From assembly GCF_022878925.1 (NCBI RefSeq), contig NZ_CP084626.1:1178001-1242000 (forward strand): a stretch of DNA of 64,000 nucleotides, read 5' to 3'. Below the pieces are notes generated by a model that did no database searches, was not told the DNA's origin, and saw only the letters and a program-made list of their open reading frames with translations. Positions within the stretch are counted from its first letter, which is position 1. The number at the start of each line of letters is the position of its first letter. A program made the translations under genes and the position numbers. Origin of the DNA: Caballeronia sp. TF1N1 (lineage in GTDB: Bacteria > Pseudomonadota > Gammaproteobacteria > Burkholderiales > Burkholderiaceae). This document shows, piece after piece, positions 1 through 64,000 of the stretch.

Positions 1-554
1 GGTGCGGATCTGCTCGCCCGCGAGTTGCGGAAACACGAGCGCGCTCACGGCGCCCGCGCACACGATGCCGAGCGACACTTCGCCCACCCGCGTCAGGGCC
101 GACAGATACGCGCCATCCGGATGCTGCGCCGCCGGTATGCCGATCAGCGCCGCCGTGTATCCCGCAAGCACGAAGCCATACGAGCGGAAGTTGCGATTGC
201 GCGCCGCGCCCGCCGTGCAGATGCCGACCCAGAGCGCCGTCGCCGAGAGAAACAGCACCGGCTGCTGCGAGAACAGGCTGATGAATGCGAGCATGACGAC
301 GAGACCGACCATCGTGCCGCAGAAACGGTAGAAGCTCTTCGCGAGCACCATGCCGCTTTGCGGCTGCATCACGACGAAGACCGTAGTCATCGCGGTGCGC
401 GGCTGCTGCATGTCGAGCCGCATGGCGATCCATAGCGCGATCAGCGCCGCCAGCACCGCCTTGAAGATGTAGATCCACGCGAGGCCGTCGGTGCGCGCCC
501 AATCCGCGAAGGCGTTCACGAGCGATGCGCGCTTGTCGATGAGAACAGTGGCCA
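1..554 (-). CDS. FUSC family inner-membrane transporter (N-terminal part)
   Basis: The reading frame starts at the ATG at 552-554 and runs off the left edge, so only about 184 N-terminal residues are visible. A short soluble N-terminus (MATVLIDKRASLVNAF) is followed by several hydrophobic segments in the pattern of fusaric-acid-resistance/AaeB-type proteins, including the MQPRTAM-like stretch after the first membrane segment. Such proteins export aromatic or weak organic acids across the inner membrane, usually with a membrane-fusion protein and an outer-membrane channel. Its start lies 12 bases after the stop of the upstream outer-membrane channel gene, so the two are surely one transcript. 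The family is clear; the substrate is not readable. Confidence 0.88.
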
Positions 555-566
555 TGAACGTTCTCC

Positions 567-2096
567 TCACTTCACCGAGGACGACGCGCCGAGCGACGAA
601 CCGAACGGGCCGATATGCTTCGCGGGCGCGAGCGCCGTTTCTTGCGGACCATTCGAAGGATCGTCGATACCGCCGCCGAGCGCGGAGGTGAGCGTTGCAT
701 AGGCTGCGAGCCGTTGCGCCCGCACGCGTGCTTCGCCGTCCTGCGCGCGCAGCAATTGCGCTTGCGCGATCAGCACGTTGACGTAATCGGTCAGGCCGCG
801 CTTATAACCGGCGTTGGCGAGGTCGTAGTTCTTGCGTGCGGCGGCGACCGAGCGCCCCGACGCTTCCAGCTGCGTGTCGAGCGAACGCACGCGCACGACT
901 TGATCGGCGATGTCCTTTAGCGCGGCGACGAGCGCCGCGTTGTAGTGATCGACGGCCACGTAGTATTGCGCCGATACCGCGCCGAGTTGCGAGCGCAGCC
1001 GTCCGCCTTCGAAGATAGGCAACGACAGCGCCGGGCCGAATGTATAACCCGTCGCCTTGCTCGTGAGGAAACTGAGCAGCGCGCCGCCCGCGAAAGTCTG
1101 CGTGAGCGACGCCGCGAGATTGATGTTCGGATAGAACTCGGCCTTCGCGACATCGATACCGCGCGCTTGCGCCGCCACCATCCAGCGCGCCGCGACGATA
1201 TCGGGCCGATGACCCACAAGTTTGGCGGGCAGCGACGAGGGCAAGGGCAGCGGCGTCGCGAGCGCGAGCGTGGGACGCGTGAGCGCATCGCCCGCGCCGG
1301 GACCTTCGCCTGCAAGCGCGGCGAGCTGATGGCGCGCGAGCTCAATCTCTTCCTGATAGATATCGACCTGACGCTCGTACTCGGGCAACGGCGTTTCGGC
1401 CTGACTCACTTCGAGCTGTGTGCCGATGCCGCCTTTCAAACGCCGCTCTGCGAGATCCGCGATGCGCTGCTGCTGCGCGAGCGTCTGTTGCGCGATATCG
1501 AGCAGCGCGAACGCCTGCGAAAAGCCGATGTAGGCGCGCACCACGTTGGTTTCGAGTTCGAGCTGGGCGGCGCGGGCATCGGCGGCGCGCACGTGGGCGA
1601 CATCGAGCGCGCGTTCGGCGGCGTTATCGTCGCGGCCCCAGAGATCGAGGTCATAGGAGAGCGAAAGGCCGGCGGTGTCGTCCCACGTAGTCGTGCCGCC
1701 GTAGTAGCCGGGGCCGTAGAAGTCGTTCTCCGGCCAGTGCTTGCGTTGCAGGCTCATCGCGCCATCGACGTGCGGCAAAAGCGCCGAGCGCGCCACGCCG
1801 GCTTCCTCGCGCGCCTCGCGAACGCGTGCGGCGGCCATCGCCAGTGTCGGGTTGCCGCCGGTTGCGCGGGTAATCCAGGCATCGAGCTGCGGATCGCGAT
1901 ACGAGCGCCACCATTCCTGGCCGGGCCACGCGGCGTCCGCATTGGCGGCGCGAATGGCGTTGCCGACATCGAGCGTTGCCGGGTCTTTCAGCGGATCCTG
2001 CGGCGTGACCTTGCCCGTACTTGCGCATCCGGCGATTATTAAAAATGCCGTAAGAACCGCGGCATAAGCGGCGTGACTGAACGACCGGCTCCGCAC
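567..2096 (-). CDS. NodT-type outer-membrane efflux lipoprotein
   Basis: This 509-residue protein has a signal peptide ending in a lipobox (I-A-G-C, Cys24), then two repeated outer-membrane efflux domains with long heptad-rich helices, as in OprM/NodT channel proteins. It would form the trimeric channel of a tripartite exporter. The FUSC transporter follows 12 bases downstream, and a LysR regulator is divergent upstream, which is the usual layout of an inducible aromatic-acid or drug efflux operon. A membrane-fusion (HlyD) gene is expected beyond the left edge but is not visible. Confidence 0.92.
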   Translation of the reverse strand: MRSRSFSHAAYAAVLTAFLIIAGCASTGKVTPQDPLKDPATLDVGNAIRAANADAAWPGQEWWRSYRDPQLDAWITRATGGNPTLAMAAARVREAREEAGVARSALLPHVDGAMSLQRKHWPENDFYGPGYYGGTTTWDDTAGLSLSYDLDLWGRDDNAAERALDVAHVRAADARAAQLELETNVVRAYIGFSQAFALLDIAQQTLAQQQRIADLAERRLKGGIGTQLEVSQAETPLPEYERQVDIYQEEIELARHQLAALAGEGPGAGDALTRPTLALATPLPLPSSLPAKLVGHRPDIVAARWMVAAQARGIDVAKAEFYPNINLAASLTQTFAGGALLSFLTSKATGYTFGPALSLPIFEGGRLRSQLGAVSAQYYVAVDHYNAALVAALKDIADQVVRVRSLDTQLEASGRSVAAARKNYDLANAGYKRGLTDYVNVLIAQAQLLRAQDGEARVRAQRLAAYATLTSALGGGIDDPSNGPQETALAPAKHIGPFGSSLGASSSVK

Positions 2097-2194
2097 GATT
2101 CCCTCCCAAAATTGAATAGAATTTGAGAGTGAATTATATTTTTGCAGGGATTGTCGAATAACTAGTAACGATGTAAAGCATTCTTACTGAGATT

Positions 2195-2205
2195 GCGATA
2201 ATCGC
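2195..2205. promoter_or_regulatory. Perfect 11-bp palindrome, candidate LysR operator
   Basis: GCGATAATCGC is a perfect inverted repeat (GCGAT-A-ATCGC) flanked by TT and TTT in the AT-rich gap between the divergent efflux operon and the LysR gene. It lies 58 bases before the LysR start, where LysR proteins usually bind a dyad and control both directions. The assignment to this regulator is inferred from position only. Confidence 0.4.
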
Positions 2206-2262
2206 TTTTACTGGTCGTGTAACAATTCGGTCTACATAAACGCCGATATACGGGAAAGCGTC

Positions 2263-3201
2263 ATGGATACGCTCCAAAACATGCGCGTGTTCGCGCGCGT
2301 CGTCGAGGCGGGCAGTTTCACCGCCGCCGCGCAGCATCTCAATACGACCACCGCCTACGCGTCGCGCGCCGTGTCCGACCTCGAAGCGCATCTGCGCACG
2401 CGGCTGCTCAATCGCACGACGCGCCGAATCGCGCTAACCGAGGCGGGCGAGCGCTACTTGCAACGCTGCGAGCAAATTCTCGCTTACGTCGATCAGGCCG
2501 AAGCCGAAGCCAGCGACGCCCACGCGCGTCCGGCCGGCAAACTCAAGGTGCATTCGATGACGAGCTTCGGCGTGCACTATGTCGTGCCGATGATCTCGCG
2601 CTATCAGCAGCGTCATCCGTCCGTGCAGGTCGAGCTGACTTTGGCGCAACGCGTGCCGGATCTACTGGACGAGGGTTACGACGTGTCGGTGGTGCTGGCT
2701 TCTGAGTTGCCGGATTCCGCATTGGTGTCGGCGCGGCTCGGCACGGTGTTCAGCATTGCATGTGCGTCACCGGCGTATATCGAGAAGCACGGCACGCCGC
2801 ATGTGTTGTCCGACCTGGTGCGCCACACCTGTCTGCAATTGATGACGCCCGTGTTTCCGCCCGACCGCTGGGTCTTCGACGGTCCGAACGGGCAGGAAAC
2901 GGTCAGTCTCGGCGCTTCGCCCTTCACGGTGAACGTGGCCGACGCCATGGTGACGGCGATCCGGGAAAACATGGGCATCGGCGTATTGCCGACGTCCTCC
3001 GCGCTGCCCGCCTTGCGCGCGGGCACTTTGGTGCGTGTGCTGCCGCAATACACGATGCAGGAACTGACGGTCTACGCCCTGTATCCGTCGCGCCAGTATC
3101 TGGACGCCAAGATCCGCACGTGGGTGGAGTTTCTGCGCGAGGCGCTGCCCGACACGCTCGCCGCCGATTCCGAGTCGCTCAAGGAGTTCGTAGTAGGCTG
3201 A
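2263..3201 (+). CDS. LysR family transcriptional regulator
   Basis: This 312-residue protein has an N-terminal winged helix-turn-helix (about residues 1-60, starting MDTLQNMRVFARVVEAGSF) followed by a LysR substrate-binding domain. It resembles the large group of single-gene LysR regulators that control a divergent neighbour. Here that neighbour is the efflux lipoprotein/FUSC operon, so it probably senses an aromatic or phenolic efflux substrate. The start is the first ATG before the helix-turn-helix. The ligand is unknown. Confidence 0.9.
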   Translation: MDTLQNMRVFARVVEAGSFTAAAQHLNTTTAYASRAVSDLEAHLRTRLLNRTTRRIALTEAGERYLQRCEQILAYVDQAEAEASDAHARPAGKLKVHSMTSFGVHYVVPMISRYQQRHPSVQVELTLAQRVPDLLDEGYDVSVVLASELPDSALVSARLGTVFSIACASPAYIEKHGTPHVLSDLVRHTCLQLMTPVFPPDRWVFDGPNGQETVSLGASPFTVNVADAMVTAIRENMGIGVLPTSSALPALRAGTLVRVLPQYTMQELTVYALYPSRQYLDAKIRTWVEFLREALPDTLAADSESLKEFVVG

Positions 3202-3351
3202 ATATGCTTGCCGTCAGTGCTGTCGGCTCCGACGCGCTGACCGAAGTCCGGTTACGAAATAAGCTGCGGCGCAACACTTGCTTACTCCTGATTCACCCGC
3301 ATTTGCTACTGTCTGTCCACGTTCACTGCATTTATCTTGGGGACTCGTCTG

Positions 3352-3516
3352 ATGAGCACGCCACTTATGTTCGCTCTTGCCGCGCTTGTGTCGTTGATCG
3401 CCGTTCCGGCGTCGCGCGAGCTTTTCAATGCCATGCGTGCCCAGTCGGAAGAAGAGGCAAGAAAGCGCCTGATCCCGATTCGCGTCGAAAGCAACCGCGA
3501 CCGGCGCACCCGCTGA
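3352..3516 (+). CDS. Small putative single-span membrane protein, 54 aa
   Basis: An ATG preceded by TTGGGGA opens a 54-codon frame ending TGA just before the convergent SRAP gene. Residues 1-20 (MSTPLMFALAALVSLIAVPA) form one hydrophobic segment; the rest is charged, with a run of Glu, Arg and Lys typical of a cytoplasmic tail. I do not recognise a family. The frame has the GC-rich third positions of its neighbours and no competing gene on the other strand. It could be a real small membrane protein or a chance frame. Confidence 0.45.
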   Translation: MSTPLMFALAALVSLIAVPASRELFNAMRAQSEEEARKRLIPIRVESNRDRRTR

Positions 3517-3518
3517 AT

Positions 3519-4244
3519 CTAAAAAAGCGCTTCCAGCGGCTCGATGAGCCGCGCTTCGTCCGTGGTGGCGCGGTTCACATCGGTTGAAACGCGGTGCCAG
3601 ACGAAGTGCGAAGCCGGCACGCCGTCGGACTTCACGAGCCGCGCCAAATCTTCCGCTGATGCGTCCGGGTCCAGCCAGCGCCGAGCCGTGGCTGCGGAAA
3701 AAACCAGCGGGCGGCGGTCGTGGACGTCGACGAGGCCTTCGTCGGCTGCTGCCGTGACGATCACGAAGCCCGCGCCGGGCTGCGCGGTGTCCTCCTCGCG
3801 CATGATGCTCGTGAGCGCGGCGAGGAACATGGGCTCACCGTCGGCGCGTCGAATGTAATACGGTTGCTTGAAGGGCTTCGCGGCGGCGGGGTTTGTCGCC
3901 AATTCGCCCGGACGCGGCTCGATTCGCCATTCGAACCAGCCATCCGCCGGCACCAGAATGCGCGCTTTTTTCCACAGATTGCGAAAATAGGCACTGGTCG
4001 ACGCCGTCTCGACGCGCGCGTTGATGGTCTGCGGCAACTTCTTTTGTATCGCCCACGGCGGGCAATATCCCCAATGCACGGCGCGAATCGATTCGTCGGG
4101 ATAGACGGCGAGCGGATGCGTGCCCGGCGACAGGTTATAGCCGGGCCGCCGGTCGGCGGCATCGACGAGTACGAACGGGTTCTTCAGATGCAGACGTTGC
4201 GCGTAATGCATCGGCAGTCGGTACTGGCTGATTCGGCCGCACAT
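3519..4244 (-). CDS. yedK: SOS response-associated peptidase (SRAP/HMCES family)
   Basis: This 241-residue protein begins MCGR, leaving Cys2 as the N-terminal catalytic residue after methionine removal. Asn75 (in NARVET) and Glu105 (in GWFEWR) fall at the numbers known for E. coli YedK, and His175 lies in a VHDRRP motif. SRAP proteins form a thiazolidine DNA-protein crosslink at abasic sites in single-stranded DNA and so protect the fork. The gene is last in a run with the phosphoesterase and flavoprotein genes, with a 30-base gap, so it may be cotranscribed with them. Confidence 0.93.
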   Translation of the reverse strand: MCGRISQYRLPMHYAQRLHLKNPFVLVDAADRRPGYNLSPGTHPLAVYPDESIRAVHWGYCPPWAIQKKLPQTINARVETASTSAYFRNLWKKARILVPADGWFEWRIEPRPGELATNPAAAKPFKQPYYIRRADGEPMFLAALTSIMREEDTAQPGAGFVIVTAAADEGLVDVHDRRPLVFSAATARRWLDPDASAEDLARLVKSDGVPASHFVWHRVSTDVNRATTDEARLIEPLEALF

Positions 4245-4274
4245 GGCTTGGCTCCCGTTATTCGCGTTGCTCCG

Positions 4275-5078
4275 TCAGATTTCGACGACCTTGTCCCAGG
4301 CGAACTGTTCGTTTTCCCAGCGCCCGGAGCGACGGTCGAAGTAGCCGCGCGGATTGCAGACCACGCGCGTCCCATTCGCCGTGTAGTCGAACGAGGTATG
4401 CGTGTGGCCGTGAATCCAAAGCGCGGCGGGCGTGCGGGCGAGCGTCGGCAGATGATTGACGAAGCCCGCCGACACGATATCCGTCGCGTACCGCTCGGAC
4501 AGACTTTCGCGCAACGGCGCGTGATGCGTGACGACGATCGTCTGGCCCGCGAACGGTCTGGCCAATTCGTTTTCGAGCCATGCGCGCGCTTGCTCGTGCA
4601 GCGCGAGGGAATCTTCCGGCGCGAACGCGCGGGGTTCGCCGTCTTGCTCCGGCCACGCGAGCTGGATCAGCCCTCGATAATCCAGCATGACCTTGATGCA
4701 CGCTTCCTGCGCGCGGCCGATTTCTTCGTCGCTCGACCCGAACAGCGCGAAGTCGGTCCAGAGCGTCGTGCCGAGAACGCGCCACGCGCCGCGCCGGTCG
4801 ACGAGCGCCGCGTTGTTCAGGTAATGCACGTTGTCCACGCTTTGCGCCGCGTCGAGCATGGCGACTTCCATCGCGCCGAATTCGGCGTCGTAGTACTCGT
4901 GATTGCCCGGCACATAGACGATAGGCACATCCGAACCGAAATTCTCCACCGCCCAACGCACGCCTTCAGCGTGATTGTGAATATCGCCCGCCAGCACGAC
5001 GAGATCGGCTTCGGCATAAGGAATCGCGAGCGGCTCGTCGTTTTCCAGATGCAGGTCCGACAGCACGCGTATCTTCAT
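4275..5078 (-). CDS. Calcineurin-like metallophosphoesterase
   Basis: The 267-residue protein shows all metal-binding blocks of the calcineurin-like fold: SDLHLE near the N-terminus, GDIHNH around residue 33, PGNHEYYD around residue 58, VTHHAP around residue 180 and HGHTHT around residue 222. It should be a dinuclear-metal phosphoesterase; the substrate is not readable. Its ATG overlaps the stop of the upstream flavoprotein gene (ATGA), which indicates translational coupling. Confidence 0.9.
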   Translation of the reverse strand: MKIRVLSDLHLENDEPLAIPYAEADLVVLAGDIHNHAEGVRWAVENFGSDVPIVYVPGNHEYYDAEFGAMEVAMLDAAQSVDNVHYLNNAALVDRRGAWRVLGTTLWTDFALFGSSDEEIGRAQEACIKVMLDYRGLIQLAWPEQDGEPRAFAPEDSLALHEQARAWLENELARPFAGQTIVVTHHAPLRESLSERYATDIVSAGFVNHLPTLARTPAALWIHGHTHTSFDYTANGTRVVCNPRGYFDRRSGRWENEQFAWDKVVEI

Positions 5079-6535
5079 GCGATGTTCTCCTTCCGTGTCT
5101 CGGCTTGCGCCCAGCGTACGACCTTGCCCGGATTCATGCGATTCTCGGGATCGAGCGCGGCCTTGATGCTTTGCATGAGGCGCACCTCGACGGCCGATTT
5201 ATAGTGCATCGCTTCGTCCACCTTCAGTTGCCCGAGACCGTGCTCCGCGCTGATACTGCCGCGATGCGCATGCACCTGGTCGTAGACAAGTGCGTTGATC
5301 GGCGTCTGGAACGCTTCGAGAAATTGCTTCTGATCGACGCCTTCGGGCGCCTGCACGTTGTAATGCAGATTGCCGTCGCCAAGATGTCCGAAGGTCACCA
5401 TGCGCGCGCCGGGCGTGGCTCGAGCGATGATCGCGTCGGTTTCCTCGATAAAGCGGCCGATGCTCGAGATCGGCACCGCAATGTCATGTTTGATGTTCAG
5501 CCCTTCCTCCGCCTGCGCGAGCGGGATATGCTCGCGCAAATCCCAGAATGCCTGCGACTGCGCGAGGCTTTCCGCGACCACGGCATCTTCGACGATACCT
5601 TCTTCCATAGCCTGTTCCATTAGCCTTTCGAACAGCGCGCGGGCGTGTTCGTCACTTTCACTGTCGGAGAGTTCGAGCAGCACGGTTTGCGCGTGCGGTT
5701 CGCCGAACGGATAACGCAGTTGCGGAAAATGCCGGCCGACGAGGCGCATCGAGAAGTCGGACATGAGCTCGAAGCCGGTCAAGAGCGCACCTGCGTGACG
5801 TTGCGCCATTGCCAGGAAATCGAGTGCGGCGTGCGGCGAGGCTAGACCCGCGAGCGCCGTCACGCGCGCGACCGGCGCGGGATGCAGTTTCATCACCGCC
5901 GCCGTGATGATTCCGAGCGTGCCTTCCGCGCCGATGTACAGATCGCGCAGATCGTAGCCGGTGTTGTCCTTGCGCAAGCCGCGCAGGCCGTCCCAAATAT
6001 CGCCTTGCGGCGTCACGACTTCGAGGCCCAGGCACAACTCGCGCGTGTTGCCGTAACGCAGAACGCCCGTGCCGCCCGCGTTGGTCGAGAGGTTGCCGCC
6101 GATCGTGCAACTGCCTTCGGCCGCGAGACTCAGCGCGAAGAGACGTTGTGCGCTTTTGGCGCGCGCCTGGACTTCGGCGAGCACGACGCCTGCTTCGACG
6201 GTAATGGTGTTGTTATGCGGATCGATACCGCGAATGCGGTTCAGGCGGCGCAGGCTCAACACCGCTTGCGCGCCGCTCTCGTCGGGGGTTGCGCCGCCCG
6301 CGAGTCCCGTGTTGCCGCCTTGCGGCACGATGGCCACGCCGTGTTCATGCGCGAGTCTGACGACGGCGGCGACTTCCGCGGTATCGGCGGGAAGCAGCAC
6401 GGCGCACGCATTGCCGCGATAGCGCTTGCGCCAGTCGACGAGAAACGGCTCGGTGTCGTGATCGTGCGTGAGAACGTGGGACGCGCCGAGCAGTTCGGTG
6501 CAGGCGGCGATGAACAGGGCGTGAGAGGCAGTCAT
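5075..6535 (-). CDS. FAD-linked oxidase, D-2-hydroxyacid dehydrogenase type
   Basis: From the ATG at 6533-6535 the product has 486 residues. An N-terminal PP-loop FAD-binding domain (VPQGGNTGLAGG around residue 75) is followed by the C-terminal vanillyl-alcohol-oxidase/GlcD-type domain with the HLGDGNLHYNV motif and the closing SAEHGLGQLK. This is the architecture of D-lactate and D-2-hydroxyglutarate dehydrogenases, which pass electrons to quinone or ETF. An open frame extends 27 codons further upstream, but family members begin near the chosen ATG. No strong ribosome site is visible for either start. The exact substrate is not resolved. Confidence 0.88.
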   Translation of the reverse strand: MTASHALFIAACTELLGASHVLTHDHDTEPFLVDWRKRYRGNACAVLLPADTAEVAAVVRLAHEHGVAIVPQGGNTGLAGGATPDESGAQAVLSLRRLNRIRGIDPHNNTITVEAGVVLAEVQARAKSAQRLFALSLAAEGSCTIGGNLSTNAGGTGVLRYGNTRELCLGLEVVTPQGDIWDGLRGLRKDNTGYDLRDLYIGAEGTLGIITAAVMKLHPAPVARVTALAGLASPHAALDFLAMAQRHAGALLTGFELMSDFSMRLVGRHFPQLRYPFGEPHAQTVLLELSDSESDEHARALFERLMEQAMEEGIVEDAVVAESLAQSQAFWDLREHIPLAQAEEGLNIKHDIAVPISSIGRFIEETDAIIARATPGARMVTFGHLGDGNLHYNVQAPEGVDQKQFLEAFQTPINALVYDQVHAHRGSISAEHGLGQLKVDEAMHYKSAVEVRLMQSIKAALDPENRMNPGKVVRWAQAETRKENIA

Positions 6536-6682
6536 GGATGAGGGCAGATTGGACCGTGTAGCGTAGTCGACAGTATCGCGCAGCGGGGCGCGGCTTGCGC
6601 CTCGGCCGAATGGCATAGGCCGCGCGCAGCGTTTCGATCCGTGCTAAAAAGCATCACGTCCGTATGGAAAAAAGCGAACGAT

Positions 6683-7069
6683 TCAGCGTTTTCTTGCACG
6701 CGCCGCACGTTTGAAGGGGGCGACGAAGCCGAGCGCGCAGACGAAGAATGCGAACGCAAGCAAAGTTTCGAGCCAGGCGAGGCGCGCGGAGAGGCCGGTA
6801 TCGGTCATGCCGCGCACGATGCCTTCGGCGAAGTAGAGCAAAACGAGCATCGAAGCCCATTGCAAGGTATAGACGTTGCGCTTGATGACACCGGGCAGCG
6901 CGCATGCAAGTGGCAGTGCTTTCAACGCGAGTACCCATGCGCCGGGACGCAGCGGCGCGAGCCACAGCTCCCAGAGAAGCGAGAGCACGATGAGCGCGGC
7001 AAGACTCGTCAGCGCACCGATGGCAAGCGGCGCGTTCATTCGCGGCTCGGTCAATGAAGGTGCGGTCAT
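6683..7069 (-). CDS. DUF2069 membrane protein
   Basis: The protein has about 128 residues and four hydrophobic segments, ending in a basic tail (KRAARARKR). The segment ALPGVIKRNVYTLQWASML with a following YFAEG motif is characteristic of the DUF2069 family, whose function is unknown. It is downstream of wrbA in the same direction, a pairing common in beta-proteobacteria. The frame also opens at a TTG seven codons upstream; the ATG at 7069 is preferred, though its ribosome site is weak. Confidence 0.82.
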   Translation of the reverse strand: MTAPSLTEPRMNAPLAIGALTSLAALIVLSLLWELWLAPLRPGAWVLALKALPLACALPGVIKRNVYTLQWASMLVLLYFAEGIVRGMTDTGLSARLAWLETLLAFAFFVCALGFVAPFKRAARARKR

Positions 7070-7075
7070 GGCGGG

Positions 7076-7720
<645 letters not shown>

Positions 7721-7800
7721 TTAGTGAACGGCTATTATAGGGATTAGCCTGTTTTTAGGGGCGCGCAGGGCAATAGCCTCACGCGGCCTCGCTTGGGAGA

Positions 7801-9114
7801 ATGCGTTTGCGGCACGTTTTCATCGATCTCGCGGCAGTCAAGCGTCTCGCCGGTTTCGTCGCGCGGCGTCTTGGCGAGGATCGCGTCGCGCAGGTGGCGG
7901 GCAGTCTCACGTTCACGAGCGTGCTGTCCGTCGTTCCGCTCGCAACCGTCGCGTTCGCGCTCTTCACCGCGTTTCCCATTTTCGGTTCGTTCCAGTCGTC
8001 GTTGCAGGACTTCCTGGCGGCGCACCTGATGCCGACGCAGATCAACACGCAGATCTTCAATTATCTGAACCAGTTTGCCGCGAAAGCGAAGGGCCTGACC
8101 ACGGTCGGCCTCATTATCCTGTTCGTCACCTCGGTGATGACCATGATGACGATCGAATCGGCGCTCAACGTCATCTGGCGCGTGAAGAAGGCGCGCCCGT
8201 TCGCGCAACGCGTCATGGTCTATTGGGCCATCATTACACTCGGGCCTATTCTCTTCGGCTGCAGTCTTTCCATCTCGTCCTACGTGTTCGCGCATTCGAT
8301 CGCGTTCGCGGGGTCGCACAATCTCATGCCGCCTATCGTCGAATGGGCGCTCACGGGCGTTTCGTTGCCGCTCACGGTGTTCGCCTTCACCATCATTTAC
8401 GTGTTCATGCCGAACTGCAAGGTCGAATGGCGCGATGCCGTCATCGGCGGGCTGATCGCGGCGGTGGCGTTCGAACTGGGCAAGCGCGGCTTCGGCTACT
8501 ACGTGCGGCGTATTCCGACTTACACCGCCGTGTATGGCGCGTTCGCCGCGCTGCCGGTGTTCTTGCTGTGGGTTTATCTCTGCTGGATGATCGCGCTCGT
8601 CGGTGCAATGGTGACGTCCGCGTTGCCGGCCATTCGCATCGGGCAATATCATCGGCGCGAGTTTCCGGGCAGCGACTTGCTTTACGCGCTCGAAATACTC
8701 GCGCGACTCGTCGAATTGCGCGACGAAGGCAAGCCTGGCTACACGGCGATGGAACTCGCCAAGATGGCGCGTTGCGATCTGGATACCTCCACGCGCCTGA
8801 TCACGCGGCTCGATGCGCTCGGCTGGATCGGCCGGCTCGAAGACTCGAAGATGCCGCGTTTCGTGTTGATCGCCAACCCGGCGCACATCACCATGACCAT
8901 GCTGTTCGACCAGTTCGTGATCGACCGGGAGGAACTGGATTATCAATTGCGTCTCGATGCCACGCATCTCGATCGCACGGCGCTGATGGAAGCGCTCGAA
9001 AACGACAGGCTCGAAGCCACGCTCAACTCGCTCGTCGCGGCGCGCGCGGCTGCGCTCACGAACCCGCGCCTGCTCGAAACACCGCGTTCTTCCATGCCGC
9101 AACAACCGGCCTGA
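7801..9114 (+). CDS. YihY family inner-membrane protein (UPF0761)
   Basis: The 437-residue protein carries the YihY/virulence-factor-BrkB domain: RVAQVAGSLTFTSVLSVVP near the start, then about six membrane segments, including the conserved PTYTAVYGAFAALPVFLLW block around residue 245. The last 150 residues are soluble and look like a winged-helix region (ARLVELRDEGKPGYTAMELA). Early claims that this family is RNase BN are wrong; the function is unresolved. It is convergent with the DUF962 gene, whose stop lies 9 bases away. Confidence 0.9.
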   Translation: MRLRHVFIDLAAVKRLAGFVARRLGEDRVAQVAGSLTFTSVLSVVPLATVAFALFTAFPIFGSFQSSLQDFLAAHLMPTQINTQIFNYLNQFAAKAKGLTTVGLIILFVTSVMTMMTIESALNVIWRVKKARPFAQRVMVYWAIITLGPILFGCSLSISSYVFAHSIAFAGSHNLMPPIVEWALTGVSLPLTVFAFTIIYVFMPNCKVEWRDAVIGGLIAAVAFELGKRGFGYYVRRIPTYTAVYGAFAALPVFLLWVYLCWMIALVGAMVTSALPAIRIGQYHRREFPGSDLLYALEILARLVELRDEGKPGYTAMELAKMARCDLDTSTRLITRLDALGWIGRLEDSKMPRFVLIANPAHITMTMLFDQFVIDREELDYQLRLDATHLDRTALMEALENDRLEATLNSLVAARAAALTNPRLLETPRSSMPQQPA

Positions 9115-9123
9115 GTGCACGGT

Positions 9124-9444
9124 TCAGAGCGAGATCCTGCCGATGCAGATGTCCTTGAACATTACCCAGTCGCCCATCAGGCTATAGACCGGATGGCGAA
9201 AGGTGGCAGGGCGGTTCTTTTCGAAAAAGAAGTGGCCGATCCACGCAAAGCCGTAGCCGCAGATCACGGCGGCCGGCAGCCAGAGCCAGTCGCCGGTGGC
9301 GATGGCCATGGCAATGCAGCCGATCACGCCAAGTGAGCCTAAAAAGTGCAGCCTGCGCGATGTCAGATTGCGATGCTCGTCCAGATAGTACGGATAGAAC
9401 TCGGCGAAGTTCGCGAAGTGTTCTCCGTGTGTCGTCTGCGCCAT
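9124..9444 (-). CDS. DUF962/Mpo1-like membrane protein
   Basis: From the ATG at 9442-9444, which has an excellent ribosome site (GGGAGG, 6 bases away), the product has 106 residues. It contains the family signature FYPYYLDEHRNLTSRRLHFLG near the N-terminus, two hydrophobic segments and FEKNRPATFRHPVYSLMGDW. The family includes yeast Mpo1, an iron-dependent dioxygenase in 2-hydroxy fatty acid alpha-oxidation; the HExx-like His residues are present. The frame is open further upstream, but the ribosome site fixes the start. Confidence 0.88.
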   Translation of the reverse strand: MAQTTHGEHFANFAEFYPYYLDEHRNLTSRRLHFLGSLGVIGCIAMAIATGDWLWLPAAVICGYGFAWIGHFFFEKNRPATFRHPVYSLMGDWVMFKDICIGRISL

Positions 9445-9578
9445 GATCGCCTCCCGGTCGATGCGGTGCCTTCCACCTGACGAATGCGCCAGCAAGATTC
9501 ATTCTGCGACGGCGCGCGTGGTGGTGCAAGCGATGCAAGGCTTTGATGCGCGTGAGGCGTTCAACTATTGCAAACCAC

Positions 9579-9877
9579 GCGCTAACCGGATTTCCATGCA
9601 CTTCGGCGCCGAGACGAACGACGCGTCCGGTTACTCGGCTATCTGCGCAAAATCGTCACTCGGACCTAAAGCGCTTACCGCTTCCCCACACATTTCGGCG
9701 CCAAGACAAACGACGCGTCCGGTTCCTCGGCCATCAGCGCAGGATCATCCTCAATTCGAAAGCGCTTACCGTTCCCCCGCACACTTCAGCGCAAACGCAA
9801 ATAAAGTATCCAGCACGGCATCCGGTTGCTCGGCCATCAGCGCATGACCGCCGTCCAATTCGACCGCGCTCACCGTT
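9579..9877. repeat. Degenerate tandem copies of the 3' end of the hydrolase gene
   Basis: Three imperfect units of about 91 bases follow each other: 9599-9690, 9691-9781, and the coding end of the hydrolase gene from 9782 to about 9877. A piece of a fourth unit lies at 9579-9598. Each has the sequence around GACGCGTCCGG or GCATCCGG, then CTCGGCCATCAGCGCA-like and GCGCTTACCG blocks. Read on the minus strand, unit 9691-9781 encodes PALMAEEPDAS and APKCVGKR-stop, matching HALMAEQPDAV and ALKCAGER-stop of the gene. Unit 9599-9690 has decayed further and has an in-frame stop. Confidence 0.85.
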
Positions 9878-10596
9878 GCGCTCGCACGCTTCATCGCGTC
9901 AACGAGCGGGCGGGAGGCGCGCGGCGGCGTCATCACATCGCGCTTGCCGCTCAGTACGAGTACCGGACACTGCACCGTTGCAGCGCGTTCGAGCGCATCC
10001 GCGTAACCGTTGCACGCGCTGAAATCGGTGTGAAAAAGCTGCGCCTCGCCTTGAGCGCTGACGCGTTCCATCAGGCGCTGGTTGACGCCTCGCAACCAGA
10101 ATCCGGGCGCCGGAGCCGACGGTTTTGCGGCGATGGTCGAATGCGACCATTGGTTGACCATATCGATCGCTTCCGGCTCGTGTTCGCGCGCGGCATCGAG
10201 AAGCGTGTCGGAAACGGCCATCGGTGCGGCCGTGCTGACGAGCGCCAGTCCGAGCGCGCGGGCTGGATGGCGCGCGGCGGCATCGAGCGCGACTAGCGAA
10301 CCCATGCTGTGCCCGACGAAAATGGCCTTGTCCGTTTGGGCTGCATCGAGAAGGTGAATCGTCCAGTCGGCGAGCGCGGCGACGGTGCTCAACGCGGGCC
10401 CGGCGCTACGGCCATGCGCGGGCAGGTCGGGCGCGAGCACGCCGAAACCGTGATGCGCGAAGTAACGCGTCTGCAAGCCCCAAACGCTGTGATCGTGTTG
10501 CGCGCCGTGCAGGAAGACGATCGTTGGCCTGGCGGCATCGAACGGTTTGCCGCCGGTGTAGGCATAGGCCGGGCGCCCGGCGATATCGAACATCAT
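9766..10596 (-). CDS. Alpha/beta hydrolase
   Basis: The 276-residue protein has the alpha/beta-hydrolase fold: oxyanion region FLHGAQHDHSVW around residue 28, the nucleophile elbow GHSMGSL (Ser near residue 96), the acid in SGKRDVMTPP and the catalytic His in GGHALMAEQP. It resembles lactonases and C-C hydrolases, but no substrate can be named. Its ATG overlaps the stop of the upstream PLP-enzyme gene (ATGA). The 3' end of the gene is tandemly duplicated downstream. The start could be either of two adjacent ATG codons. Confidence 0.9.
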   Translation of the reverse strand: MMFDIAGRPAYAYTGGKPFDAARPTIVFLHGAQHDHSVWGLQTRYFAHHGFGVLAPDLPAHGRSAGPALSTVAALADWTIHLLDAAQTDKAIFVGHSMGSLVALDAAARHPARALGLALVSTAAPMAVSDTLLDAAREHEPEAIDMVNQWSHSTIAAKPSAPAPGFWLRGVNQRLMERVSAQGEAQLFHTDFSACNGYADALERAATVQCPVLVLSGKRDVMTPPRASRPLVDAMKRASATVSAVELDGGHALMAEQPDAVLDTLFAFALKCAGER

Positions 10597-11945
10597 GCGC
10601 GGCTCCCAAGCGGCGCGGCGCGTGAGCCTTCGCTGCTTTTGCCGCTCTCTGCGCTTTCGGCCGCCTTTTGCGCTGCCTTGAGCCCGCGCTTGAGATCGTC
10701 GATGAGATCGTCCGCATCTTCCAGTCCGATAGACAAACGAATACGTCCCGGACCGATACCCGCCGCGGCGAGCGCCGCCGCGTCCATTCGAAAGTGCGTG
10801 GTCGAGGCGGGATGGATGACGAGCGAGCGCGCATCGCCGACATTGGCGAGATGCGAAAACAGCGTCAGCGACTCGATGAACTTGCGCGCCGCCGGCACGC
10901 CGCCACGCAGATCGAAGCTGAACACCGCGCCCGCACCGCGCGGCAGAAGCCTCTTGGCGAGCGCATGGTCGCGATGCGTCGGCAGTTCGGGATAAGCCAC
11001 GCCTTCGACTGCCGGTGAACTCAGCAGGAATTCGATCACCTTGCGCGTATTCGCAACGTGCCTATCCATGCGTAACGGCAAGGTTTCGATGCCTTGAAGC
11101 AACTGCCACGCAGCCTGCGGATGCAGACACGCGCCGAAGTCGCGCAGCCCTTCGCGCCGTGCGCGCAACAGGAACGGCGCAACCGTGCTTTCCTCGGCGA
11201 AGACCATGCCGTGAAAGCCGTCGTAAGGCTGGGTGAATTCGGGGAAGCGTCCGCTCGCCGCGAAGTCGAACGTGCCGCCATCCACCAGTACGCCGCCGAT
11301 GGTCGTGCCATGACCGCCCAGAAACTTGGTCGCGGAGTGGTAGACCAGGTCGGCGCCGTGTTCGAACGGTCGCAGCAAGTAAGGCGTGGTGAAGGTCGAA
11401 TCCACGAGCAGCGGCGCGCCGTGTTCATGCGCGACCTCCGCGACGCCCGCGATATCGAGCACGTCGAGTCCCGGATTGCCGAGCGTTTCGCCGAAGAAGA
11501 GGCGCGTTTCCGGACGCGCCGCTTGACGCCACGCATCGAGATCGTGCGGAGCGACGAAGGTGGTCTCTATTCCGAAGCGCCGCAGCGTGTAGTGCAGCAG
11601 ATTGTGCGAGCCACCATACAGCGCGCTCGATGCCACGACGTGCGAGCCCGCGCCCATCAGTGTGGCAATGGCCAGATGCAGCGCCGCCTGGCCGCTCGCC
11701 GTGCCGATTGCACCGGCGCCGCCTTCCAGCGCCGCCACGCGTTCCTCGAAAACCGCCACCGTCGGGTTCGAGATGCGGGAATAGACATGTCCCGAGCGCT
11801 CCATGTTGAAGAGCGCGGCGGCGTGATCGGTATCGCGGAAAGTGAACGACGTGGTCTGATAGATCGGCGTGGCGCGCGCCCCGGTCACGGGGTCGGGTGC
11901 GGCGCCCGCGTGCAGCGCGAGCGTGTCGAAGCGGTTGGCGGGCAT
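10593..11945 (-). CDS. Cys/Met metabolism PLP enzyme, O-acetylhomoserine sulfhydrylase type
   Basis: The 450-residue protein is a trans-sulfuration PLP enzyme: TPIYQTTSF near residue 27, the phosphate-binding ASGQAALHLA, the cofactor-anchoring DSTFTTPYLL and the Schiff-base Lys in HSATKFLGGHGT (about residue 208). The N-terminus (FDTLALHAGAAPDPVTGARATP) is that of MetY enzymes, which make homocysteine from O-acetylhomoserine and sulfide; cystathionine gamma-synthase is the alternative. The last 30 residues are a low-complexity Ala/Glu/Ser tail. It is translationally coupled to the alpha/beta hydrolase downstream. Confidence 0.9.
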   Translation of the reverse strand: MPANRFDTLALHAGAAPDPVTGARATPIYQTTSFTFRDTDHAAALFNMERSGHVYSRISNPTVAVFEERVAALEGGAGAIGTASGQAALHLAIATLMGAGSHVVASSALYGGSHNLLHYTLRRFGIETTFVAPHDLDAWRQAARPETRLFFGETLGNPGLDVLDIAGVAEVAHEHGAPLLVDSTFTTPYLLRPFEHGADLVYHSATKFLGGHGTTIGGVLVDGGTFDFAASGRFPEFTQPYDGFHGMVFAEESTVAPFLLRARREGLRDFGACLHPQAAWQLLQGIETLPLRMDRHVANTRKVIEFLLSSPAVEGVAYPELPTHRDHALAKRLLPRGAGAVFSFDLRGGVPAARKFIESLTLFSHLANVGDARSLVIHPASTTHFRMDAAALAAAGIGPGRIRLSIGLEDADDLIDDLKRGLKAAQKAAESAESGKSSEGSRAAPLGSRA

Positions 11946-12184
11946 GGTTGGCGGCCTGTGTGGAGCAGGTCAGGAAAATAGCGGTCGATCATCGTAACAT
12001 CCGCCTCGCGCGGGAAAACCTAGGGCGAACACGCGCGCATCGAATGGGAGATCGGCCCGCAAAGCCTTATCCGAATGGCCAGACAAGGCTGCTTTGCTTT
12101 CTTTTTGCGGGCCTTTCCGATAGCATCGAAACATGGTTTCAAGAACGTTCGGCAATTGAACAGGCATTTCGCGAGGAGACAGTC

Positions 12185-12637
12185 ATGCGAGTCAGCGACA
12201 TTCTGAAAGTAAAGGGCAACGCGCTATTCACGGTCACGCCCGACACGCCGCTCGCCGAAGCAATCGACGCCATGGCGGCGCATGACATCGGCTCGCTCGT
12301 CGTCATGGAATACGGCGATCTGGCCGGCATGCTTACCTTCCGCGAAATCATCGTCACCTTGCGCGACAACGGCGGCAGCGTCGGCACAACGAGCATCCGC
12401 AAGATCATGGACGACCATCCGCTCACCTGCACGCCCGAAACGGACGTCAACGAAGTGCGGCGCATGATGCTCGAGCATCACGTGCGTTACTTGCCGGTCA
12501 TGGAGAATCGCGCGCTGATGGGCGTGATCTCGTTTTATGATGTCGCGCGCGCGGTCGTCGAGGAACAAGGCTTCGAGAATCGCATGCTGAAAGCGTATAT
12601 ACGCGACTGGCCTGAGCAACAGGAAGAAGCGCGCTGA
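12185..12637 (+). CDS. CBS domain protein (paired CBS)
   Basis: The start at 12185 has a GAGGAG ribosome site 7 bases upstream and gives a 150-residue protein made almost wholly of two CBS domains (about 8-62 and 77-132), with the motifs MAAHDIGSLVVM and MLEHHVRYLPVM. Such Bateman modules bind adenine nucleotides and act as energy or redox sensors; stand-alone versions of unknown partner are common in beta-proteobacteria. A strong terminator follows. Confidence 0.9.
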   Translation: MRVSDILKVKGNALFTVTPDTPLAEAIDAMAAHDIGSLVVMEYGDLAGMLTFREIIVTLRDNGGSVGTTSIRKIMDDHPLTCTPETDVNEVRRMMLEHHVRYLPVMENRALMGVISFYDVARAVVEEQGFENRMLKAYIRDWPEQQEEAR

Positions 12638-12684
12638 GCACCTGCCCGATCCAACGCTTCGACGCTTCGCGTGACACCCCATGG

Positions 12685-12712
12685 AAGCGCGCCCCGGTGG
12701 CGCGCTTTTTTT
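12685..12712 (+). terminator. Rho-independent terminator after the CBS gene
   Basis: AAGCGCGCC and GGCGCGCTT form a 9-bp stem with a small loop, followed by a T run. Confidence 0.85.
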
Positions 12713-12833
12713 CGTCCGGCTCGAACGCCTTTGCAGGCTTCGAGCTTCTTTTCCCGTGACATCCGCATTCGATCGCGCGGCGCCATCCAAGCCCGGTTCG
12801 CGATCAACTCCGGATCAATTTTTGTAGATAGCC

Positions 12834-14777
12834 ATGAGTAGTGAAAATCCGTCGCGTGCCTCGTCGCGCGCATCCCGCGCCGCACGCCACGAAGAGAAAG
12901 GCCAGTTCGGTCTTTTGCGCGAACGCCGTTTCGCGCCGTTTTTCTGGACGCAGTTTCTAGGCGCGATGAACGACAACGTCTTCAAGGTCGGCTTCACGTC
13001 GCTCGTCACGTTTCAGGCGGCGCGCTTTTCCGGCGTCGATCCGGGCACGGCCGCGTTCCTCATCTCGGCCATCTTTATCGTGCCGTTCGTGCTGTTCTCC
13101 GCGACCTCCGGCCAGATCGCCGACAAATACGACAAGGCCACGCTCGCGCGCCTGGTCAAGAGCTTCGAGATTCTCGTCATGTTGATTGGCGGCGCCGGCT
13201 TCGTGCTGCATAGCGCGCCGCTTTTATACGTCTGCACATTTCTGATGGGCGTGCACTCCACGGTGTTCGGGCCGGTGAAGTATGCGTATCTGCCGCAGCA
13301 TCTGGAGGCTTCCGAACTCGTCGGCGGCAACGGGCTCGTGGAAATGGGCACATTCGTCGCGATTCTCATCGGCACGATCGTCGGCGGGGCGGCGGCGGGT
13401 GCGGTCGAACACGGGGCGATGGTGCTCGCGGCGGCGTGTCTCGCGTTCGCGATCATCGGGCGCGTCGTATCGAGCTTCATTCCGAAGTCCAACGCGTCGC
13501 AGCCGGATTTGCGCATCAACTGGAATCCGGTCTCGGAGACGTGGCGCAATCTCAAGCTCGCGAAAGCCGACCGTACCGTGTTCCTGAGCCTGCTCGGCAT
13601 TTCGTGGCTGTGGTTCGTCGGCGCGACTTTTCTCACGTCGTTCTTCAACTTCGCGAAGGACGTGCTCTCCGCGAACCCCGATGTCGTCACCATTCTCCTC
13701 GCGACGTTTTCGCTCGGCATCGGCACGGGTTCGCTCTTGTGCGAGAAGCTGTCGAAGCGGCGCGTCGAGATCGGACTGGTGCCGCTCGGGTCCATCGGCA
13801 TCAGCGTGTTCGCCATCGATCTGTTCTTTGCCAGTCATCGGATTGCGCCGGCGGGGCATCTGCTCGGCGTTGCGGAGTTTCTGCTCGCGTTGCCGCACTG
13901 GCGCATTCTCGCGGACCTCTTTCTCCTTGCCATGTTCGGCGGCTTCTACAGCGTGCCGCTCTACGCGCTGATCCAGGCGCGCAGCCAGCCGACGCATCGG
14001 GCGCGCATCATCGCCGCGAACAATATCCTGAACTCGTTCTTCATGATCGTCTCGGCGTTGATGGCGCTCGGGCTCACGGCGCTCGGCGTCGGCATTCCCG
14101 GGCTCTTTCTCGCGACCGCGCTGCTCAACGTGGTTGTCGCCGTGTACATCTATTCGCTCGTGCCGGAGTTTTTGCTGCGCTTCATGGCCTGGGTGCTGGT
14201 GCATACGTTCTACCGCATTCGTCTCGTGGATGCCGAGCGCATTCCATCGCGCGGCGCGGCGGTGCTGGTGTGCAATCACGTCAGTTTCGTCGATGCCATC
14301 GTCATCATGGCCGAAAGTCCGCGCCCAATCCGCTTCGTGATGGATCACCGCATCTTTCGCTCGCCGGTGATCGGCTGGCTGTTCCGCCATGTGAAGGCGA
14401 TTCCGATCGCGCCCGCGCACGAAGACGCGGAATTGCTCGAACGCGCATACCAGAAATGCGCCGAAGCGCTCGAAGAGGGCGAGCTCGTGTGCATCTTTCC
14501 CGAAGGCAAACTCACGCGTACGGGCGAGATCAATCCGTTCAGGCACGGCATTTCGCAGATCCTGCGGCGGCATCCGGCGCCGGTCGTGCCGGTCGCGCTG
14601 CGAGGCTTGTGGGGCAGCGTGTTTTCGCGTCATGAAGATGCGCGCTGGCCGCGGCCTATCCAACGCGGCGTCATGACCCGCCTGACGCTGGCGGTAGGCG
14701 AACCGATCGCGCCGGACGAGGCGACGCCGGAACGTTTGCAGCAGATCGTGACGGCGTTGCGCGGGGCGCGGCGCTAG
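12834..14777 (+). CDS. MFS transporter fused to a PlsC-type acyltransferase
   Basis: The 647-residue protein has two parts. Residues about 25-430 form a 12-helix major-facilitator domain resembling the lysophospholipid flippase LplT ([20 protein letters not shown]). Residues about 440-640 form a glycerolipid acyltransferase with the catalytic H-x4-D in CNHVSFVDA and the [10 protein letters not shown] motif. In E. coli the flippase LplT is encoded beside Aas, which joins an acyltransferase to an acyl-ACP synthetase; here flippase and acyltransferase are one chain without the synthetase. It likely flips lysophospholipid inward and reacylates it. The ribosome site is weak. Confidence 0.9.
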
Positions 14778-14829
14778 ATGCCACTGGCATAATGTCGGTT
14801 TCCCCGGCACTTTTCTAAGGTCGACGCTC

Positions 14830-15936
14830 ATGTCCGGCAATACCCTTGGCACGCTTTTCACCGTCACCAACTTCGGCGAGTCGCACGGACCGGCGATCGG
14901 CTGCGTGATCGACGGCTGCCCGCCCGGCATGGCCCTGACCGAGGCCGATATCCAGGTCGAACTGGACCGCCGCCGTCCCGGCACGTCGCGCCACGTGACG
15001 CAGCGCCAGGAAGCGGATCAGGTCGAGATTCTCTCGGGCGTGTTCGAAGGCGTGACCACCGGCACGCCCATCGCGCTGCTTATCCGCAATACGGATCAGC
15101 GCAGCAAGGACTACGGCAATATCGTCGAAACCTTCCGCCCCGGTCACGCCGATTACACCTACTGGCAGAAATACGGCGTGCGCGACTATCGCGGCGGTGG
15201 CCGTTCGTCGGCGCGTCTGACGGCGCCGACAGTCGCGGCAGGTGCGGTCGCGAAGAAATGGTTGCGCGAAAAGTTCGGCGTGGAAACGCGCGGCTACATG
15301 AGCGCGCTCGGCGAGATTCCCATTCCGTTCGTCGGTTGGGAACATGTGCGCGAGAATCCGTTCTTCGCGCCGAATGCCGACGTGGTGCCGCAACTCGAGG
15401 CGTACATGGACAACTTGCGGCGCGACGGCGACTCGGTCGGCGCGCGCATCGAAGTGGTCGCGAGCGGCGTGCCGGTCGGCTTGGGCGAGCCGCTTTACGA
15501 TCGACTCGATGCGGACATCGCCAAGGCGATGATGGGCCTGAATGCAGCGAAGGGCGTCGAGATCGGCGCGGGCTTCGCGAGCGTGGCGCAACGCGGTTCG
15601 CAGCATGGCGACGAGATGACGCCCGAAGGTTTCGCGACCAACAACGCGGGCGGCATTCTCGGCGGCATTTCGAGCGGGCAGGACATCACCGTGTCGATTG
15701 CGATCAAGCCGACATCGAGCATTCGGACGGCGCGTCAGTCGATCGACAAATCGGGCGCGCCCGCGACTGTCGAGACCTTCGGCCGTCACGATCCGTGCGT
15801 GGGGATCCGCGCGACGCCTATCGCCGAGGCCCTGCTTGCGCTCGTGCTAATGGACCACGCGCTGAGGCATCGTGCGCAGAACGGCGATGTCGTCGTCGGC
15901 ACGCCGAAGATTGCAGCGCATACGCCGGCTAATTGA
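14830..15936 (+). CDS. aroC: Chorismate synthase
   Basis: The 368-residue protein contains the three family signatures: [18 protein letters not shown] near residue 18, the [11 protein letters not shown] block near residue 125 and the R-H-D-P-C-V-G-I-R block near residue 320. It converts 5-enolpyruvylshikimate-3-phosphate to chorismate with reduced FMN, the last step of the shikimate pathway. The ATG lies 52 bases after the MFS/acyltransferase stop, so cotranscription is possible. Length is normal (about 365). Confidence 0.97.
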
Positions 15937-16070
15937 TTGCGCTTTGATTGCGCTTTCCTGAACGGGAGGCTTGCCCGCGACGGCATTATCCTCGCCGATA
16001 AAAGCACGACGCCGGTTCAACCGGCGCCGTACGACAGCCGCGCCCACGCGCGGCCCACCATCTCACCCGA

Positions 16071-17747
16071 TTACATATTCGGGTAGTTCGGCCCACCGCC
16101 GCCTTCAGGCGTCACCCACACGATATTCTGCGTCGGGTCCTTGATATCGCATGTCTTGCAATGCACGCAGTTTTGCGCGTTGATCTGCAGACGTTCGCCG
16201 CCATCGTCCGTCTTCACGAACTCGTACACCGCTGCCGGGCAATAACGTCCTTCCGGACCTGCATAGGTCCGCAAATTCACGTTCACCGGCACGCTCGGGT
16301 CTTTCAGCGTCAGATGCGCCGGCTGATTCTCTTCGTGATTCGTGTTCGAAATGAATACCGACGAAAGCCTGTCGAACGTCAGCTTGCCATCCGGCTTCGG
16401 ATAAACGATCGGCTTGCTCTGCGACGCGGGCTTCAGCATCTCGTGATCCCAATGCTGATGATGCAGCGTCCACGGCACGTTGCCGCCCATGACCTTCTGT
16501 TCCAGCCCGACCATGAACGTGCCGAGGTACAGGCCCTTGCTCATCCACTGCTTGAAATTGCGCGCGCGATGCAGTTCGGTCTTGAGCCAGGAAGTATCGA
16601 AGGCTTCTGGATACGCGCTCAACTCGTCGCTCTGACGGCCCGCCTGCACCGCGTCGAAGGCGGCTTCGGCGGCCATCTTGCCGGACTTGATCGCCGCGTG
16701 GCTGCCCTTGATGCGCGATGCGTTCAAAAAGCCCGCGTCGTCGCCGGCCAGCGCGCCGCCCGGAAACACGAGCTTTGGCAACGACATCAGGCCGCCCGCG
16801 GTAATGGCGCGCGCGCCGTAGGAAATGCGCTTGCCGCCTTCGAGGAACGGGCGAATGGCCGGATGCGTTTTGTAGCGCTGAAACTCTTCGAACGGCGAAA
16901 GATACGGGTTTGAATAGCCGAGCCCGACCACGAAGCCCACCATCACCTGATTGTTGTCCATGTGATAAAGGAACGAGCCGCCGTACGTGTCGGGATCGAG
17001 CGGCCAGCCCGCCGTGTGGATAACGAGCCCCGGCTTGTGCTTGACGGGATCGGTCTCCCACAATTCCTTGATGCCGATGCCATATACCTGCGGATCGGCA
17101 TTCTGATTGAGCTTGAACTTGTCCATCAACTGACGGCCGAGATGCCCGCGCGCGCCTTCGCAGAATAACGTGTACTTCGCGTGCAATTCCATGCCGAGCT
17201 GGAAGTTCTCGGTCGGCTCGCCATCCTTGCCGATGCCCAGATTGCCGGTGACGACGCCTTTCACCGCGCCACTGTCGCTGTACAGCACTTCGGCGGCCGG
17301 AAAGCCCGGGAAGATCTCGACGCCCAGTTCCTCCGCCTGCGCGCCCAACCAGCGCGTGACGTTGGCGAGACTCACGACGTAGTTGCCGTGATTCTTGAAG
17401 TTGTCGGGAAGCAGCCAGTTCGGCACCTGCTTCGCGCTGTCCTGCGTGAGAAAGAGGAAGCGGTCTTCGGTCACTTCGACGTCAAGCGGTGCGTTTCTTT
17501 CCTTCCAGTCGGGGATGAGTTCGGACAGACCGCGCGGGTCCATGACCGCGCCCGACAAAATGTGCGCGCCGATCTCCGAGCCTTTTTCCAGCACGCACAC
17601 GCCGATTTCGACGCCTTTTTCCTGCGCAAGCTGTTTTAACCGGATAGCCGCCGACAAACCGGCTGGCCCGCCGCCGACGATGACGACGTCGTATTCCATC
17701 GATTCGCGGGGACCGTACTGCTCGATAAGGCTCGCCGGGGTCATCAA
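16071..17747 (-). CDS. Electron transfer flavoprotein-ubiquinone oxidoreductase
   Basis: The 558-residue protein has an N-terminal FAD-binding Rossmann motif (VVIVGGGPAGLSAAIRL around residue 20), the ubiquinone-binding middle part, and a C-terminal 4Fe-4S domain with CVHCKTC and a later Cys. It takes electrons from ETF, reduced by acyl-CoA and other dehydrogenases, to the quinone pool at the inner face of the membrane. It is divergent from the SDR/thioesterase pair, with a perfect palindrome between. Two adjacent ATG codons could start it. Confidence 0.96.
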   Translation of the reverse strand: MMTPASLIEQYGPRESMEYDVVIVGGGPAGLSAAIRLKQLAQEKGVEIGVCVLEKGSEIGAHILSGAVMDPRGLSELIPDWKERNAPLDVEVTEDRFLFLTQDSAKQVPNWLLPDNFKNHGNYVVSLANVTRWLGAQAEELGVEIFPGFPAAEVLYSDSGAVKGVVTGNLGIGKDGEPTENFQLGMELHAKYTLFCEGARGHLGRQLMDKFKLNQNADPQVYGIGIKELWETDPVKHKPGLVIHTAGWPLDPDTYGGSFLYHMDNNQVMVGFVVGLGYSNPYLSPFEEFQRYKTHPAIRPFLEGGKRISYGARAITAGGLMSLPKLVFPGGALAGDDAGFLNASRIKGSHAAIKSGKMAAEAAFDAVQAGRQSDELSAYPEAFDTSWLKTELHRARNFKQWMSKGLYLGTFMVGLEQKVMGGNVPWTLHHQHWDHEMLKPASQSKPIVYPKPDGKLTFDRLSSVFISNTNHEENQPAHLTLKDPSVPVNVNLRTYAGPEGRYCPAAVYEFVKTDDGGERLQINAQNCVHCKTCDIKDPTQNIVWVTPEGGGGPNYPNM

Positions 17748-17833
17748 TGCTCCTCTGTACCGTTAGAATGGCCTTTTAAGATCGCGTATTGTCAGCGAAC
17801 GTCAGGCAGGCTGCAACCGACCTTGTCTGATCG

Positions 17834-17847
17834 AGTACGATCGTACT
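17834..17847. promoter_or_regulatory. Perfect 14-bp palindrome between ETF-QO and SDR genes
   Basis: AGTACGATCGTACT reads the same on both strands. It lies 87 bases upstream of the ETF-QO start and 100 bases upstream of the SDR start, in an otherwise unstructured gap. This is the form of a TetR-like operator. ETF genes are recurrent targets of fatty-acid and branched-chain regulators such as PsrA, FadP and LiuR; I cannot assign this site to any of them from sequence alone. Confidence 0.55.
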
Positions 17848-17947
17848 ATTCTAGACGGCGCCGCGAAATCGGTGTCGATGCCACTAGCGGACTGGCGCAT
17901 GCCGCGTGCCGCGTAAGGCCGAATCAACCGTAAAAGAAGGAAGCACA

Positions 17948-18721
17948 ATGGGCCGTTCGATCAATCTGGAAGGCAAGGTCGCGCTGATTACCGGCGCGTC
18001 CAGTGGACTTGGAAAGCGTTTTGCGCAAGTACTGTCGCAAGCCGGCGCGAAAGTGGTGCTGGCGAGCCGTCGCACCGAGCGTCTCAAGGAATTGCGCGCG
18101 GAAATCGAGGCATCGGGCGGCGCGGCGCATGTCGTGTCGCTGGACGTGACCGACTATCAGAGCATCAAGTCCGCGGTCGCGCATGCGGAGACGGAAGCCG
18201 GTACCATCGACATCCTCGTGAATAATTCGGGTGTTTCGACGACGCAGAAGCTGACCGACGTCACGCCCTCCGACTACGAATACGTCTTCGGCACCAATGT
18301 GCGCGGCGCGTTCTTCGTGGCGCAGGAAGTGGCCAAGCGCATGATCATGCGCGGCAGCGGCGCGGCCAAGCCGGCGTATCGCATCATCAACGTGGCTTCG
18401 GTGGCGGGACTGCGCGTGTTTCCGCAGATCGGCCTCTACGCCATGAGTAAGGCGTCGGTCGTGCAGATGACCAAGGCCATGGCGCTCGAATGGGGCCGCC
18501 ACGGCATCAATGTGAACGCCATCTGCCCGGGTTATATCGACACCGAAATCAATCACCATCACTGGAAAACCGAGCAAGGCCAGAAGCTCGTGTCGATGCT
18601 GCCGCGCCGCCGCGTGGGTTCGCCCGGCGACCTCGACGGCCTTCTGCTCTTGCTCGCCGCCGACGAATCGCAGTTCATGAACGGCGCGGTCATCTCGGCG
18701 GACGACGGTTTTTCGCTCTGA
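17948..18721 (+). CDS. SDR family oxidoreductase
   Basis: The start at 17948 has the ribosome site AGAAGGAAG 6 bases upstream; the product has 257 residues. It is a classical short-chain dehydrogenase: cofactor motif TGASSGLG near residue 18, NNSGVS, and the catalytic Y-x3-K in YAMSK. The C-terminal part ends in the usual DDGFSL. It is 26 bases upstream of a 4HBT thioesterase gene and divergent from ETF-QO, so a role in acyl-CoA metabolism is likely; the substrate is unknown. Confidence 0.92.
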   Translation: MGRSINLEGKVALITGASSGLGKRFAQVLSQAGAKVVLASRRTERLKELRAEIEASGGAAHVVSLDVTDYQSIKSAVAHAETEAGTIDILVNNSGVSTTQKLTDVTPSDYEYVFGTNVRGAFFVAQEVAKRMIMRGSGAAKPAYRIINVASVAGLRVFPQIGLYAMSKASVVQMTKAMALEWGRHGINVNAICPGYIDTEINHHHWKTEQGQKLVSMLPRRRVGSPGDLDGLLLLLAADESQFMNGAVISADDGFSL

Positions 18722-18747
18722 GCGCGCGCTTTCTCGAACAGGCAAAC

Positions 18748-19179
18748 ATGAGCAACAACCCTTTTCACACCGTCTTCGAACTTTCCATGCCTATCCGTTG
18801 GGGTGACATGGACGCCTTCGGGCACGTCAACAACACCGTCTACTTCCGCTACATGGAGCAGGTGCGAATTTCGTGGTTCGAAGAGCTCGGCATCGTCGGA
18901 TCGAACGCCGAGGGACAAGGGCCGGTGATCGTCAATGCGTCGATGGAATTCCTGCGGCAACTACATTATCCGGGCAACGTGATCGGCCGCATGTCGGTCG
19001 GCAAGCCTGGACGCAGCAGCCTGGAAACGCACTTCGAGCTGTATCGCGACGACGCGCCTGGTGAGCTCTTTGCAAAGGGCGCGGCCAAGATCGTGTGGGT
19101 GGATTACAAGGCGGGCAAGTCCGTGCCGCTGCCGGACTTGCTTCGTCAGATCATCGAGACGGCTGCGCCCGCACTATGA
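18748..19179 (+). CDS. Acyl-CoA thioesterase, 4HBT hotdog fold
   Basis: The 143-residue product starts at the ATG at 18748. It contains the 4-hydroxybenzoyl-CoA thioesterase signature WGDMDAFGHVNNTVYFRYMEQ (catalytic Asp near residue 20), then the hotdog helix and sheet. It hydrolyses acyl-CoA thioesters in the cytosol, as YbgC-like proteins do. It follows the SDR gene closely and ends 10 bases before the convergent LuxR gene. An upstream open frame overlaps the SDR gene and is not used. Confidence 0.92.
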   Translation: MSNNPFHTVFELSMPIRWGDMDAFGHVNNTVYFRYMEQVRISWFEELGIVGSNAEGQGPVIVNASMEFLRQLHYPGNVIGRMSVGKPGRSSLETHFELYRDDAPGELFAKGAAKIVWVDYKAGKSVPLPDLLRQIIETAAPAL

Positions 19180-19189
19180 GCGTGCGCGC

Positions 19190-19735
19190 TCAGTTGCCGA
19201 GCAGGCGCTGCAGCAACTCCGTCGCGTTGCCCGTATCGTATTTGCGCATGAGCCGCGCGCGGTAGATATCGACCGTGCGCGGGCTGATGTCGAGCACGCG
19301 GCCAATTTGTTTGCTCGTCTTGCCGGTCACGAGTTGCGCGGCGATCTCCCTTTCGCGCGGCGTCAGTTCTATGGCCACACGCCGCGTCGCGCTCAAATCC
19401 TCGAAAGTCCAGACGCCCGCCGCATGCGGTGCGTCGCGCTCCAGCGCGCGGCCGGTGACGTGGCACCAGAACATTTCCCCATCCGAGCGCTTCATGATGC
19501 GATCGTCGCTGTAGGTGCCTTGCGTGCTGATATGCGCGGCAATACGCTCGCCGATGCGCGCAAACTCGTCCGGACTCGGATAAAGCACCCGAAACGACTC
19601 GCCGATGAGCGCCGCGCGCTCGAAGCCGAACATGGCGCAGACCTGCTCGTTGCAGTCCTCGATGATGCGCTCGCGCGAAAGCACGAGGCCAACGGGCGCG
19701 AGATGAAACGCGGTTTGGTAGTCCAGTTCAGGCAT
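19190..19735 (-). CDS. PAS domain LuxR-type response regulator
   Basis: From the ATG at 19733-19735 the product has 181 residues. A PAS domain (about 8-110, with the DCNEQVCAMFGFERAALIGES core and the PAC-like SDGEMFWCHVTGRAL part) is followed by a LuxR/FixJ helix-turn-helix (LTPREREIAAQLVTGKTSKQ, about 120-180). No receiver domain is present, so the PAS domain is the sensor. It is divergent from scoAB, suggesting it controls the CoA-transferase genes. The frame extends 14 codons further upstream. Confidence 0.9.
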   Translation of the reverse strand: MPELDYQTAFHLAPVGLVLSRERIIEDCNEQVCAMFGFERAALIGESFRVLYPSPDEFARIGERIAAHISTQGTYSDDRIMKRSDGEMFWCHVTGRALERDAPHAAGVWTFEDLSATRRVAIELTPREREIAAQLVTGKTSKQIGRVLDISPRTVDIYRARLMRKYDTGNATELLQRLLGN

Positions 19736-19929
19736 GAGGAAAAGGTGCGCCCGTGCTTCGCTCCCGGACGGAACCAAAGGGCGCGGGCAAAGACTTATGT
19801 ATTTTTGCGTATTGTGCCGGATGGATCGCTAAGCGTAATCTTTGCCCAAGTCTAAACGCCGCCTTGCTTGCCACGGCGGCCAAGAAAAGCCAGTTTTCAG
19901 TCGGGTTCACAAATGGAAGGGACAATCAG

Positions 19930-20634
19930 ATGAACAAGGTCTATCCCAGCGCGAAGGCGGCGCTCGATGGCATCGTCAAGGACGGGCAGACATTCGCCGT
20001 CGGCGGTTTCGGGCTGTGCGGCATTCCCGAAGCGCTGATCGCGGCGTTGCGCGACTCGGGCGTGAAGGACATCACCTGCATCAGCAACAACGCGGGTGTC
20101 GACGGCTTCGGGCTCGGCCTCCTGCTCGAAACACGTCAGGTCAAGAAAATGATTTCGTCTTACGTGGGCGAAAACAAGGAATTCGAGCGGCAATATTTGG
20201 CCGGCGAACTCGAACTCGAATTCACGCCGCAAGGCACGCTCGCCGAAAAACTGCGCGCGGGCGGCGCGGGCATCCCGGCGTTCTTCACGAACACGGGCTT
20301 CGGCACCGTGATCGCGGACGGCAAGGAAACGCGTCAGTTCGGCGAAAACCATTACGTGCTCGAGCATTCGCTGACAGCGGACGTCGGTATCGTGAAGGCA
20401 TGGAAAGCCGACAAATCGGGCAATCTCATCTATCGCCGCACGGCGCGCAACTTCAATCCGATGTGCGCCATGGCCGGCAAGATCACCGTGGCCGAAGTGG
20501 AAGAGATCGTCGAAGTGGGCGAGCTCGACCCCGATCACATCCATACGCCGGGCATCTTCGTGCAGCGGCTCGTCCTGAATGCGCACCCTGAAAAGCGCAT
20601 TGAGCAACGTATCGTCCGCGCGAAAGGAGAATGA
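19930..20634 (+). CDS. scoA: 3-oxoacid CoA-transferase subunit A
   Basis: The 234-residue product begins at 19930, with GGAAGGGA upstream. It has the subunit A signatures [16 protein letters not shown] near the N-terminus and [14 protein letters not shown] near residue 55, and ends with [11 protein letters not shown]. With subunit B it moves CoA from succinyl-CoA to acetoacetate, feeding ketone bodies into central metabolism. A paralogous pair, pcaIJ, lies at 46.6-48.0 kb. The open frame continues far upstream without use. Confidence 0.94.
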
Positions 20635-20636
20635 CC

Positions 20637-21278
<642 letters not shown>

Positions 21279-21311
21279 TCGGCTTGAGTAAAGCGGCGTC
21301 TTTCGACGAGG

Positions 21312-21352
21312 AAAGGCGGGCGGGGCTGCGAGGCTTCGCCCGCTTTGTTTTT
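21312..21352 (+). terminator. Terminator-like hairpin after scoB
   Basis: AAAGGCGGGCG and CGCCCGCTTT pair with one bulged base around a 14-base loop, followed by GTTTTT. Confidence 0.6.
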
Positions 21353-21450
21353 GATCACCGTGGTCAAGGGGTCGTCCGTTCGGCCGATGTTCAGTCGGTT
21401 TCGCGCGCGGCGCTTACAATCGATTCGACATCTTCCTGCGAGGAATACCC

Positions 21451-22371
21451 ATGAGCACATCCATCGTCGTCGAAGCGCCACATCCGGCGGCCGCCGTGCC
21501 GCGCCAGCGTTTCGTGCAGTGTGCGAGCCCGGCCGGTCTGCATCGCACGGCCTACACCGAATGGGGCGATCCGGCCAATCCGCGCGTGCTGATGTGCGTG
21601 CACGGCCTGACGCGCTCGGGCCGCGACTTCGACAAGGTGGCGCAGGCGCTCGCAAACGAGTATCGCGTGGTGTGTCCGGATGTCGTCGGGCGCGGTCTGT
21701 CGGACTGGCTCGCCGACCCGCGCCATTACGGCGTGCCGCAGTACGTCGCGGACATGGTGACGCTCATCGCGCGTCTGAACGTGGAAACGGTGGACTGGTT
21801 CGGCACCTCGATGGGCGGACTCATTGGCATGGCGCTCGGCGGCTTGCCGAATACGCCGATTCGCAAGATGCTCATCAACGACGTGGGACCGCATATCGAA
21901 CCCATCGCGCTCACGCGTATCGGCGAATATCTCGGCAAGCCCACGCGCTTCGCCTCGCTCGATGAAGGCGTGCGGCACGCCGCCGCGCTTGCGGCTTCGT
22001 TTGGCAATCTCACGGACGAGGAGTGGGCAAGCATCAATACGCCGCTTTTGCACGAGAAGGGCGGCGCGTGGCGCTTCCGCTACGACCCGGACATCGCGAA
22101 GCCGTTCAAGGCGTCGACGCCCGAACAGAACGCGGCGGGTGAAGCGTACTTGTGGCATGCGCTGGCCTCGTTCAAGACGCCGGTGCTCGTCGTGAGAGGA
22201 GAGCATTCGGACTTGCTGTCACGCGAGACGGTCAAGCGAATGGTGTCGAAAGGGCAGGCGGTCACGAGCGTCGAAGTGGCGGATACCGGACACGCGCCGG
22301 CCTTCCTCGCGGCGGACCAGATCGCCACCGCGCGCGCCTTCTTTCTCGGAAATGACGCGGGCGCGGCATAA
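21451..22371 (+). CDS. Alpha/beta hydrolase
   Basis: The 306-residue protein has the hydrolase landmarks CVHGLTRSGRDFD (oxyanion), FGTSMGGLIG (nucleophile Ser near residue 123), VRGEHSDLL (acid region) and DTGHAPAF (His near residue 280). GCGAGGAA lies before the ATG. It is 59 bases upstream of RidA in the same direction. The substrate is unknown. Confidence 0.9.
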   Translation: MSTSIVVEAPHPAAAVPRQRFVQCASPAGLHRTAYTEWGDPANPRVLMCVHGLTRSGRDFDKVAQALANEYRVVCPDVVGRGLSDWLADPRHYGVPQYVADMVTLIARLNVETVDWFGTSMGGLIGMALGGLPNTPIRKMLINDVGPHIEPIALTRIGEYLGKPTRFASLDEGVRHAAALAASFGNLTDEEWASINTPLLHEKGGAWRFRYDPDIAKPFKASTPEQNAAGEAYLWHALASFKTPVLVVRGEHSDLLSRETVKRMVSKGQAVTSVEVADTGHAPAFLAADQIATARAFFLGNDAGAA

Positions 22372-22430
22372 TATCGGGCTGAGCGCCTGGCGCTTTATCC
22401 CAATTTGCATCTCATCGAACAGGAACGCAT

Positions 22431-22781
22431 ATGGCAGTTACTCGTCATCACGTCGGCGCACGGCTTTCGGAAATCGCCATCCACAACGGCACCGTGTATC
22501 TCGCGGGCCAGATCGCCGAGGACACCGACCAGGACATCACCGGCCAGACGCGCGAAGTGCTCGGCCATATCGACCGTCTGCTCGAAGAAGCGAACAGCGA
22601 CAAGTCGCATCTGTTGTCGGTGCAAATCTACGTCTCCGACATGGTGCACTTCGCCGCGATGAACGCCGTGTGGGACTCGTGGGTCGCCGCGGGCAACACG
22701 CCGCCGCGCGCTACCGTCGAAGCGAAGCTCGCGAACCCCGCGTGCCTGGTGGAAGTCGTCGTCGTGGCGGCGCAGCGCTAA
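22431..22781 (+). CDS. RidA family enamine/imine deaminase-like protein
   Basis: The 116-residue protein is a YjgF/YER057c/UK114 member, with the GTVYLAGQIAEDT core, PPRATVEAKLANPACLVEV and the conserved Arg in PPRAT that binds the carboxylate of the imine. RidA hydrolyses reactive enamines and imines from amino acid metabolism. It lies 30 bases upstream of relA in the same direction and could share its transcript. Confidence 0.93.
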   Translation: MAVTRHHVGARLSEIAIHNGTVYLAGQIAEDTDQDITGQTREVLGHIDRLLEEANSDKSHLLSVQIYVSDMVHFAAMNAVWDSWVAAGNTPPRATVEAKLANPACLVEVVVVAAQR

Positions 22782-22811
22782 GCAGGTTCGCCGAAGAGCA
22801 GTCATTCGCGC

Positions 22812-25034
22812 ATGACCGAGTCCGCCGTTATCGCCGACACCTTGCCGGAGCCATCCATCGACGATGCGCTCGCGTTCATCCGCGAGCACGCGAAGGATGC
22901 GCGCGTCTCGACGGGCGAACTGCTCACCGAGCACGCGGAAGGCACGGCGCGCATCATGCAGACGCTCAACGTCGACGCTCACGCGATCGCCGCTGCGGCG
23001 CTCTTCGTATTGACGCCGCATCTGGACGACCCGGAGAAGGTCATCGAGGAGCGCTTCGGCGCGGAAGTGCAGCGGCTCGTCGGCGATGTGCGCAAGCTCT
23101 TGCGTCTCGGCTCCGTCAGTTCGCGCGCCACGCTCGCGGACTTGCCCGAGAACACGCGCGACGCACAGGCCGCGCGGCGCGCGCAAGTCGAATCATTGCG
23201 CAAGATGTTGCTTGCTTTCGCGCAGGATATTCGCGTGGTGCTGATTCGCCTCGCGTCGCGCCTGCAAACCTTGCGCTATCACGCGGCCAACAAGATCGAT
23301 CCCTCGCCCGATGTGCCGCGCCAGACCATGGAAATCTACGCGCCGCTCGCGAACCGTCTCGGCATCTGGCAACTCAAGTGGGAGCTCGAAGACCTGTCGT
23401 TCCGCTTCGAGGACCCGGTCACGTACAAGCGCATCGCGAAGTTGCTCGACGAGAAGCGCGTGGAGCGCCAGTCCTATGTCACGGACGCCATCGCGCGGCT
23501 GCAGACTGAACTCGATACCGCGCAGATCAAGGCCGAAGTCAGCGGCCGGCCAAAGCACATCTACAGCATCTGGAAGAAGATGCGCGGCAAGCATCTCGAT
23601 TTCTCCGAACTGAACGATGTGCGCGCGTTTCGCGTGATCGTCGGGGACATCAAGGACTGCTATACCGTGCTCGGCATCGTGCACAACTTGTGGCAACCGG
23701 TGCCGCGCGAGTTCGACGACTACATCTCGCGGCCCAAGCCGAATGGCTACAAGTCGCTGCATACGGTCGTGATCGGCGACGACGGGCGCGCGTTCGAAGT
23801 GCAGATCCGTACCTACGAGATGCATCAGTTCGCCGAGTATGGCGTGGCGGCGCACTGGCGCTACAAGGAAGCGGGCACGCGCGGCTACGCGGGCCAGGTC
23901 ACGGCAAGCGAGAAGTACGACGAAAAAATCGCCTTTCTGCGCCAGTTGCTTGCCTGGAAGGACGATGTCGAAGGCGAGCAGCCCGGTTGGCAGCAGTTGC
24001 GCGACGCCACGCTCGACGACGACCACATCTATGTGCTGACGCCCCAGGCGCGCGTGATCGCGTTGCCGCACGGCGCGACAGCGGTCGACTTCGCGTATCA
24101 CCTGCATAGCGAGCTTGGGCATCGCTGTCGCGGCGCACGTGTCGATGGCGTCATGGTGCCGCTCAACACGCCGCTGCAGAACGGGCAGACGATCGAGATC
24201 GTCGCGGTGAAGGAGGGCGGCCCGTCGCGCGACTGGCTCAATCCGCAGCTCGGCTATCTGCACAGCCCGCGCGCGCGGCAGAAGGTGCGCGCGTGGTTCA
24301 ACACGATCGATGCGGCGGAGAACATCGCGGAAGGTCGCGCGATCGTCGAAAAGACGCTGCAGCGCGAAGGGAAGACCTCGGTCAATCTCGATCAGCTCGC
24401 GAGCAAGCTCGGCTTCAAGGCGCCCGAGGATCTCTACTCGGTCGTCGGCAAGGACGAATTCAGCCTGCGCAATATCGAACAGGCCTTGAGCGATACGCCG
24501 CCCCCCGAGCCCGAACTCGAAACGCCCGAGCAGTTCGAAAAGCGCAGCAGCGGACAGAGCGTGGCGCTCGGGGCGTCGACGGGCGTGCTGGTCGTCGGCG
24601 TCGATGCGCTGCTCACGCAGCTCGCGCGTTGCTGCCGCCCGGCGCCGCCGGACCCTATCGCGGGGTTCGTCACGCGCGGCAAGGGCATGTCCATTCATCG
24701 GTCCGATTGCGCAACGTTCCAGCGCATGGCGCAGCGTTCGCCCGAGCGCGTGCTGCATACGACGTGGTCGGCGCAGGTGATGAACGGGCGCGGGTCGTCG
24801 GTGTATCCGGTGGATTTGTCGGTCGAGTCGGCGGATCGGCAGGGACTGTTGCGCGACATCACTGAAGTCTTCGCGCGCGAGAAGATCAACGTGATAGGCG
24901 TGAAGACGCAAAGCCGGCGCAACGTGGCCTACATGCAGTTCACCGTGGAAGTGTCCAACGCGATGCAGATTCAACGCGCGTGCACCTTGCTCGGGGAAGT
25001 CGTGGGCGTGATCCGCGCGGCGCGCCGAGCCTGA
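22812..25034 (+). CDS. relA: (p)ppGpp synthetase RelA
   Basis: The 740-residue protein has an N-terminal HD-like region, the RelA/SpoT synthetase domain (about 230-350, with RPKHIYSIWKKM and RPKPNGYKSLHT), a TGS domain (about 400-460) and a C-terminal ACT domain. In the HD region, where an active hydrolase has an HD pair followed by ED, the sequence is VLTPHLDD, so the hydrolase is probably dead. This marks a stringent-response RelA that makes (p)ppGpp on ribosomes stalled by uncharged tRNA. A tRNA-Val follows 124 bases downstream. Confidence 0.95.
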   Translation: MTESAVIADTLPEPSIDDALAFIREHAKDARVSTGELLTEHAEGTARIMQTLNVDAHAIAAAALFVLTPHLDDPEKVIEERFGAEVQRLVGDVRKLLRLGSVSSRATLADLPENTRDAQAARRAQVESLRKMLLAFAQDIRVVLIRLASRLQTLRYHAANKIDPSPDVPRQTMEIYAPLANRLGIWQLKWELEDLSFRFEDPVTYKRIAKLLDEKRVERQSYVTDAIARLQTELDTAQIKAEVSGRPKHIYSIWKKMRGKHLDFSELNDVRAFRVIVGDIKDCYTVLGIVHNLWQPVPREFDDYISRPKPNGYKSLHTVVIGDDGRAFEVQIRTYEMHQFAEYGVAAHWRYKEAGTRGYAGQVTASEKYDEKIAFLRQLLAWKDDVEGEQPGWQQLRDATLDDDHIYVLTPQARVIALPHGATAVDFAYHLHSELGHRCRGARVDGVMVPLNTPLQNGQTIEIVAVKEGGPSRDWLNPQLGYLHSPRARQKVRAWFNTIDAAENIAEGRAIVEKTLQREGKTSVNLDQLASKLGFKAPEDLYSVVGKDEFSLRNIEQALSDTPPPEPELETPEQFEKRSSGQSVALGASTGVLVVGVDALLTQLARCCRPAPPDPIAGFVTRGKGMSIHRSDCATFQRMAQRSPERVLHTTWSAQVMNGRGSSVYPVDLSVESADRQGLLRDITEVFAREKINVIGVKTQSRRNVAYMQFTVEVSNAMQIQRACTLLGEVVGVIRAARRA

Positions 25035-25158
25035 ACGCAAGCTACGGCCGGGAGCGTCACTGCGCGAAAAGTTGAACGGATCGACGAATAATTTTTCGAT
25101 TCATCGCACAGATGCACTTGCCAAAAATCGAAACGCTCCATATAATCTCACTTCTTTC

Positions 25159-25235
25159 AGGCTCGTAGCTCAGCTGGTTAGAGCACCACCTTGACATGGT
25201 GGGGGTCGTTGGTTCGAGTCCAATCGAGCCTACCA
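25159..25235 (+). tRNA. tRNA-Val (GAC)
   Basis: The 77-nt cloverleaf has the acceptor stem AGGCTCG/CGAGCCT, a D arm with AGCTGGTTAGAGC, the anticodon stem CACCT.../...GGTG with GAC in the loop, the T arm GGTTCGAGTCC and an encoded CCA end. Confidence 0.96.
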
Positions 25236-25404
25236 ACGAAAACGAAGCCTCGGTCCGCCGAGTCTTCAATCCGCAAGAAGCGCATTGCGCACAAGGCGAA
25301 AAAATATGGCACGTCGAACGTTGACCGAAACAACTTCGGAGCGACGCTAGTCGAGGACCTAATTCGCCTTCTGCCAATCTGTTTGCGGTATGTGTGAAAA
25401 GTGA

Positions 25405-25439
25405 ATGCGGCCCCTCGATAGCGGGGCCGCATTTTTTTT
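25405..25439 (+). terminator. Rho-independent terminator between tRNA-Val and thrS
   Basis: ATGCGGCCCC and GGGGCCGCAT form a 10-bp GC-rich stem, followed by a run of eight T residues. Confidence 0.92.
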
Positions 25440-25519
25440 GTCTCTCGGGTTTTGCACGGTATCGAGCGGCATGTTTTAGTCGAACTCGCCTGGCGTGAGC
25501 TGGCGTCTTGGAGAACGAA

Positions 25520-27427
25520 ATGGTTTCGGTACGTTTGCCTGATGGGTCGGTCCGTCAATACGACCACCCGGTGACCGTCGCGGAAGTCGCGGCATCGATC
25601 GGCGCGGGTCTCGCCAAGGCCGCGCTTGCCGGCAAGCTCAACGGCGAGCTCGTCGACACGTCGTTTGTCATCGACCAGGATTCGTCGCTCGCCATCGTCA
25701 CGGACAAAGACCCGGAAGGCGTCGATGTCGTTCGTCACTCTGCCGCGCACTTGCTGGCCTACGCGGTCAAGGACTTGTTCCCCGAGGCGCAGGTGACCAT
25801 CGGACCGGTCATCGACAACGGCTTCTATTACGACTTCGCGTACAGCCGTCCCTTCACGCCCGAAGACCTCGAGAAGATCGAAAAGCGCATGCAGGACCTC
25901 GTCAAGAAAGACGAGCCCGTGTCGCGGCGCGTGGTGTCGCGCGACGAAGCGGTCGAGTACTTCAAGAGCATCGGCGAGAAGTACAAGGCGGAGATCATCG
26001 AATCGATCCCGGCTTCGGACGAAATCAAGCTCTATTCGCACGGCGGTTTCACCGACCTGTGCCGTGGTCCGCACGTGCCGTCCACCGGCAAGCTGAAGGT
26101 TTTCAAGCTCATGAAGGTCGCGGGCGCGTACTGGCGCGGCGACTCGAAGAACGAGCAGTTGCAGCGCATCTACGGCACCGCCTGGACCAAGAAGGAAGAC
26201 CAGGAAGCGTATCTCCACATGCTCGAAGAAGCCGAGAAGCGCGATCACCGCAAGCTCGGCAAGCAGCTCGACCTGTTCCATTTGCAGGACGAAGCGCCGG
26301 GCATGGTGTTCTGGCATCCGAAGGGCTGGTCGCTGTGGCAGCAGGTCGAGCAGTACATGCGCCGTCGGATCAATGAGGCCGGCTATCTCGAGATCAAGAC
26401 CCCGATGGTCATGGACCGCTCGCTGTGGGAAGCGTCCGGCCATTGGCAGAACTATCGCGAGAACATGTTCACGACCGAGTCCGAGAAGCGCGACTACGCC
26501 ATCAAGCCGATGAACTGCCCGGGCCACGTGCAGGTGTTCAATCACGGGCTGAGGTCGTATCGCGATCTGCCGCTGCGCTACGCGGAGTTCGGATCGTGCC
26601 ATCGCAACGAGCCGTCGGGCGCGTTGCATGGTCTCATGCGCGTGCGCGGTTTCGTTCAGGACGACGCGCACATCTTCTGCACGGAAGATCAGTTCATCGC
26701 CGAATCGATCGCGTTCAATACGCTCGCGATGAGCGTGTACAAGGACTTCGGCTTCGATCACATCGACATCAAGTTGTCGCTGCGTCCGGAGCAGCGCGCC
26801 GGTACCGACGAAACCTGGGATCGCGCGGAGCAAGGCCTGCGTGACGCGCTGACCGCGTGCGGCCTGCAGTGGCAGGAACTCGCGGGCGAGGGCGCGTTTT
26901 ATGGTCCGAAGATCGAGTACCACATCAAGGACGCGCTCGGCCGGTCCTGGCAATGCGGCACGCTGCAGCTCGACATGGTGTTGCCGGAGCGTCTCGGCGC
27001 GGAGTACGTCGGCGAGGACAACAGCCGCCGCCGTCCGGTCATGCTTCACCGCGCGATCGTCGGGTCGATGGAGCGTTTCCTCGGCATCCTGATCGAGCAC
27101 CATGCCGGTGCAATGCCGCCGTGGCTCGCGCCTGTGCAGGCAGTCGTGCTGAATATTGCCGAAAGTCAGGCCGAATATGCGGCTTCTCTGGCCCAATCGT
27201 TGCAAAAACAAGGGCTTAGAGTTGAGAGCGATTTGCGCAATGAGAAGATTAGCTATAAAATACGCGAGCACACGCTGCAAAAGGTTCCGTATTTGCTGGT
27301 CGTCGGAGACAAAGAGCGTGATGCACAAACCGTAGCCGTGCGTGCTCGTGGCGGTGTCGATCTGGGCGTGATGCCGGTCGACGCATTCCTCGAACGTCTG
27401 CAGCAGGAAGTGCGGGCGTTCAAGTAA
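25520..27427 (+). CDS. thrS: Threonine-tRNA ligase
   Basis: The start at 25520 ([10 protein letters not shown]) has GGAG 8 bases upstream and gives the family length of 635. A TGS domain (about 1-60) is followed by the editing domain with the [11 protein letters not shown]-x3-H pair, the class II catalytic core (about 240-530) with its [18 protein letters not shown] motif 2, and the anticodon-binding domain. It charges tRNA-Thr and clears Ser-tRNA. It heads the operon thrS-infC-rpmI-rplT. Confidence 0.97.
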
Positions 27428-27474
27428 GTCACTCGCAGCGCGGCTAGTCTTTTTATTTTTAGAGGAAACGTAAC

Positions 27475-28002
27475 ATCGCTACTGATAAGTCGTCACATCG
27501 CATCAACGGTGAAATCACTGCGCCGGAAGTGCGCTTGGTCGGAGTGGACAACGAGCCGCTCGGAATCGTGAAACTGGCCGAGGCTTTCCGTCAATCGGAA
27601 CAGCTCGACGTGGATCTGGTCGAAATCGCGCCGCAGGCTTCACCGCCTGTCTGCCGTTTGATGGATTACGGCAAGTTCAAGTACTCGGAAGCGAAGAAGC
27701 AGCACGAGGCGAAGCTTAAGCAGAAGATCGTGCAGGTGAAGGAAGTCAAATTCCGCCCCGGCACGGACGACGGTGATTACAACGTCAAGCTGCGTAACCT
27801 CACGCGCTTCCTCGAAGACGGCGACAAGACGAAAATCACGTTGCGTTTCCGCGGTCGGGAAATGGCGCACCAGGAAATCGGCATGCGCATGCTCGAACGT
27901 CTGAAGACGGATCTGGACGAATACGGCCAGGTCGAGCAAATGCCGAAGATGGAAGGGCGTCAGATGATCATGGTGCTTGCCCCGAAGAAAAAGGGTAAGT
28001 AA
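27475..28002 (+). CDS. infC: Translation initiation factor IF-3 (ATC start)
   Basis: Family alignment needs residues upstream of the first usual start (GTG at 27529): the frame reads back through [18 protein letters not shown], the conserved IF-3 N-terminus. The only start with a ribosome site (AGAGGAAA, 7 bases upstream) is ATC at 27475-27477. This gives 175 residues, close to E. coli IF-3 (180). E. coli infC starts at AUU, and IF-3 represses itself by rejecting such codons; the same control is inferred here. No other start fits. Confidence 0.93.
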
Positions 28003-28074
28003 CGAGCGTCGTAAAGCGTTGGATCGCGCGCCGTTGAAAAGCGTGAGCGCGGCATCGCAAGTGGTTTCAGGGCT

Positions 28075-28094
28075 GGCGTCACTTTGGTGACGCC
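28075..28094 (+). promoter_or_regulatory. Perfect hairpin in the infC-rpmI leader
   Basis: GGCGTCAC-TTTG-GTGACGCC forms an 8-bp perfect stem in the 229-base gap between infC and rpmI. No T run follows, so it is not a normal terminator. In other bacteria L20 represses rpmI-rplT by binding leader RNA; a role here is inferred from position. Confidence 0.45.
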
Positions 28095-28231
28095 GCTCAT
28101 GAAAAGCGGTAGCCACAAAAGGCTGTCCGCACATAAGTGGAGCGTGGGTTTCGAAGGGCGGCAAGGGGTCCGATGTTTGTTTGACGGATCATCCGCACAC
28201 CCATGACCATCTAATAAACTGGAGTAGTTTC

Positions 28232-28429
28232 ATGCCGAAGATGAAGACCAAGAAGAGTGCTGCAAAGCGCTTCGTGGTGCGTCCGGGCGGTACCGTCAAG
28301 CGCGGTCAGGCCTTCAAGCGCCACATTCTTACCAAGAAAACCACCAAGAACAAACGCCATTTGCGTGGCACGACGGCCGTTCATGAGTCAAATCTGAACT
28401 CCGTCCGCGCAATGTTGCCGTTCGCTTAA
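28232..28429 (+). CDS. rpmI: 50S ribosomal protein L35
   Basis: The ATG at 28232, with CTGGAG upstream, gives the normal 65 residues, beginning [14 protein letters not shown], the L35 signature, and ending in LPFA. It is basic and sits between infC and rplT as in most bacteria. The frame is open further upstream without a ribosome site. Confidence 0.97.
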
Positions 28430-28458
28430 CCCTTAACCGACACTCATAGGAGCGCAAC

Positions 28459-28818
28459 ATGCCTCGAGTAAAACGTGGGGTTACCGCACGGGCCCGTCAC
28501 AAGAAGATCATCCGTCTGGCCAAGGGTTACCGCGGCCGTCGCAATAACGTCTATCGCATCGCCAAGCAAGCGGTCATGCGCGCAGGGCAATACGCCTATC
28601 GCGATCGCCGCAACAAGAAGCGTGTGTTCCGCGCATTGTGGATCACGCGTATCAACGCGGCGGTGCGTCAGCACGACATGACGTACAGCGTGTTCATCAA
28701 CGGCCTGAAGAAGGCTTCGATCGAACTCGACCGTAAGGTGCTGGCCGACATGGCTGTGTTCGACAAGGCTGCTTTTGCTGCGATCGTGAATCAGGTGAAA
28801 GCCGCCGTTGCAGCCTAA
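28459..28818 (+). CDS. rplT: 50S ribosomal protein L20
   Basis: The 119-residue protein begins [17 protein letters not shown] and has the [14 protein letters not shown] C-terminus of L20. It binds 23S rRNA early in 50S assembly and can repress its own operon. It ends the thrS-rplT transcript at a strong terminator. Confidence 0.97.
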
Positions 28819-28886
28819 TTGCGAAATTAGTACTGCGTGGTTCGCCTGAGCGTCGTCCGGTTGTTCAGGGTGGCGCGAAGGTAGAA

Positions 28887-28914
28887 AACGGGGCTCTCAC
28901 CGAGCCCCGTTTTT
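28887..28914 (+). terminator. Rho-independent terminator after rplT
   Basis: AACGGGGCTC and GAGCCCCGTT pair over 10 bp around a short loop, followed by T residues. Confidence 0.92.
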
Positions 28915-29020
28915 GTTGGTCGGACGGTTTTGCTTATCGCATGTGAGGCGTACGAACCAATCGTGCGCATAAGCCAAACCGTAATTCAGTTAGAACTTCG
29001 ACGTTGAAAAGATGGGATCA

Positions 29021-30034
29021 ATGGATCTGGACCAGATTGTCGCCGACGCAAAAAGCGCCTTTGAAGAAGCCTCCGACGCCGCCGCGCTCGAAAACGCGAA
29101 GGCCCGCTTTCTCGGCAAATCCGGCGCGCTGACCGAACTGCTGAAGGGTCTCGGCAAGCTCGATCCGGAGGCGAAGAAGACCGAAGGCGCGCGGATCAAC
29201 GTGGCCAAGCAGCAAGTCGAAGCGGCGCTCAACGCGCGTCGTCAGGCGCTGGCCGACGCGCTCCTCAACCAGCGACTCGCTGCCGAAGCTATCGACGTTA
29301 CCTTGCCCGGACGCGGCGCGAGCACGGGCACGTTGCATCCGGTCATGCGCACGTGGGAGCGCGTGGAGCGCATCTTCGGCACGATCGGCTTCGATGTCGC
29401 GGACGGTCCCGAGATCGAAACCGACTGGTACAACTTCACGGCGCTCAATAGCCCTGAGAACCATCCGGCGCGCTCGATGCAGGACACCTTCTACGTCGAC
29501 GGTAAAGATGCCGAAGGCCGTCCGCTGTTGCTGCGCACGCACACGAGCCCGATGCAAGTGCGCTACGCGCGCATGAACAAGCCGCCGATCAAGGTGATCG
29601 TGCCGGGCCGCACGTATCGCGTGGACAGCGACGCCACGCATTCGCCCATGTTCAACCAGGTCGAAGGCCTGTGGATCGAAGAGAACATCAGTTTTGCGGA
29701 CCTGAAGGGCGTCTATACCGATTTCCTCAAGAAGTTTTTCGAGCGCGACGACATTCTCGTGCGTTTCCGCCCGTCGTATTTTCCGTTCACGGAGCCGTCG
29801 GCCGAGATCGACATGATGTTCGAACACGGCAAGAACGCGGGCAAGTGGCTGGAAATCTCCGGCTCGGGTCAAGTACATCCGACCGTCATCCGCAACATGG
29901 GGCTCGACCCGGAGCGCTATATCGGTTTTGCGTTCGGTAGCGGCCTCGAGCGTCTCGCCATGCTGCGTTACGGCGTGCAGGACTTGCGTCTGTTCTTCGA
30001 GAACGACCTGCGTTTTCTGCGCCAGTTCGCTTAA
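29021..30034 (+). CDS. pheS: Phenylalanine-tRNA ligase alpha subunit
   Basis: The start at 29021 ([11 protein letters not shown]) gives 337 residues. An N-terminal coiled coil (about 1-85) binds tRNA; the class II core has [14 protein letters not shown], the motif 2 block [17 protein letters not shown] and motif 3 [14 protein letters not shown]. With PheT it forms the (alpha-beta)2 enzyme. An ATG three codons earlier is possible but less like the family. Confidence 0.97.
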
Positions 30035-30112
30035 ACGCCGCACGGCCCGCGGAGCCCGGTTTGGCAACAGCAACCGGGCGAGAGACACCACCTCATTCGA
30101 ACGTAGACACAC

Positions 30113-32557
30113 ATGCAATTCCCAGAATCCTGGCTCCGAAGCTTCGTCGATCCCGCACTCACGACCGACGAACTTGCGCACGCACTCACGATGGCCGGTC
30201 TCGAAGTCGAAGACCTGCGGCCGGTCGCGCCGCCGACCAAGAAGATCGTCGTCGGACAAGTGCTGGAAGTGGCGAAGCATCCGGACGCCGACAAGCTCAA
30301 CGTCTGTCAGGTCGATGCCGGCACGGGCGAGCAGTTGAACATCGTGTGCGGCGCGCCGAACGTGACGCCCGGCATCAAGGTGCCAGTCGCGCTGGTCGGC
30401 GCGGAGTTGCCGCCTGCCGAAGCCGGTGGCGCGCCTTTCGCAATCAAGCTCTCGAAGCTGCGCGGTGTCGAAAGCCAGGGCATGCTGTGCTCGGCGCGCG
30501 AACTGAAGCTCTCGGAAGACCATAGCGGCTTGCTGATCCTTCCGGCCGATACGCCGATCGGAGAAGACATTCGCGAAGCGCTCAATCTCGACGACACCGT
30601 CTTCGAGATCAAGCTCACGCCGAACAAGGCGGACTGCCTTTCGGTTTTTGGCGTCGCGCGCGAAACCGCCGCGATCACGGGCGCGACGTTGAAGTCGCTC
30701 GACATGCCGCCGGTCGAGGTCAAGCTCGACGAGAAGCTGCCGGTGAAGATCCTCGCGCCGGATCTGTGCGGACGCTTTTCAGGTCGCGTGATTCGCGGTG
30801 TGAACGCGCGCGCGAAGACGCCGCAATGGATGGTCGAGCGCCTTGAACGCGCCGGTCAACGTGGCATCTCGGCGCTCGTCGATATCTCGAATTTCGTGAT
30901 GCTTGAACTCGGCCGTCCCTCGCACGTGTTCGATCTCGACAAGATTCACGGCGGTATCGAAGTGCGTTGGGGCAAGAAGGGCGAATCGCTCAAGCTGCTC
31001 AACGGCAACACTGTCGAACTGGATGAAACCGTCGGCGTGATCGCGGACGGCGCGCAGGTCGAAAGCCTCGCGGGCATCATGGGCGGCGACAGCACGGCTG
31101 TCACGCTCGATACCACCAACATCTATCTCGAAGCCGCCTTCTGGTGGCCGGACGCCATTCGCGGCCGTGCGCGCAAATACAACTTCTCGACGGACGCCGC
31201 GCATCGCTTCGAACGCGGTGTCGATTACTCGACCACTGTCGAGCATATCGAACGCATTTCGCAACTGATCCTCGACATCTGCGGCGGCGAAGCCGGCCCG
31301 GTGGACGATCGGACCGTCAACGTGCCCGAGCGTCATCCGGTGACCATGCGCGTGTCGCGCGCGCACCGCATTATCGGCGTGGACATTAGCGTGGACATTA
31401 GCGTGGACGAGATCGCACAGATTTTCACGCGTCTGAATCTCGCTTTCGAGCGCGACGGCGATACCTTCAGCGTGACGCCGCCGGCTTATCGCTTCGATAT
31501 CGAGATCGAGGAGGATCTGATCGAGGAAGTCGCGCGCATCTATGGTTTCGAGAAAATTCCCGCGCGCCCGCCGGTTGCTGCCAGCGAAATGCGGCGCACG
31601 AACGAAACGAAGCGCTCGATTCACACATTGCGTCATGCCGTGGCCGCGCGCGACTATTCGGAGACCGTGAACTTCAGTTTCGTCGATGCCGACTGGGAGA
31701 AGGATTTGGCCGGCAACGACAATCCGGTGAAGCTCATCAATCCGATCGCGAGTCAGCTTTCGGTCATGCGCACGACGCTGTTCGGCAGTCTGATCGACGT
31801 ACTGCGCTACAACCTGAACCGGCGCGCGGACCGTATTCGCGTGTTCGAAGCAGGGCGTGTGTTTCTGCGCGATGCATCGGTTACGGCGGGCGAATTGGCT
31901 GTCGAAGGTTTCGCGCAACCGAAGATGATCGGCGGTCTCGCCTACGGTCCCGCGCTCGACGAGCAATGGGGCGCGCCGTCGCGCAGCGTCGACTTCTTCG
32001 ACGTGAAGAGCGACGTCGAAGCGCTGTTCGCTCCCGTCGTGCCGCGCTTCGTGAAGGCGGAGCATCCGGCGCTGCATCCGGGACGCAGCGCGCGTGTCGA
32101 AGTGGCGGGCCGGGCGGTGGGCTGGATCGGCGAACTGCATCCGCGCTGGCAGCAAAAGTACGACCTGCCGCATGCGCCGATCCTCTTCGAAATCGAAGCG
32201 GACGCGTTGATGGATCGCGCGCTGCCGGCGCCTTCGGAAGTGTCGAAATTCCCGCCTGTGCGGCGTGATATCGCCGTCGTCGTGGATCAGAAAGTACCGC
32301 TCCAGGCGTTGCTCGACGAGCTTGAAAATGCCCGTTCGGAACCTGCCTGCAAGCACGTCACAAGGGTTGCGCTTTTCGACGAATTTCGTCCAAAATCAAA
32401 TACTTCCGGTGGGTTGGCGGAGCACGAGAAAAGTCTTGCCTTCCGTGTTACGTTGCAAGATACTGGCGGCACGCTTCAGGATGAAACGGTCGATACGGCC
32501 ATCAAAACGCTGGTGGATCGCCTGGCTCGAGTACACGGCGCGCGGTTGCGCGGATAG
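30113..32557 (+). CDS. pheT: Phenylalanine-tRNA ligase beta subunit
   Basis: The 814-residue protein has the EMAP-like tRNA-binding domain (about 40-150), the B3/B4 editing domain, B5, the inactive class II core and the C-terminal FDX anticodon-binding domain (about 720-814). It edits Tyr-tRNA-Phe. A 12-bp duplication in the B5 region repeats V-D-I-S (near residues 423-432) without breaking the frame. pheS lies 78 bases upstream. Confidence 0.97.
31379..31408 (+). repeat. In-frame 12-bp tandem duplication inside pheT
   Basis: GTGGACATTAGC occurs twice in a row, followed by GTGGAC (2.5 units), giving [10 protein letters not shown] in the protein. The exact identity points to a recent slippage event. 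Confidence 0.9.
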
Positions 32558-32629
32558 CCTGCGGTTGGGCATGTAGTTGGCCTGCAGTTGGCTTAGTCCG
32601 TCTTCATCGTCGTCCGCCGTTTTACCGAT

Positions 32630-33037
32630 ATGAACCAAATGAACTCGAGTGATTTCGAAGCCCTTCTCTCGGCGCAGCGTAGCGCCATGACCCGAGATAT
32701 CCCGACTTCGGGCGCCGTGTCCAATGACACGCCCACGCTCACGAAAGCCGAACTGGCCGAGATGCTGTTCGACCACGTCGGCTTGAACAAGCGCGAAGCG
32801 AAAGACATGGTCGAAGCCTTCTTCGAAGTCATTCGCGACGCGCTCGAAAGCGGCGATAGCGTCAAACTCTCCGGCTTCGGCAACTTCCAGTTGCGCGACA
32901 AGCCGCAGCGTCCGGGACGCAATCCGAAGACTGGCGAAGCCATTCCTATCGCGGCACGGCGGGTCGTCACATTTCATGCAAGTCAGAAGTTGAAGGCGCT
33001 GGTGGAAACGGGAGCGGAGTCAGGTCTCACGCGTTGA
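32630..33037 (+). CDS. ihfA: Integration host factor subunit alpha
   Basis: The 135-residue protein has the HU/IHF domain from about residue 38: [20 protein letters not shown], then the DNA-binding arm with [18 protein letters not shown] 36-residue N-terminal extension precedes the domain (E. coli IhfA has 99 residues). ATG codons at residues 1, 4 and 20 leave the real start open. It bends DNA as a dimer with IhfB and lies after pheT as in many proteobacteria. Confidence 0.95.
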
Positions 33038-33121
33038 ATTCGCTCATGCGCTGAACATCGCGCGAATCGCTTTTGCTTGCCGTGCTTCATCGACATCACT
33101 CACCAAGATGGTTGATCGACG

Positions 33122-33505
33122 ATGGAAAAAGTCGTCTTGCCTCCGATCCCGGCCAAGCGTTATTTCACGATTGGCGAAGTCAGCGAGCTGTGCGGTGTCA
33201 AGCCGCACGTGCTGCGCTATTGGGAGCAGGAGTTTACGCAGCTGAGGCCGGTCAAGCGGCGCGGCAATCGGCGCTACTATCAGCATCATGAAGTGCTGCT
33301 GATCCGGCGGATTCGCGAACTGCTATACGAGCAGGGATTCACCATCAACGGCGCGCGTAATCGGCTTGATTCGCAAGGCCGCCCGATCAGCGATGACGCC
33401 GAAGCCGAAGATATCGAGGGCGTAGCGGCTGCGCCTTCAGCGGGCGTCGATGTCGATCAGTTGCGCAAGGAGATCACGCAGGTGATCGATTTGCTCGGTG
33501 GCTGA
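33122..33505 (+). CDS. MerR family regulator
   Basis: The 127-residue protein has an N-terminal MerR winged helix (about 12-80: YFTIGEVSELCGVKPHVLRY, then RRGNRRYYQ), then a short acidic linker and a coiled C-terminal end. It lacks metal-binding Cys residues. It follows ihfA, its constant neighbour in proteobacteria, and is like the small MerR proteins of unknown target found there. Confidence 0.92.
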   Translation: MEKVVLPPIPAKRYFTIGEVSELCGVKPHVLRYWEQEFTQLRPVKRRGNRRYYQHHEVLLIRRIRELLYEQGFTINGARNRLDSQGRPISDDAEAEDIEGVAAAPSAGVDVDQLRKEITQVIDLLGG

Positions 33506-33531
33506 ATGCCGCTTGTCTTGTAGGAATGACC

Positions 33532-33561
33532 AATGCCGCGACGGATTCGCGGCATTTTTTT
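33532..33561 (+). terminator. Rho-independent terminator after merR
   Basis: AATGCCGCGA and TCGCGGCATT pair over 10 bp around a 5-base loop, followed by T residues. It marks the left end of the conserved operon; the accessory segment begins beyond it. Confidence 0.9.
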
Positions 33562-33665
33562 GGTCTGTGTGCATTGCGTTCCGAGTGCGACTGCGCGAAG
33601 AACATGGGCTGTATGGTGCCGGTCTACCCGCACAATGGCGAATCACAAAGCATGGGTTGGATCTA

Positions 33666-33980
33666 TCAACCGACGGTCAGGTTCGCGCTTGGCGCCTCTA
33701 CACCAACCGACCAGTACACAAGGCTCGGCCCCATACCCATAGGCGGATAGATACGCCAGTCATCAGGTCCGTGATGGAAGAAGTACAGCGCAAAGCGCCC
33801 GCCATTCTTGTATGCGCTCACACATACATAGCGGCTCCCGCCCAGATAGATGCGGCCGAACCGTGTAACGCGCGCGGATGACACCGAAACGAACCATCTC
33901 GCGACTTCGAGACGTAAACTGGAAGTTCGGGCTGAAAGCGGTTGCCTTTGAACGACAGGCGCGAGAGCAAGCGAAGGCAT
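33666..33980 (-). CDS. Hypothetical protein, 104 aa
   Basis: The ATG at 33978-33980 has AAGGAA 9 bases upstream. The product is rich in aromatic residues in its second half (RYVCVSAYKNGGRFALYFFH, then DDWRIYPPMG), which looks like a beta-rich folded domain rather than random frame. I recognise no family. Another frame is open on the plus strand over the same stretch but has poorer composition. It stands alone at the left of the accessory segment. Confidence 0.5.
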   Translation of the reverse strand: MPSLALAPVVQRQPLSARTSSLRLEVARWFVSVSSARVTRFGRIYLGGSRYVCVSAYKNGGRFALYFFHHGPDDWRIYPPMGMGPSLVYWSVGVEAPSANLTVG

Positions 33981-34890
33981 CAGGCGGCGTTCCTTATACG
34001 TCACTTTAAGATTAGAGCTTAAGGGCCTGACTTACAAGTGGTTTTTGTGCCTTTTAAGTCTGAGTAAAAGCGGGCGATTGCTTTAGGGAGACGATGCTTT
34101 CTTGTTTCCGATCTGCAGTGGAAACCGATGAATCAATCGCTTCGGAACAAACTACAGACGGTTTCGGCGAGCATACCGCAAACGTTTGCTCTACGAGCTA
34201 CTTTTCAGCGTGCAAAGTCATGCGCAATTGAGAAAAGCAGCGATTAGCTTTCACGTGCTTTGAAGCAAGCGGTGCCATAGCGCTTCGGAAAGTTTGATTA
34301 GGGCGACAGTATTGTCAAATGCGTCGACTGTTCTTCGTTATCCATACGCCGCAGAAATTGCGATGCATCGACCGGACAAAATAGCGCTTCTGTGCGGACT
34401 AACGGCGGATTAGTCCGTCGAGCTTCTACCCGCTGGTTCGGTGCCTTGCTTTTTTTATGCGGTGAGCGGGTCGTTGAGCGTCGCGTCAAAATCGCGTTAA
34501 GGCAGGCACGGCCAATCATCGCGAACGCCGCGAGTTCAGTGTTTTTTGCATTGCATGCAGCGCGCAAACCTATCTGAACGTTTTAGCGCGCCCATTTTCG
34601 CGTATGAACTTCGGCGTGGCGACTGCCGCCCATTTTTCTGCACACGTGCGGGAGAGCATGGTCAGAAGAGGATAAGCAACTCTCGGATTTCGCACGACGA
34701 GTCGGCCCATCTCGAGCAGCACGGCAATTCTCTGGCGGCGATGCATTCGTAAAGTCCAGGATGTGCGACGGTGGTCCCTGTCCGACGGTCGATTGACAAA
34801 GGACGGTATTCGCGGAGCAAGAGGCATCATCACTACAGGCGCCTGGCGCCGAGTGACCATTGCATTACGACAACGCTTGCAATCGCTAGA
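33981..34890. other. Gene-poor stretch, no supported gene
   Basis: About 910 bases with lower GC than the flanks. Two short minus-strand frames (34298-34567 and 34570-34860) lack ribosome sites and coherent composition. I see no RNA gene, transposase remnant or tandem repeat. It looks like decayed accessory DNA. Confidence 0.6.
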
Positions 34891-35298
34891 TCAGCTCTGT
34901 TGAGCAAGACGGCACTGTCGACTGACCACCTGATGTGCGGCGTCGATAGCTTCCAGGAACTGTTGCATGCCTGCCTGACGTGCCTCGCCATTGGCGATGA
35001 ATTGCAAGGCTTCAAGAGCATCCACTTGCAGCAGATGGCCGGACGTGTTTGCCAGGTCTTTGATTTCAGCGTGCTTGCGTTCTAGTTCCTCAAGCACGGC
35101 CTTGGGCCAAGGCCGTTCAGGATCAGTCTGATACATGACTCGGAACACAACGCCCGAAAGCTCGGCGAGCGTGCCGAGCACTTCACGATAGACATGTGCG
35201 AGTGCATCCGCTGTCACCTCCGGCTTCTTGTCTCGACGCCCGAGATAGTGGAGGCTGGCGGTGGCACCGCGGACGACAACTGAGAGAATGGCTGACAC
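34891..35298 (-). CDS. Hypothetical helical protein, 135 aa
   Basis: The frame starts at a GTG (35296-35298) with a GGGG stretch upstream; no better start is seen. The product is coherent and mostly helical: VTADALAHVYREVLGTLAEL, then ELERKHAEIKDL and LQVDALEALQFIA, with heptad-like spacing of Leu and Ala. No membrane span or known motif is visible. Codon use resembles neighbouring real genes better than the sequence around it. The function is unknown. Confidence 0.6.
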   Translation of the reverse strand: MSAILSVVVRGATASLHYLGRRDKKPEVTADALAHVYREVLGTLAELSGVVFRVMYQTDPERPWPKAVLEELERKHAEIKDLANTSGHLLQVDALEALQFIANGEARQAGMQQFLEAIDAAHQVVSRQCRLAQQS

Positions 35299-35818
35299 GG
35301 CACGCCCCGATTTTTTATTTAATGATCATGATCGGAATATGAGGCAGTCTGGTTAGAAGTTGAGTGCGCCACTTAACGAAACGCCGCAATCAGCGTCAGG
35401 CCTGTCGAAAGTTTGGCGTGATTTGCATGACACTCGCGTGCCTTGCGGCTTTTCAGGTGGCGATCAGTGGTGCAACGGCAAATACTGCGTGTGCCTAACA
35501 GTCGCGGCCGCTCGAAGTGATCCGATGATTTGTCGATAGATTGCGCGAAGAAGCGGTTGTCCGCATAGAAGCGCATGGGTCAAATGATTTTTGGCAGTAG
35601 GCTCTGCTCGGTGATAACGGGCAAGGCGATTCCGCACAAGAGAGTACAGCTAGGATCGGCAACGCGTCGATGCCGCAAGCGGAGCCGGCATCGGACACGC
35701 CTACAGGAGCTCTGTAGAGAGGGCAGTGCGGCTTCATCACCCGTGGTCCTTCAGAGACGCATTCCTCATCGTTGAACGAGAAGCGAATGAACAAGACGCC
35801 AAACGAATCCGCCATCCG
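35299..35818. other. Gene-poor stretch, no supported gene
   Basis: About 520 bases of mixed composition. Short overlapping frames exist on both strands, but none has a ribosome site or a protein-like pattern. No RNA gene or repeat was found. Confidence 0.6.
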
Positions 35819-36427
35819 TCAAACCGAATTCTCAAACAGCATCAGAAAATCATTTATATCTGTGCTTTTCATCAAGAGCGGATTCAACGTCTCCGGATTG
35901 TGTTCCCACCAACGTGAGTCGAGTAATCGGGCTATCACGTCTGGCTCGAAGCGATAACGCAGAACGCGCTGCGGATTACCGACGACTATCGCGTAAGCAG
36001 GAACATCTTTGCTGATCGTGGCGCCCGCCCCGATGATCGCTCCGGTGTGGATCGTAACGCCTGAAAGGATGGTGGTGTTTGCGCCGACCCAGACATCGTT
36101 GCCAATGACGACGTCTCCCTTCCATCTATTGGAAGCGTTTATTTGATGCAGCGTCGTGTTCGTAGACAACGAAAGCTTCGGATGCTCGCCGCCTAGCACG
36201 AATGTTGCTCCCTGAGCAATTGAGCAGTAATGCCCAACCTCAAATGCACACGGAGCCCCCCAGTAATAAACGGTTGGTCGGTTTATATGACTGTGGTTAC
36301 CGACCGCGACTTTGATTTCCTGAACTGGGAAAAAGAACCGTCCGTCAGTCACTTCCGGTGGCGGTAACGGAACCTCGACTGCCGGTTGCGGAGCCTTTCT
36401 CGAAAAAAATTTAGATAGCGGCTTCAT
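35819..36427 (-). CDS. CatB-related O-acetyltransferase (hexapeptide repeat)
   Basis: The 202-residue protein has a left-handed beta-helix of hexapeptide repeats (about 40-165), with VGHYCSIAQGATFVLGGEHP and the block GDVVIGNDVWVGANTTILSG that marks the xenobiotic acetyltransferase (CatB/VatD) group, whose catalytic His is in the HP region. It would transfer acetyl from acetyl-CoA to a sugar, streptogramin or similar hydroxyl. The first 30 residues are Pro-rich and atypical. GC is lower than in the core, suggesting transfer. It stands alone. Confidence 0.88.
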   Translation of the reverse strand: MKPLSKFFSRKAPQPAVEVPLPPPEVTDGRFFFPVQEIKVAVGNHSHINRPTVYYWGAPCAFEVGHYCSIAQGATFVLGGEHPKLSLSTNTTLHQINASNRWKGDVVIGNDVWVGANTTILSGVTIHTGAIIGAGATISKDVPAYAIVVGNPQRVLRYRFEPDVIARLLDSRWWEHNPETLNPLLMKSTDINDFLMLFENSV

Positions 36428-36959
36428 GCTTCATCACCTGTCTCGCGCGCTGGGGCCGTTGTGAAAGTCGTCGTTGTCAAGCCGATTAGCCGGACGGCGC
36501 TGTGCACACGAGTCCTTCGTATCCACACTGTTGGCCCGTGCTAGAAGACACTTGAGCTTGGCTCGTGGCGCTACTACGAGCCGCCGTCACGCAGGCAGGC
36601 ATGATAGCAAGCGGGGCGAAATGACTTTGAATTCGTTGATGTGCGAGACAGAGCCGATCTTCCTCTCGCCATGACGAAGCCCGCGGCAAAGTGTGACGCT
36701 TCCTCGCTATTGCGGGCGAAAGTATCTGACGGTCGGTGGCGCAAAAAACGATGCTGCGGAAGCGGCGCGGCGGAAGGTAAAGAGGCGTCTCACGCCTGGC
36801 TGGACGCGGACGTGCGCAGGCATCCGACTATGAAACCGCTCATTCCGCTGCTAGTTATCCAATATGAGTTCTTCGAGGTTGATGGCTATCAGCCAGCTCG
36901 GGGGAGACTACGAACGCAGCGACTTGCTGATCTTCCGTCGCCCAACACAACGACTAGCC
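36428..36959. other. Intergenic stretch, no supported gene
   Basis: About 530 bases between two minus-strand genes. Short frames occur on both strands without ribosome sites. No RNA, repeat or insertion-sequence end is recognised. Confidence 0.6.
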
Positions 36960-37355
36960 TTAAAGTTCGGAGGCCCGGGCCAGTGCAAGCGTGTCGATGT
37001 ACTCGCGAATGCTCGCGACTTTGCCATTGCGAACGATGATGGCAAAGATCCAGTGGTCTTCGAAGGTCTTGTTCGTGGCTTTGATTCGGCCCGTCGCGAA
37101 GCCGACGACCAGAACCCGGTCACCCTGAGCAACGAATTCGGGCGGGGCGGGGTAGGACGTATCCACCATCTCGGACGCCTTCTGCAACAGGTTCGCCAAG
37201 TCCGCGTGTCCACGGTGGGTGCCGGCCAGCGCCCACTCGCCCGGAACGATCCACTCGATGTCTTCTGCGGAAATGGCCAGCAAAGCTTGCTTATCGCCGC
37301 TGCCCAGCGCGGCAAAGAAATCCTTCACGACCTGGACGTTCGCTTGTGCGTTCAT
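36960..37355 (-). CDS. SnoaL-like / nuclear transport factor 2 family protein
   Basis: The ATG at 37353-37355 has GGAGAG 6 bases upstream; the product has 131 residues. It has the cone-shaped NTF2-like fold pattern: VVKDFFAALGSGDKQALLAI, a central DIEWIVPGEW, and a closing KVASIREYIDT strand. Such proteins often are small isomerases, hydrolases or ligand binders. It lies downstream of an SDR gene on the same strand, with a 199-base gap, and probably belongs to the first HxlR module. Confidence 0.85.
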   Translation of the reverse strand: MNAQANVQVVKDFFAALGSGDKQALLAISAEDIEWIVPGEWALAGTHRGHADLANLLQKASEMVDTSYPAPPEFVAQGDRVLVVGFATGRIKATNKTFEDHWIFAIIVRNGKVASIREYIDTLALARASEL

Positions 37356-37554
37356 CGGTATCTCTCCACGTTTGTGACACAAGCCCGCAACAGGAACAGG
37401 TCGCGCTCTTACGTCGGACGGCCGCTGCTCCATCGATGTGCCGCGCGTTTTGCAGTCCAACACGCGGCACTTAGGACCCACGCTTTTCGCCGTCGACCAA
37501 CAAGCCCACTGAAGGGGCACTGCGAGCGACGTTAGCCAGAGCCGCCACAACACA

Positions 37555-38289
37555 TCAAAGTTGCGCCAAGCCGCCGTCGACGGCCACCTCGCTGGCGGTC
37601 ATGAAGCTGCTGTCCGACGACGCGAGAAAGGCAGCCACCGCTCCGACCTCGGCCGGATCGGCCATGCGCTGAAGCGGAGTCATCGAGGCGAAAATCTTCT
37701 GGCCTTCCTCGCCCAGCGCTTCCTTCGCGAGTTCGGTTGCCGTCGCCCCGGGTGACAACACGTTCACACGGATGCCGGTGCCTTTCAGGTCCTCCGCCCA
37801 CGTTCGCGCGAGGTTGCGCACGGCCGCCTTGCTCGCGCTGTAGGCGCTCATTCCGGGAGCGCCCGTAGTGCCGGCGCTCGATCCGGTCAGGATGATCGAA
37901 CCGCCATCGCGCATCAGCGGCAACGCCTTCTGGACCGTGAAGATCGAACCCTTCACATTGGTGTCGAAGGCTTCGTCGATGTGCTCGGCGGTGATCTTGC
38001 CGAGCGCTAGCTGGCTTCCCGCGCCGGCATTCGCAAAGACGATATCGAGGGTCCCGCGCTCGTCCTTCACCGCAGCATAAAGTCGGTCGAGGTCGGCCTC
38101 ATCCGAGACCGAGCCCTTTACCGCGCGGGCATTGGGCCCGAGGTCGGCCACGGCATCGTCGAGTGCGTCTTGCCGACGGCCGAAGATGAAGACGAAAGCG
38201 CCTTCCTCGATGAAGCGCTTCGCTGCCGCGCGGCCAATGCCCGTGGCGCCACCGGTGATGACAGCCGTCTTTCCGTTAAGTCTGGTCAT
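37555..38289 (-). CDS. SDR family oxidoreductase
   Basis: From the ATG at 38287-38289, with GAAGGA 8 bases upstream, the product has 244 residues. It has TGGATGIG (cofactor loop), NAGAGS and the catalytic Y-x3-K in YSASK, plus an active Ser in GSSAGT. It is divergent from an HxlR regulator, which probably controls it, possibly as a quinone or aldehyde reductase under electrophile stress. The frame is open further upstream, through the regulatory region. Confidence 0.92.
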   Translation of the reverse strand: MTRLNGKTAVITGGATGIGRAAAKRFIEEGAFVFIFGRRQDALDDAVADLGPNARAVKGSVSDEADLDRLYAAVKDERGTLDIVFANAGAGSQLALGKITAEHIDEAFDTNVKGSIFTVQKALPLMRDGGSIILTGSSAGTTGAPGMSAYSASKAAVRNLARTWAEDLKGTGIRVNVLSPGATATELAKEALGEEGQKIFASMTPLQRMADPAEVGAVAAFLASSDSSFMTASEVAVDGGLAQL

Positions 38290-38339
38290 GTCGTGCATCC
38301 TTCTTTCAAGTTGTACGGAAGCAGGAATTGCTTGCTTGA

Positions 38340-38379
38340 AACAAGTATGCAGTTGGACTAACCTAAGAACAAGTATGCA
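38340..38379. promoter_or_regulatory. Direct repeats, candidate HxlR operator
   Basis: AACAAGTATGCA occurs exactly at 38340-38351 and at 38368-38379, 28 bases apart, between the divergent SDR and HxlR genes. HxlR/YodB-type regulators bind such promoter-proximal repeats as dimers. Assignment is inferred from position and exact identity. Confidence 0.55.
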
Positions 38380-38398
38380 CCTTTTGGTAACCACGAAA

Positions 38399-38767
38399 AT
38401 GACCGACTGTTCTCCTACCTGCGGTGGCTGCTACTCTTACGGGCTAGCCGCGACCCTCAGCATCATCGCGGGCAAATGGAAGCCACTGATCTTGTACTTC
38501 CTGCTCGACGGCCCGAAGCGCTACGGCGAACTCAAGCGCAATGTCCACGGCGTCAGCGCCAAGGTGCTGATCCAACAATTGAAGGAACTCGAAGCCGATC
38601 GCGTCCTCGCGCGGACCGACTATCAGGAGGTGCCACCGCGCGTGGACTACACGCTGACGCCGCTCGGTCGAAGCCTGGCCGACAAGATCGTCCCGCTGTG
38701 CACTTGGGGAACCGAGAATATGGCCGAAATGGTGAACATGCTCGCTGAGCGCGACAGGTTGAAATAA
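38399..38767 (+). CDS. HxlR family transcriptional regulator
   Basis: The 122-residue product starts MTDCSPTCGGCYSYGLAATL and carries the HxlR winged helix: IAGKWKPLILYFLLDGPKRY, then VSAKVLIQQLKELEADRVL. Cys residues at positions 4, 8 and 11 resemble the redox-sensing Cys of YodB/HypR-type members. It is divergent from the SDR gene. An ATG eight codons upstream is possible, but this start matches the family. Confidence 0.9.
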   Translation: MTDCSPTCGGCYSYGLAATLSIIAGKWKPLILYFLLDGPKRYGELKRNVHGVSAKVLIQQLKELEADRVLARTDYQEVPPRVDYTLTPLGRSLADKIVPLCTWGTENMAEMVNMLAERDRLK

Positions 38768-38827
38768 AAGACAGCCGACATCCACGTTCAACGCGCTATC
38801 AAAACGTGCCCGCGCCGTTTTCGCCAC

Positions 38828-39766
38828 TCAAAGAGCAGGGAAGTAGTGGCCATTGTCGAGGTCCTCGATCAGGCCGGGCTGGGCAGGCTTCCAGCCGAGA
38901 GCCTGACGCGTGATGAGATTGGACGCCGGAAGGTCCAGCGTGACCAGGTTTGTCAGGAAGCCAAAATATCCCGGCAGCATCAGCACGTCGATGGGAATGC
39001 TCACGGCCGGCAGGCCCAGGCGGCTGCCGATGGCCTCGGCGATCTCGCGCAAAGCGATGCCCTCGCCCTCGATGCCGTGCCAACTTTTGCCAGCCGGACC
39101 TTTCTCCAGCGCGAGACGGAACAAGGTGGCGAGGTCGCGGCCATGCACGGCCGGCCACAAGTTTGCGCCGTCTCCCGGATAACCGATGGCGCCCTTGTCC
39201 TTTGCGAGCGCAATCAGCAACGGGAGGAAGCCTGCATCGCTTGTGCTGTGCGCGATGGGAGGAATCCGCACGACCGAAGACCGCACGCCCCGCTGCGCGA
39301 GTGCGATGACGGCGAGCTCCACAACGTTACGAACTCGCAGCGTTCCTTTGTATGCATCGCCGGCCGGAAGGGCAGGGTCGTCCTCGCTGACGGGCCGGCC
39401 GAGGCTTTCCCATCCGGGTGAGCCGATGCTCGCCGACACGACCAGCGGCTTGCCGGTTCCGGCCAGTGCGTCGCCATACGCGAGCATGATCCGGAGTTCC
39501 GCGGCGGCCACGGCATCGAGCCCGCCAGAGGGAAGCAGGTCTTGTCTATGCGCGACATGGATGACACCGTCTGACTCCGACGCCGCGGCCTTCAGTTCAC
39601 TAAGATCGGAGATATCGCCGCGACGCACCTTTGCGCCGAGCGCGGACACCGCCGCCGCTGATTTGTCCGACCTGGCGAGGCCGGTTACCTCGTGGCCGGC
39701 GGCGATGAGCTCGGGAATGATGTATGAACCGATATGGCCGGTCCCGCCCGTGACGAAAACGTGCAT
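38828..39766 (-). CDS. Extended SDR / NAD-dependent epimerase-like protein
   Basis: The 312-residue protein has the atypical SDR Rossmann motif FVTGGTGHIGSYI at the N-terminus, GDISDLSEL around residue 55 and the HRQD/VVSASIG region; a proper Y-x3-K is replaced by DAYKGTLRV. It resembles NAD(P)-binding proteins such as epimerases and NmrA-like sensors. It lies 52 bases downstream of the interrupted reductase gene and would have been in its operon; the insertion element probably reduces its transcription. Confidence 0.88.
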   Translation of the reverse strand: MHVFVTGGTGHIGSYIIPELIAAGHEVTGLARSDKSAAAVSALGAKVRRGDISDLSELKAAASESDGVIHVAHRQDLLPSGGLDAVAAAELRIMLAYGDALAGTGKPLVVSASIGSPGWESLGRPVSEDDPALPAGDAYKGTLRVRNVVELAVIALAQRGVRSSVVRIPPIAHSTSDAGFLPLLIALAKDKGAIGYPGDGANLWPAVHGRDLATLFRLALEKGPAGKSWHGIEGEGIALREIAEAIGSRLGLPAVSIPIDVLMLPGYFGFLTNLVTLDLPASNLITRQALGWKPAQPGLIEDLDNGHYFPAL

Positions 39767-40098
39767 GTTATTGCTCCCTCCAGAAGATGTGATGCGAGAT
39801 GTCGTGGCACCGATGCAATCAGCCGAGCAGGCTGACGCCGATTGAGAAGTTGGCGTGCTTGACGGAGTGAGTGAGGAGTCCCAGCGACAGCAGGCTGACG
39901 TGCTCCAGCGTCTTCGCCATGAGCAGCGGCCCGGTATCCATCGGGCGCAGTCCGAGGCTCGCGACGAATCCCGAGACGCGTGCTTTCGCCTGTGCGTCGT
40001 CCCCGGCGATGAATACGTCCAATAGGCGGCCCTCTACTGGACCGGCAGCCAGGACGTGAGAAAACAGGGTGTTGAACGCCTTGACGATTTTCGCGTCG

Positions 40099-40106
40099 GT
40101 AGGCGC
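40099..40106. repeat. Left target-site duplication of the IS256 element
   Basis: GTAGGCGC, identical to the copy at 41480-41487 on the other side of the element. Confidence 0.95.
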
Positions 40107-41479
40107 GAACCTGTCCGCATTTTTGTGTGCGAGGCGGTTAGCGGAGTCACCCGCGTGCGTTGGTAAAACGCTCTCCAAACAGGATGGCAAACTGGTTCAT
40201 CGCGGACGACCAGTCGAACGCCGCGCGTACTGACTTTGCCAGCACGTTGCGCAATGCCAGCCACAGCAGCTTGATGGCGGCCTCGTCATTGGGGAAGTGG
40301 CCGCGTGTCTTGATGATCTTGCGTAGTTGCATGTTCAGACTCTCAATGGCGTTGGTGGTGTAGACGACACGGCGTATGTCCGGCGGAAACACGAAAAACG
40401 GTGTGACGTTCTCCCACGCCCGTCGCCACGACTGCACGATAGTCGGATACTTCGCACCCCACGGGCCTTCGGCAAAGGCCTCCAGGGCCTGCTGAGCGGC
40501 CTGTTCACTCGCGGCGGCATAGACCGGCCGCAGCGCTGCGGCCACGCTCTTGCGGTCCTTGTAGCTGGCGTACTCCAGACTGTTGCGGATCAGATGCACG
40601 ATGCAGGTCTGCACGGCCGTGCGCGGGTACGCCGTGCCAATCGCCTCAGCCAGTCCCTTCAGGCCGTCGACCACCGCGATCAGGATGTCCTGGCAGCCCC
40701 GGGTCTTCAGTTCGTTGAACACTTTCAGCCAGAACTTCGCCCCTTCGGTCTGTTCGATCCACAGGCCGAGCACATCGCGCTGGCCGTCGGCCTGAATGCC
40801 CAGCGCCAGATACACCGCCTTGTTGCTCACCACGCCGTCGCCACGGATCTTCACACGCAACGCGTCGAAGAACACCACCGGGTACATCGGCTCAAGCGGA
40901 CGGCTTTGCCAGGCGAGCGCTTCAGCCATGACTTCGTCGGTGACCGAGCTGATGAAATCGGGCGAAACCTCGGTGCCATAGGCTTCGGCCAGAAACGCCT
41001 GGATCTCGCGCACACTCATGCCGCGCGCGTACATGGCGATGATGCGCTCGTCGAAACCGGTAAAACGGCGCTCGTGTTTCGGAATCAGGATGGGTTCAAA
41101 ACTGCCGTCACGATCACGCGGCAGATCGACCCTGAGCGGGCCATAATCGGTGATGAGCGTCTTGCCGCTGGCGCCGTTACGTTCGTTGTCCTGGCCGTCG
41201 GGTTTCGGCTGCCCCGCCAGGTAGCCCAGATGCATCTTCATCTCGGCGCCCATCGCGCGCTCGATGAGTGCCTTGTTGAACGCCAGCATCAGGTCCTGGA
41301 CCTCGGTGGGCGTCATCGGGCCTTTGACCAGGTCATCCAGCAGACCTTCCGGAAGGGCGGGCAGCGGCCCTCGGGCCGCTGCCTGAGAAGCGACGGTGCG
41401 TTTCTTCTTCATCGGCATATCCATAACTTTTACCTCACCTCTCATAATATGCCTCGCCCACAGAATTACGGATAGGTCC
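40107..41479 (-). mobile_element. IS256-family insertion sequence, complete, 1373 bp
   Basis: Terminal inverted repeats begin GAACCTGTCCG on the left and GGACCTATCCG (read inward from the right end), matching at 9 of 11 positions. Both ends are flanked by the exact 8-bp duplication GTAGGCGC, the length made by IS256-family elements. The element contains one full transposase gene on the minus strand. The intact duplication and transposase suggest recent insertion. Confidence 0.97.
40147..41424 (-). CDS. IS256-family transposase
   Basis: The 425-residue protein begins MDMPMKKKRTVAS at an ATG with GAGGT about 8 bases upstream. It has the Mutator/IS256 DDE core: first Asp in VVFFDALRVKIRGDG, second Asp in LIAVVDGLKGL and the Glu in TTNAIESLNMQLRK, with C-x2-H in QTCIVHLIRNS. 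All catalytic residues are present. The reading frame is open back into the interrupted reductase gene, so a 562-residue reductase-transposase fusion could also be translated from the host promoter. Confidence 0.97.
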   Translation of the reverse strand: MDMPMKKKRTVASQAAARGPLPALPEGLLDDLVKGPMTPTEVQDLMLAFNKALIERAMGAEMKMHLGYLAGQPKPDGQDNERNGASGKTLITDYGPLRVDLPRDRDGSFEPILIPKHERRFTGFDERIIAMYARGMSVREIQAFLAEAYGTEVSPDFISSVTDEVMAEALAWQSRPLEPMYPVVFFDALRVKIRGDGVVSNKAVYLALGIQADGQRDVLGLWIEQTEGAKFWLKVFNELKTRGCQDILIAVVDGLKGLAEAIGTAYPRTAVQTCIVHLIRNSLEYASYKDRKSVAAALRPVYAAASEQAAQQALEAFAEGPWGAKYPTIVQSWRRAWENVTPFFVFPPDIRRVVYTTNAIESLNMQLRKIIKTRGHFPNDEAAIKLLWLALRNVLAKSVRAAFDWSSAMNQFAILFGERFTNARG

Positions 41480-41487
41480 GTAGGCGC
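41480..41487. repeat. Right target-site duplication of the IS256 element
   Basis: GTAGGCGC, identical to 40099-40106. Confidence 0.95.
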
Positions 41488-41906
41488 GGCCTTGGCGATC
41501 TCCCGCGCGCCGAAGCTGTCGCCCGGAGTCACGAAGCTCACGTGATCGGAGGCGATGGGATTGGTGATGTCCACGAGAACCTTGCCTGCAAGCTCGTTCC
41601 CGTATTGCTTCACCACGTCGAGAACGGCTGGGTAGGGAAGCGCCAGGATGACCATGTCCCCGGCCGGGGCGACGCCGAACGTTCCTGTCGTCGCGTTGGC
41701 TCCAAATTTTTCGGCAAGCGCCCGCGCCTTGGCAGCGTCGCGACTCATTACCTCGACTATGTGACCCGCATTGGCGGCAAGGCCGCCGATCGCTGCGGCC
41801 ATGCCGCCTGTGCCAATGATGCTGATCGTGCTCATGCAGTCTCCTGGTGAGTTGGGTGGTGCTCGTAACCACTAGCAACCATCCTATTCACATAACTTGC
41901 AAAAAA

Positions 41907-41930
41907 CAAGTAAACGAGGAAATTTACTTG
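41907..41930. promoter_or_regulatory. Inverted repeat, candidate operator of the second HxlR regulator
   Basis: CAAGTAAA at 41907-41914 and TTTACTTG at 41923-41930 form an 8-8-8 dyad between the divergent reductase pseudogene and the HxlR gene. A further CTTGCA/TGCAAG pair brackets it. The half-site CAAGTA also occurs in the repeats of the first HxlR module. Confidence 0.55.
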
Positions 41931-41959
41931 CTTCATGCAAGCGATGTTAATATTCGGCC

Positions 41960-42412
41960 ATGAAGACGACATCCAAAGAAGACCTTCGATCCCATTGCGC
42001 GGTGAACTACGGCGTGGAGATCTTTGGCGACCGGTGGTCGCTCTTGATCATTCGCGACATCGTCTTTGTTGGCAAGAAGACGTATGGCGAGTTTCTGAGA
42101 TCGGAAGAGGGAATCGCGACCAATGTCCTTGCGTCCCGCCTTGCGTTTCTTGAGGAACAAGGAATTCTCTCGAGGGCGCCCAGCCCCGACGATGGGCGCC
42201 GTGACTTCTACACGCTGACCGAGAAGGGCTTGGACCTCATCCCTGTCGTGCTGAACATCGTCCTATGGAGCGCGAAGTACGATTCAAAGTCGTACGTTCG
42301 GCGAAGTAAGGCTTTCATTGCCCGATTAAGACAAAGCCCCCTGCTGGTGAGCGAAGAGGTGAAGACGCTGGTTCGGAATGGCGGATGTATGTTTCCGGAG
42401 AGCAAGGAATAG
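41960..42412 (+). CDS. HxlR family transcriptional regulator
   Basis: The 150-residue protein has the HxlR domain (about 15-110): HCAVNYGVEIFGDRWSLLII, the recognition region GIATNVLASRLAFLEEQGIL and a wing (DGRRDFYTLT). Cys13 lies at the usual N-terminal position. The C-terminal 40 residues are an added helical tail. It is divergent from the reductase gene, now interrupted, and likely its regulator. Confidence 0.9.
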   Translation: MKTTSKEDLRSHCAVNYGVEIFGDRWSLLIIRDIVFVGKKTYGEFLRSEEGIATNVLASRLAFLEEQGILSRAPSPDDGRRDFYTLTEKGLDLIPVVLNIVLWSAKYDSKSYVRRSKAFIARLRQSPLLVSEEVKTLVRNGGCMFPESKE

Positions 42413-42802
42413 ACAGGATGGCAAGAAAGCCGTGCTACGTCGATAAACGATGCGCGCATGGCTAGCCGAGAGGTGCGGCGAATAGCGGCCCGATGTCGAG
42501 AACGGTTCTGGAGACCGTGACTGAGGCTCAGCGGCCTGAGCGGGCGAAAAGTCGCGCCGGCTTCAGCTCCATTTCGTACGCGATCTAAGACATTACGGCG
42601 AGCGCGATAACGGATGCAGAGAAAGCGCGACCACTACATCGACGTCCTTCAGTCCGCCGTAGCACACGCCACGCGCGCGCAGGACGGAGATGAAGATTCA
42701 GCCGCGCAGGAGTTTCATCTTGACTGTACGCAATGCGCTTCGGCGGCGTTCTTTTTGGAAGCCGTCAGAATCGCTACTTCCGCCATGGACATACAAATGA
42801 GA
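42413..42802. other. Intergenic stretch next to tRNA-Pro, no supported gene
   Basis: About 390 bases between the HxlR gene and the tRNA-Pro terminator. A 66-codon frame at 42614-42814 (MQRKRDHYIDVLQSAVAHAT) has no ribosome site and runs into the terminator; I do not call it. No integrase remnant or copy of the tRNA 3' end is seen. Confidence 0.55.
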
Positions 42803-42834
42803 AAGCCCGCGTAATCAAAAGATTACGCGGGCTT
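42803..42834 (-). terminator. Terminator of tRNA-Pro
   Basis: AAGCCCGCGTAATC and GATTACGCGGGCTT form a perfect 14-bp stem with a 4-base loop. On the minus strand, downstream of the tRNA, the stem is followed by a T-rich stretch. Confidence 0.88.
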
Positions 42835-42836
42835 AA

Positions 42837-42915
<79 letters not shown>

Positions 42916-43004
42916 AAAGAGCGAAAGTATATCAGAGCGAAACGAATAGTAGAACTGCTTCGACGAAATTCGTGTTCGGACTCGTCGAATCTACTCGAAA
43001 ATGC

Positions 43005-43421
43005 TCACAGCCTGAGTTCAGACTGCGTGTAAGGGGAAGTCTTGATCGAAACAGGCGCGTCATTGTTACGAAGCGTCGGCACGCGCCGCTTGCGCGCAAG
43101 CGCTGCGCGCTGACGCTTGCGAAAGCGCTGTGCCAACAACGCCGACACGACACAAGGAATCAGGTAACTCAGCACGCGTTCGCTCCACTTGCTCCGCGTC
43201 GCGATGCTTTCATACTGCGTGTGATCATGAAAACTCGCGGACGCAAAGACCATCGTCAGTACGAAGTCGAGAGCCATTGCCAGAAAGCAGAAGATAAAGA
43301 ACACGAGTGCGCCATTCCACAGCAGCTTGCCGTGACTTGCGTTGATCGTGCGGCAGACGAACATCACCGCGCACAGAAGCAAGAGGTTGAACAACAAGGG
43401 GAGCCAGGGAAAGAAGTCCAT
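43005..43421 (-). CDS. Hypothetical membrane protein, 138 aa
   Basis: The protein has three or four hydrophobic segments: WLPLLFNLLLLCAVMFVC near the start, WNGALVFFIFCFLAMALDFV near residue 37 and YLIPCVVSALLA near residue 88, then a strongly basic stretch (RFRKRQRAALARKRR), probably cytoplasmic. I do not recognise a family. The ATG lacks a clear ribosome site. A 6-2-6 dyad (GAATAC-GA-GTATTC) lies upstream at 43554-43567. Confidence 0.7.
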   Translation of the reverse strand: MDFFPWLPLLFNLLLLCAVMFVCRTINASHGKLLWNGALVFFIFCFLAMALDFVLTMVFASASFHDHTQYESIATRSKWSERVLSYLIPCVVSALLAQRFRKRQRAALARKRRVPTLRNNDAPVSIKTSPYTQSELRL

Positions 43422-43604
43422 GTGCGCTATGCCAATGATGATGCGTGAAAGAGCCAGCCTCCCCAGCGGCGATCGTCACAATCTGTGATAACCAGATCGT
43501 GGTAGGCCAAATCGGGAATTGGGCGCGATATTCACACACGGCAAGCAGCGCTTGAATACGAGTATTCTTAATCTACGACTAATCCGAATTCTGTCGTGAT
43601 TCGG

Positions 43605-44501
43605 TCACTTCCTTGGTTTTTGATCGCTCAGCGAGTCCGACAAGAAATCGATGAAGGTTCTGACCTTCGTCGTCATGTACTTGCGGCTCGTGTACACCGC
43701 ATATACCGACGGCGCGAACGCTTCGTAGCCCGGCAGCACGCGCAGCAAGTTGCCCGCGCCCAGTTCGGGATCGACGATCCACGCCGGCAGATACGCCAGG
43801 CCCATCCCGGCGCGCACGAGTTGGAGCGCCATCGACGTATCGTTGGTCTTCAGCACCGGCTGATTCCTGACCGTGAACGCGCCGTCCGCGCCCGTCAGCG
43901 TAACCGTCTCGATATTGGTGTAAGTCGGCAGCACGACGCGATGCCGCGCCATGTCGTTGGGATGCCGCACCGGCCCATGCCGTTCGATATACGCAGGCGA
44001 TGCCGCCAGCACGAACGGCATCCGGCACAACGGCCGTACGATGAGCGAGGGCGACGGCTCGGACGTCGCGCGCAAGGCCATGTCGTAGCCTTCCTCGACC
44101 AGATCGACGAAGCGGTTCTCAAGGCGCAGATCGACGAGCACATCCGGATAACGCGCCTGATAAGCCACCAACAAATCCGCGAACTTACGATTGGCGAACC
44201 AGCCCGGCGCGGTCACCTTGAGCACGCCATGCGGCTGCGCCGTCTGCGTGCCGACCGCGGCTTCTGCCGCGCGCAGGATGTCGAGCGCCTCGCTGCACTG
44301 TTCGTAATAAACGTTGCCGGCTTCGGTCAGGCTGAGATGCCGCGTCGTTCGATTCAGCAACCGCACGTTCAAATGGCGTTCGAGGTTGGCGACGTGTTTG
44401 CTCGTCATCGCGGTCGAGATGTCTAGCCGTTCGGCCGCCTTCACGAAACTTTCAGCTTCGACGACCTCGCGGAATACGCGAAGACTGGTGAGCGCATCCA
44501 T
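43605..44501 (-). CDS. LysR family transcriptional regulator
   Basis: The 298-residue protein starts MDALTSLRVFREVVEAESFV, a typical LysR winged helix (about 1-60), then the substrate-binding domain. It resembles the large CrgA/AaeR-like group. It has no divergent partner: the next gene upstream is another LysR gene on the same strand, so its target is not readable. Confidence 0.9.
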   Translation of the reverse strand: MDALTSLRVFREVVEAESFVKAAERLDISTAMTSKHVANLERHLNVRLLNRTTRHLSLTEAGNVYYEQCSEALDILRAAEAAVGTQTAQPHGVLKVTAPGWFANRKFADLLVAYQARYPDVLVDLRLENRFVDLVEEGYDMALRATSEPSPSLIVRPLCRMPFVLAASPAYIERHGPVRHPNDMARHRVVLPTYTNIETVTLTGADGAFTVRNQPVLKTNDTSMALQLVRAGMGLAYLPAWIVDPELGAGNLLRVLPGYEAFAPSVYAVYTSRKYMTTKVRTFIDFLSDSLSDQKPRK

Positions 44502-44624
44502 CGATCATTTCCTTCGAGGAAACAAAACGCCAATGTTAGCCGGATTTATCCGCGGATGAGGGCAACTCGGACGCAAGCCGGAGCGGGCGTTAGACATCGC
44601 CGCACGTCGAGGAAAAGCTGCCCG

Positions 44625-45548
44625 TCACTTCGGCCATTCGTCGAGTGCGTCGTTGAAGAGCGAGGCGACGACGCCACGCAGCCAACTCGTGCGTGGATCG
44701 TTATGAAACTTGCGATGCCAATGCTGCCGCAGATCGAACCTCGGCAGCGCGAGCGGCGGCTCGGCGAGCGTGATCGACGCGTGTTCGGCCACATACGCGA
44801 AGCCGATCGCATGCGGCACCGTCGCGATGAGATCCGTACGCGACAAAATGAACGGCAAGCTCATGAAGTGCGGCGTTTCCAGCACGGCGCGGCGCCGCAC
44901 GCGTTCCTTGTCGAGATGATTTTCGAGGATCTCCTGACTGCGTCCCTCGGCGCGCACGACCGCGTGGCCGCATGCGCAGAAGCGTTCGAGCGTGAGAGGC
45001 TCGCGCGCGAAGGGATGATCGCGCCGCATGAGACAGATGAACCGGTGCGAAAAGAGCCGCTGCTGGAAGAAGTTGTTGCCGCGCAGATCGGGAAAATAGC
45101 CGACCGCCAGATCGATCGAGCCGGCTTCGAGTCCGCGCTCGACATCGCCGTGTGAAGCCGACACAGACCGCAGATTCGCTTGCGGCGCCTCGGTTGCGAA
45201 CGCCTGCAACAAGCGCGGCAGAAACACGATCTCGCCGACATCCGACAGCGCTATCGAGAACGTGTCGGTGCTCGACGAGGGATCGAAGTGCTGCGTATCG
45301 AGCAAACCGCGTTCGATCCGCCCGAGCGCCTCGCGCGCCGCCGGCACGAGCGCCAGGGCGCGCGGCGTCGGCTCCATGCCGCGCGAGGTCCGCACGAACA
45401 GCGGGTCGTTGAAATATTCGCGCAACCGTCCGAGCGCCGTCGACACGCGCGGCTGACTCACGCCGAGTCGCTCGGCGGCGCGGCTCACGTTGCGCGTCTC
45501 CTCTATCGCGACGAGGAACGGGATCAGATTCAGGTCGAGGTCGGTCAT
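44625..45548 (-). CDS. LysR family regulator, NahR/DntR/NodD-like
   Basis: The 307-residue protein starts MTDLDLNLIPFLVAIEETRN and has the marks of the NahR/DntR/NodD group: DPLFVRTSRGMEPTPRA in the helix-turn-helix part, ALSDVGEIVFLPRLL at the start of the effector domain and DHPFAREPLTLERFCACGH in the middle. Members respond to aromatic acids such as salicylate. Placed next to the pca genes it is a candidate regulator of aromatic degradation, but pcaR is the direct neighbour of that operon. Confidence 0.9.
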   Translation of the reverse strand: MTDLDLNLIPFLVAIEETRNVSRAAERLGVSQPRVSTALGRLREYFNDPLFVRTSRGMEPTPRALALVPAAREALGRIERGLLDTQHFDPSSSTDTFSIALSDVGEIVFLPRLLQAFATEAPQANLRSVSASHGDVERGLEAGSIDLAVGYFPDLRGNNFFQQRLFSHRFICLMRRDHPFAREPLTLERFCACGHAVVRAEGRSQEILENHLDKERVRRRAVLETPHFMSLPFILSRTDLIATVPHAIGFAYVAEHASITLAEPPLALPRFDLRQHWHRKFHNDPRTSWLRGVVASLFNDALDEWPK

Positions 45549-45623
45549 GCGGCCGTCGTTATCGTCCGGCGAAATAGTGCGTCATGCGGCATTCGCCTCG
45601 CGGATAGTAGAGTGTCTCGCGGA

Positions 45624-46436
45624 TCATCCACGCCGCGCAACCATGTCCGACACGCGCAGCGCCGCTTCCTGCAGCGGCGTCAGGAACGACTTCACCATTT
45701 GCTTCGCGCTCTTGCGCTGCGCGTTGCCGGAGAGGTTCAGCGCGGCGATCACGCGGCCTTGCCGGTCGCGAATGGGCGCCGATAGCGAGATCAATCCTTC
45801 TTCCAGTTCTTGATCGACGATAGCCCAGCCCTGGCGCCGCACGAGCGCGATCGATTCCCTGAGCGCAGTCTTGTCGACGATGGTGTGCGGCGTGCGCGCG
45901 ACGAGTTCGCTGGCATCGAGTGCTTCGTCGAGTTGCGCGTCGTCGAGCGCGGCGAAAAGCACGCGGCCCATCGACGTGCAGAACGCGGGCAGACGGCTGC
46001 CGATCGACAGATTTTGCGTGATGATCTTGTGGGTCGGCACGCGCAGCACGTAGACGATCTCCGCGCCGTTCAACACCGCCGCCGAGCAGCTTTCGTGAAC
46101 TTGCGCGACGAGTTCTTCCATGACCGGCTCGGCGAGATTCCAGAACGGCATCGACGTGAGATAGGCGAAGCCCAGGTCGAGTATCTTCGGTGTGAGCTGG
46201 AAGAGGCGGCCATCGGCTTCGACATAACCGAGCGCCTGCAACGTAAGGAGAATGCGCCGCGCGCCCGCGCGCGTTAAGCCGGTCGCGGCGGCGACATCGG
46301 TGAGCGTCTGCGCCGGGCGGTTCGCGTCGAACGAGCGGATGACCGAAAGCCCGCGCGCGAACGATTGCACGTAGGCGTCGCCGGGACGCGCGGGGTTATC
46401 GGATGAATCCGCGTCGGCATTCGTTGGAGTGGACAT
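45624..46436 (-). CDS. pcaR: IclR family pca regulon regulator PcaR
   Basis: The 270-residue protein has an IclR helix-turn-helix (about 25-85: SFARGLSVIRSFDANRPAQT, then ATGLTRAGARRILLTL) and an IclR effector domain with SCSAAVLNGAEIVYVLRV and SIGSRLPAFCTSMGRVLF. The pattern is that of PcaR/PobR/PcaU, which bind 3-oxoadipate or protocatechuate. It is divergent from pcaI, and two 15-bp PcaR-like sites lie between. The name rests on family and context. Confidence 0.92.
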   Translation of the reverse strand: MSTPTNADADSSDNPARPGDAYVQSFARGLSVIRSFDANRPAQTLTDVAAATGLTRAGARRILLTLQALGYVEADGRLFQLTPKILDLGFAYLTSMPFWNLAEPVMEELVAQVHESCSAAVLNGAEIVYVLRVPTHKIITQNLSIGSRLPAFCTSMGRVLFAALDDAQLDEALDASELVARTPHTIVDKTALRESIALVRRQGWAIVDQELEEGLISLSAPIRDRQGRVIAALNLSGNAQRKSAKQMVKSFLTPLQEAALRVSDMVARRG

Positions 46437-46518
46437 TGAAAGCGTGAAGACCCGTACAAACCCGCACTTCGCGCATGTTTCGTTGACACGACAAAGAACC
46501 GGGGACTAACATGCCGAT

Positions 46519-46533
46519 GTTCGCTTAACGAAT
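46519..46533. promoter_or_regulatory. PcaR-like operator, distal to pcaI
   Basis: GTTCGCTTAACGAAT is an imperfect dyad (GTTCG/CGAAT). It resembles the 15-bp PcaR site of Pseudomonas putida, whose form GTTCGATAATCGCAC is recalled from the literature. Confidence 0.7.
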
Positions 46534-46537
46534 CCAT

Positions 46538-46552
46538 GTTCGCATATCGAAC
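46538..46552. promoter_or_regulatory. PcaR-like operator, proximal to pcaI
   Basis: GTTCGCATATCGAAC is a perfect 5-5-5 dyad, 19 bases centre to centre from the first site, so both lie on the same DNA face. It lies about 100 bases before pcaI. Confidence 0.75.
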
Positions 46553-46654
46553 ATTTCGAAGCAAGCTTGTCGGCGCACAGGTAAACCCCGAGATGCGTTT
46601 GCTTCAAGCAGCCGCTGACACGCAAGTCGGTTCGACACAGGAGAAAGTACGGCA

Positions 46655-47359
46655 ATGATCAACAAGATTTTCGACTCGCTCGCGTCGGCGGTGGCGGATG
46701 TGCAAGACGGCGCGACCATCATGATCGGCGGTTTCGGCACGGCGGGCATGCCCTCGGAACTGATCGACGCGCTCATCGAACAGGGCGCGCGCAATCTCAC
46801 CATCGTCAACAACAACGCGGGCAATGGCGACACGGGTCTCGCCGCCTTGCTGAAGGCGAAGCGCGTCAGCAAGATCATCTGTTCGTTTCCGCGTCAGACC
46901 GACTCGCACGTCTTCGACGCGCTCTACCGCGCGGGCGAAATCGAACTCGAACTCGTGCCGCAGGGTAATCTCGCGGAGCGCATTCGAGCGGCGGGCGCGG
47001 GCATCGGCGGATTCTTCACGCCGACCGGCTACGGCACGAAGCTCGCCGAAGGCAAGGAAACTCGCGTGATCGACGGCAAGCATTACGTGCTCGAAGCGCC
47101 GCTACACGCCGACTTCGCGCTCGTGAAGGCCTATAAGGGCGACCGCTGGGGCAATCTGGTCTATCGTAAGACGGCGCGCAACTTCGGGCCGATCATGGCG
47201 AGCGCCGCGAAGACCGCCATCGTGCAGGTGTCGAAGGTCGTGCCGCTCGGCGAGCTTGACCCCGAAAACATCGTGACGCCGGGCATCTTCGTGCAACGTG
47301 TCGTCGAAGTGCCGCAGGCGGTGCATGCCGCCGAACTCGAAGCTGAACTTGCATCCTGA
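46655..47359 (+). CDS. pcaI: 3-oxoadipate CoA-transferase subunit A
   Basis: The 234-residue protein has the CoA-transferase subunit A marks GATIMIGGFGTAGMPSELI and TIVNNNAGNGDTGLAALL and ends HVLEAPLHADF-type blocks and [10 protein letters not shown]. With PcaJ it activates 3-oxoadipate with succinyl-CoA. GGAGAAAG lies upstream. It heads the operon pcaIJFBDC. It is paralogous to scoA in this window. Confidence 0.95.
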   Translation: MINKIFDSLASAVADVQDGATIMIGGFGTAGMPSELIDALIEQGARNLTIVNNNAGNGDTGLAALLKAKRVSKIICSFPRQTDSHVFDALYRAGEIELELVPQGNLAERIRAAGAGIGGFFTPTGYGTKLAEGKETRVIDGKHYVLEAPLHADFALVKAYKGDRWGNLVYRKTARNFGPIMASAAKTAIVQVSKVVPLGELDPENIVTPGIFVQRVVEVPQAVHAAELEAELAS

Positions 47360-47371
47360 AGGATCGAAGCC

Positions 47372-48028
47372 ATGAAGAAACTTTCCCGTGACGAAATGGC
47401 CCGCCGCGTGGCCGCGGACATTCCCGAAGGCGCGTATGTGAACCTCGGTATCGGCGTGCCGACGCTCGTCGCCAATCATCTCGCGGCGGATCGCGAAATC
47501 TTCCTCCATAGCGAAAACGGCCTGCTCGGCATGGGTCCCGCGCCCGCGAAGGGCGAAGAGGACGACGAACTCATCAACGCCGGTAAGCAGCACGTCACGC
47601 TCTTGACGGGCGGCGCGTTCTTCCATCACGCCGATTCCTTCGCGATGATGCGCGGCGGCCATCTCGACTTCTGCGTGCTCGGCGCGTTCCAGGTCTCGGC
47701 GACGGGCGACCTCGCCAACTGGCACACCGGCGCACCCGATGCGATTCCCGCCGTCGGCGGCGCAATGGACCTGGCCATCGGCGCCAAGCAGGTGTACGTG
47801 ATGATGGAACTGCTCACGAAGCAAGGCGAGAGCAAGCTCGTGGCCGAGTGTTCTTATCCGGTGACGGGCGTACAGTGCGTGGATCGCGTATATACGGACC
47901 TCGCCGTGTTCGACGTGACGCCGGAAGGCTTCGTCGTGCGCGAGATGGTGGAAGGTCTGTCGTTCGACGAACTGCAAAAGCTGGCCCAGGTGCCGCTGCA
48001 ATACGTGCCGCTGTCCGAGGCTGCATAA
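47372..48028 (+). CDS. pcaJ: 3-oxoadipate CoA-transferase subunit B
   Basis: The 218-residue protein has the catalytic Glu in HSENGLLGMGPAP and the GGHLDFCVLGAFQVSATGDL and VGGAMDLAIGAKQVYVMMEL blocks. It follows pcaI by 12 bases. The enzyme makes 3-oxoadipyl-CoA. Confidence 0.95.
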   Translation: MKKLSRDEMARRVAADIPEGAYVNLGIGVPTLVANHLAADREIFLHSENGLLGMGPAPAKGEEDDELINAGKQHVTLLTGGAFFHHADSFAMMRGGHLDFCVLGAFQVSATGDLANWHTGAPDAIPAVGGAMDLAIGAKQVYVMMELLTKQGESKLVAECSYPVTGVQCVDRVYTDLAVFDVTPEGFVVREMVEGLSFDELQKLAQVPLQYVPLSEAA

Positions 48029-48061
48029 ACGCTTCGCCTGAGAGATAACTGGAGTTGACCG

Positions 48062-49264
48062 ATGAAAGAAGCTTTCGTATGTGATGCCATCCGCACGCCG
48101 ATCGGCCGTTACGGCGGTTCGCTGTCTTCCGTGCGTGCCGACGACCTGGGCGCCGTGCCGCTGCGCGCGCTCGTCGAACGCAACAAGGAAGTGGACTGGG
48201 AAGCCGTCGAGGAAGTGATCTACGGCTGCGCGAATCAGGCGGGCGAAGACAATCGCAACGTCGCGCGCATGTCGGCGTTGCTTGCCGGCTTGCCCGTGGG
48301 CACGCCCGGTTCGACGGTCAACCGCCTGTGCGGTTCGGGCATGGATGCGGTCGGCATCGCGGCGCGCGCCATCAAGTCGGGCGAGGCGAGCCTTTTGATC
48401 GCGGGCGGCGTCGAGAGCATGAGCCGCGCGCCGTTCGTGATGGGCAAGGCGACGAGCGCGTTCTCGCGTCAGGCCGAGATTCACGACACGACCATCGGCT
48501 GGCGCTTCGTCAATCCGCTGATGAAGAAGCTCTATGGCGTCGACTCGATGCCCGAAACCGCCGAGAACGTCGCCGACGACTACAAGGTGAGCCGCGCCGA
48601 TCAGGACGCGTTCGCGCTGCGCAGTCAGCAGAGGGCATCGCGCGCGCAGAAGGACGGCACGCTTGCGCAGGAAATCGCGCCGGTCAGCATCGCGCAGAAG
48701 AAGGGCGACGCGCTCGTCGTGTCGCAGGACGAGCATCCGCGTGAGACGAGTCTCGAAACGCTCGCGAAGCTGAAGGGCGTGGTGCGTCCGGACGGCTCGG
48801 TGACGGCGGGCAACGCGTCGGGCGTGAACGATGGCGCCGTCGCCATGCTGATCGCCGACGAAGAAAGCGCGAAGCGTCATGGCCTCACGCCGCGCGCGCG
48901 CATTCTCGGCATCGCGACCGCGGGTGTCGAACCGCGCGTGATGGGTATTGGACCGGCGCCCGCATCGCAGAAGCTGTTGGCGCGCCTTGGCATGACGATC
49001 GACCAGTTCGATGTGATCGAGCTGAACGAAGCCTTCGCCTCGCAAGGGCTCGCCGTGCTGCGCATGCTCGGCATTGCCGACGACGATCCTCGCGTCAACC
49101 CGAACGGCGGTGCGATCGCGCTCGGACATCCGCTCGGCGCGTCCGGCGCGCGGCTCGTGACGGCCGCGAGCTATCAGTTGCAGCGCACGGGCGGGCGCTT
49201 CGCGCTCTGCACCATGTGCATCGGCGTGGGCCAGGGCATTGCGATGGTCATCGAGCGTGTCTAA
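48062..49264 (+). CDS. pcaF: 3-oxoadipyl-CoA thiolase
   Basis: The 400-residue thiolase has the nucleophile Cys in TVNRLCGSGMDAVG (near residue 90), the His in GGAIALGHPLGASGAR (near residue 356) and the second Cys in TMCIGVGQG (near residue 386). It cleaves 3-oxoadipyl-CoA to succinyl-CoA and acetyl-CoA, the end of the pathway. It starts 33 bases after pcaJ. Confidence 0.95.
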   Translation: MKEAFVCDAIRTPIGRYGGSLSSVRADDLGAVPLRALVERNKEVDWEAVEEVIYGCANQAGEDNRNVARMSALLAGLPVGTPGSTVNRLCGSGMDAVGIAARAIKSGEASLLIAGGVESMSRAPFVMGKATSAFSRQAEIHDTTIGWRFVNPLMKKLYGVDSMPETAENVADDYKVSRADQDAFALRSQQRASRAQKDGTLAQEIAPVSIAQKKGDALVVSQDEHPRETSLETLAKLKGVVRPDGSVTAGNASGVNDGAVAMLIADEESAKRHGLTPRARILGIATAGVEPRVMGIGPAPASQKLLARLGMTIDQFDVIELNEAFASQGLAVLRMLGIADDDPRVNPNGGAIALGHPLGASGARLVTAASYQLQRTGGRFALCTMCIGVGQGIAMVIERV

Positions 49265-49268
49265 GGAC

Positions 49269-50627
49269 ATGTTCGCCTCGACCGGTCGTCTCACGGATCT
49301 CATCTGCGGCAACGAGGCCGCCAACGCGCTATGGTCGGCGCGCGCGACGGTGCAGGCCATGCTCGATGTCGAAGCGGCGCTCGCGCGTGCGTCGGCGGAG
49401 CATGGCGTGATTCCGGCGAGCGCGGTCGATGCGATCGTCGCCGCGTGCAATGCCGACAACATCGACGCCGGCGCGTTGATGACCGGCGCGGCCGCCGGCG
49501 GCAATCTCGCGATTCCGCTCGTCAAGCAATTGACCGCCGTGGTGAAGGCCGGCGACGCCGAGGCCGCGAAGTACGTGCATTGGGGCGCGACGAGTCAGGA
49601 CATCATCGACACGGGCGTCATGCTGCAACTGCGCGCCGCATTCGAACTGATCGATGCCGATCTGCGCGAACTCGCGGCATCGCTCGCGCAGCAGGCGCAG
49701 AAGCATCACGCGACGCCGATGATCGGCCGCACATGGTTGCAACAGGCGCTGCCAATCACGCTCGGTCTCAAGTTCGCGCAATGGCTGGACGCAGTGACGC
49801 GTCATCGCGGGCGTCTGTACGAACTGAAATCGCGCGTGTTCGTGCTGCAATTCGGCGGCGCGGCGGGCACGCTGGCGAGTCTGCGCGACAAGGCCTTGCC
49901 GGTGGCGCAGTCGCTCGCCGATGAACTTCAGCTCGCCCTGCCCGCGCTGCCTTGGCATACGCAACGCGATCGCATCGCGGAGGCGGCGGCGTTTCTCGGC
50001 ATGCTCACGGGCACGCTTGGCAAGATCGCGCGCGACATCTCGCTCATGATGCAGACCGAACTCGGCGAACTCGCCGAGCCGGCCGCCGCAGGCAAGGGCG
50101 GGTCGTCCACCATGCCGCACAAGCGCAATCCCGTGGGTTGCGCGGCGGTGCTTACTGCCGCGACGCGCGCGCCCAATCTCGTCGCGACGGTTTTCGCGGG
50201 CATGGTGCAGGAACACGAACGCGCGCTCGGCGGCTGGCAGGCGGAATGGGAAGCGCTGCCCGATCTCGCGCGGCTTACGGCGGGCGCGTTGTCGAATATC
50301 AAGGGCATCGTGCCGGGTCTCGAAGTGAACGTCGCGCGGCTCGCGCGGAATCTCGACGCGACCAACGGTCTCGTGCTCGGCGAAGCGGTCATGCTCGCGC
50401 TCGGCGACGCCATCGGCCGGCTGGATGCGCACAAGCTCGTCGAGCAGTCGTCGAAGGCGGCGGTGGCAAGCGGCCAGTCTCTCTTCGATGTGCTCGCCGC
50501 GAACGAAACCGTCACGCAGCATCTTTCGCAACAACAGTTGAAATCCTTGCTCGATCCGGCGAACTACGCCGGTCAGGCACAGGCCTTCGTCGACGCCGCG
50601 CTCGAGCTACATCGCGCGAACGCATGA
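49269..50627 (+). CDS. pcaB: 3-carboxy-cis,cis-muconate cycloisomerase
   Basis: The ATG at 49269, 4 bases after the pcaF stop, gives 452 residues. It belongs to the fumarase/aspartase superfamily: WGATSQDIIDTGVM near residue 109 and the signature GSSTMPHKRNPVGC near residue 278, which holds the catalytic Ser. It converts 3-carboxymuconate to 4-carboxymuconolactone. An earlier start in the frame would overlap pcaF. Confidence 0.95.
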   Translation: MFASTGRLTDLICGNEAANALWSARATVQAMLDVEAALARASAEHGVIPASAVDAIVAACNADNIDAGALMTGAAAGGNLAIPLVKQLTAVVKAGDAEAAKYVHWGATSQDIIDTGVMLQLRAAFELIDADLRELAASLAQQAQKHHATPMIGRTWLQQALPITLGLKFAQWLDAVTRHRGRLYELKSRVFVLQFGGAAGTLASLRDKALPVAQSLADELQLALPALPWHTQRDRIAEAAAFLGMLTGTLGKIARDISLMMQTELGELAEPAAAGKGGSSTMPHKRNPVGCAAVLTAATRAPNLVATVFAGMVQEHERALGGWQAEWEALPDLARLTAGALSNIKGIVPGLEVNVARLARNLDATNGLVLGEAVMLALGDAIGRLDAHKLVEQSSKAAVASGQSLFDVLAANETVTQHLSQQQLKSLLDPANYAGQAQAFVDAALELHRANA

Positions 50628-50654
50628 GCGCACAAGATTCAGGAGCGATACAGC

Positions 50655-51449
50655 ATGCCCCTTGCCGCTATCAACGGTACCCGGATTCACTATCGAGTCG
50701 ATGCCCGCGCGGGCAATGACGCCCCGTGGCTCGTGCTGTCGAATTCGCTCGGCGCCGATGTCTCCATGTGGACGCCGCAAGTCGAAGCGTTCGCCGAGCA
50801 CTACCGCGTGGTGCGTTACGACACGCGCGGCCACGGCCATTCGGACGCACCAGCGGGGCCGTACACCATCGATCAGTTGATCGGCGATGTCGTCGGGCTG
50901 CTCGATCATCTCGGTATCGAGCGCGCGCATTACTGCGGTCTGTCGATGGGCGGGCTCACGGGCATCGGGCTCGCCGCGCGTCATCCCGAACGTTTCTCGC
51001 GCGTGGTGCTGTCGAACACGGCGGCGCTCATCGGCTCGGATGCGGTGTGGACGCCGCGCGCCGCGAAAGCGCGTGAAGCAGGCGGCATGTCGTCGCTGAC
51101 CGACGCCGTGATCGCGCGCTGGTTCACCGCGCCGTTCATCGACCGCGAACAGCTCGTGCTCGCCAACATCCGCGATGTCTTCCGGCATACGGAGGGCGAA
51201 GGCTACGCGTCGAATTGCGAAGCGATCCGCGACGCCGACCTGCGCGCCGAAGCGAAGACCATCGCGCTGCCGGTGCTCGTGATCGCAGGCACGCACGATC
51301 TGTCGACGACAGCCGAGCAGGGCCGCGAACTGGCGGGTTATATCGAAGGCGCGCGCTACGTCGAACTGGACGCGGCGCATTTGTCGAACATCGAGAAGCG
51401 CGACGATTACACGCGCGCCGTGCTCGACTTTCTCGGAGAACAACCATGA
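50655..51449 (+). CDS. pcaD: 3-oxoadipate enol-lactonase
   Basis: The 264-residue alpha/beta hydrolase has the nucleophile Ser in YCGLSMGGLTG (near residue 98), the acid in IAGTHDLSTT and the His in DAAHLSNIEK. It opens 3-oxoadipate enol-lactone to 3-oxoadipate. It lies 27 bases after pcaB and overlaps pcaC by four bases (ATGA). Confidence 0.94.
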   Translation: MPLAAINGTRIHYRVDARAGNDAPWLVLSNSLGADVSMWTPQVEAFAEHYRVVRYDTRGHGHSDAPAGPYTIDQLIGDVVGLLDHLGIERAHYCGLSMGGLTGIGLAARHPERFSRVVLSNTAALIGSDAVWTPRAAKAREAGGMSSLTDAVIARWFTAPFIDREQLVLANIRDVFRHTEGEGYASNCEAIRDADLRAEAKTIALPVLVIAGTHDLSTTAEQGRELAGYIEGARYVELDAAHLSNIEKRDDYTRAVLDFLGEQP

Positions 51450-51832
51450 CTGATGACGAACGTTACGAAGCCGGCATGAAGGTGCGCCGCGCGGTGCTGT
51501 CCGATGCGCACGTGGACCGCTCGCTTGCCAACCGCACCGATCTCACCACGGATTTCCAGAACTTCATCACGCGCTATGCGTGGGGCGAAATCTGGACGCG
51601 CGATGGCTTGCCGCGTCATACGCGCAGCCTTCTCACCATCGCGATGATGGTCGCGCTCAATCGTGGCGAGGAACTCGCGTTGCATCTGCGCGCCGCGAAG
51701 AACAACGGCGTGACGCAGGACGAGATCAAGGAAGTGCTGCTGCAGACGGCCGTGTATTGCGGCGTGCCGGCCGCGAACTCGGCGTTCCATCTGGCGCAGA
51801 AGATCTTCGAGGAAGAGGCGCAGAAGAAGTAA
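51446..51832 (+). CDS. pcaC: 4-carboxymuconolactone decarboxylase
   Basis: The 128-residue protein starts in the pcaD stop (ATGA). It has the CMD/AhpD-like helical fold: ERYEAGMKVRRAVLSDAHVD, WTRDGLPRHTRSLLTIAMMV and QDEIKEVLLQTAVYCGVPAA with the catalytic region near Cys. It decarboxylates 4-carboxymuconolactone. In some species it is fused to pcaD; here the two are only coupled. Confidence 0.95.
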   Translation: MTDDERYEAGMKVRRAVLSDAHVDRSLANRTDLTTDFQNFITRYAWGEIWTRDGLPRHTRSLLTIAMMVALNRGEELALHLRAAKNNGVTQDEIKEVLLQTAVYCGVPAANSAFHLAQKIFEEEAQKK

Positions 51833-51863
51833 GTAGCTTTCCGCCTGTTGCGGCATGTCAAGC

Positions 51864-51898
51864 CGAGGGCCGTTCATCGCGAACGGCCCTCGCTTTTT
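51864..51898. terminator. Bidirectional terminator between pcaC and the DUF3443 gene
   Basis: CGAGGGCCGTTC and GAACGGCCCTCG form a perfect 12-bp stem, followed by CTTTTT. The stop codon of the convergent DUF3443 gene lies inside the T run, so it can serve both strands. Confidence 0.88.
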
Positions 51899-53216
51899 AG
51901 AACGCGTAATACGGCCCGTTTCCTGCGGGCGTCGCGCGTCCTTCGAGCGCCGTGAACACGCGTCTACCAAAGAAGAATGGCAAGCCCCAGTCGAAGTATC
52001 CGCTCGACGGTCCGGCGAGATTGCTGAACGCAAAATTGCCGCTTGCGATCAACGTGGTCGATTGCGCGACGCTGAACGAGACGTCTGTCGTGATGCCGCT
52101 CGTCGAACGCACGGTCGCGCTCAAGGCTTGCGTCGCCGCCGGGCAATACCACGCGCCGCATGTCGTGATGCTCGTCGAAGGGAAGAACAGCCCATTCGAT
52201 CCGCTGTCGATGAAGCTCGTCCCATACTGACTGCCGCCGAAGCTCGTCGACACATAGCCGGAAGACGAACTCGATTTCAACACCGTCGCCGAGCCAAGCA
52301 GATTGTTCACCTGCGAACCGATGCCGAAGGTCATCGTCCCCGTGACCGCGGATGCGCCTGCGGCTGGAATGGCGGGGAGTTCGATCAGCACGCCGTTGTT
52401 GTCGGCGGCGAAGTTGGCGACCGGATTGGTCACCTGCTGCGCAACCGGCAAGCTGCTCGCCGTGCAACCGCCGCCCGCGTTGCAGGTGTAGTACCAGCGC
52501 GGCATGGCGGAGGCGGCGCAGCCCGCGCCGCAATCGGCGGTGAACGGACCGACGCCGAGAATGCCGTTGCCGCGCAGCTTCGATGCGTCGAGCATCGGCA
52601 GGCCGGACTGTGCGCAATCGGCGGGCGCCGTGGGCGTCGACGCATCGGCGATCAACTGCACGGAGGTTGCCCCCGCGACTTGGCCGGCGAGCCGCACATC
52701 GGCGGTGCGCACGGCGCCCCATGTGTAGCCGGTGCCAAACACCGAGCATTCGGCGACGATCCCGTTCGAACCGCTTGCCGCGACGAGCGGCAGCGCGATT
52801 TGCGAGTTCAGTGCCGACGCCAGCACGCGCAGCCCGTGCGAGCCGGTATCGACCTGGATGTTGTCGATGGTCTGGCAAGTATTCGTGCCCGGCACGCAGA
52901 TAGTGACGCTCGTCTGCAGCATGTTGCGCGTGCGAGTTGGCGTGCTGGTGACGGTGATGGTCTGCACGTTCGGCGTGGTCGATTGCACGACGGTGGTGGA
53001 GTCGGCGCTCGGTGCGGATGCCGCACTGGCGCTGCTGGCGGCGCTTGCCGCGGCCGGGACGCTTGCCGTGCCCGGCGCGCTGCCCGTCGCGGGCGCGCTG
53101 GCTTGTGCAGGTGCCGCAGGTGCCGGCGTGGCGCTGTCGGAACTGCCGCCACCGCCGCATGCGGTCAAGGCCAGTGCGGTGACGATAAGAAGCGTGAGAT
53201 GCGTGCGAATAGGCAT
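51897..53216 (-). CDS. DUF3443 lipoprotein with pepsin-like aspartic protease landmarks
   Basis: The ATG at 53214-53216 has GGAGG 6 bases upstream; the product has 439 residues. A lipoprotein signal ends L-T-A-C at Cys20, then comes an Ala/Ser/Pro linker to about residue 75. The rest looks like a two-lobed aspartic protease: V-D-T-G-S at 122-126 (IQVDTGSHGLRVL), a flap-like GTGYTWGAVRTADVRL (161-176), GILGVG (218-223), a second I-D-S-G-S at 336-340 (FIDSGSNGLFFP) and a C-terminal FDWGLPFFFGRRVF strand pair. Ten Cys residues follow the lipid Cys, suiting disulfides at the cell envelope. DUF3443 has no assigned function that I know. A DUF2844 gene lies 14 bases upstream. Confidence 0.88.
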   Translation of the reverse strand: MPIRTHLTLLIVTALALTACGGGGSSDSATPAPAAPAQASAPATGSAPGTASVPAAASAASSASAASAPSADSTTVVQSTTPNVQTITVTSTPTRTRNMLQTSVTICVPGTNTCQTIDNIQVDTGSHGLRVLASALNSQIALPLVAASGSNGIVAECSVFGTGYTWGAVRTADVRLAGQVAGATSVQLIADASTPTAPADCAQSGLPMLDASKLRGNGILGVGPFTADCGAGCAASAMPRWYYTCNAGGGCTASSLPVAQQVTNPVANFAADNNGVLIELPAIPAAGASAVTGTMTFGIGSQVNNLLGSATVLKSSSSSGYVSTSFGGSQYGTSFIDSGSNGLFFPSTSITTCGAWYCPAATQALSATVRSTSGITTDVSFSVAQSTTLIASGNFAFSNLAGPSSGYFDWGLPFFFGRRVFTALEGRATPAGNGPYYAF

Positions 53217-53230
53217 GCGTGCCTCCATCG

Positions 53231-53704
53231 TCATTGAATATCGGCGGTGGATACGCCAACTGGAAGCGCGCTCACGAGCCATGCGCGGCCACTGAACTCA
53301 CGCAGCCGCACGTGATTTTCGACGACGAGATCGCCATTCGCGATGCGCGTCGCGTGCAGACCGGCATCGCCCGACGAAGCGTTCGCGCCGTCCTTGAAGC
53401 GCTGAAAGTACGCGCCGAGCAGCGCTTCGGTGTCGGGCATGGCCGGTCCGCGCCAGGAGATTGCGTACACGGCGCCGCTGGCCGCGACGTATTCGCGCAC
53501 GACGATGCCGTTCGCGTCCGTCGTTTCGACGTAATCGAGCAGGCCGTGCGTCGATCGATGCGCGACGACCCCTGGCGAAAATACGGCGCTGCGCGCTATC
53601 GCGCCGAGTTGCGCTTGTGCAGGCGCGGCCATCGATCCGCCGAGCGCGATGCAAGCCGCCGCGAGGTAATGAGGATTTCTTAGCGTATGTCTTGGCGTAG
53701 TCAC
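53231..53704 (-). CDS. DUF2844 secreted protein
   Basis: The GTG at 53702-53704 has AGAGGA 5 bases upstream and gives 157 residues; another GTG seven codons earlier is less well placed. A signal peptide ends near A-Q-A (about residue 31). The mature part has the DUF2844 pattern: VVREYVAASGAVYAISWRGP, then LLGAYFQRFKDG and the closing REFSGRAWLVSALPVGV. The function is unknown. It is directly upstream of the DUF3443 gene, a pairing repeated in Burkholderia genomes, so the two products probably act together in the periplasm. Confidence 0.88.
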   Translation of the reverse strand: MTTPRHTLRNPHYLAAACIALGGSMAAPAQAQLGAIARSAVFSPGVVAHRSTHGLLDYVETTDANGIVVREYVAASGAVYAISWRGPAMPDTEALLGAYFQRFKDGANASSGDAGLHATRIANGDLVVENHVRLREFSGRAWLVSALPVGVSTADIQ

Positions 53705-54160
53705 GTGTTCCTCTCTCAGTTTCACTCAGATAATTCTTAATTTGGAGAGCGATTCTAGAGGGAAGAAGGGGATGGGCGATACCGTCGCCCGAGGCACTCG
53801 AAAGCCGCGAAAAGCCTTCGAAAGAAGGGCGTGGTGCCTTGAAAATCAGTACGTTACGAAGCTCGAAAAGCCAAATTGCCTATTTTTGAGACTGTCATAA
53901 ATTGTCATTTCGAGGCGAAGACGATCTAATGGCATGGGTGCATCCATGCCTTTTGACCGCAACAAAAGCGCATTCGCTGCCGATGGCGAATTGCCAACAA
54001 ATCTCGGCGACAAAAAGCATCCAGTTTCCGTGGATCAATATCGCGACGAGCGTCGCGGAAAACGAAACCGGCCTCTTTTTGCCAGAGACACCGCCAGACC
54101 GGTAAAATGCTGGGTTGATCCACGGAAGAACCCGTGGCGTTGCGGAAGGACTTTCCAGAC
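53705..54160. other. Intergenic stretch upstream of DUF2844 and bamC
   Basis: A divergent promoter region of 456 bases, AT-richer than its flanks. Overlapping frames on both strands (for example 53895-54242 minus) show no protein-like pattern. I see no remnant of dapA, the usual upstream neighbour of bamC in E. coli. Confidence 0.55.
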
Positions 54161-55354
54161 ATGACAGATTTTCGTGTAACCAGGCGGGTTGCTGCGGTCG
54201 TCGCAGTGGCAGGAATCGTGGCGGGTTGCGGCACGTCTTCACCTAACGCGATCAACTACAAGAGCGATCAGCGCTCCAAGCAGGAAACCCTCGCGAATCC
54301 GCCGAACCTGCTCGACGAAGCCGTCGATCAGCGTTCGCTGCCGCCACAGGGCGGGCAGACATCCCTTTCCGATCTGCAGCAAGTCCAGAAGGTCGCGCCC
54401 ACCGCACCCACGGTGGTGCCGCCAATCACGGGCATGCGCATTCAGCGCGATGGCGCCGAGCGCTGGCTCGTCGTCGACGACCGCGCGCCCGATCAGGTCT
54501 GGCCGCAGATCCGCCGGTTCTGGCAAGAGCAGGGCTTCCTGCTCGTCGTCGATCAACGCGATAAAGGCGTGATGGAAACCGACTGGAACGAAACGCATCC
54601 GCAAATTTCAGATGGCCTGATTCGCGACACGCTCTCCAAGGCCACGGGCAATTCCTATGTCACGGCCGAGCGCAACAAATACCGCACGCGTCTCGAAGCG
54701 GCGCCCAACGGAGGCACGTACGTGTTCATCAGCCAGAAGGGCATGCGTGAAGCGTTGACCGGCGTAAACAACGACACGAGCCAGTGGCAGGCGCGTCCGA
54801 ACGACCCCGCGCTCGAAAACGAATACCTGCGCCGTTTGATGACTTCGCTTACCAACGCGGACACGCGTCAAGCGGGCGGCACGTCTTTGCCGGGCGCGAC
54901 CGCCGCGGCGGCGAGCGCCAAGGCTGGCGACAAGAAGGCTGCATCGGTTGCCGCGCAGAACGCGGCCAACGCAGGCAACAGCCCCATTCGCAACGAAGCC
55001 GTACCCGAAGCCACGACATCGGAGCTGACCCTGCCCGAAGCCTACGACCGCGCGTGGCTGCGCGTGGGCATCGCGCTGGATCGGGCGAACTTCACCGTGG
55101 ACGATCGCGACCGTGGGCGTGGCGTCTACTACGTGCGTTACGTCGATCCGAACGACAAGACATCGGCCGAGCAGGGCTTTTGGAGCCAAGTGTTCCACGG
55201 CCGCAAGGAGATGGTCGCGAAGCAATATCAGGTCAACGTGCGCGCGGTCACCGAACAGCAAACACGCGTCGCAATCGTCGACGACAAAGGTCAACTCGAT
55301 TCTTCGCCGCAAGCGCGTCAGATCATGGCCTTGTTGGCCGGTCAGATCGGCTGA
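54161..55354 (+). CDS. bamC: Outer-membrane protein assembly factor BamC
   Basis: The ATG at 54161, with GGAAGGA upstream, gives 397 residues. A signal peptide ends in the lipobox V-A-G-C (Cys24 region), then comes the long unstructured stretch that binds BamD, followed by two helix-grip domains (about 100-215 and 300-390). A low-complexity Ala/Lys linker (about 240-285) separates them. BamC is an accessory lipoprotein of the BAM complex, which inserts beta-barrels into the outer membrane. A strong terminator follows. Confidence 0.93.
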   Translation: MTDFRVTRRVAAVVAVAGIVAGCGTSSPNAINYKSDQRSKQETLANPPNLLDEAVDQRSLPPQGGQTSLSDLQQVQKVAPTAPTVVPPITGMRIQRDGAERWLVVDDRAPDQVWPQIRRFWQEQGFLLVVDQRDKGVMETDWNETHPQISDGLIRDTLSKATGNSYVTAERNKYRTRLEAAPNGGTYVFISQKGMREALTGVNNDTSQWQARPNDPALENEYLRRLMTSLTNADTRQAGGTSLPGATAAAASAKAGDKKAASVAAQNAANAGNSPIRNEAVPEATTSELTLPEAYDRAWLRVGIALDRANFTVDDRDRGRGVYYVRYVDPNDKTSAEQGFWSQVFHGRKEMVAKQYQVNVRAVTEQQTRVAIVDDKGQLDSSPQARQIMALLAGQIG

Positions 55355-55392
55355 TCATCGCGTTCGCAGCCTTCGGGCTCTCATCGTGTGCA

Positions 55393-55422
55393 AACCGCCT
55401 CGTCATCGAGGCGGTTTTTTTT
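55393..55422 (+). terminator. Rho-independent terminator after bamC
   Basis: AACCGCCTCG and CGAGGCGGTT form a 10-bp stem with a TCAT loop, followed by eight T residues. Confidence 0.93.
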
Positions 55423-55636
55423 CGTCAACCTTTCTCGGCGCGACAAGTTAAGCCGATAGCGAAAAAATCGGTCGTGCGATTGAACGCATATGCGAGCGTT
55501 CCGCGCTTATTGCGCAGAGGATTCTTTCTATCGCGCTATGTGCGCAAAAGCTTATAGAAAACGACCGAGTGGACAGTACATTACGTCATCAGCGAACACG
55601 GTACAGCGAAGCGCCGATACAGGACAAACGAATAAT

Positions 55637-55728
55637 GGTTCGCGTTCTCGCGAACCCCGATGGCCCCGTCGCCTATCCTCGTAGGGCGACGGTTTTTACC
55701 CGCGTTTCATTCGGAACGCGGGTTTTTT
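55637..55728 (+). ncRNA. Candidate structured RNA with three consecutive hairpins
   Basis: In the 457-base gap between bamC and the monooxygenase gene, three perfect or near-perfect hairpins follow one another: 55637-55656 (GGTTCGCG-TTCT-CGCGAACC), 55666-55692 (CCGTCGCC/GGCGACGG, followed by TTTTT) and 55699-55722 (CCCGCGTT/AACGCGGG, followed by TTTTTT). The last two look like terminators in series. No reading frame is likely. It may be a small RNA or a leader that attenuates the gene at 55812. No known class is recognised. Confidence 0.45.
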
Positions 55729-55811
55729 CTTTGTGGATCGAAAACGGCAAAGTGCGCCGCGCGCAGTTATGCTTCGCGTTCCATCCCAACATTGAAACGA
55801 GGAGAACGCTT

Positions 55812-56102
55812 ATGTCGGAAGTCGCAGTCGTCGCTATTTTTGTCGCGAAGCCAGGCAAGGAAGAGGAACTCAGGAAAGTGCTCGAAGCGAATGTCGAGCC
55901 GACTCGCAAGGAACGCGGCGCGTTGCAATACGACTTGCATCGCGATGTAAAGGAACCGCGCCGCTTCATCTTCGTCGAGCGTTGGGAAAGCGAAGAGGCG
56001 CTCGCCGAGCACGGCAAGTCCGCGCATATCCAGGCGTTTCGCGCCAAGTCGCCGGAACTGGCCGAGCACGGCGAGGTTCACGTCGCAGGCAAGATTCTCT
56101 GA
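55812..56102 (+). CDS. Antibiotic biosynthesis monooxygenase-like quinol oxygenase
   Basis: The ATG at 55812, with GAGGAG 8 bases upstream, gives 96 residues of the dimeric ferredoxin-like ABM fold: AVVAIFVAKPGKEEELRKVL, then RKERGALQYDLHRDVKEPRR and FVERWESEEALAEHGKSAHI. Members such as YgiN act on quinols without cofactors. The frame is open far upstream through the hairpin region, without use. Confidence 0.9.
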   Translation: MSEVAVVAIFVAKPGKEEELRKVLEANVEPTRKERGALQYDLHRDVKEPRRFIFVERWESEEALAEHGKSAHIQAFRAKSPELAEHGEVHVAGKIL

Positions 56103-56141
56103 ACTGCGGCGTGAATGAACGGCGCGGATGCCGTTGGGTCG

Positions 56142-56402
56142 TTAGTGCGTTTCGTGCGGGACGTCGAGGATCAGAATGATGGTCCAGTCCGCATCGCCGT
56201 CGTGATGATATTGACGCTCGGCCACGATAAACGGTTGCTGCTTGCCCGACGGCCCGAGGAAAAGCACATCGCCTTCCATCGGCAGACATTCGACCGGCGG
56301 CAGCGCCAGATAGGCGTCCTTGCTGGCGTTGCGCGGCATCAGTTTCTCGATTTTGCGCGATGCCGCCTCGGTCCATTCGATATCGAGCTGGATATTGCTC
56401 AT
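56142..56402 (-). CDS. Hypothetical protein, 86 aa
   Basis: From the ATG at 56400-56402 the product begins MSNIQLDIEWTEAASRKIEK and ends in DWTIILILDVPHETH. It is a small soluble alpha/beta protein with a central GDVLFLGPSGKQQPFIVAER strand region. No family is recognised, and the ribosome site is weak, but the composition is protein-like. It stands alone between the monooxygenase and aceB. Confidence 0.65.
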   Translation of the reverse strand: MSNIQLDIEWTEAASRKIEKLMPRNASKDAYLALPPVECLPMEGDVLFLGPSGKQQPFIVAERQYHHDGDADWTIILILDVPHETH

Positions 56403-56570
56403 GCTGTCGTTCGCACGGTCAGTGCGCTCCACGGTTGAATCGTTAAAAAGACGATGCGCAATGTAGCACACGCCATGCGCGATTCGTTCGCCACGTCTCA
56501 ATGAACAAACGGCCCGCAGGCCGTTTGTTCGCAATGCACGTTTCGCGATGAACGACTCAACCTTCGCGGG

Positions 56571-58187
56571 TCAGATCGCCTCGTAAAGCGGCAGGGTCAA
56601 AAATTCGGTGAACTGCGCCGAAGTCGACATCTCTTCGAAGATCTTGGCCGCGCGTTCGTAAGGCTTGGTATCGCTGCCCGCGCCGCCGACCGACTGCTTG
56701 ACCTTCTCGAGTTCGTCGATGGTGATCTCCCGCACCATCGCTGCCGTGACCTTGCGGCCATCGTCGAGTTTGCCCTTCGGCGAACGAATCCACTGCCACA
56801 CTTGCGAACGCGAAATCTCGGCGGTCGCGGCATCTTCCATCAGGTTATGGATCGGCACGCAGCCATTGCCCGCGAGCCACGAACCGAGATAGTGGATGCC
56901 CACGTTCACGTTATTGCGCAAACCGGCTTCGGTGATCGGTTCTTCGGGACGGAAATCGAGCAGATCGTGTGAGCTCACCTGTACGTCGTCACGCTGCTTC
57001 GCGATCTGATTCGGCTTGTCGCCGAGCACTTTCACGAATTCTTCCATCGCAATGGGCACGAGTCCCGGATGCGCGACCCAGCCGCCGTCGTAACCGTCGG
57101 TGGCATCGCGCGCCTTGTCGGAACGTACGCCGCCCATCGCTTTTTCGTTCGCGGCGGGATCGTTCTTGATCGGAATCAGCGCCGCCATGCCGCCGATAGC
57201 CGGCGCATTGCGCTTGTGGCACGTCTTCAGCAATTCGAGCGCATATGCGCGCATGAAGGGCACGGTCATCGTGATCTTGGCGCGATCGGCGAGGCAGAAG
57301 TTTGGATCGTTCTTGAACTTCTTGATCGCGGAAAAGATGTAATCCCAGCGGCCTGCGTTCAGGCCGGAGCTATGTTCGCGCAGTTCGTACAGAATCTCGT
57401 CCATTTCGAAGGCCGCGAGAATGGTTTCGACCAGCACGGTCGCGCGAATCGTCCCGCGCGCAATGCCCACGCTTTCCTGCGCCGCGATGAAGATGTCGTT
57501 CCACAGACGCGCTTCGAGATGGCTCTCCATCTTCGGCAGATAGAAGTAAGGGCCGCTGCCGCGCGCGATCAGTTCCTTCGCGTTGTGGAACAGGAACAGC
57601 GCGAAGTCGAAGATGCCGCCCGAGACGCGCTCGCCATCGACCGTCACGTGTTTCTCATCCAGATGCCAGCCGCGCGGACGCACGATCAACGTGGCGACCT
57701 GGTCGTTGAGCTTGTATGACTTGCCGTTCTGTTCGAGCGAGATGGTGCGGCGCACGGCCTCCATCAGATTGAGCTGGCCGGTGATCTGGTTGTCCCAACT
57801 CGGCGCGTTTGAATCCTCGAAGTCGGTCATGTACGAATCCGCGCCGGAGTTGAGCGCGTTGATGATCATCTTGCGCTCGACCGGACCGGTGATCTCCACA
57901 CGACGGCATTGCAGGTCCTTCGGCAACGGCGCCACTTTCCAGTCGCCTGCGCGAATCGATTCGGTCGATGCGAGGAAGTCGGGACGCTCGCCTGCATCGA
58001 GCCGCCGGGTACGGTCGATACGCGCGGCGAGCAGTTCGCGGCGACGCGGCTCGAAACGGCGATGCAGCGATGCAACGAGCGCGAGCGCCTCGGGCGTGAG
58101 GACGGTTTCGAAGCCCGGCTTGATCTCAGCCGCGATGCGCATGCCTTCGGGCAACGAGAGCGGATGCGATTGCGATGTCTGCGTCAT
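56571..58187 (-). CDS. aceB: Malate synthase A
   Basis: The ATG at 58185-58187 has AAGGAG 8 bases upstream and gives 538 residues. It has the malate synthase core: [15 protein letters not shown] near residue 115, the [12 protein letters not shown] block with the catalytic Arg, and the [13 protein letters not shown] motif; the catalytic Asp lies in the C-terminal part. It joins glyoxylate and acetyl-CoA to malate. Its partner aceA lies 2.5 kb away on the same strand, separated by three other genes. Confidence 0.96.
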
Positions 58188-58242
58188 GTTGAAATCTCCT
58201 TGGTCGGTCAGACGGTTTTGCTTGTAGCGGTGAGGCGGTAAA

Positions 58243-59010
58243 TCAGTTGCGCGGCGCCCGGCGCGCACCACGTAAGGGGATGTCCTGTGGCTTGCATCCA
58301 CCTTCGATGAATTCGATCAGTTCGGCCATGCCGCGTCCCGTTGCACGTGGCGCGAGCCCGAGTTCTTCAACCGGCAAGCCGGCGCGATTGATCCAGAACG
58401 TCGTGTAGCCGAACCAGGTCGCGCCCGCGATATCCCAGCCGTTCGACGACACGAACACGATCTCGCGCGCCGCCGCGCCGAAAGCGCGCGTGCCGAGTTC
58501 GTACGCGGCGGCGGCGGGCTTGTAGGCGCGCACCGCATCGACGGAAAGCACGTGGTCGAAGAGTCCCGTCATGCCCGCGCTTTTGATGGCGATATCGAGC
58601 ATCGGCGGATTGCCGTTGGACAGGATCGCGAGGGGAATGCCTGCGCGCTCGCGCCATTGTTTGAGCGCGGTCACGGTATCGGGGAACGCGGACAGGCAGG
58701 CGTATTCGTCCATCAGACGCTTCTCGGCGGCGCTGGTGAGCGCATCGGCAAGACCGAGGCGGGCGGCGGCGTGGCGCAGGGCATCGATCGTGATGTCCCA
58801 GAACGGCGCGTAATGGCTACCCGACGGATCGGCGAGCGTGCGCAACTGCGTGTATTCGATCTGCTTTTGCCGCCAGAGCTGCGAGAGCGGCTCGCCCTTG
58901 CCGGGAAACAGTTGCTCGGCCACCGAGACGACCGAGTGAACGTCGAAGAGCGTGCCGTAGGCGTCGAAAATCACTGCGCGAGGAGATGGGTGTGTCGTTA
59001 TGGCCGACAT
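58243..59010 (-). CDS. Haloacid dehalogenase type II
   Basis: The 255-residue protein has the L-2-haloacid dehalogenase marks: the nucleophile Asp in [14 protein letters not shown] near residue 15, LSNGNPPML near residue 120, [10 protein letters not shown] near residue 155 and [15 protein letters not shown] near residue 177. It would hydrolyse 2-haloacids to 2-hydroxyacids. It lies 55 bases upstream of aceB, so glyoxylate or related products could enter the shunt. A LysR gene is divergent. Confidence 0.92.
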
Positions 59011-59148
59011 AGCCGTGCGCTCCATGTAGAGGTCGGGTTGGATTGTATTGGTGATCGTAGTGAAGGAAAAAGCATCGCCGGATCACTTGATCTTTTACTT
59101 TTTAATACCTAATCTGAGCGCGAGTCCCGCATTTGACGAAAAAAACGC

Positions 59149-60051
59149 ATGGATCGATTCAAGCAGATTGAGACGTTCGCGGCCGTCGCGGCAAAAGGCA
59201 GCTTGTCGGCGGCGGCGCAGGCGGAAGGCATCGCGCCCGCGGTGATCGGCAGGCGGCTCGACGCGCTCGAAGAACGGCTCGGCGTCAAGCTGCTCGTGCG
59301 CACGACGCGCAAGATCACGCTGACGTTCGAAGGCTCGGCGTTTCTCGAAGACTGCCAGCGCATCATCAACGACATGCAGAACGCGGAATCGAGCGTGTCG
59401 GCGGGCGGCGTGAAGGCGAGCGGGCATCTGCGCGTGTCGGCGCCGGCGGGCTTCGGGCGGCGTCACGTCGCGCCGCTCGTGCCGAAATTCACGACGCTGC
59501 ATCCGGACGTTTCCGTGAGTCTCGATCTCACCGACCGCATGGTCGATCTCGTCAACGAAGGCTTCGACTGCGCCGTGCGTCTCGGCGAGTTGCCGGATTC
59601 GTCGCTCGTGTCGCTCAAACTCGGCGAGAACCGGCGCGTGTGCGTGGCGTCGCCCGACTATCTCGCGAAATTCGGCGAACCCGCGGACCTCGCGGCGCTT
59701 GCGCATCACAACTGTCTCGCGCTTGGGGCATCGGCGAATCAGCAGCGCGGCTGGGTGTTTCAGCAAGATGGCAAGGTAGTGACGATCAAAGTCTCCGGCA
59801 CGATGGAGTGCTCGGACGGCGCCGTGCTGCACGAGTGGTGCATGGAAGGGCGCGGGCTCGCGTGGCGGTCGTGGTGGGAGGTGGGCGACGATATCGGCGC
59901 GGGACGCCTCGAGAGCGTGCTCGATGCGTTCGCCGCGCCGCCTATCGGCATTCACGCCGTTTTTCCGCAACGCCGGCACTTGCCGTTGCGCGTGCGTCTT
60001 TTTCTCGATCTGCTCAAGCATACGTATAACGCTTCGGGATACTGGGGATGA
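59149..60051 (+). CDS. LysR family transcriptional regulator
   Basis: The 300-residue protein begins MDRFKQIETFAAVAAKGSLS, a LysR winged helix, followed by a substrate-binding domain with GGVKASGHLRVSAPAGFGRR. It is divergent from the haloacid dehalogenase/aceB genes with a 138-base gap, and is the likely regulator of the dehalogenase. The ligand is unknown. Confidence 0.91.
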   Translation: MDRFKQIETFAAVAAKGSLSAAAQAEGIAPAVIGRRLDALEERLGVKLLVRTTRKITLTFEGSAFLEDCQRIINDMQNAESSVSAGGVKASGHLRVSAPAGFGRRHVAPLVPKFTTLHPDVSVSLDLTDRMVDLVNEGFDCAVRLGELPDSSLVSLKLGENRRVCVASPDYLAKFGEPADLAALAHHNCLALGASANQQRGWVFQQDGKVVTIKVSGTMECSDGAVLHEWCMEGRGLAWRSWWEVGDDIGAGRLESVLDAFAAPPIGIHAVFPQRRHLPLRVRLFLDLLKHTYNASGYWG

Positions 60052-60118
60052 ACCGCCCTTGATCGCGCGTTTGCGGCACTAGAATGAAAGCACGCACCGA
60101 CGCCCGAAGGAGGACGCC

Positions 60119-60553
60119 ATGTTCAAACACATCCTTGTGCCGACGGACGGTTCCGAACTGTCGCAAAAGGCCATCGACGGCGCGATCGACCTCGCGCAAT
60201 CCGTTGGCGCACGCATCACGGCTTACGCGTGCCTGCCGCAATACCCTTATTCGCCTTTCGCCGATGTCGCCGTCGAACCACCCGACGACTTCCACACGCG
60301 CGCCGAACGCGAAGCCCGCGATCATCTGCGCGCCGTCGAACGCGCGGCGATCGCGGCAGGCGTGGCGTGCGACAGCGTGACGAGCATCGACGCGGCGCCG
60401 TATATCGGCATCATCGAGGCGGCGGAGGGCAACGGCTGCGACGTGATTCTGATGGCCTCGCACGGCAGACGCGGGCTCGGCAGTCTCCTGATCGGCAGCG
60501 AGACACAGCGCGTGCTCACGCATACCAAGATTCCGGTCATCGTCTATCGGTGA
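60119..60553 (+). CDS. Universal stress protein UspA family
   Basis: The 144-residue protein has the Usp fold: HILVPTDGSELSQKAIDGAI at the N-terminus and the ATP-binding G-2x-G-9x-G(S/T) motif in GRRGLGSLLIGSETQRVL, closing KIPVIVYR. It belongs to the ATP-binding group. AGGAGG lies 6 bases before the ATG. Convergent with aceA, separated by a hairpin. Confidence 0.93.
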   Translation: MFKHILVPTDGSELSQKAIDGAIDLAQSVGARITAYACLPQYPYSPFADVAVEPPDDFHTRAEREARDHLRAVERAAIAAGVACDSVTSIDAAPYIGIIEAAEGNGCDVILMASHGRRGLGSLLIGSETQRVLTHTKIPVIVYR

Positions 60554-60574
60554 CAGGTCACGGTGAAATGAAAA

Positions 60575-60602
60575 ACGGCGGCCATGTCGCCACGGCCGCC
60601 GT
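60575..60602 (-). terminator. Terminator after aceA
   Basis: ACGGCGGCC and GGCCGCCGT pair over 9 bp. On the minus strand, downstream of aceA, the stem is followed by TTTTT. Confidence 0.8.
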
Positions 60603-60638
60603 CGGTTTCACTGCGCTCCCTGATTCAGCCTGGCGCTT

Positions 60639-61946
60639 TTACGCGACCTTTTTGTCGAAGAACTGCTCGTCTTCCGTCGATCCATGCAGCGCGGTCGTCG
60701 ATGCGTCGCGTTCGACCGTTTGCGTGACGGCATCGAAATAGCCGGTGCCCACTTCGCGTTGATGCTTGACCGCCGTGAAACCCTTGTCAGCGGCAGCGAA
60801 TTCGGCTTGCTGCAGTTCGACGAATGCGCTCATCTGCGAGCGGGCGTAGCCGTGCGCGAGGTTGAACATCGAGTAGTTCAGCGCGTGGAAACCCGCGAGC
60901 GTGATGAACTGGAACTTGTAGCCCATTGCGCCGAGTTCGCGCTGGAACTTGGCGATGGTCGCGTCGTCCAGATTCTTCTTCCAGTTGAACGACGGCGAGC
61001 AGTTGTACGAGAGCATCTTGCCCGGGAACTGCTTGTGGATGGCTTCGGCGAATTTCTTCGCGTATTCCAGGTCCGGCTTGCCGGTTTCGCACCATACGAG
61101 GTCCGCATACGGCGCGTAGGCGAGGCCGCGCGACACTGCCTGATCCAGCCCCGGACGCGTGCGATAGAAGCCCTCCACGGTGCGCTCGCCGGTCAGGAAC
61201 GGCTTGTCGTTGTCGTCGATGTCGGACGTGACGAGATCGGCGGCTTCGGCATCCGTGCGCGCAATGACGAGCGTCGGCGTGCCGCAGACGTCGGCGGCGA
61301 GACGCGCGGCGGTCAGCTTCGCGACGTTCTCACGCGTGGGCACCAGCACCTTGCCGCCCATGTGGCCGCACTTTTTCACCGACGCCAACTGGTCCTCGAA
61401 GTGCACGCCCGCTGCGCCGGCTTCGATCATCGCCTTCATCAGTTCGAAGGCGTTGAGCACGCCGCCGAAACCGGCTTCGGCATCCGCGACGATCGGCGCG
61501 AAGTAATCGACGTAGCCGGCATCGCCCGGATTTTTGCCTTCGGACCATTGAATCTGATCGGCGCGCGTAAGCGTGTTGTTGATGCGCTTCACGACGAGGG
61601 GCACCGAGTTCGCCGGATACAACGACTGATCCGGATACATCTCGCCCGCGACATTGGCATCGCCCGCGACTTGCCAGCCGGACAGGTAGATGGCCTTGAG
61701 GCCGGCTTTCACCTGCTGCATCGCCTGATTGCCAGTCAATGCGCCAAGCGCGTTGACGAACGGCTCTTCATGAATCGACGCCCACAGCTTTTCAGCGCCA
61801 CGCCGCGCGAGCGTGTGCTCGACCGGCACGGAGCCGCGCAGACGCACCACGTCCTCCGCCGAATAGCTGCGCTTGACACCTTTCCAGCGCGAATCCGTTT
61901 CCCATTCCTGATGGAGTTGTTGGGCTTGCTGTTGACGTGAGGTCAT
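60639..61946 (-). CDS. aceA: Isocitrate lyase
   Basis: The ATG at 61944-61946 has AAGGAG 8 bases upstream and gives 435 residues. The catalytic loop K-K-C-G-H lies in [16 protein letters not shown] near residue 190, and the barrel has [20 protein letters not shown]. It splits isocitrate to succinate and glyoxylate, the first step of the shunt, needed for growth on acetate and fatty acids. A perfect palindrome lies about 80 bases upstream. Confidence 0.97.
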
Positions 61947-62025
61947 GGCGTTTCTCCTTGAGATTGAACTGAGTTCCTTGGCGATTTGAGCTTCGTGCGC
62001 CGACGTCGGCGGTTTCGTTTGCTCA

Positions 62026-62041
62026 ACTCTTATATAAGAGT
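62026..62041. promoter_or_regulatory. Perfect 16-bp palindrome upstream of aceA
   Basis: ACTCTTATATAAGAGT reads the same on both strands. It begins 80 bases upstream of the aceA start, in promoter position. The form suits a GntR or similar dimeric regulator; I cannot name it. No copy is seen upstream of aceB. Confidence 0.6.
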
Positions 62042-62242
62042 CTAGGCAAATTGCCGCGCGCAACACAGTCCCTGCAGAGAGATTTTCGGATAATAATTTT
62101 CTTTAGAATACAATGAGATGGAGCAATGTTTCCACGATGCGGAATACGATTTTCCATCTTGCAACGCCCGACGTTGTGCCGCGCAGCACATCTTTTGCGA
62201 CGCAAAAGATCATTGCACATCGTGAAATATGGCGAGCGGACA

Positions 62243-62275
62243 AAAAAAACCGACGCGCGAGGCATCGGTTTTTTT
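62243..62275 (-). terminator. Bidirectional-type terminator after the helicase gene
   Basis: AACCGA and TCGGTT form a short stem bordered by an A run on one side and a T run on the other, 55 bases past the helicase stop. Confidence 0.65.
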
Positions 62276-62329
62276 GTGCTATCGGGCAAAGTGGCTCGAA
62301 GGCCGCCTTGCCGTTTAAGCGATCGGGGC

Positions 62330-63976
62330 TTAGCTGCCGCGGCGCGGGGCGCGCGGACCATCGCTGCGGCGGGCGAAACCGTCACGCTGGCCACCGAAAC
62401 CGCCATCGCGCGAACCGCCACGATAACCGCCTTCGCTGCCGCCAGCGTTGGCGCCGCGATAGCCGCCGCCTTCACCGCGATAACCGCCTTCGCGCGAACC
62501 GGTGCTCGGCTTGTTACCGTAGCCGCTGGCGTTGGACGCGCCGTAGCCGCGGCCACCGCCGTTACCGCTGCCGCCATTGCCACCGCCGCTGCCGAAGCGA
62601 CGACCGCCGCCATTGCCGCCGCCCGGACGACCACGGCCGCCAGCGCCGCCACCGAAACCACCCTTAGGCGGCGACTTGCGCGGCTCGAAGCCGACCACGA
62701 CGTTCACCGGCAGCGGCGAACGCACGAAGCGCTCGATACGCTTCAGCGCGCCGATTTCAGCGTAATGCACGAGGCTCACCGCGATGCCGCTGCGGCCCGC
62801 GCGACCCGTGCGGCCGATACGGTGCACGTAGTCTTCCGCAAACTTCGGCAGATCGTAGTTGAACACGTGCGTAATGCCGGGAATGTCGATACCGCGTGCA
62901 GCCACGTCGGTCGCGACCAGTACGCGAACGCGCTTTTCGCGCAGCGCGCGAATCGTGCGATTGCGTGCACCTTGCGGCAGGTCGCCGTGCAATGCGGCGG
63001 AATCGAAGCCAGCGTCCGACAGACGGTTGGCGATCAGGTCCGCGTCGCTCTTGGTCGCCGTGAAGACGATTGCCTGATCGAGGCCTTCGTCGCGCAGCAG
63101 ATGGTCGAGCAGACGATCCTTGTGATCGCGGTCATCGACGTAATGCACGTGTTGCGCGATGTTGTCGCGCGCTTCGAGCTTCTGAACGATCTCGATGCGC
63201 TCCGGGTCCTTCAACAGACGGCCGGTGAGCGAAGCGATCTTGCCGTCGATGGTGGCCGAGAACAGCAGCGTCTGACGCGAAGCTGGCGTGGCGGCAACGA
63301 TCGTTTCGATGTCGTCGATGAAGCCCATGTCCAGCATGCGGTCGGCCTCGTCGAGCACGAGCATGTCGAGAGTCGACAGGTCGATACGGCCACGTTCGAG
63401 GTGATCGATCAAGCGACCCGGCGTGGCGACGAGAATCTCAGGGTTCTTCGCAAGCAGCATCAATTGCTGGCCGTAAGCCACGCCGCCGAGAATGCTGACC
63501 GTGCGCAGACGCTTCAGATGACGGCCATAGGTCGTCGCGGCAGCGGAAACCTGCATGGCAAGTTCGCGGGTCGGCGTGAGCACGAGCAGACGCGGGCGCG
63601 CGACGGGTTGCTGACGGCGCACCGGCTTGGCATTCGGGTCACGCGGGGCGCGCGGTTGCTGCGCCTGGAGCTTTTCCATTTGCGCGAATTTTTCGATGGC
63701 GGGCAGCATGAACGCGGCCGTCTTGCCCGAACCGGTCGGGCTGGAGACGAGCAGATCGCGGCCGGCGAGCGCTGCGGGAATCGCGCGCTGCTGAACCGGC
63801 GTCGGCGACTGATAGCCTGCGGCGGTCAGCGCGGAAACGATGTCGGCGGACAGGCCAAGCGACTCGAACGTCGGGCCTTCGGGTTGTGCCACGGCTTGTA
63901 CTGCGGGTGCTGCGGGGAGGTCTAGTGCTTGTGCTGCAATGTTGTCCAACGGGCTGGGGGTAATGCTCGAAGTCAT
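62330..63976 (-). CDS. DEAD-box RNA helicase, RhlE type
   Basis: The 548-residue protein has the Q motif ([20 protein letters not shown]), motif I in [16 protein letters not shown] in [16 protein letters not shown], and motif [15 protein letters not shown]. From about residue 430 it has a long Gly/Arg-rich RGG-like tail, which binds RNA. Such helicases help ribosome assembly and RNA decay, often in the cold. The tail makes the DNA locally repetitive. The start is 24 bases from the window end, so the upstream region is not visible. Confidence 0.94.
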
Positions 63977-64000
63977 GTCGATCCTTGAAACGGGAAATGA

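Follow-up and report, generated by a model that had tools for sequence, protein, structure and literature searches.

Putative Lipid-Anchored Pepsin-Type Aspartic Proteases of the DUF3443 Family and Their DUF2844 Partner

The DUF3443 protein encoded in the window (the whole 64,000-nucleotide stretch of Caballeronia sp. TF1N1 DNA analyzed here) is probably an aspartic endopeptidase of the pepsin type (clan AA, bilobal) that works as a monomer outside the cytoplasm, anchored by a lipid, with DUF2844 as its dedicated soluble periplasmic partner; we put the probability of this reading at roughly 0.77. It rests on the predicted fold, the conservation of one Asp motif per lobe, a profile-level relationship to bacterial A1 enzymes, and the near-universal pairing of the two genes.

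Locus and Gene Organization

Both genes lie on the minus strand (Table 1), and Pfam names the two families only as domains of unknown function. DUF2844 stands 5′ of DUF3443, and 14 nt separate its stop codon (ending at 53231) from the DUF3443 ATG. Purine-rich ribosome sites precede both starts: TGGAGG before the ATG of DUF3443, and GAGAGGAA upstream of the GTG of DUF2844. The flanking genes are all on the plus strand; we take them to be pca (β-ketoadipate) genes on one side and a BamC-like lipoprotein gene on the other. Apart from the pair itself, no neighbor recurred in more than three of the 21 regions compared. A terminator-like hairpin of 12 pairs with a T tail on the plus strand (51864–51892) sits between two convergent genes, the plus-strand one that ends at 51832 and DUF3443.

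Table 1. Coordinates of the two genes and of the DUF3443 sequence features in the window.
Feature	Position	Strand	Remarks
DUF3443 lipoprotein gene (putative)	51897..53216	-	439 aa, ATG at 53216; PF11925 453 bits, E 8.5e-136
DUF2844 gene	53231..53704	-	157 aa, GTG start at 53704; PF11005 110 bits, E 8.5e-32
Predicted lipoprotein signal peptide and lipobox L-T-A-C (Cys20), then Gly-rich GGGG	53157..53216	-	by eye
Ala/Pro/Ser low-complexity linker, about residues 21-79	52980..53156	-	from the sequence
First putative catalytic motif D123-T-G-S126, N-lobe	52839..52850	-	aligned with DTGS of bacterial A1 proteins
Flap hairpin C157-xx-F160-...-Y164-T-W166-G167	52716..52748	-	beta hairpin in the model; aligned with the bacterial A1 flap region
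N-lobe psi-loop strand G218-I-L-G-V-G223	52548..52565	-	in register with bacterial A1 GILGL
Second putative catalytic motif D337-S-G-S340, C-lobe	52197..52208	-	in register with bacterial A1 VDSGTN
C-lobe psi-loop and final strands F408-DWGLPFFFGRRV-F421	51954..51995	-	G411 in 314/314 covering sequences

Predicted Structure of DUF3443

The model, built from an alignment of the window sequence with 64 of the 72 other cluster representatives, consists of two similar β-rich lobes in one chain, each carrying one Asp within a D-[TS]-G-[STA] motif. The bilobal pepsin-type fold on which the original prediction depended is thus found in the model. In the 50 matches listed by each fold-search program, the model is aligned as a whole with A1 enzymes that are bilobal and consist of a single chain. 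The Foldseek TM-scores, normalized by query length, are only 0.49–0.55 (rmsd 5.8–11.2), which suggests that the orientation of the lobes or the loops differs from that of known A1 enzymes. Since both motifs are located in one chain and the model aligns with bilobal enzymes, the proposal of a single-chain bilobal protein rather than a retropepsin also held.

Relationship to A1 Pepsins

Searches of PDB sequences with DUF3443 gave chance matches only, and PF00026 matched none of 38 DUF3443 sequences at E ≤ 1. BLASTP against one bacterial A1 protein revealed no meaningful similarity, the best piece being 12 residues long (E 0.22). The relationship appears at the level of profiles. A bacterial A1 profile was assembled from 33 sequences, i.e., two genome proteins and 31 of the best 120 of 1519 relatives. 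Compared with the profile of the 38 DUF3443 sequences, it gave an E-value of 2.3e-6 and a probability of 89%, with the DTG, flap, GILG, and DSG elements in register. The real score was 55.2, against at most 26.0 for column-shuffled profiles, 14.5 for the reversed profile, and 14.3 for DUF2844. Two smaller DUF3443 sets yielded E-values of 0.0018 and 0.0033 (probabilities of 15% and 9.8%); although weaker, their scores still exceeded those of their own shuffles. In the opposite direction, PF11925 was touched by 15 of the 33 bacterial A1 proteins at E ≤ 1, and the best match was barely over the cut-off (25.3 bits versus 25). These sequence comparisons support common descent of DUF3443 and the bacterial A1 proteins over chance likeness.

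The original prediction had likened DUF3443 to a bilobal A1 enzyme. The bilobal pepsin fold stands at the level of the model, while A1 membership is doubtful, given the result with PF00026; DUF3443 would rather form a new family beside A1, for which an InterPro or MEROPS clan assignment may already exist. The accompanying statement that pepsin homologues are rare in bacteria also needs revision. A 2009 census reported bacterial A1 homologues in seven genomes (PMC2761423); we found 1519 relatives of one query among 7997 scored candidates (P0196–P0315, L131, L132), and PF00026 at E ≤ 0.001 in five of 299 genomes, over the cut-off in four. Such homologues are no longer so rare; what sets DUF3443 apart is its predicted place in the envelope.

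Two large proteins give weak matches to the DUF3443 model. In one (L014, in G137 C33), Asp_protease_2 is over its cut-off and is accompanied by Ig/cadherin-like and β-propeller repeats; in the other (L155, in G508 C57), Asp_protease_2 is under the cut-off.

Conservation of the Motifs

Counted from the ATG at 53216, the segments V122-D-T-G-S126, G161-TGYTWGAVR-T171, G218-ILGV-G223, and I336-D-S-G-S340 read exactly at the residues first assigned to them, and the final FDWGLPFFFGRRVF, previously unnumbered, was located at F408–F421. For the latter strand, one profile alignment shows bacterial A1 ILGLPL as the counterpart; the other two end before it. Of the 81 stop-to-stop frames of at least 250 aa in the window, the DUF3443 frame is the only one with two [LIVMFAC]-D-[TS]-G-[STA] motifs. 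Because it is the sole such frame and both Asp residues are invariant, the double motif is not attributable to chance.

Conservation was assessed in the window sequence plus 314 distinct sequences, which remained of 342 after removal of duplicates; relatives from protein searches were the best 120 matches per search, and the alignments descend to 28% identity with the window protein. D123 is Asp in all 314 covering sequences, and D337, G221, and G339 are kept in 315 of 315, so that neither of the two Asp residues on which the prediction hinged is replaced. At position 125, two of the 314 covering sequences have Ala and the other 312 keep Gly; Ser338 is replaced by Ala once among the 315. The residues invariant among the 38 diverse sequences include D123, S126, G128, N217, G218, G221, D337, and G339. 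The A1 family is described as having a hydrophobic-hydrophobic-Gly motif in both lobes (PMC2761423). In DUF3443 it is present in the N-lobe (I-L-G221); the C-lobe mostly has D-W-G411, with D409 in 250 of 315. The PROSITE A1 pattern fits neither Asp in 65 sequences, three of which match it elsewhere in the chain.

The full set of ten Cys residues (107, 114, 157, 201, 229, 233, 245, 251, 353, and 358), probably engaged in disulfides, occurs in 293 of 315 sequences. Cys229 and Cys233 are lost together in 18 sequences and never singly, and Cys353 and Cys358 together in seven and singly in one; joint loss is as expected of disulfides. Co-loss lends no support to pairing of Cys157 with Cys201 (201 alone missing in three sequences, 157 alone in one) or of Cys245 with Cys251 (251 alone missing in three). 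Cys107 and Cys114 are missing in one truncated sequence only.

Lipid Anchor and Linker

The window protein begins with a predicted signal peptide that ends in a lipobox Cys, and it would accordingly be lipidated. Among 80 related DUF3443 loci, 64 have a strict lipobox followed by Gly; of the remaining 16, 14 have Cys-Gly-Gly following a less standard site, one has Cys-Ser-Ser, and in one the region is cut by a contig end. The window lipobox and these 16 loci were judged by eye. In the Duganella relatives L085, L089, L093, and L098, the N-terminal region is longer and the DUF3443 protein measures 570 aa; L085 contains repeated Cys-containing segments between the lipobox and the enzyme domain. 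These segments look Ig-like, have no Pfam match, and would fit a stalk.

The putative anchor distinguishes DUF3443 from described bacterial pepsins: for none of the seven A1 proteins of PMC2761423 is a signal peptide predicted there, and shewasin D is reported as mainly cytoplasmic (PMC4814920).

The DUF2844 Partner

DUF2844 has by eye a cleavable-type signal peptide (APAQA-QLG) without a lipobox. In an alignment of the window sequence with 59 of the 78 loci carrying DUF2844, residues Y41, W53, G55, P59, L65, G108, P117, and G119 of the mature protein are invariant in the 60 sequences. Its model (pLDDT 80.6) is a domain of four strands, a helix, and three strands, least certain at residues 1–20 and 81–90, and has no confident fold match in the PDB, neither to a protease inhibitor nor to a PepSY-type domain.

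The proposed pairing of the two proteins proved near-universal in both genome and locus surveys. In 300 genomes of the host order, DUF3443 occurs in 36 (over the cut-off in 35) and DUF2844 in 31, all within the 36. Directly 5′ of a DUF3443 match lie 39 of the 41 DUF2844 matches; of the other two, one is directly 3′ (G430) and one has no DUF3443 match within 2 kb (G604 C152). Conversely, eight of 47 DUF3443 matches have no 5′ partner: three from one genus have DUF2844 on the 3′ side (G430, G470, and G632), three are contig-edge or gene fragments (G577, G661, and the second G576 piece), and two are sub-cut-off matches (G508, in another protein, and G544 C34). When 398 genomes from across the phylum were surveyed, the ten with one family over the cut-off were also the ten with the other, and two of them belong to other classes; an eleventh has a sub-cut-off DUF3443 match only, in another protein.

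At the locus level, a co-directional DUF2844 lies within 1.5 kb of 119 of 121 distinct DUF3443 domains, scored 5′ in 115 (median 229 nt between the domains) and 3′ in four. One of the four (L150) is a tandem copy with its own DUF2844 also 5′, and in the two loci without a partner (L037 and L080) the sequence ends 428 and 257 bases upstream. The distances within the two families correlate (Mantel r 0.875; maximum 0.146 in 1000 permutations); tight linkage alone would yield such co-divergence.

Several variants of the arrangement were observed. The order is swapped in L115, L118, and L120, the loci of the above-mentioned single genus, with DUF3443 first and DUF2844 directly after; the Pfam model missed the DUF2844 in two of these three genomes. 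G322 has six pairs, two of them in tandem (including L150), i.e., a lineage expansion, and two pairs each occur in G249 and in the window's own genome. Paraburkholderia xenovorans LB400 also carries the pair (L054). In L036 (4463–4983), two overlapping frames share the DUF2844 match, and this copy may be broken or misassembled. Relatives of DUF3443 also occur on five plasmid records in PLSDB (Burkholderia, Paraburkholderia, and Caballeronia), all predicted non-mobilizable, the best relative being 47% identical.

Comparison with Known Systems

Like the A1 pepsins (shewasins A and D and Bradyrhizobium-type proteins), DUF3443 has a bilobal fold in its model, one D-[TS]-G-[ST] motif per lobe, a GILG psi-loop strand, and a flap hairpin. 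It differs in being a putative lipoprotein with a linker, in its ten conserved Cys residues, in a flap Phe instead of Tyr, in its DUF2844 partner, and in escaping detection by PF00026. RloA of Pseudomonas aeruginosa shows, as described in PMC12239564, that aspartic proteases with a signal peptide exist in Gram-negative bacteria, one of them in an operon. Unlike DUF3443, RloA is retropepsin-like, of a type described there as homodimeric, and instead of DUF2844 the operon encodes an inactive transglutaminase membrane protein together with an ATP-grasp protein.

A full-text search, which does not reach subscription papers or preprints, returned no paper on DUF3443 or DUF2844. An in-word text search with the DUF names and Pfam accessions found only the string pf11005, in 11 papers that are by title on Plasmodium. 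Queries on a Burkholderia pepsin-like lipoprotein, an AlphaFold-based aspartic peptidase assignment, and periplasmic pepsin homologues gave no title or abstract on the DUF3443 family.

Proposed Mechanism and Alternative Interpretations

Following Sec export, processing at LTA-C20 would attach DUF3443 to a lipid anchor, and the flexible linker, longer and with repeated segments in a Duganella relative, may keep the enzyme off the membrane. The ten conserved Cys residues, probably as disulfides, would stabilize the fold. Each lobe would contribute one Asp (D123 or D337) at the interface between them, where the pair would activate a water molecule, and the hairpin 157–167 with F160 would close over the peptide. 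Catalysis is thus proposed from the conserved residues and the model.

A1 enzymes are commonly synthesized as precursors whose prosegment helps folding and blocks the cleft. DUF3443 has no recognizable prosegment, a variable low-complexity linker occupying that place; shewasin D is likewise described as having none (PMC4814920). Because DUF2844 is co-made, co-secreted, nearly always present, small, and encoded first, it is a natural candidate for this task and would most likely act in trans as a folding helper and/or inhibitor. Tentatively, and with the odds somewhat against this full version, the two proteins may constitute an undescribed two-protein envelope system, in which a Cys-rich, lipid-tethered pepsin has its prosegment function split off into DUF2844, which folds the enzyme and preserves its latency as far as the outer membrane or the cell surface.

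Alternatively, instead of regulating the protease, DUF2844 could be its main substrate or an accessory subunit that delivers substrates. It is secreted, small, and adjacent to DUF3443, and the uncertain segments of its model would suit such a role, yet a dedicated substrate needs no folded domain with conserved residues; we regard this alternative as unlikely.

Less plausible still, DUF3443 may have kept the pepsin fold but no longer cleave, binding a peptide, glycan, or partner in the manner of plant xylanase inhibitors. These TAXi proteins are secreted, have a pepsin fold, and are said to lack a working catalytic pair. The TAXi models PF14541 and PF14543 match 29 and 33 of the 33 bacterial A1 proteins, respectively, at E ≤ 1. 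The strict DUF2844 pairing could reflect a binding complex, and the A1 flap Tyr75 is mostly Phe in DUF3443 (position 160: Phe in 306, Tyr in seven, and Leu in two of 315). However, DUF3443, unlike TAXi, keeps both Asp residues, and a dead enzyme would need neither these and G339 nor the nearly invariant G125. Moreover, Phe takes the place of Tyr75 in two of the seven bacterial A1 homologues in Table 2 of PMC2761423.

A retropepsin-type (A2) enzyme working as a homodimer is highly improbable: two of 38 relatives weakly touch Asp_protease_2 (best E 0.0054) and one gag-asp_proteas (E 0.0097), but A2 enzymes have a single lobe with one Asp, whereas DUF3443 carries two motifs in one chain and its whole model aligns with single-chain enzymes in the 50 matches listed by each program. 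That the two motifs are a coincidence in an unrelated β-rich lipoprotein, as the BLASTP and PF00026 results might suggest, is already contradicted by the fold match, the Asp invariance, and the significant in-register profile alignment.

Implications

For DUF3443 as a pepsin-type enzyme, the predicted fold, both catalytic residues, the probable lipid anchor, and the nearly constant partner point to an undescribed envelope protease family. With 5683 matches to the DUF3443 profile at E ≤ 0.001 among 7994 scored candidates, thousands of proteins of unknown function would be reclassified as candidate aspartic proteases of the envelope. Given so strict a two-gene unit, co-expression offers a direct test of the role of DUF2844. 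As the described bacterial bilobal pepsins are without signal peptides, a large lipid-anchored pepsin branch would bear on the origin of secreted pepsins.
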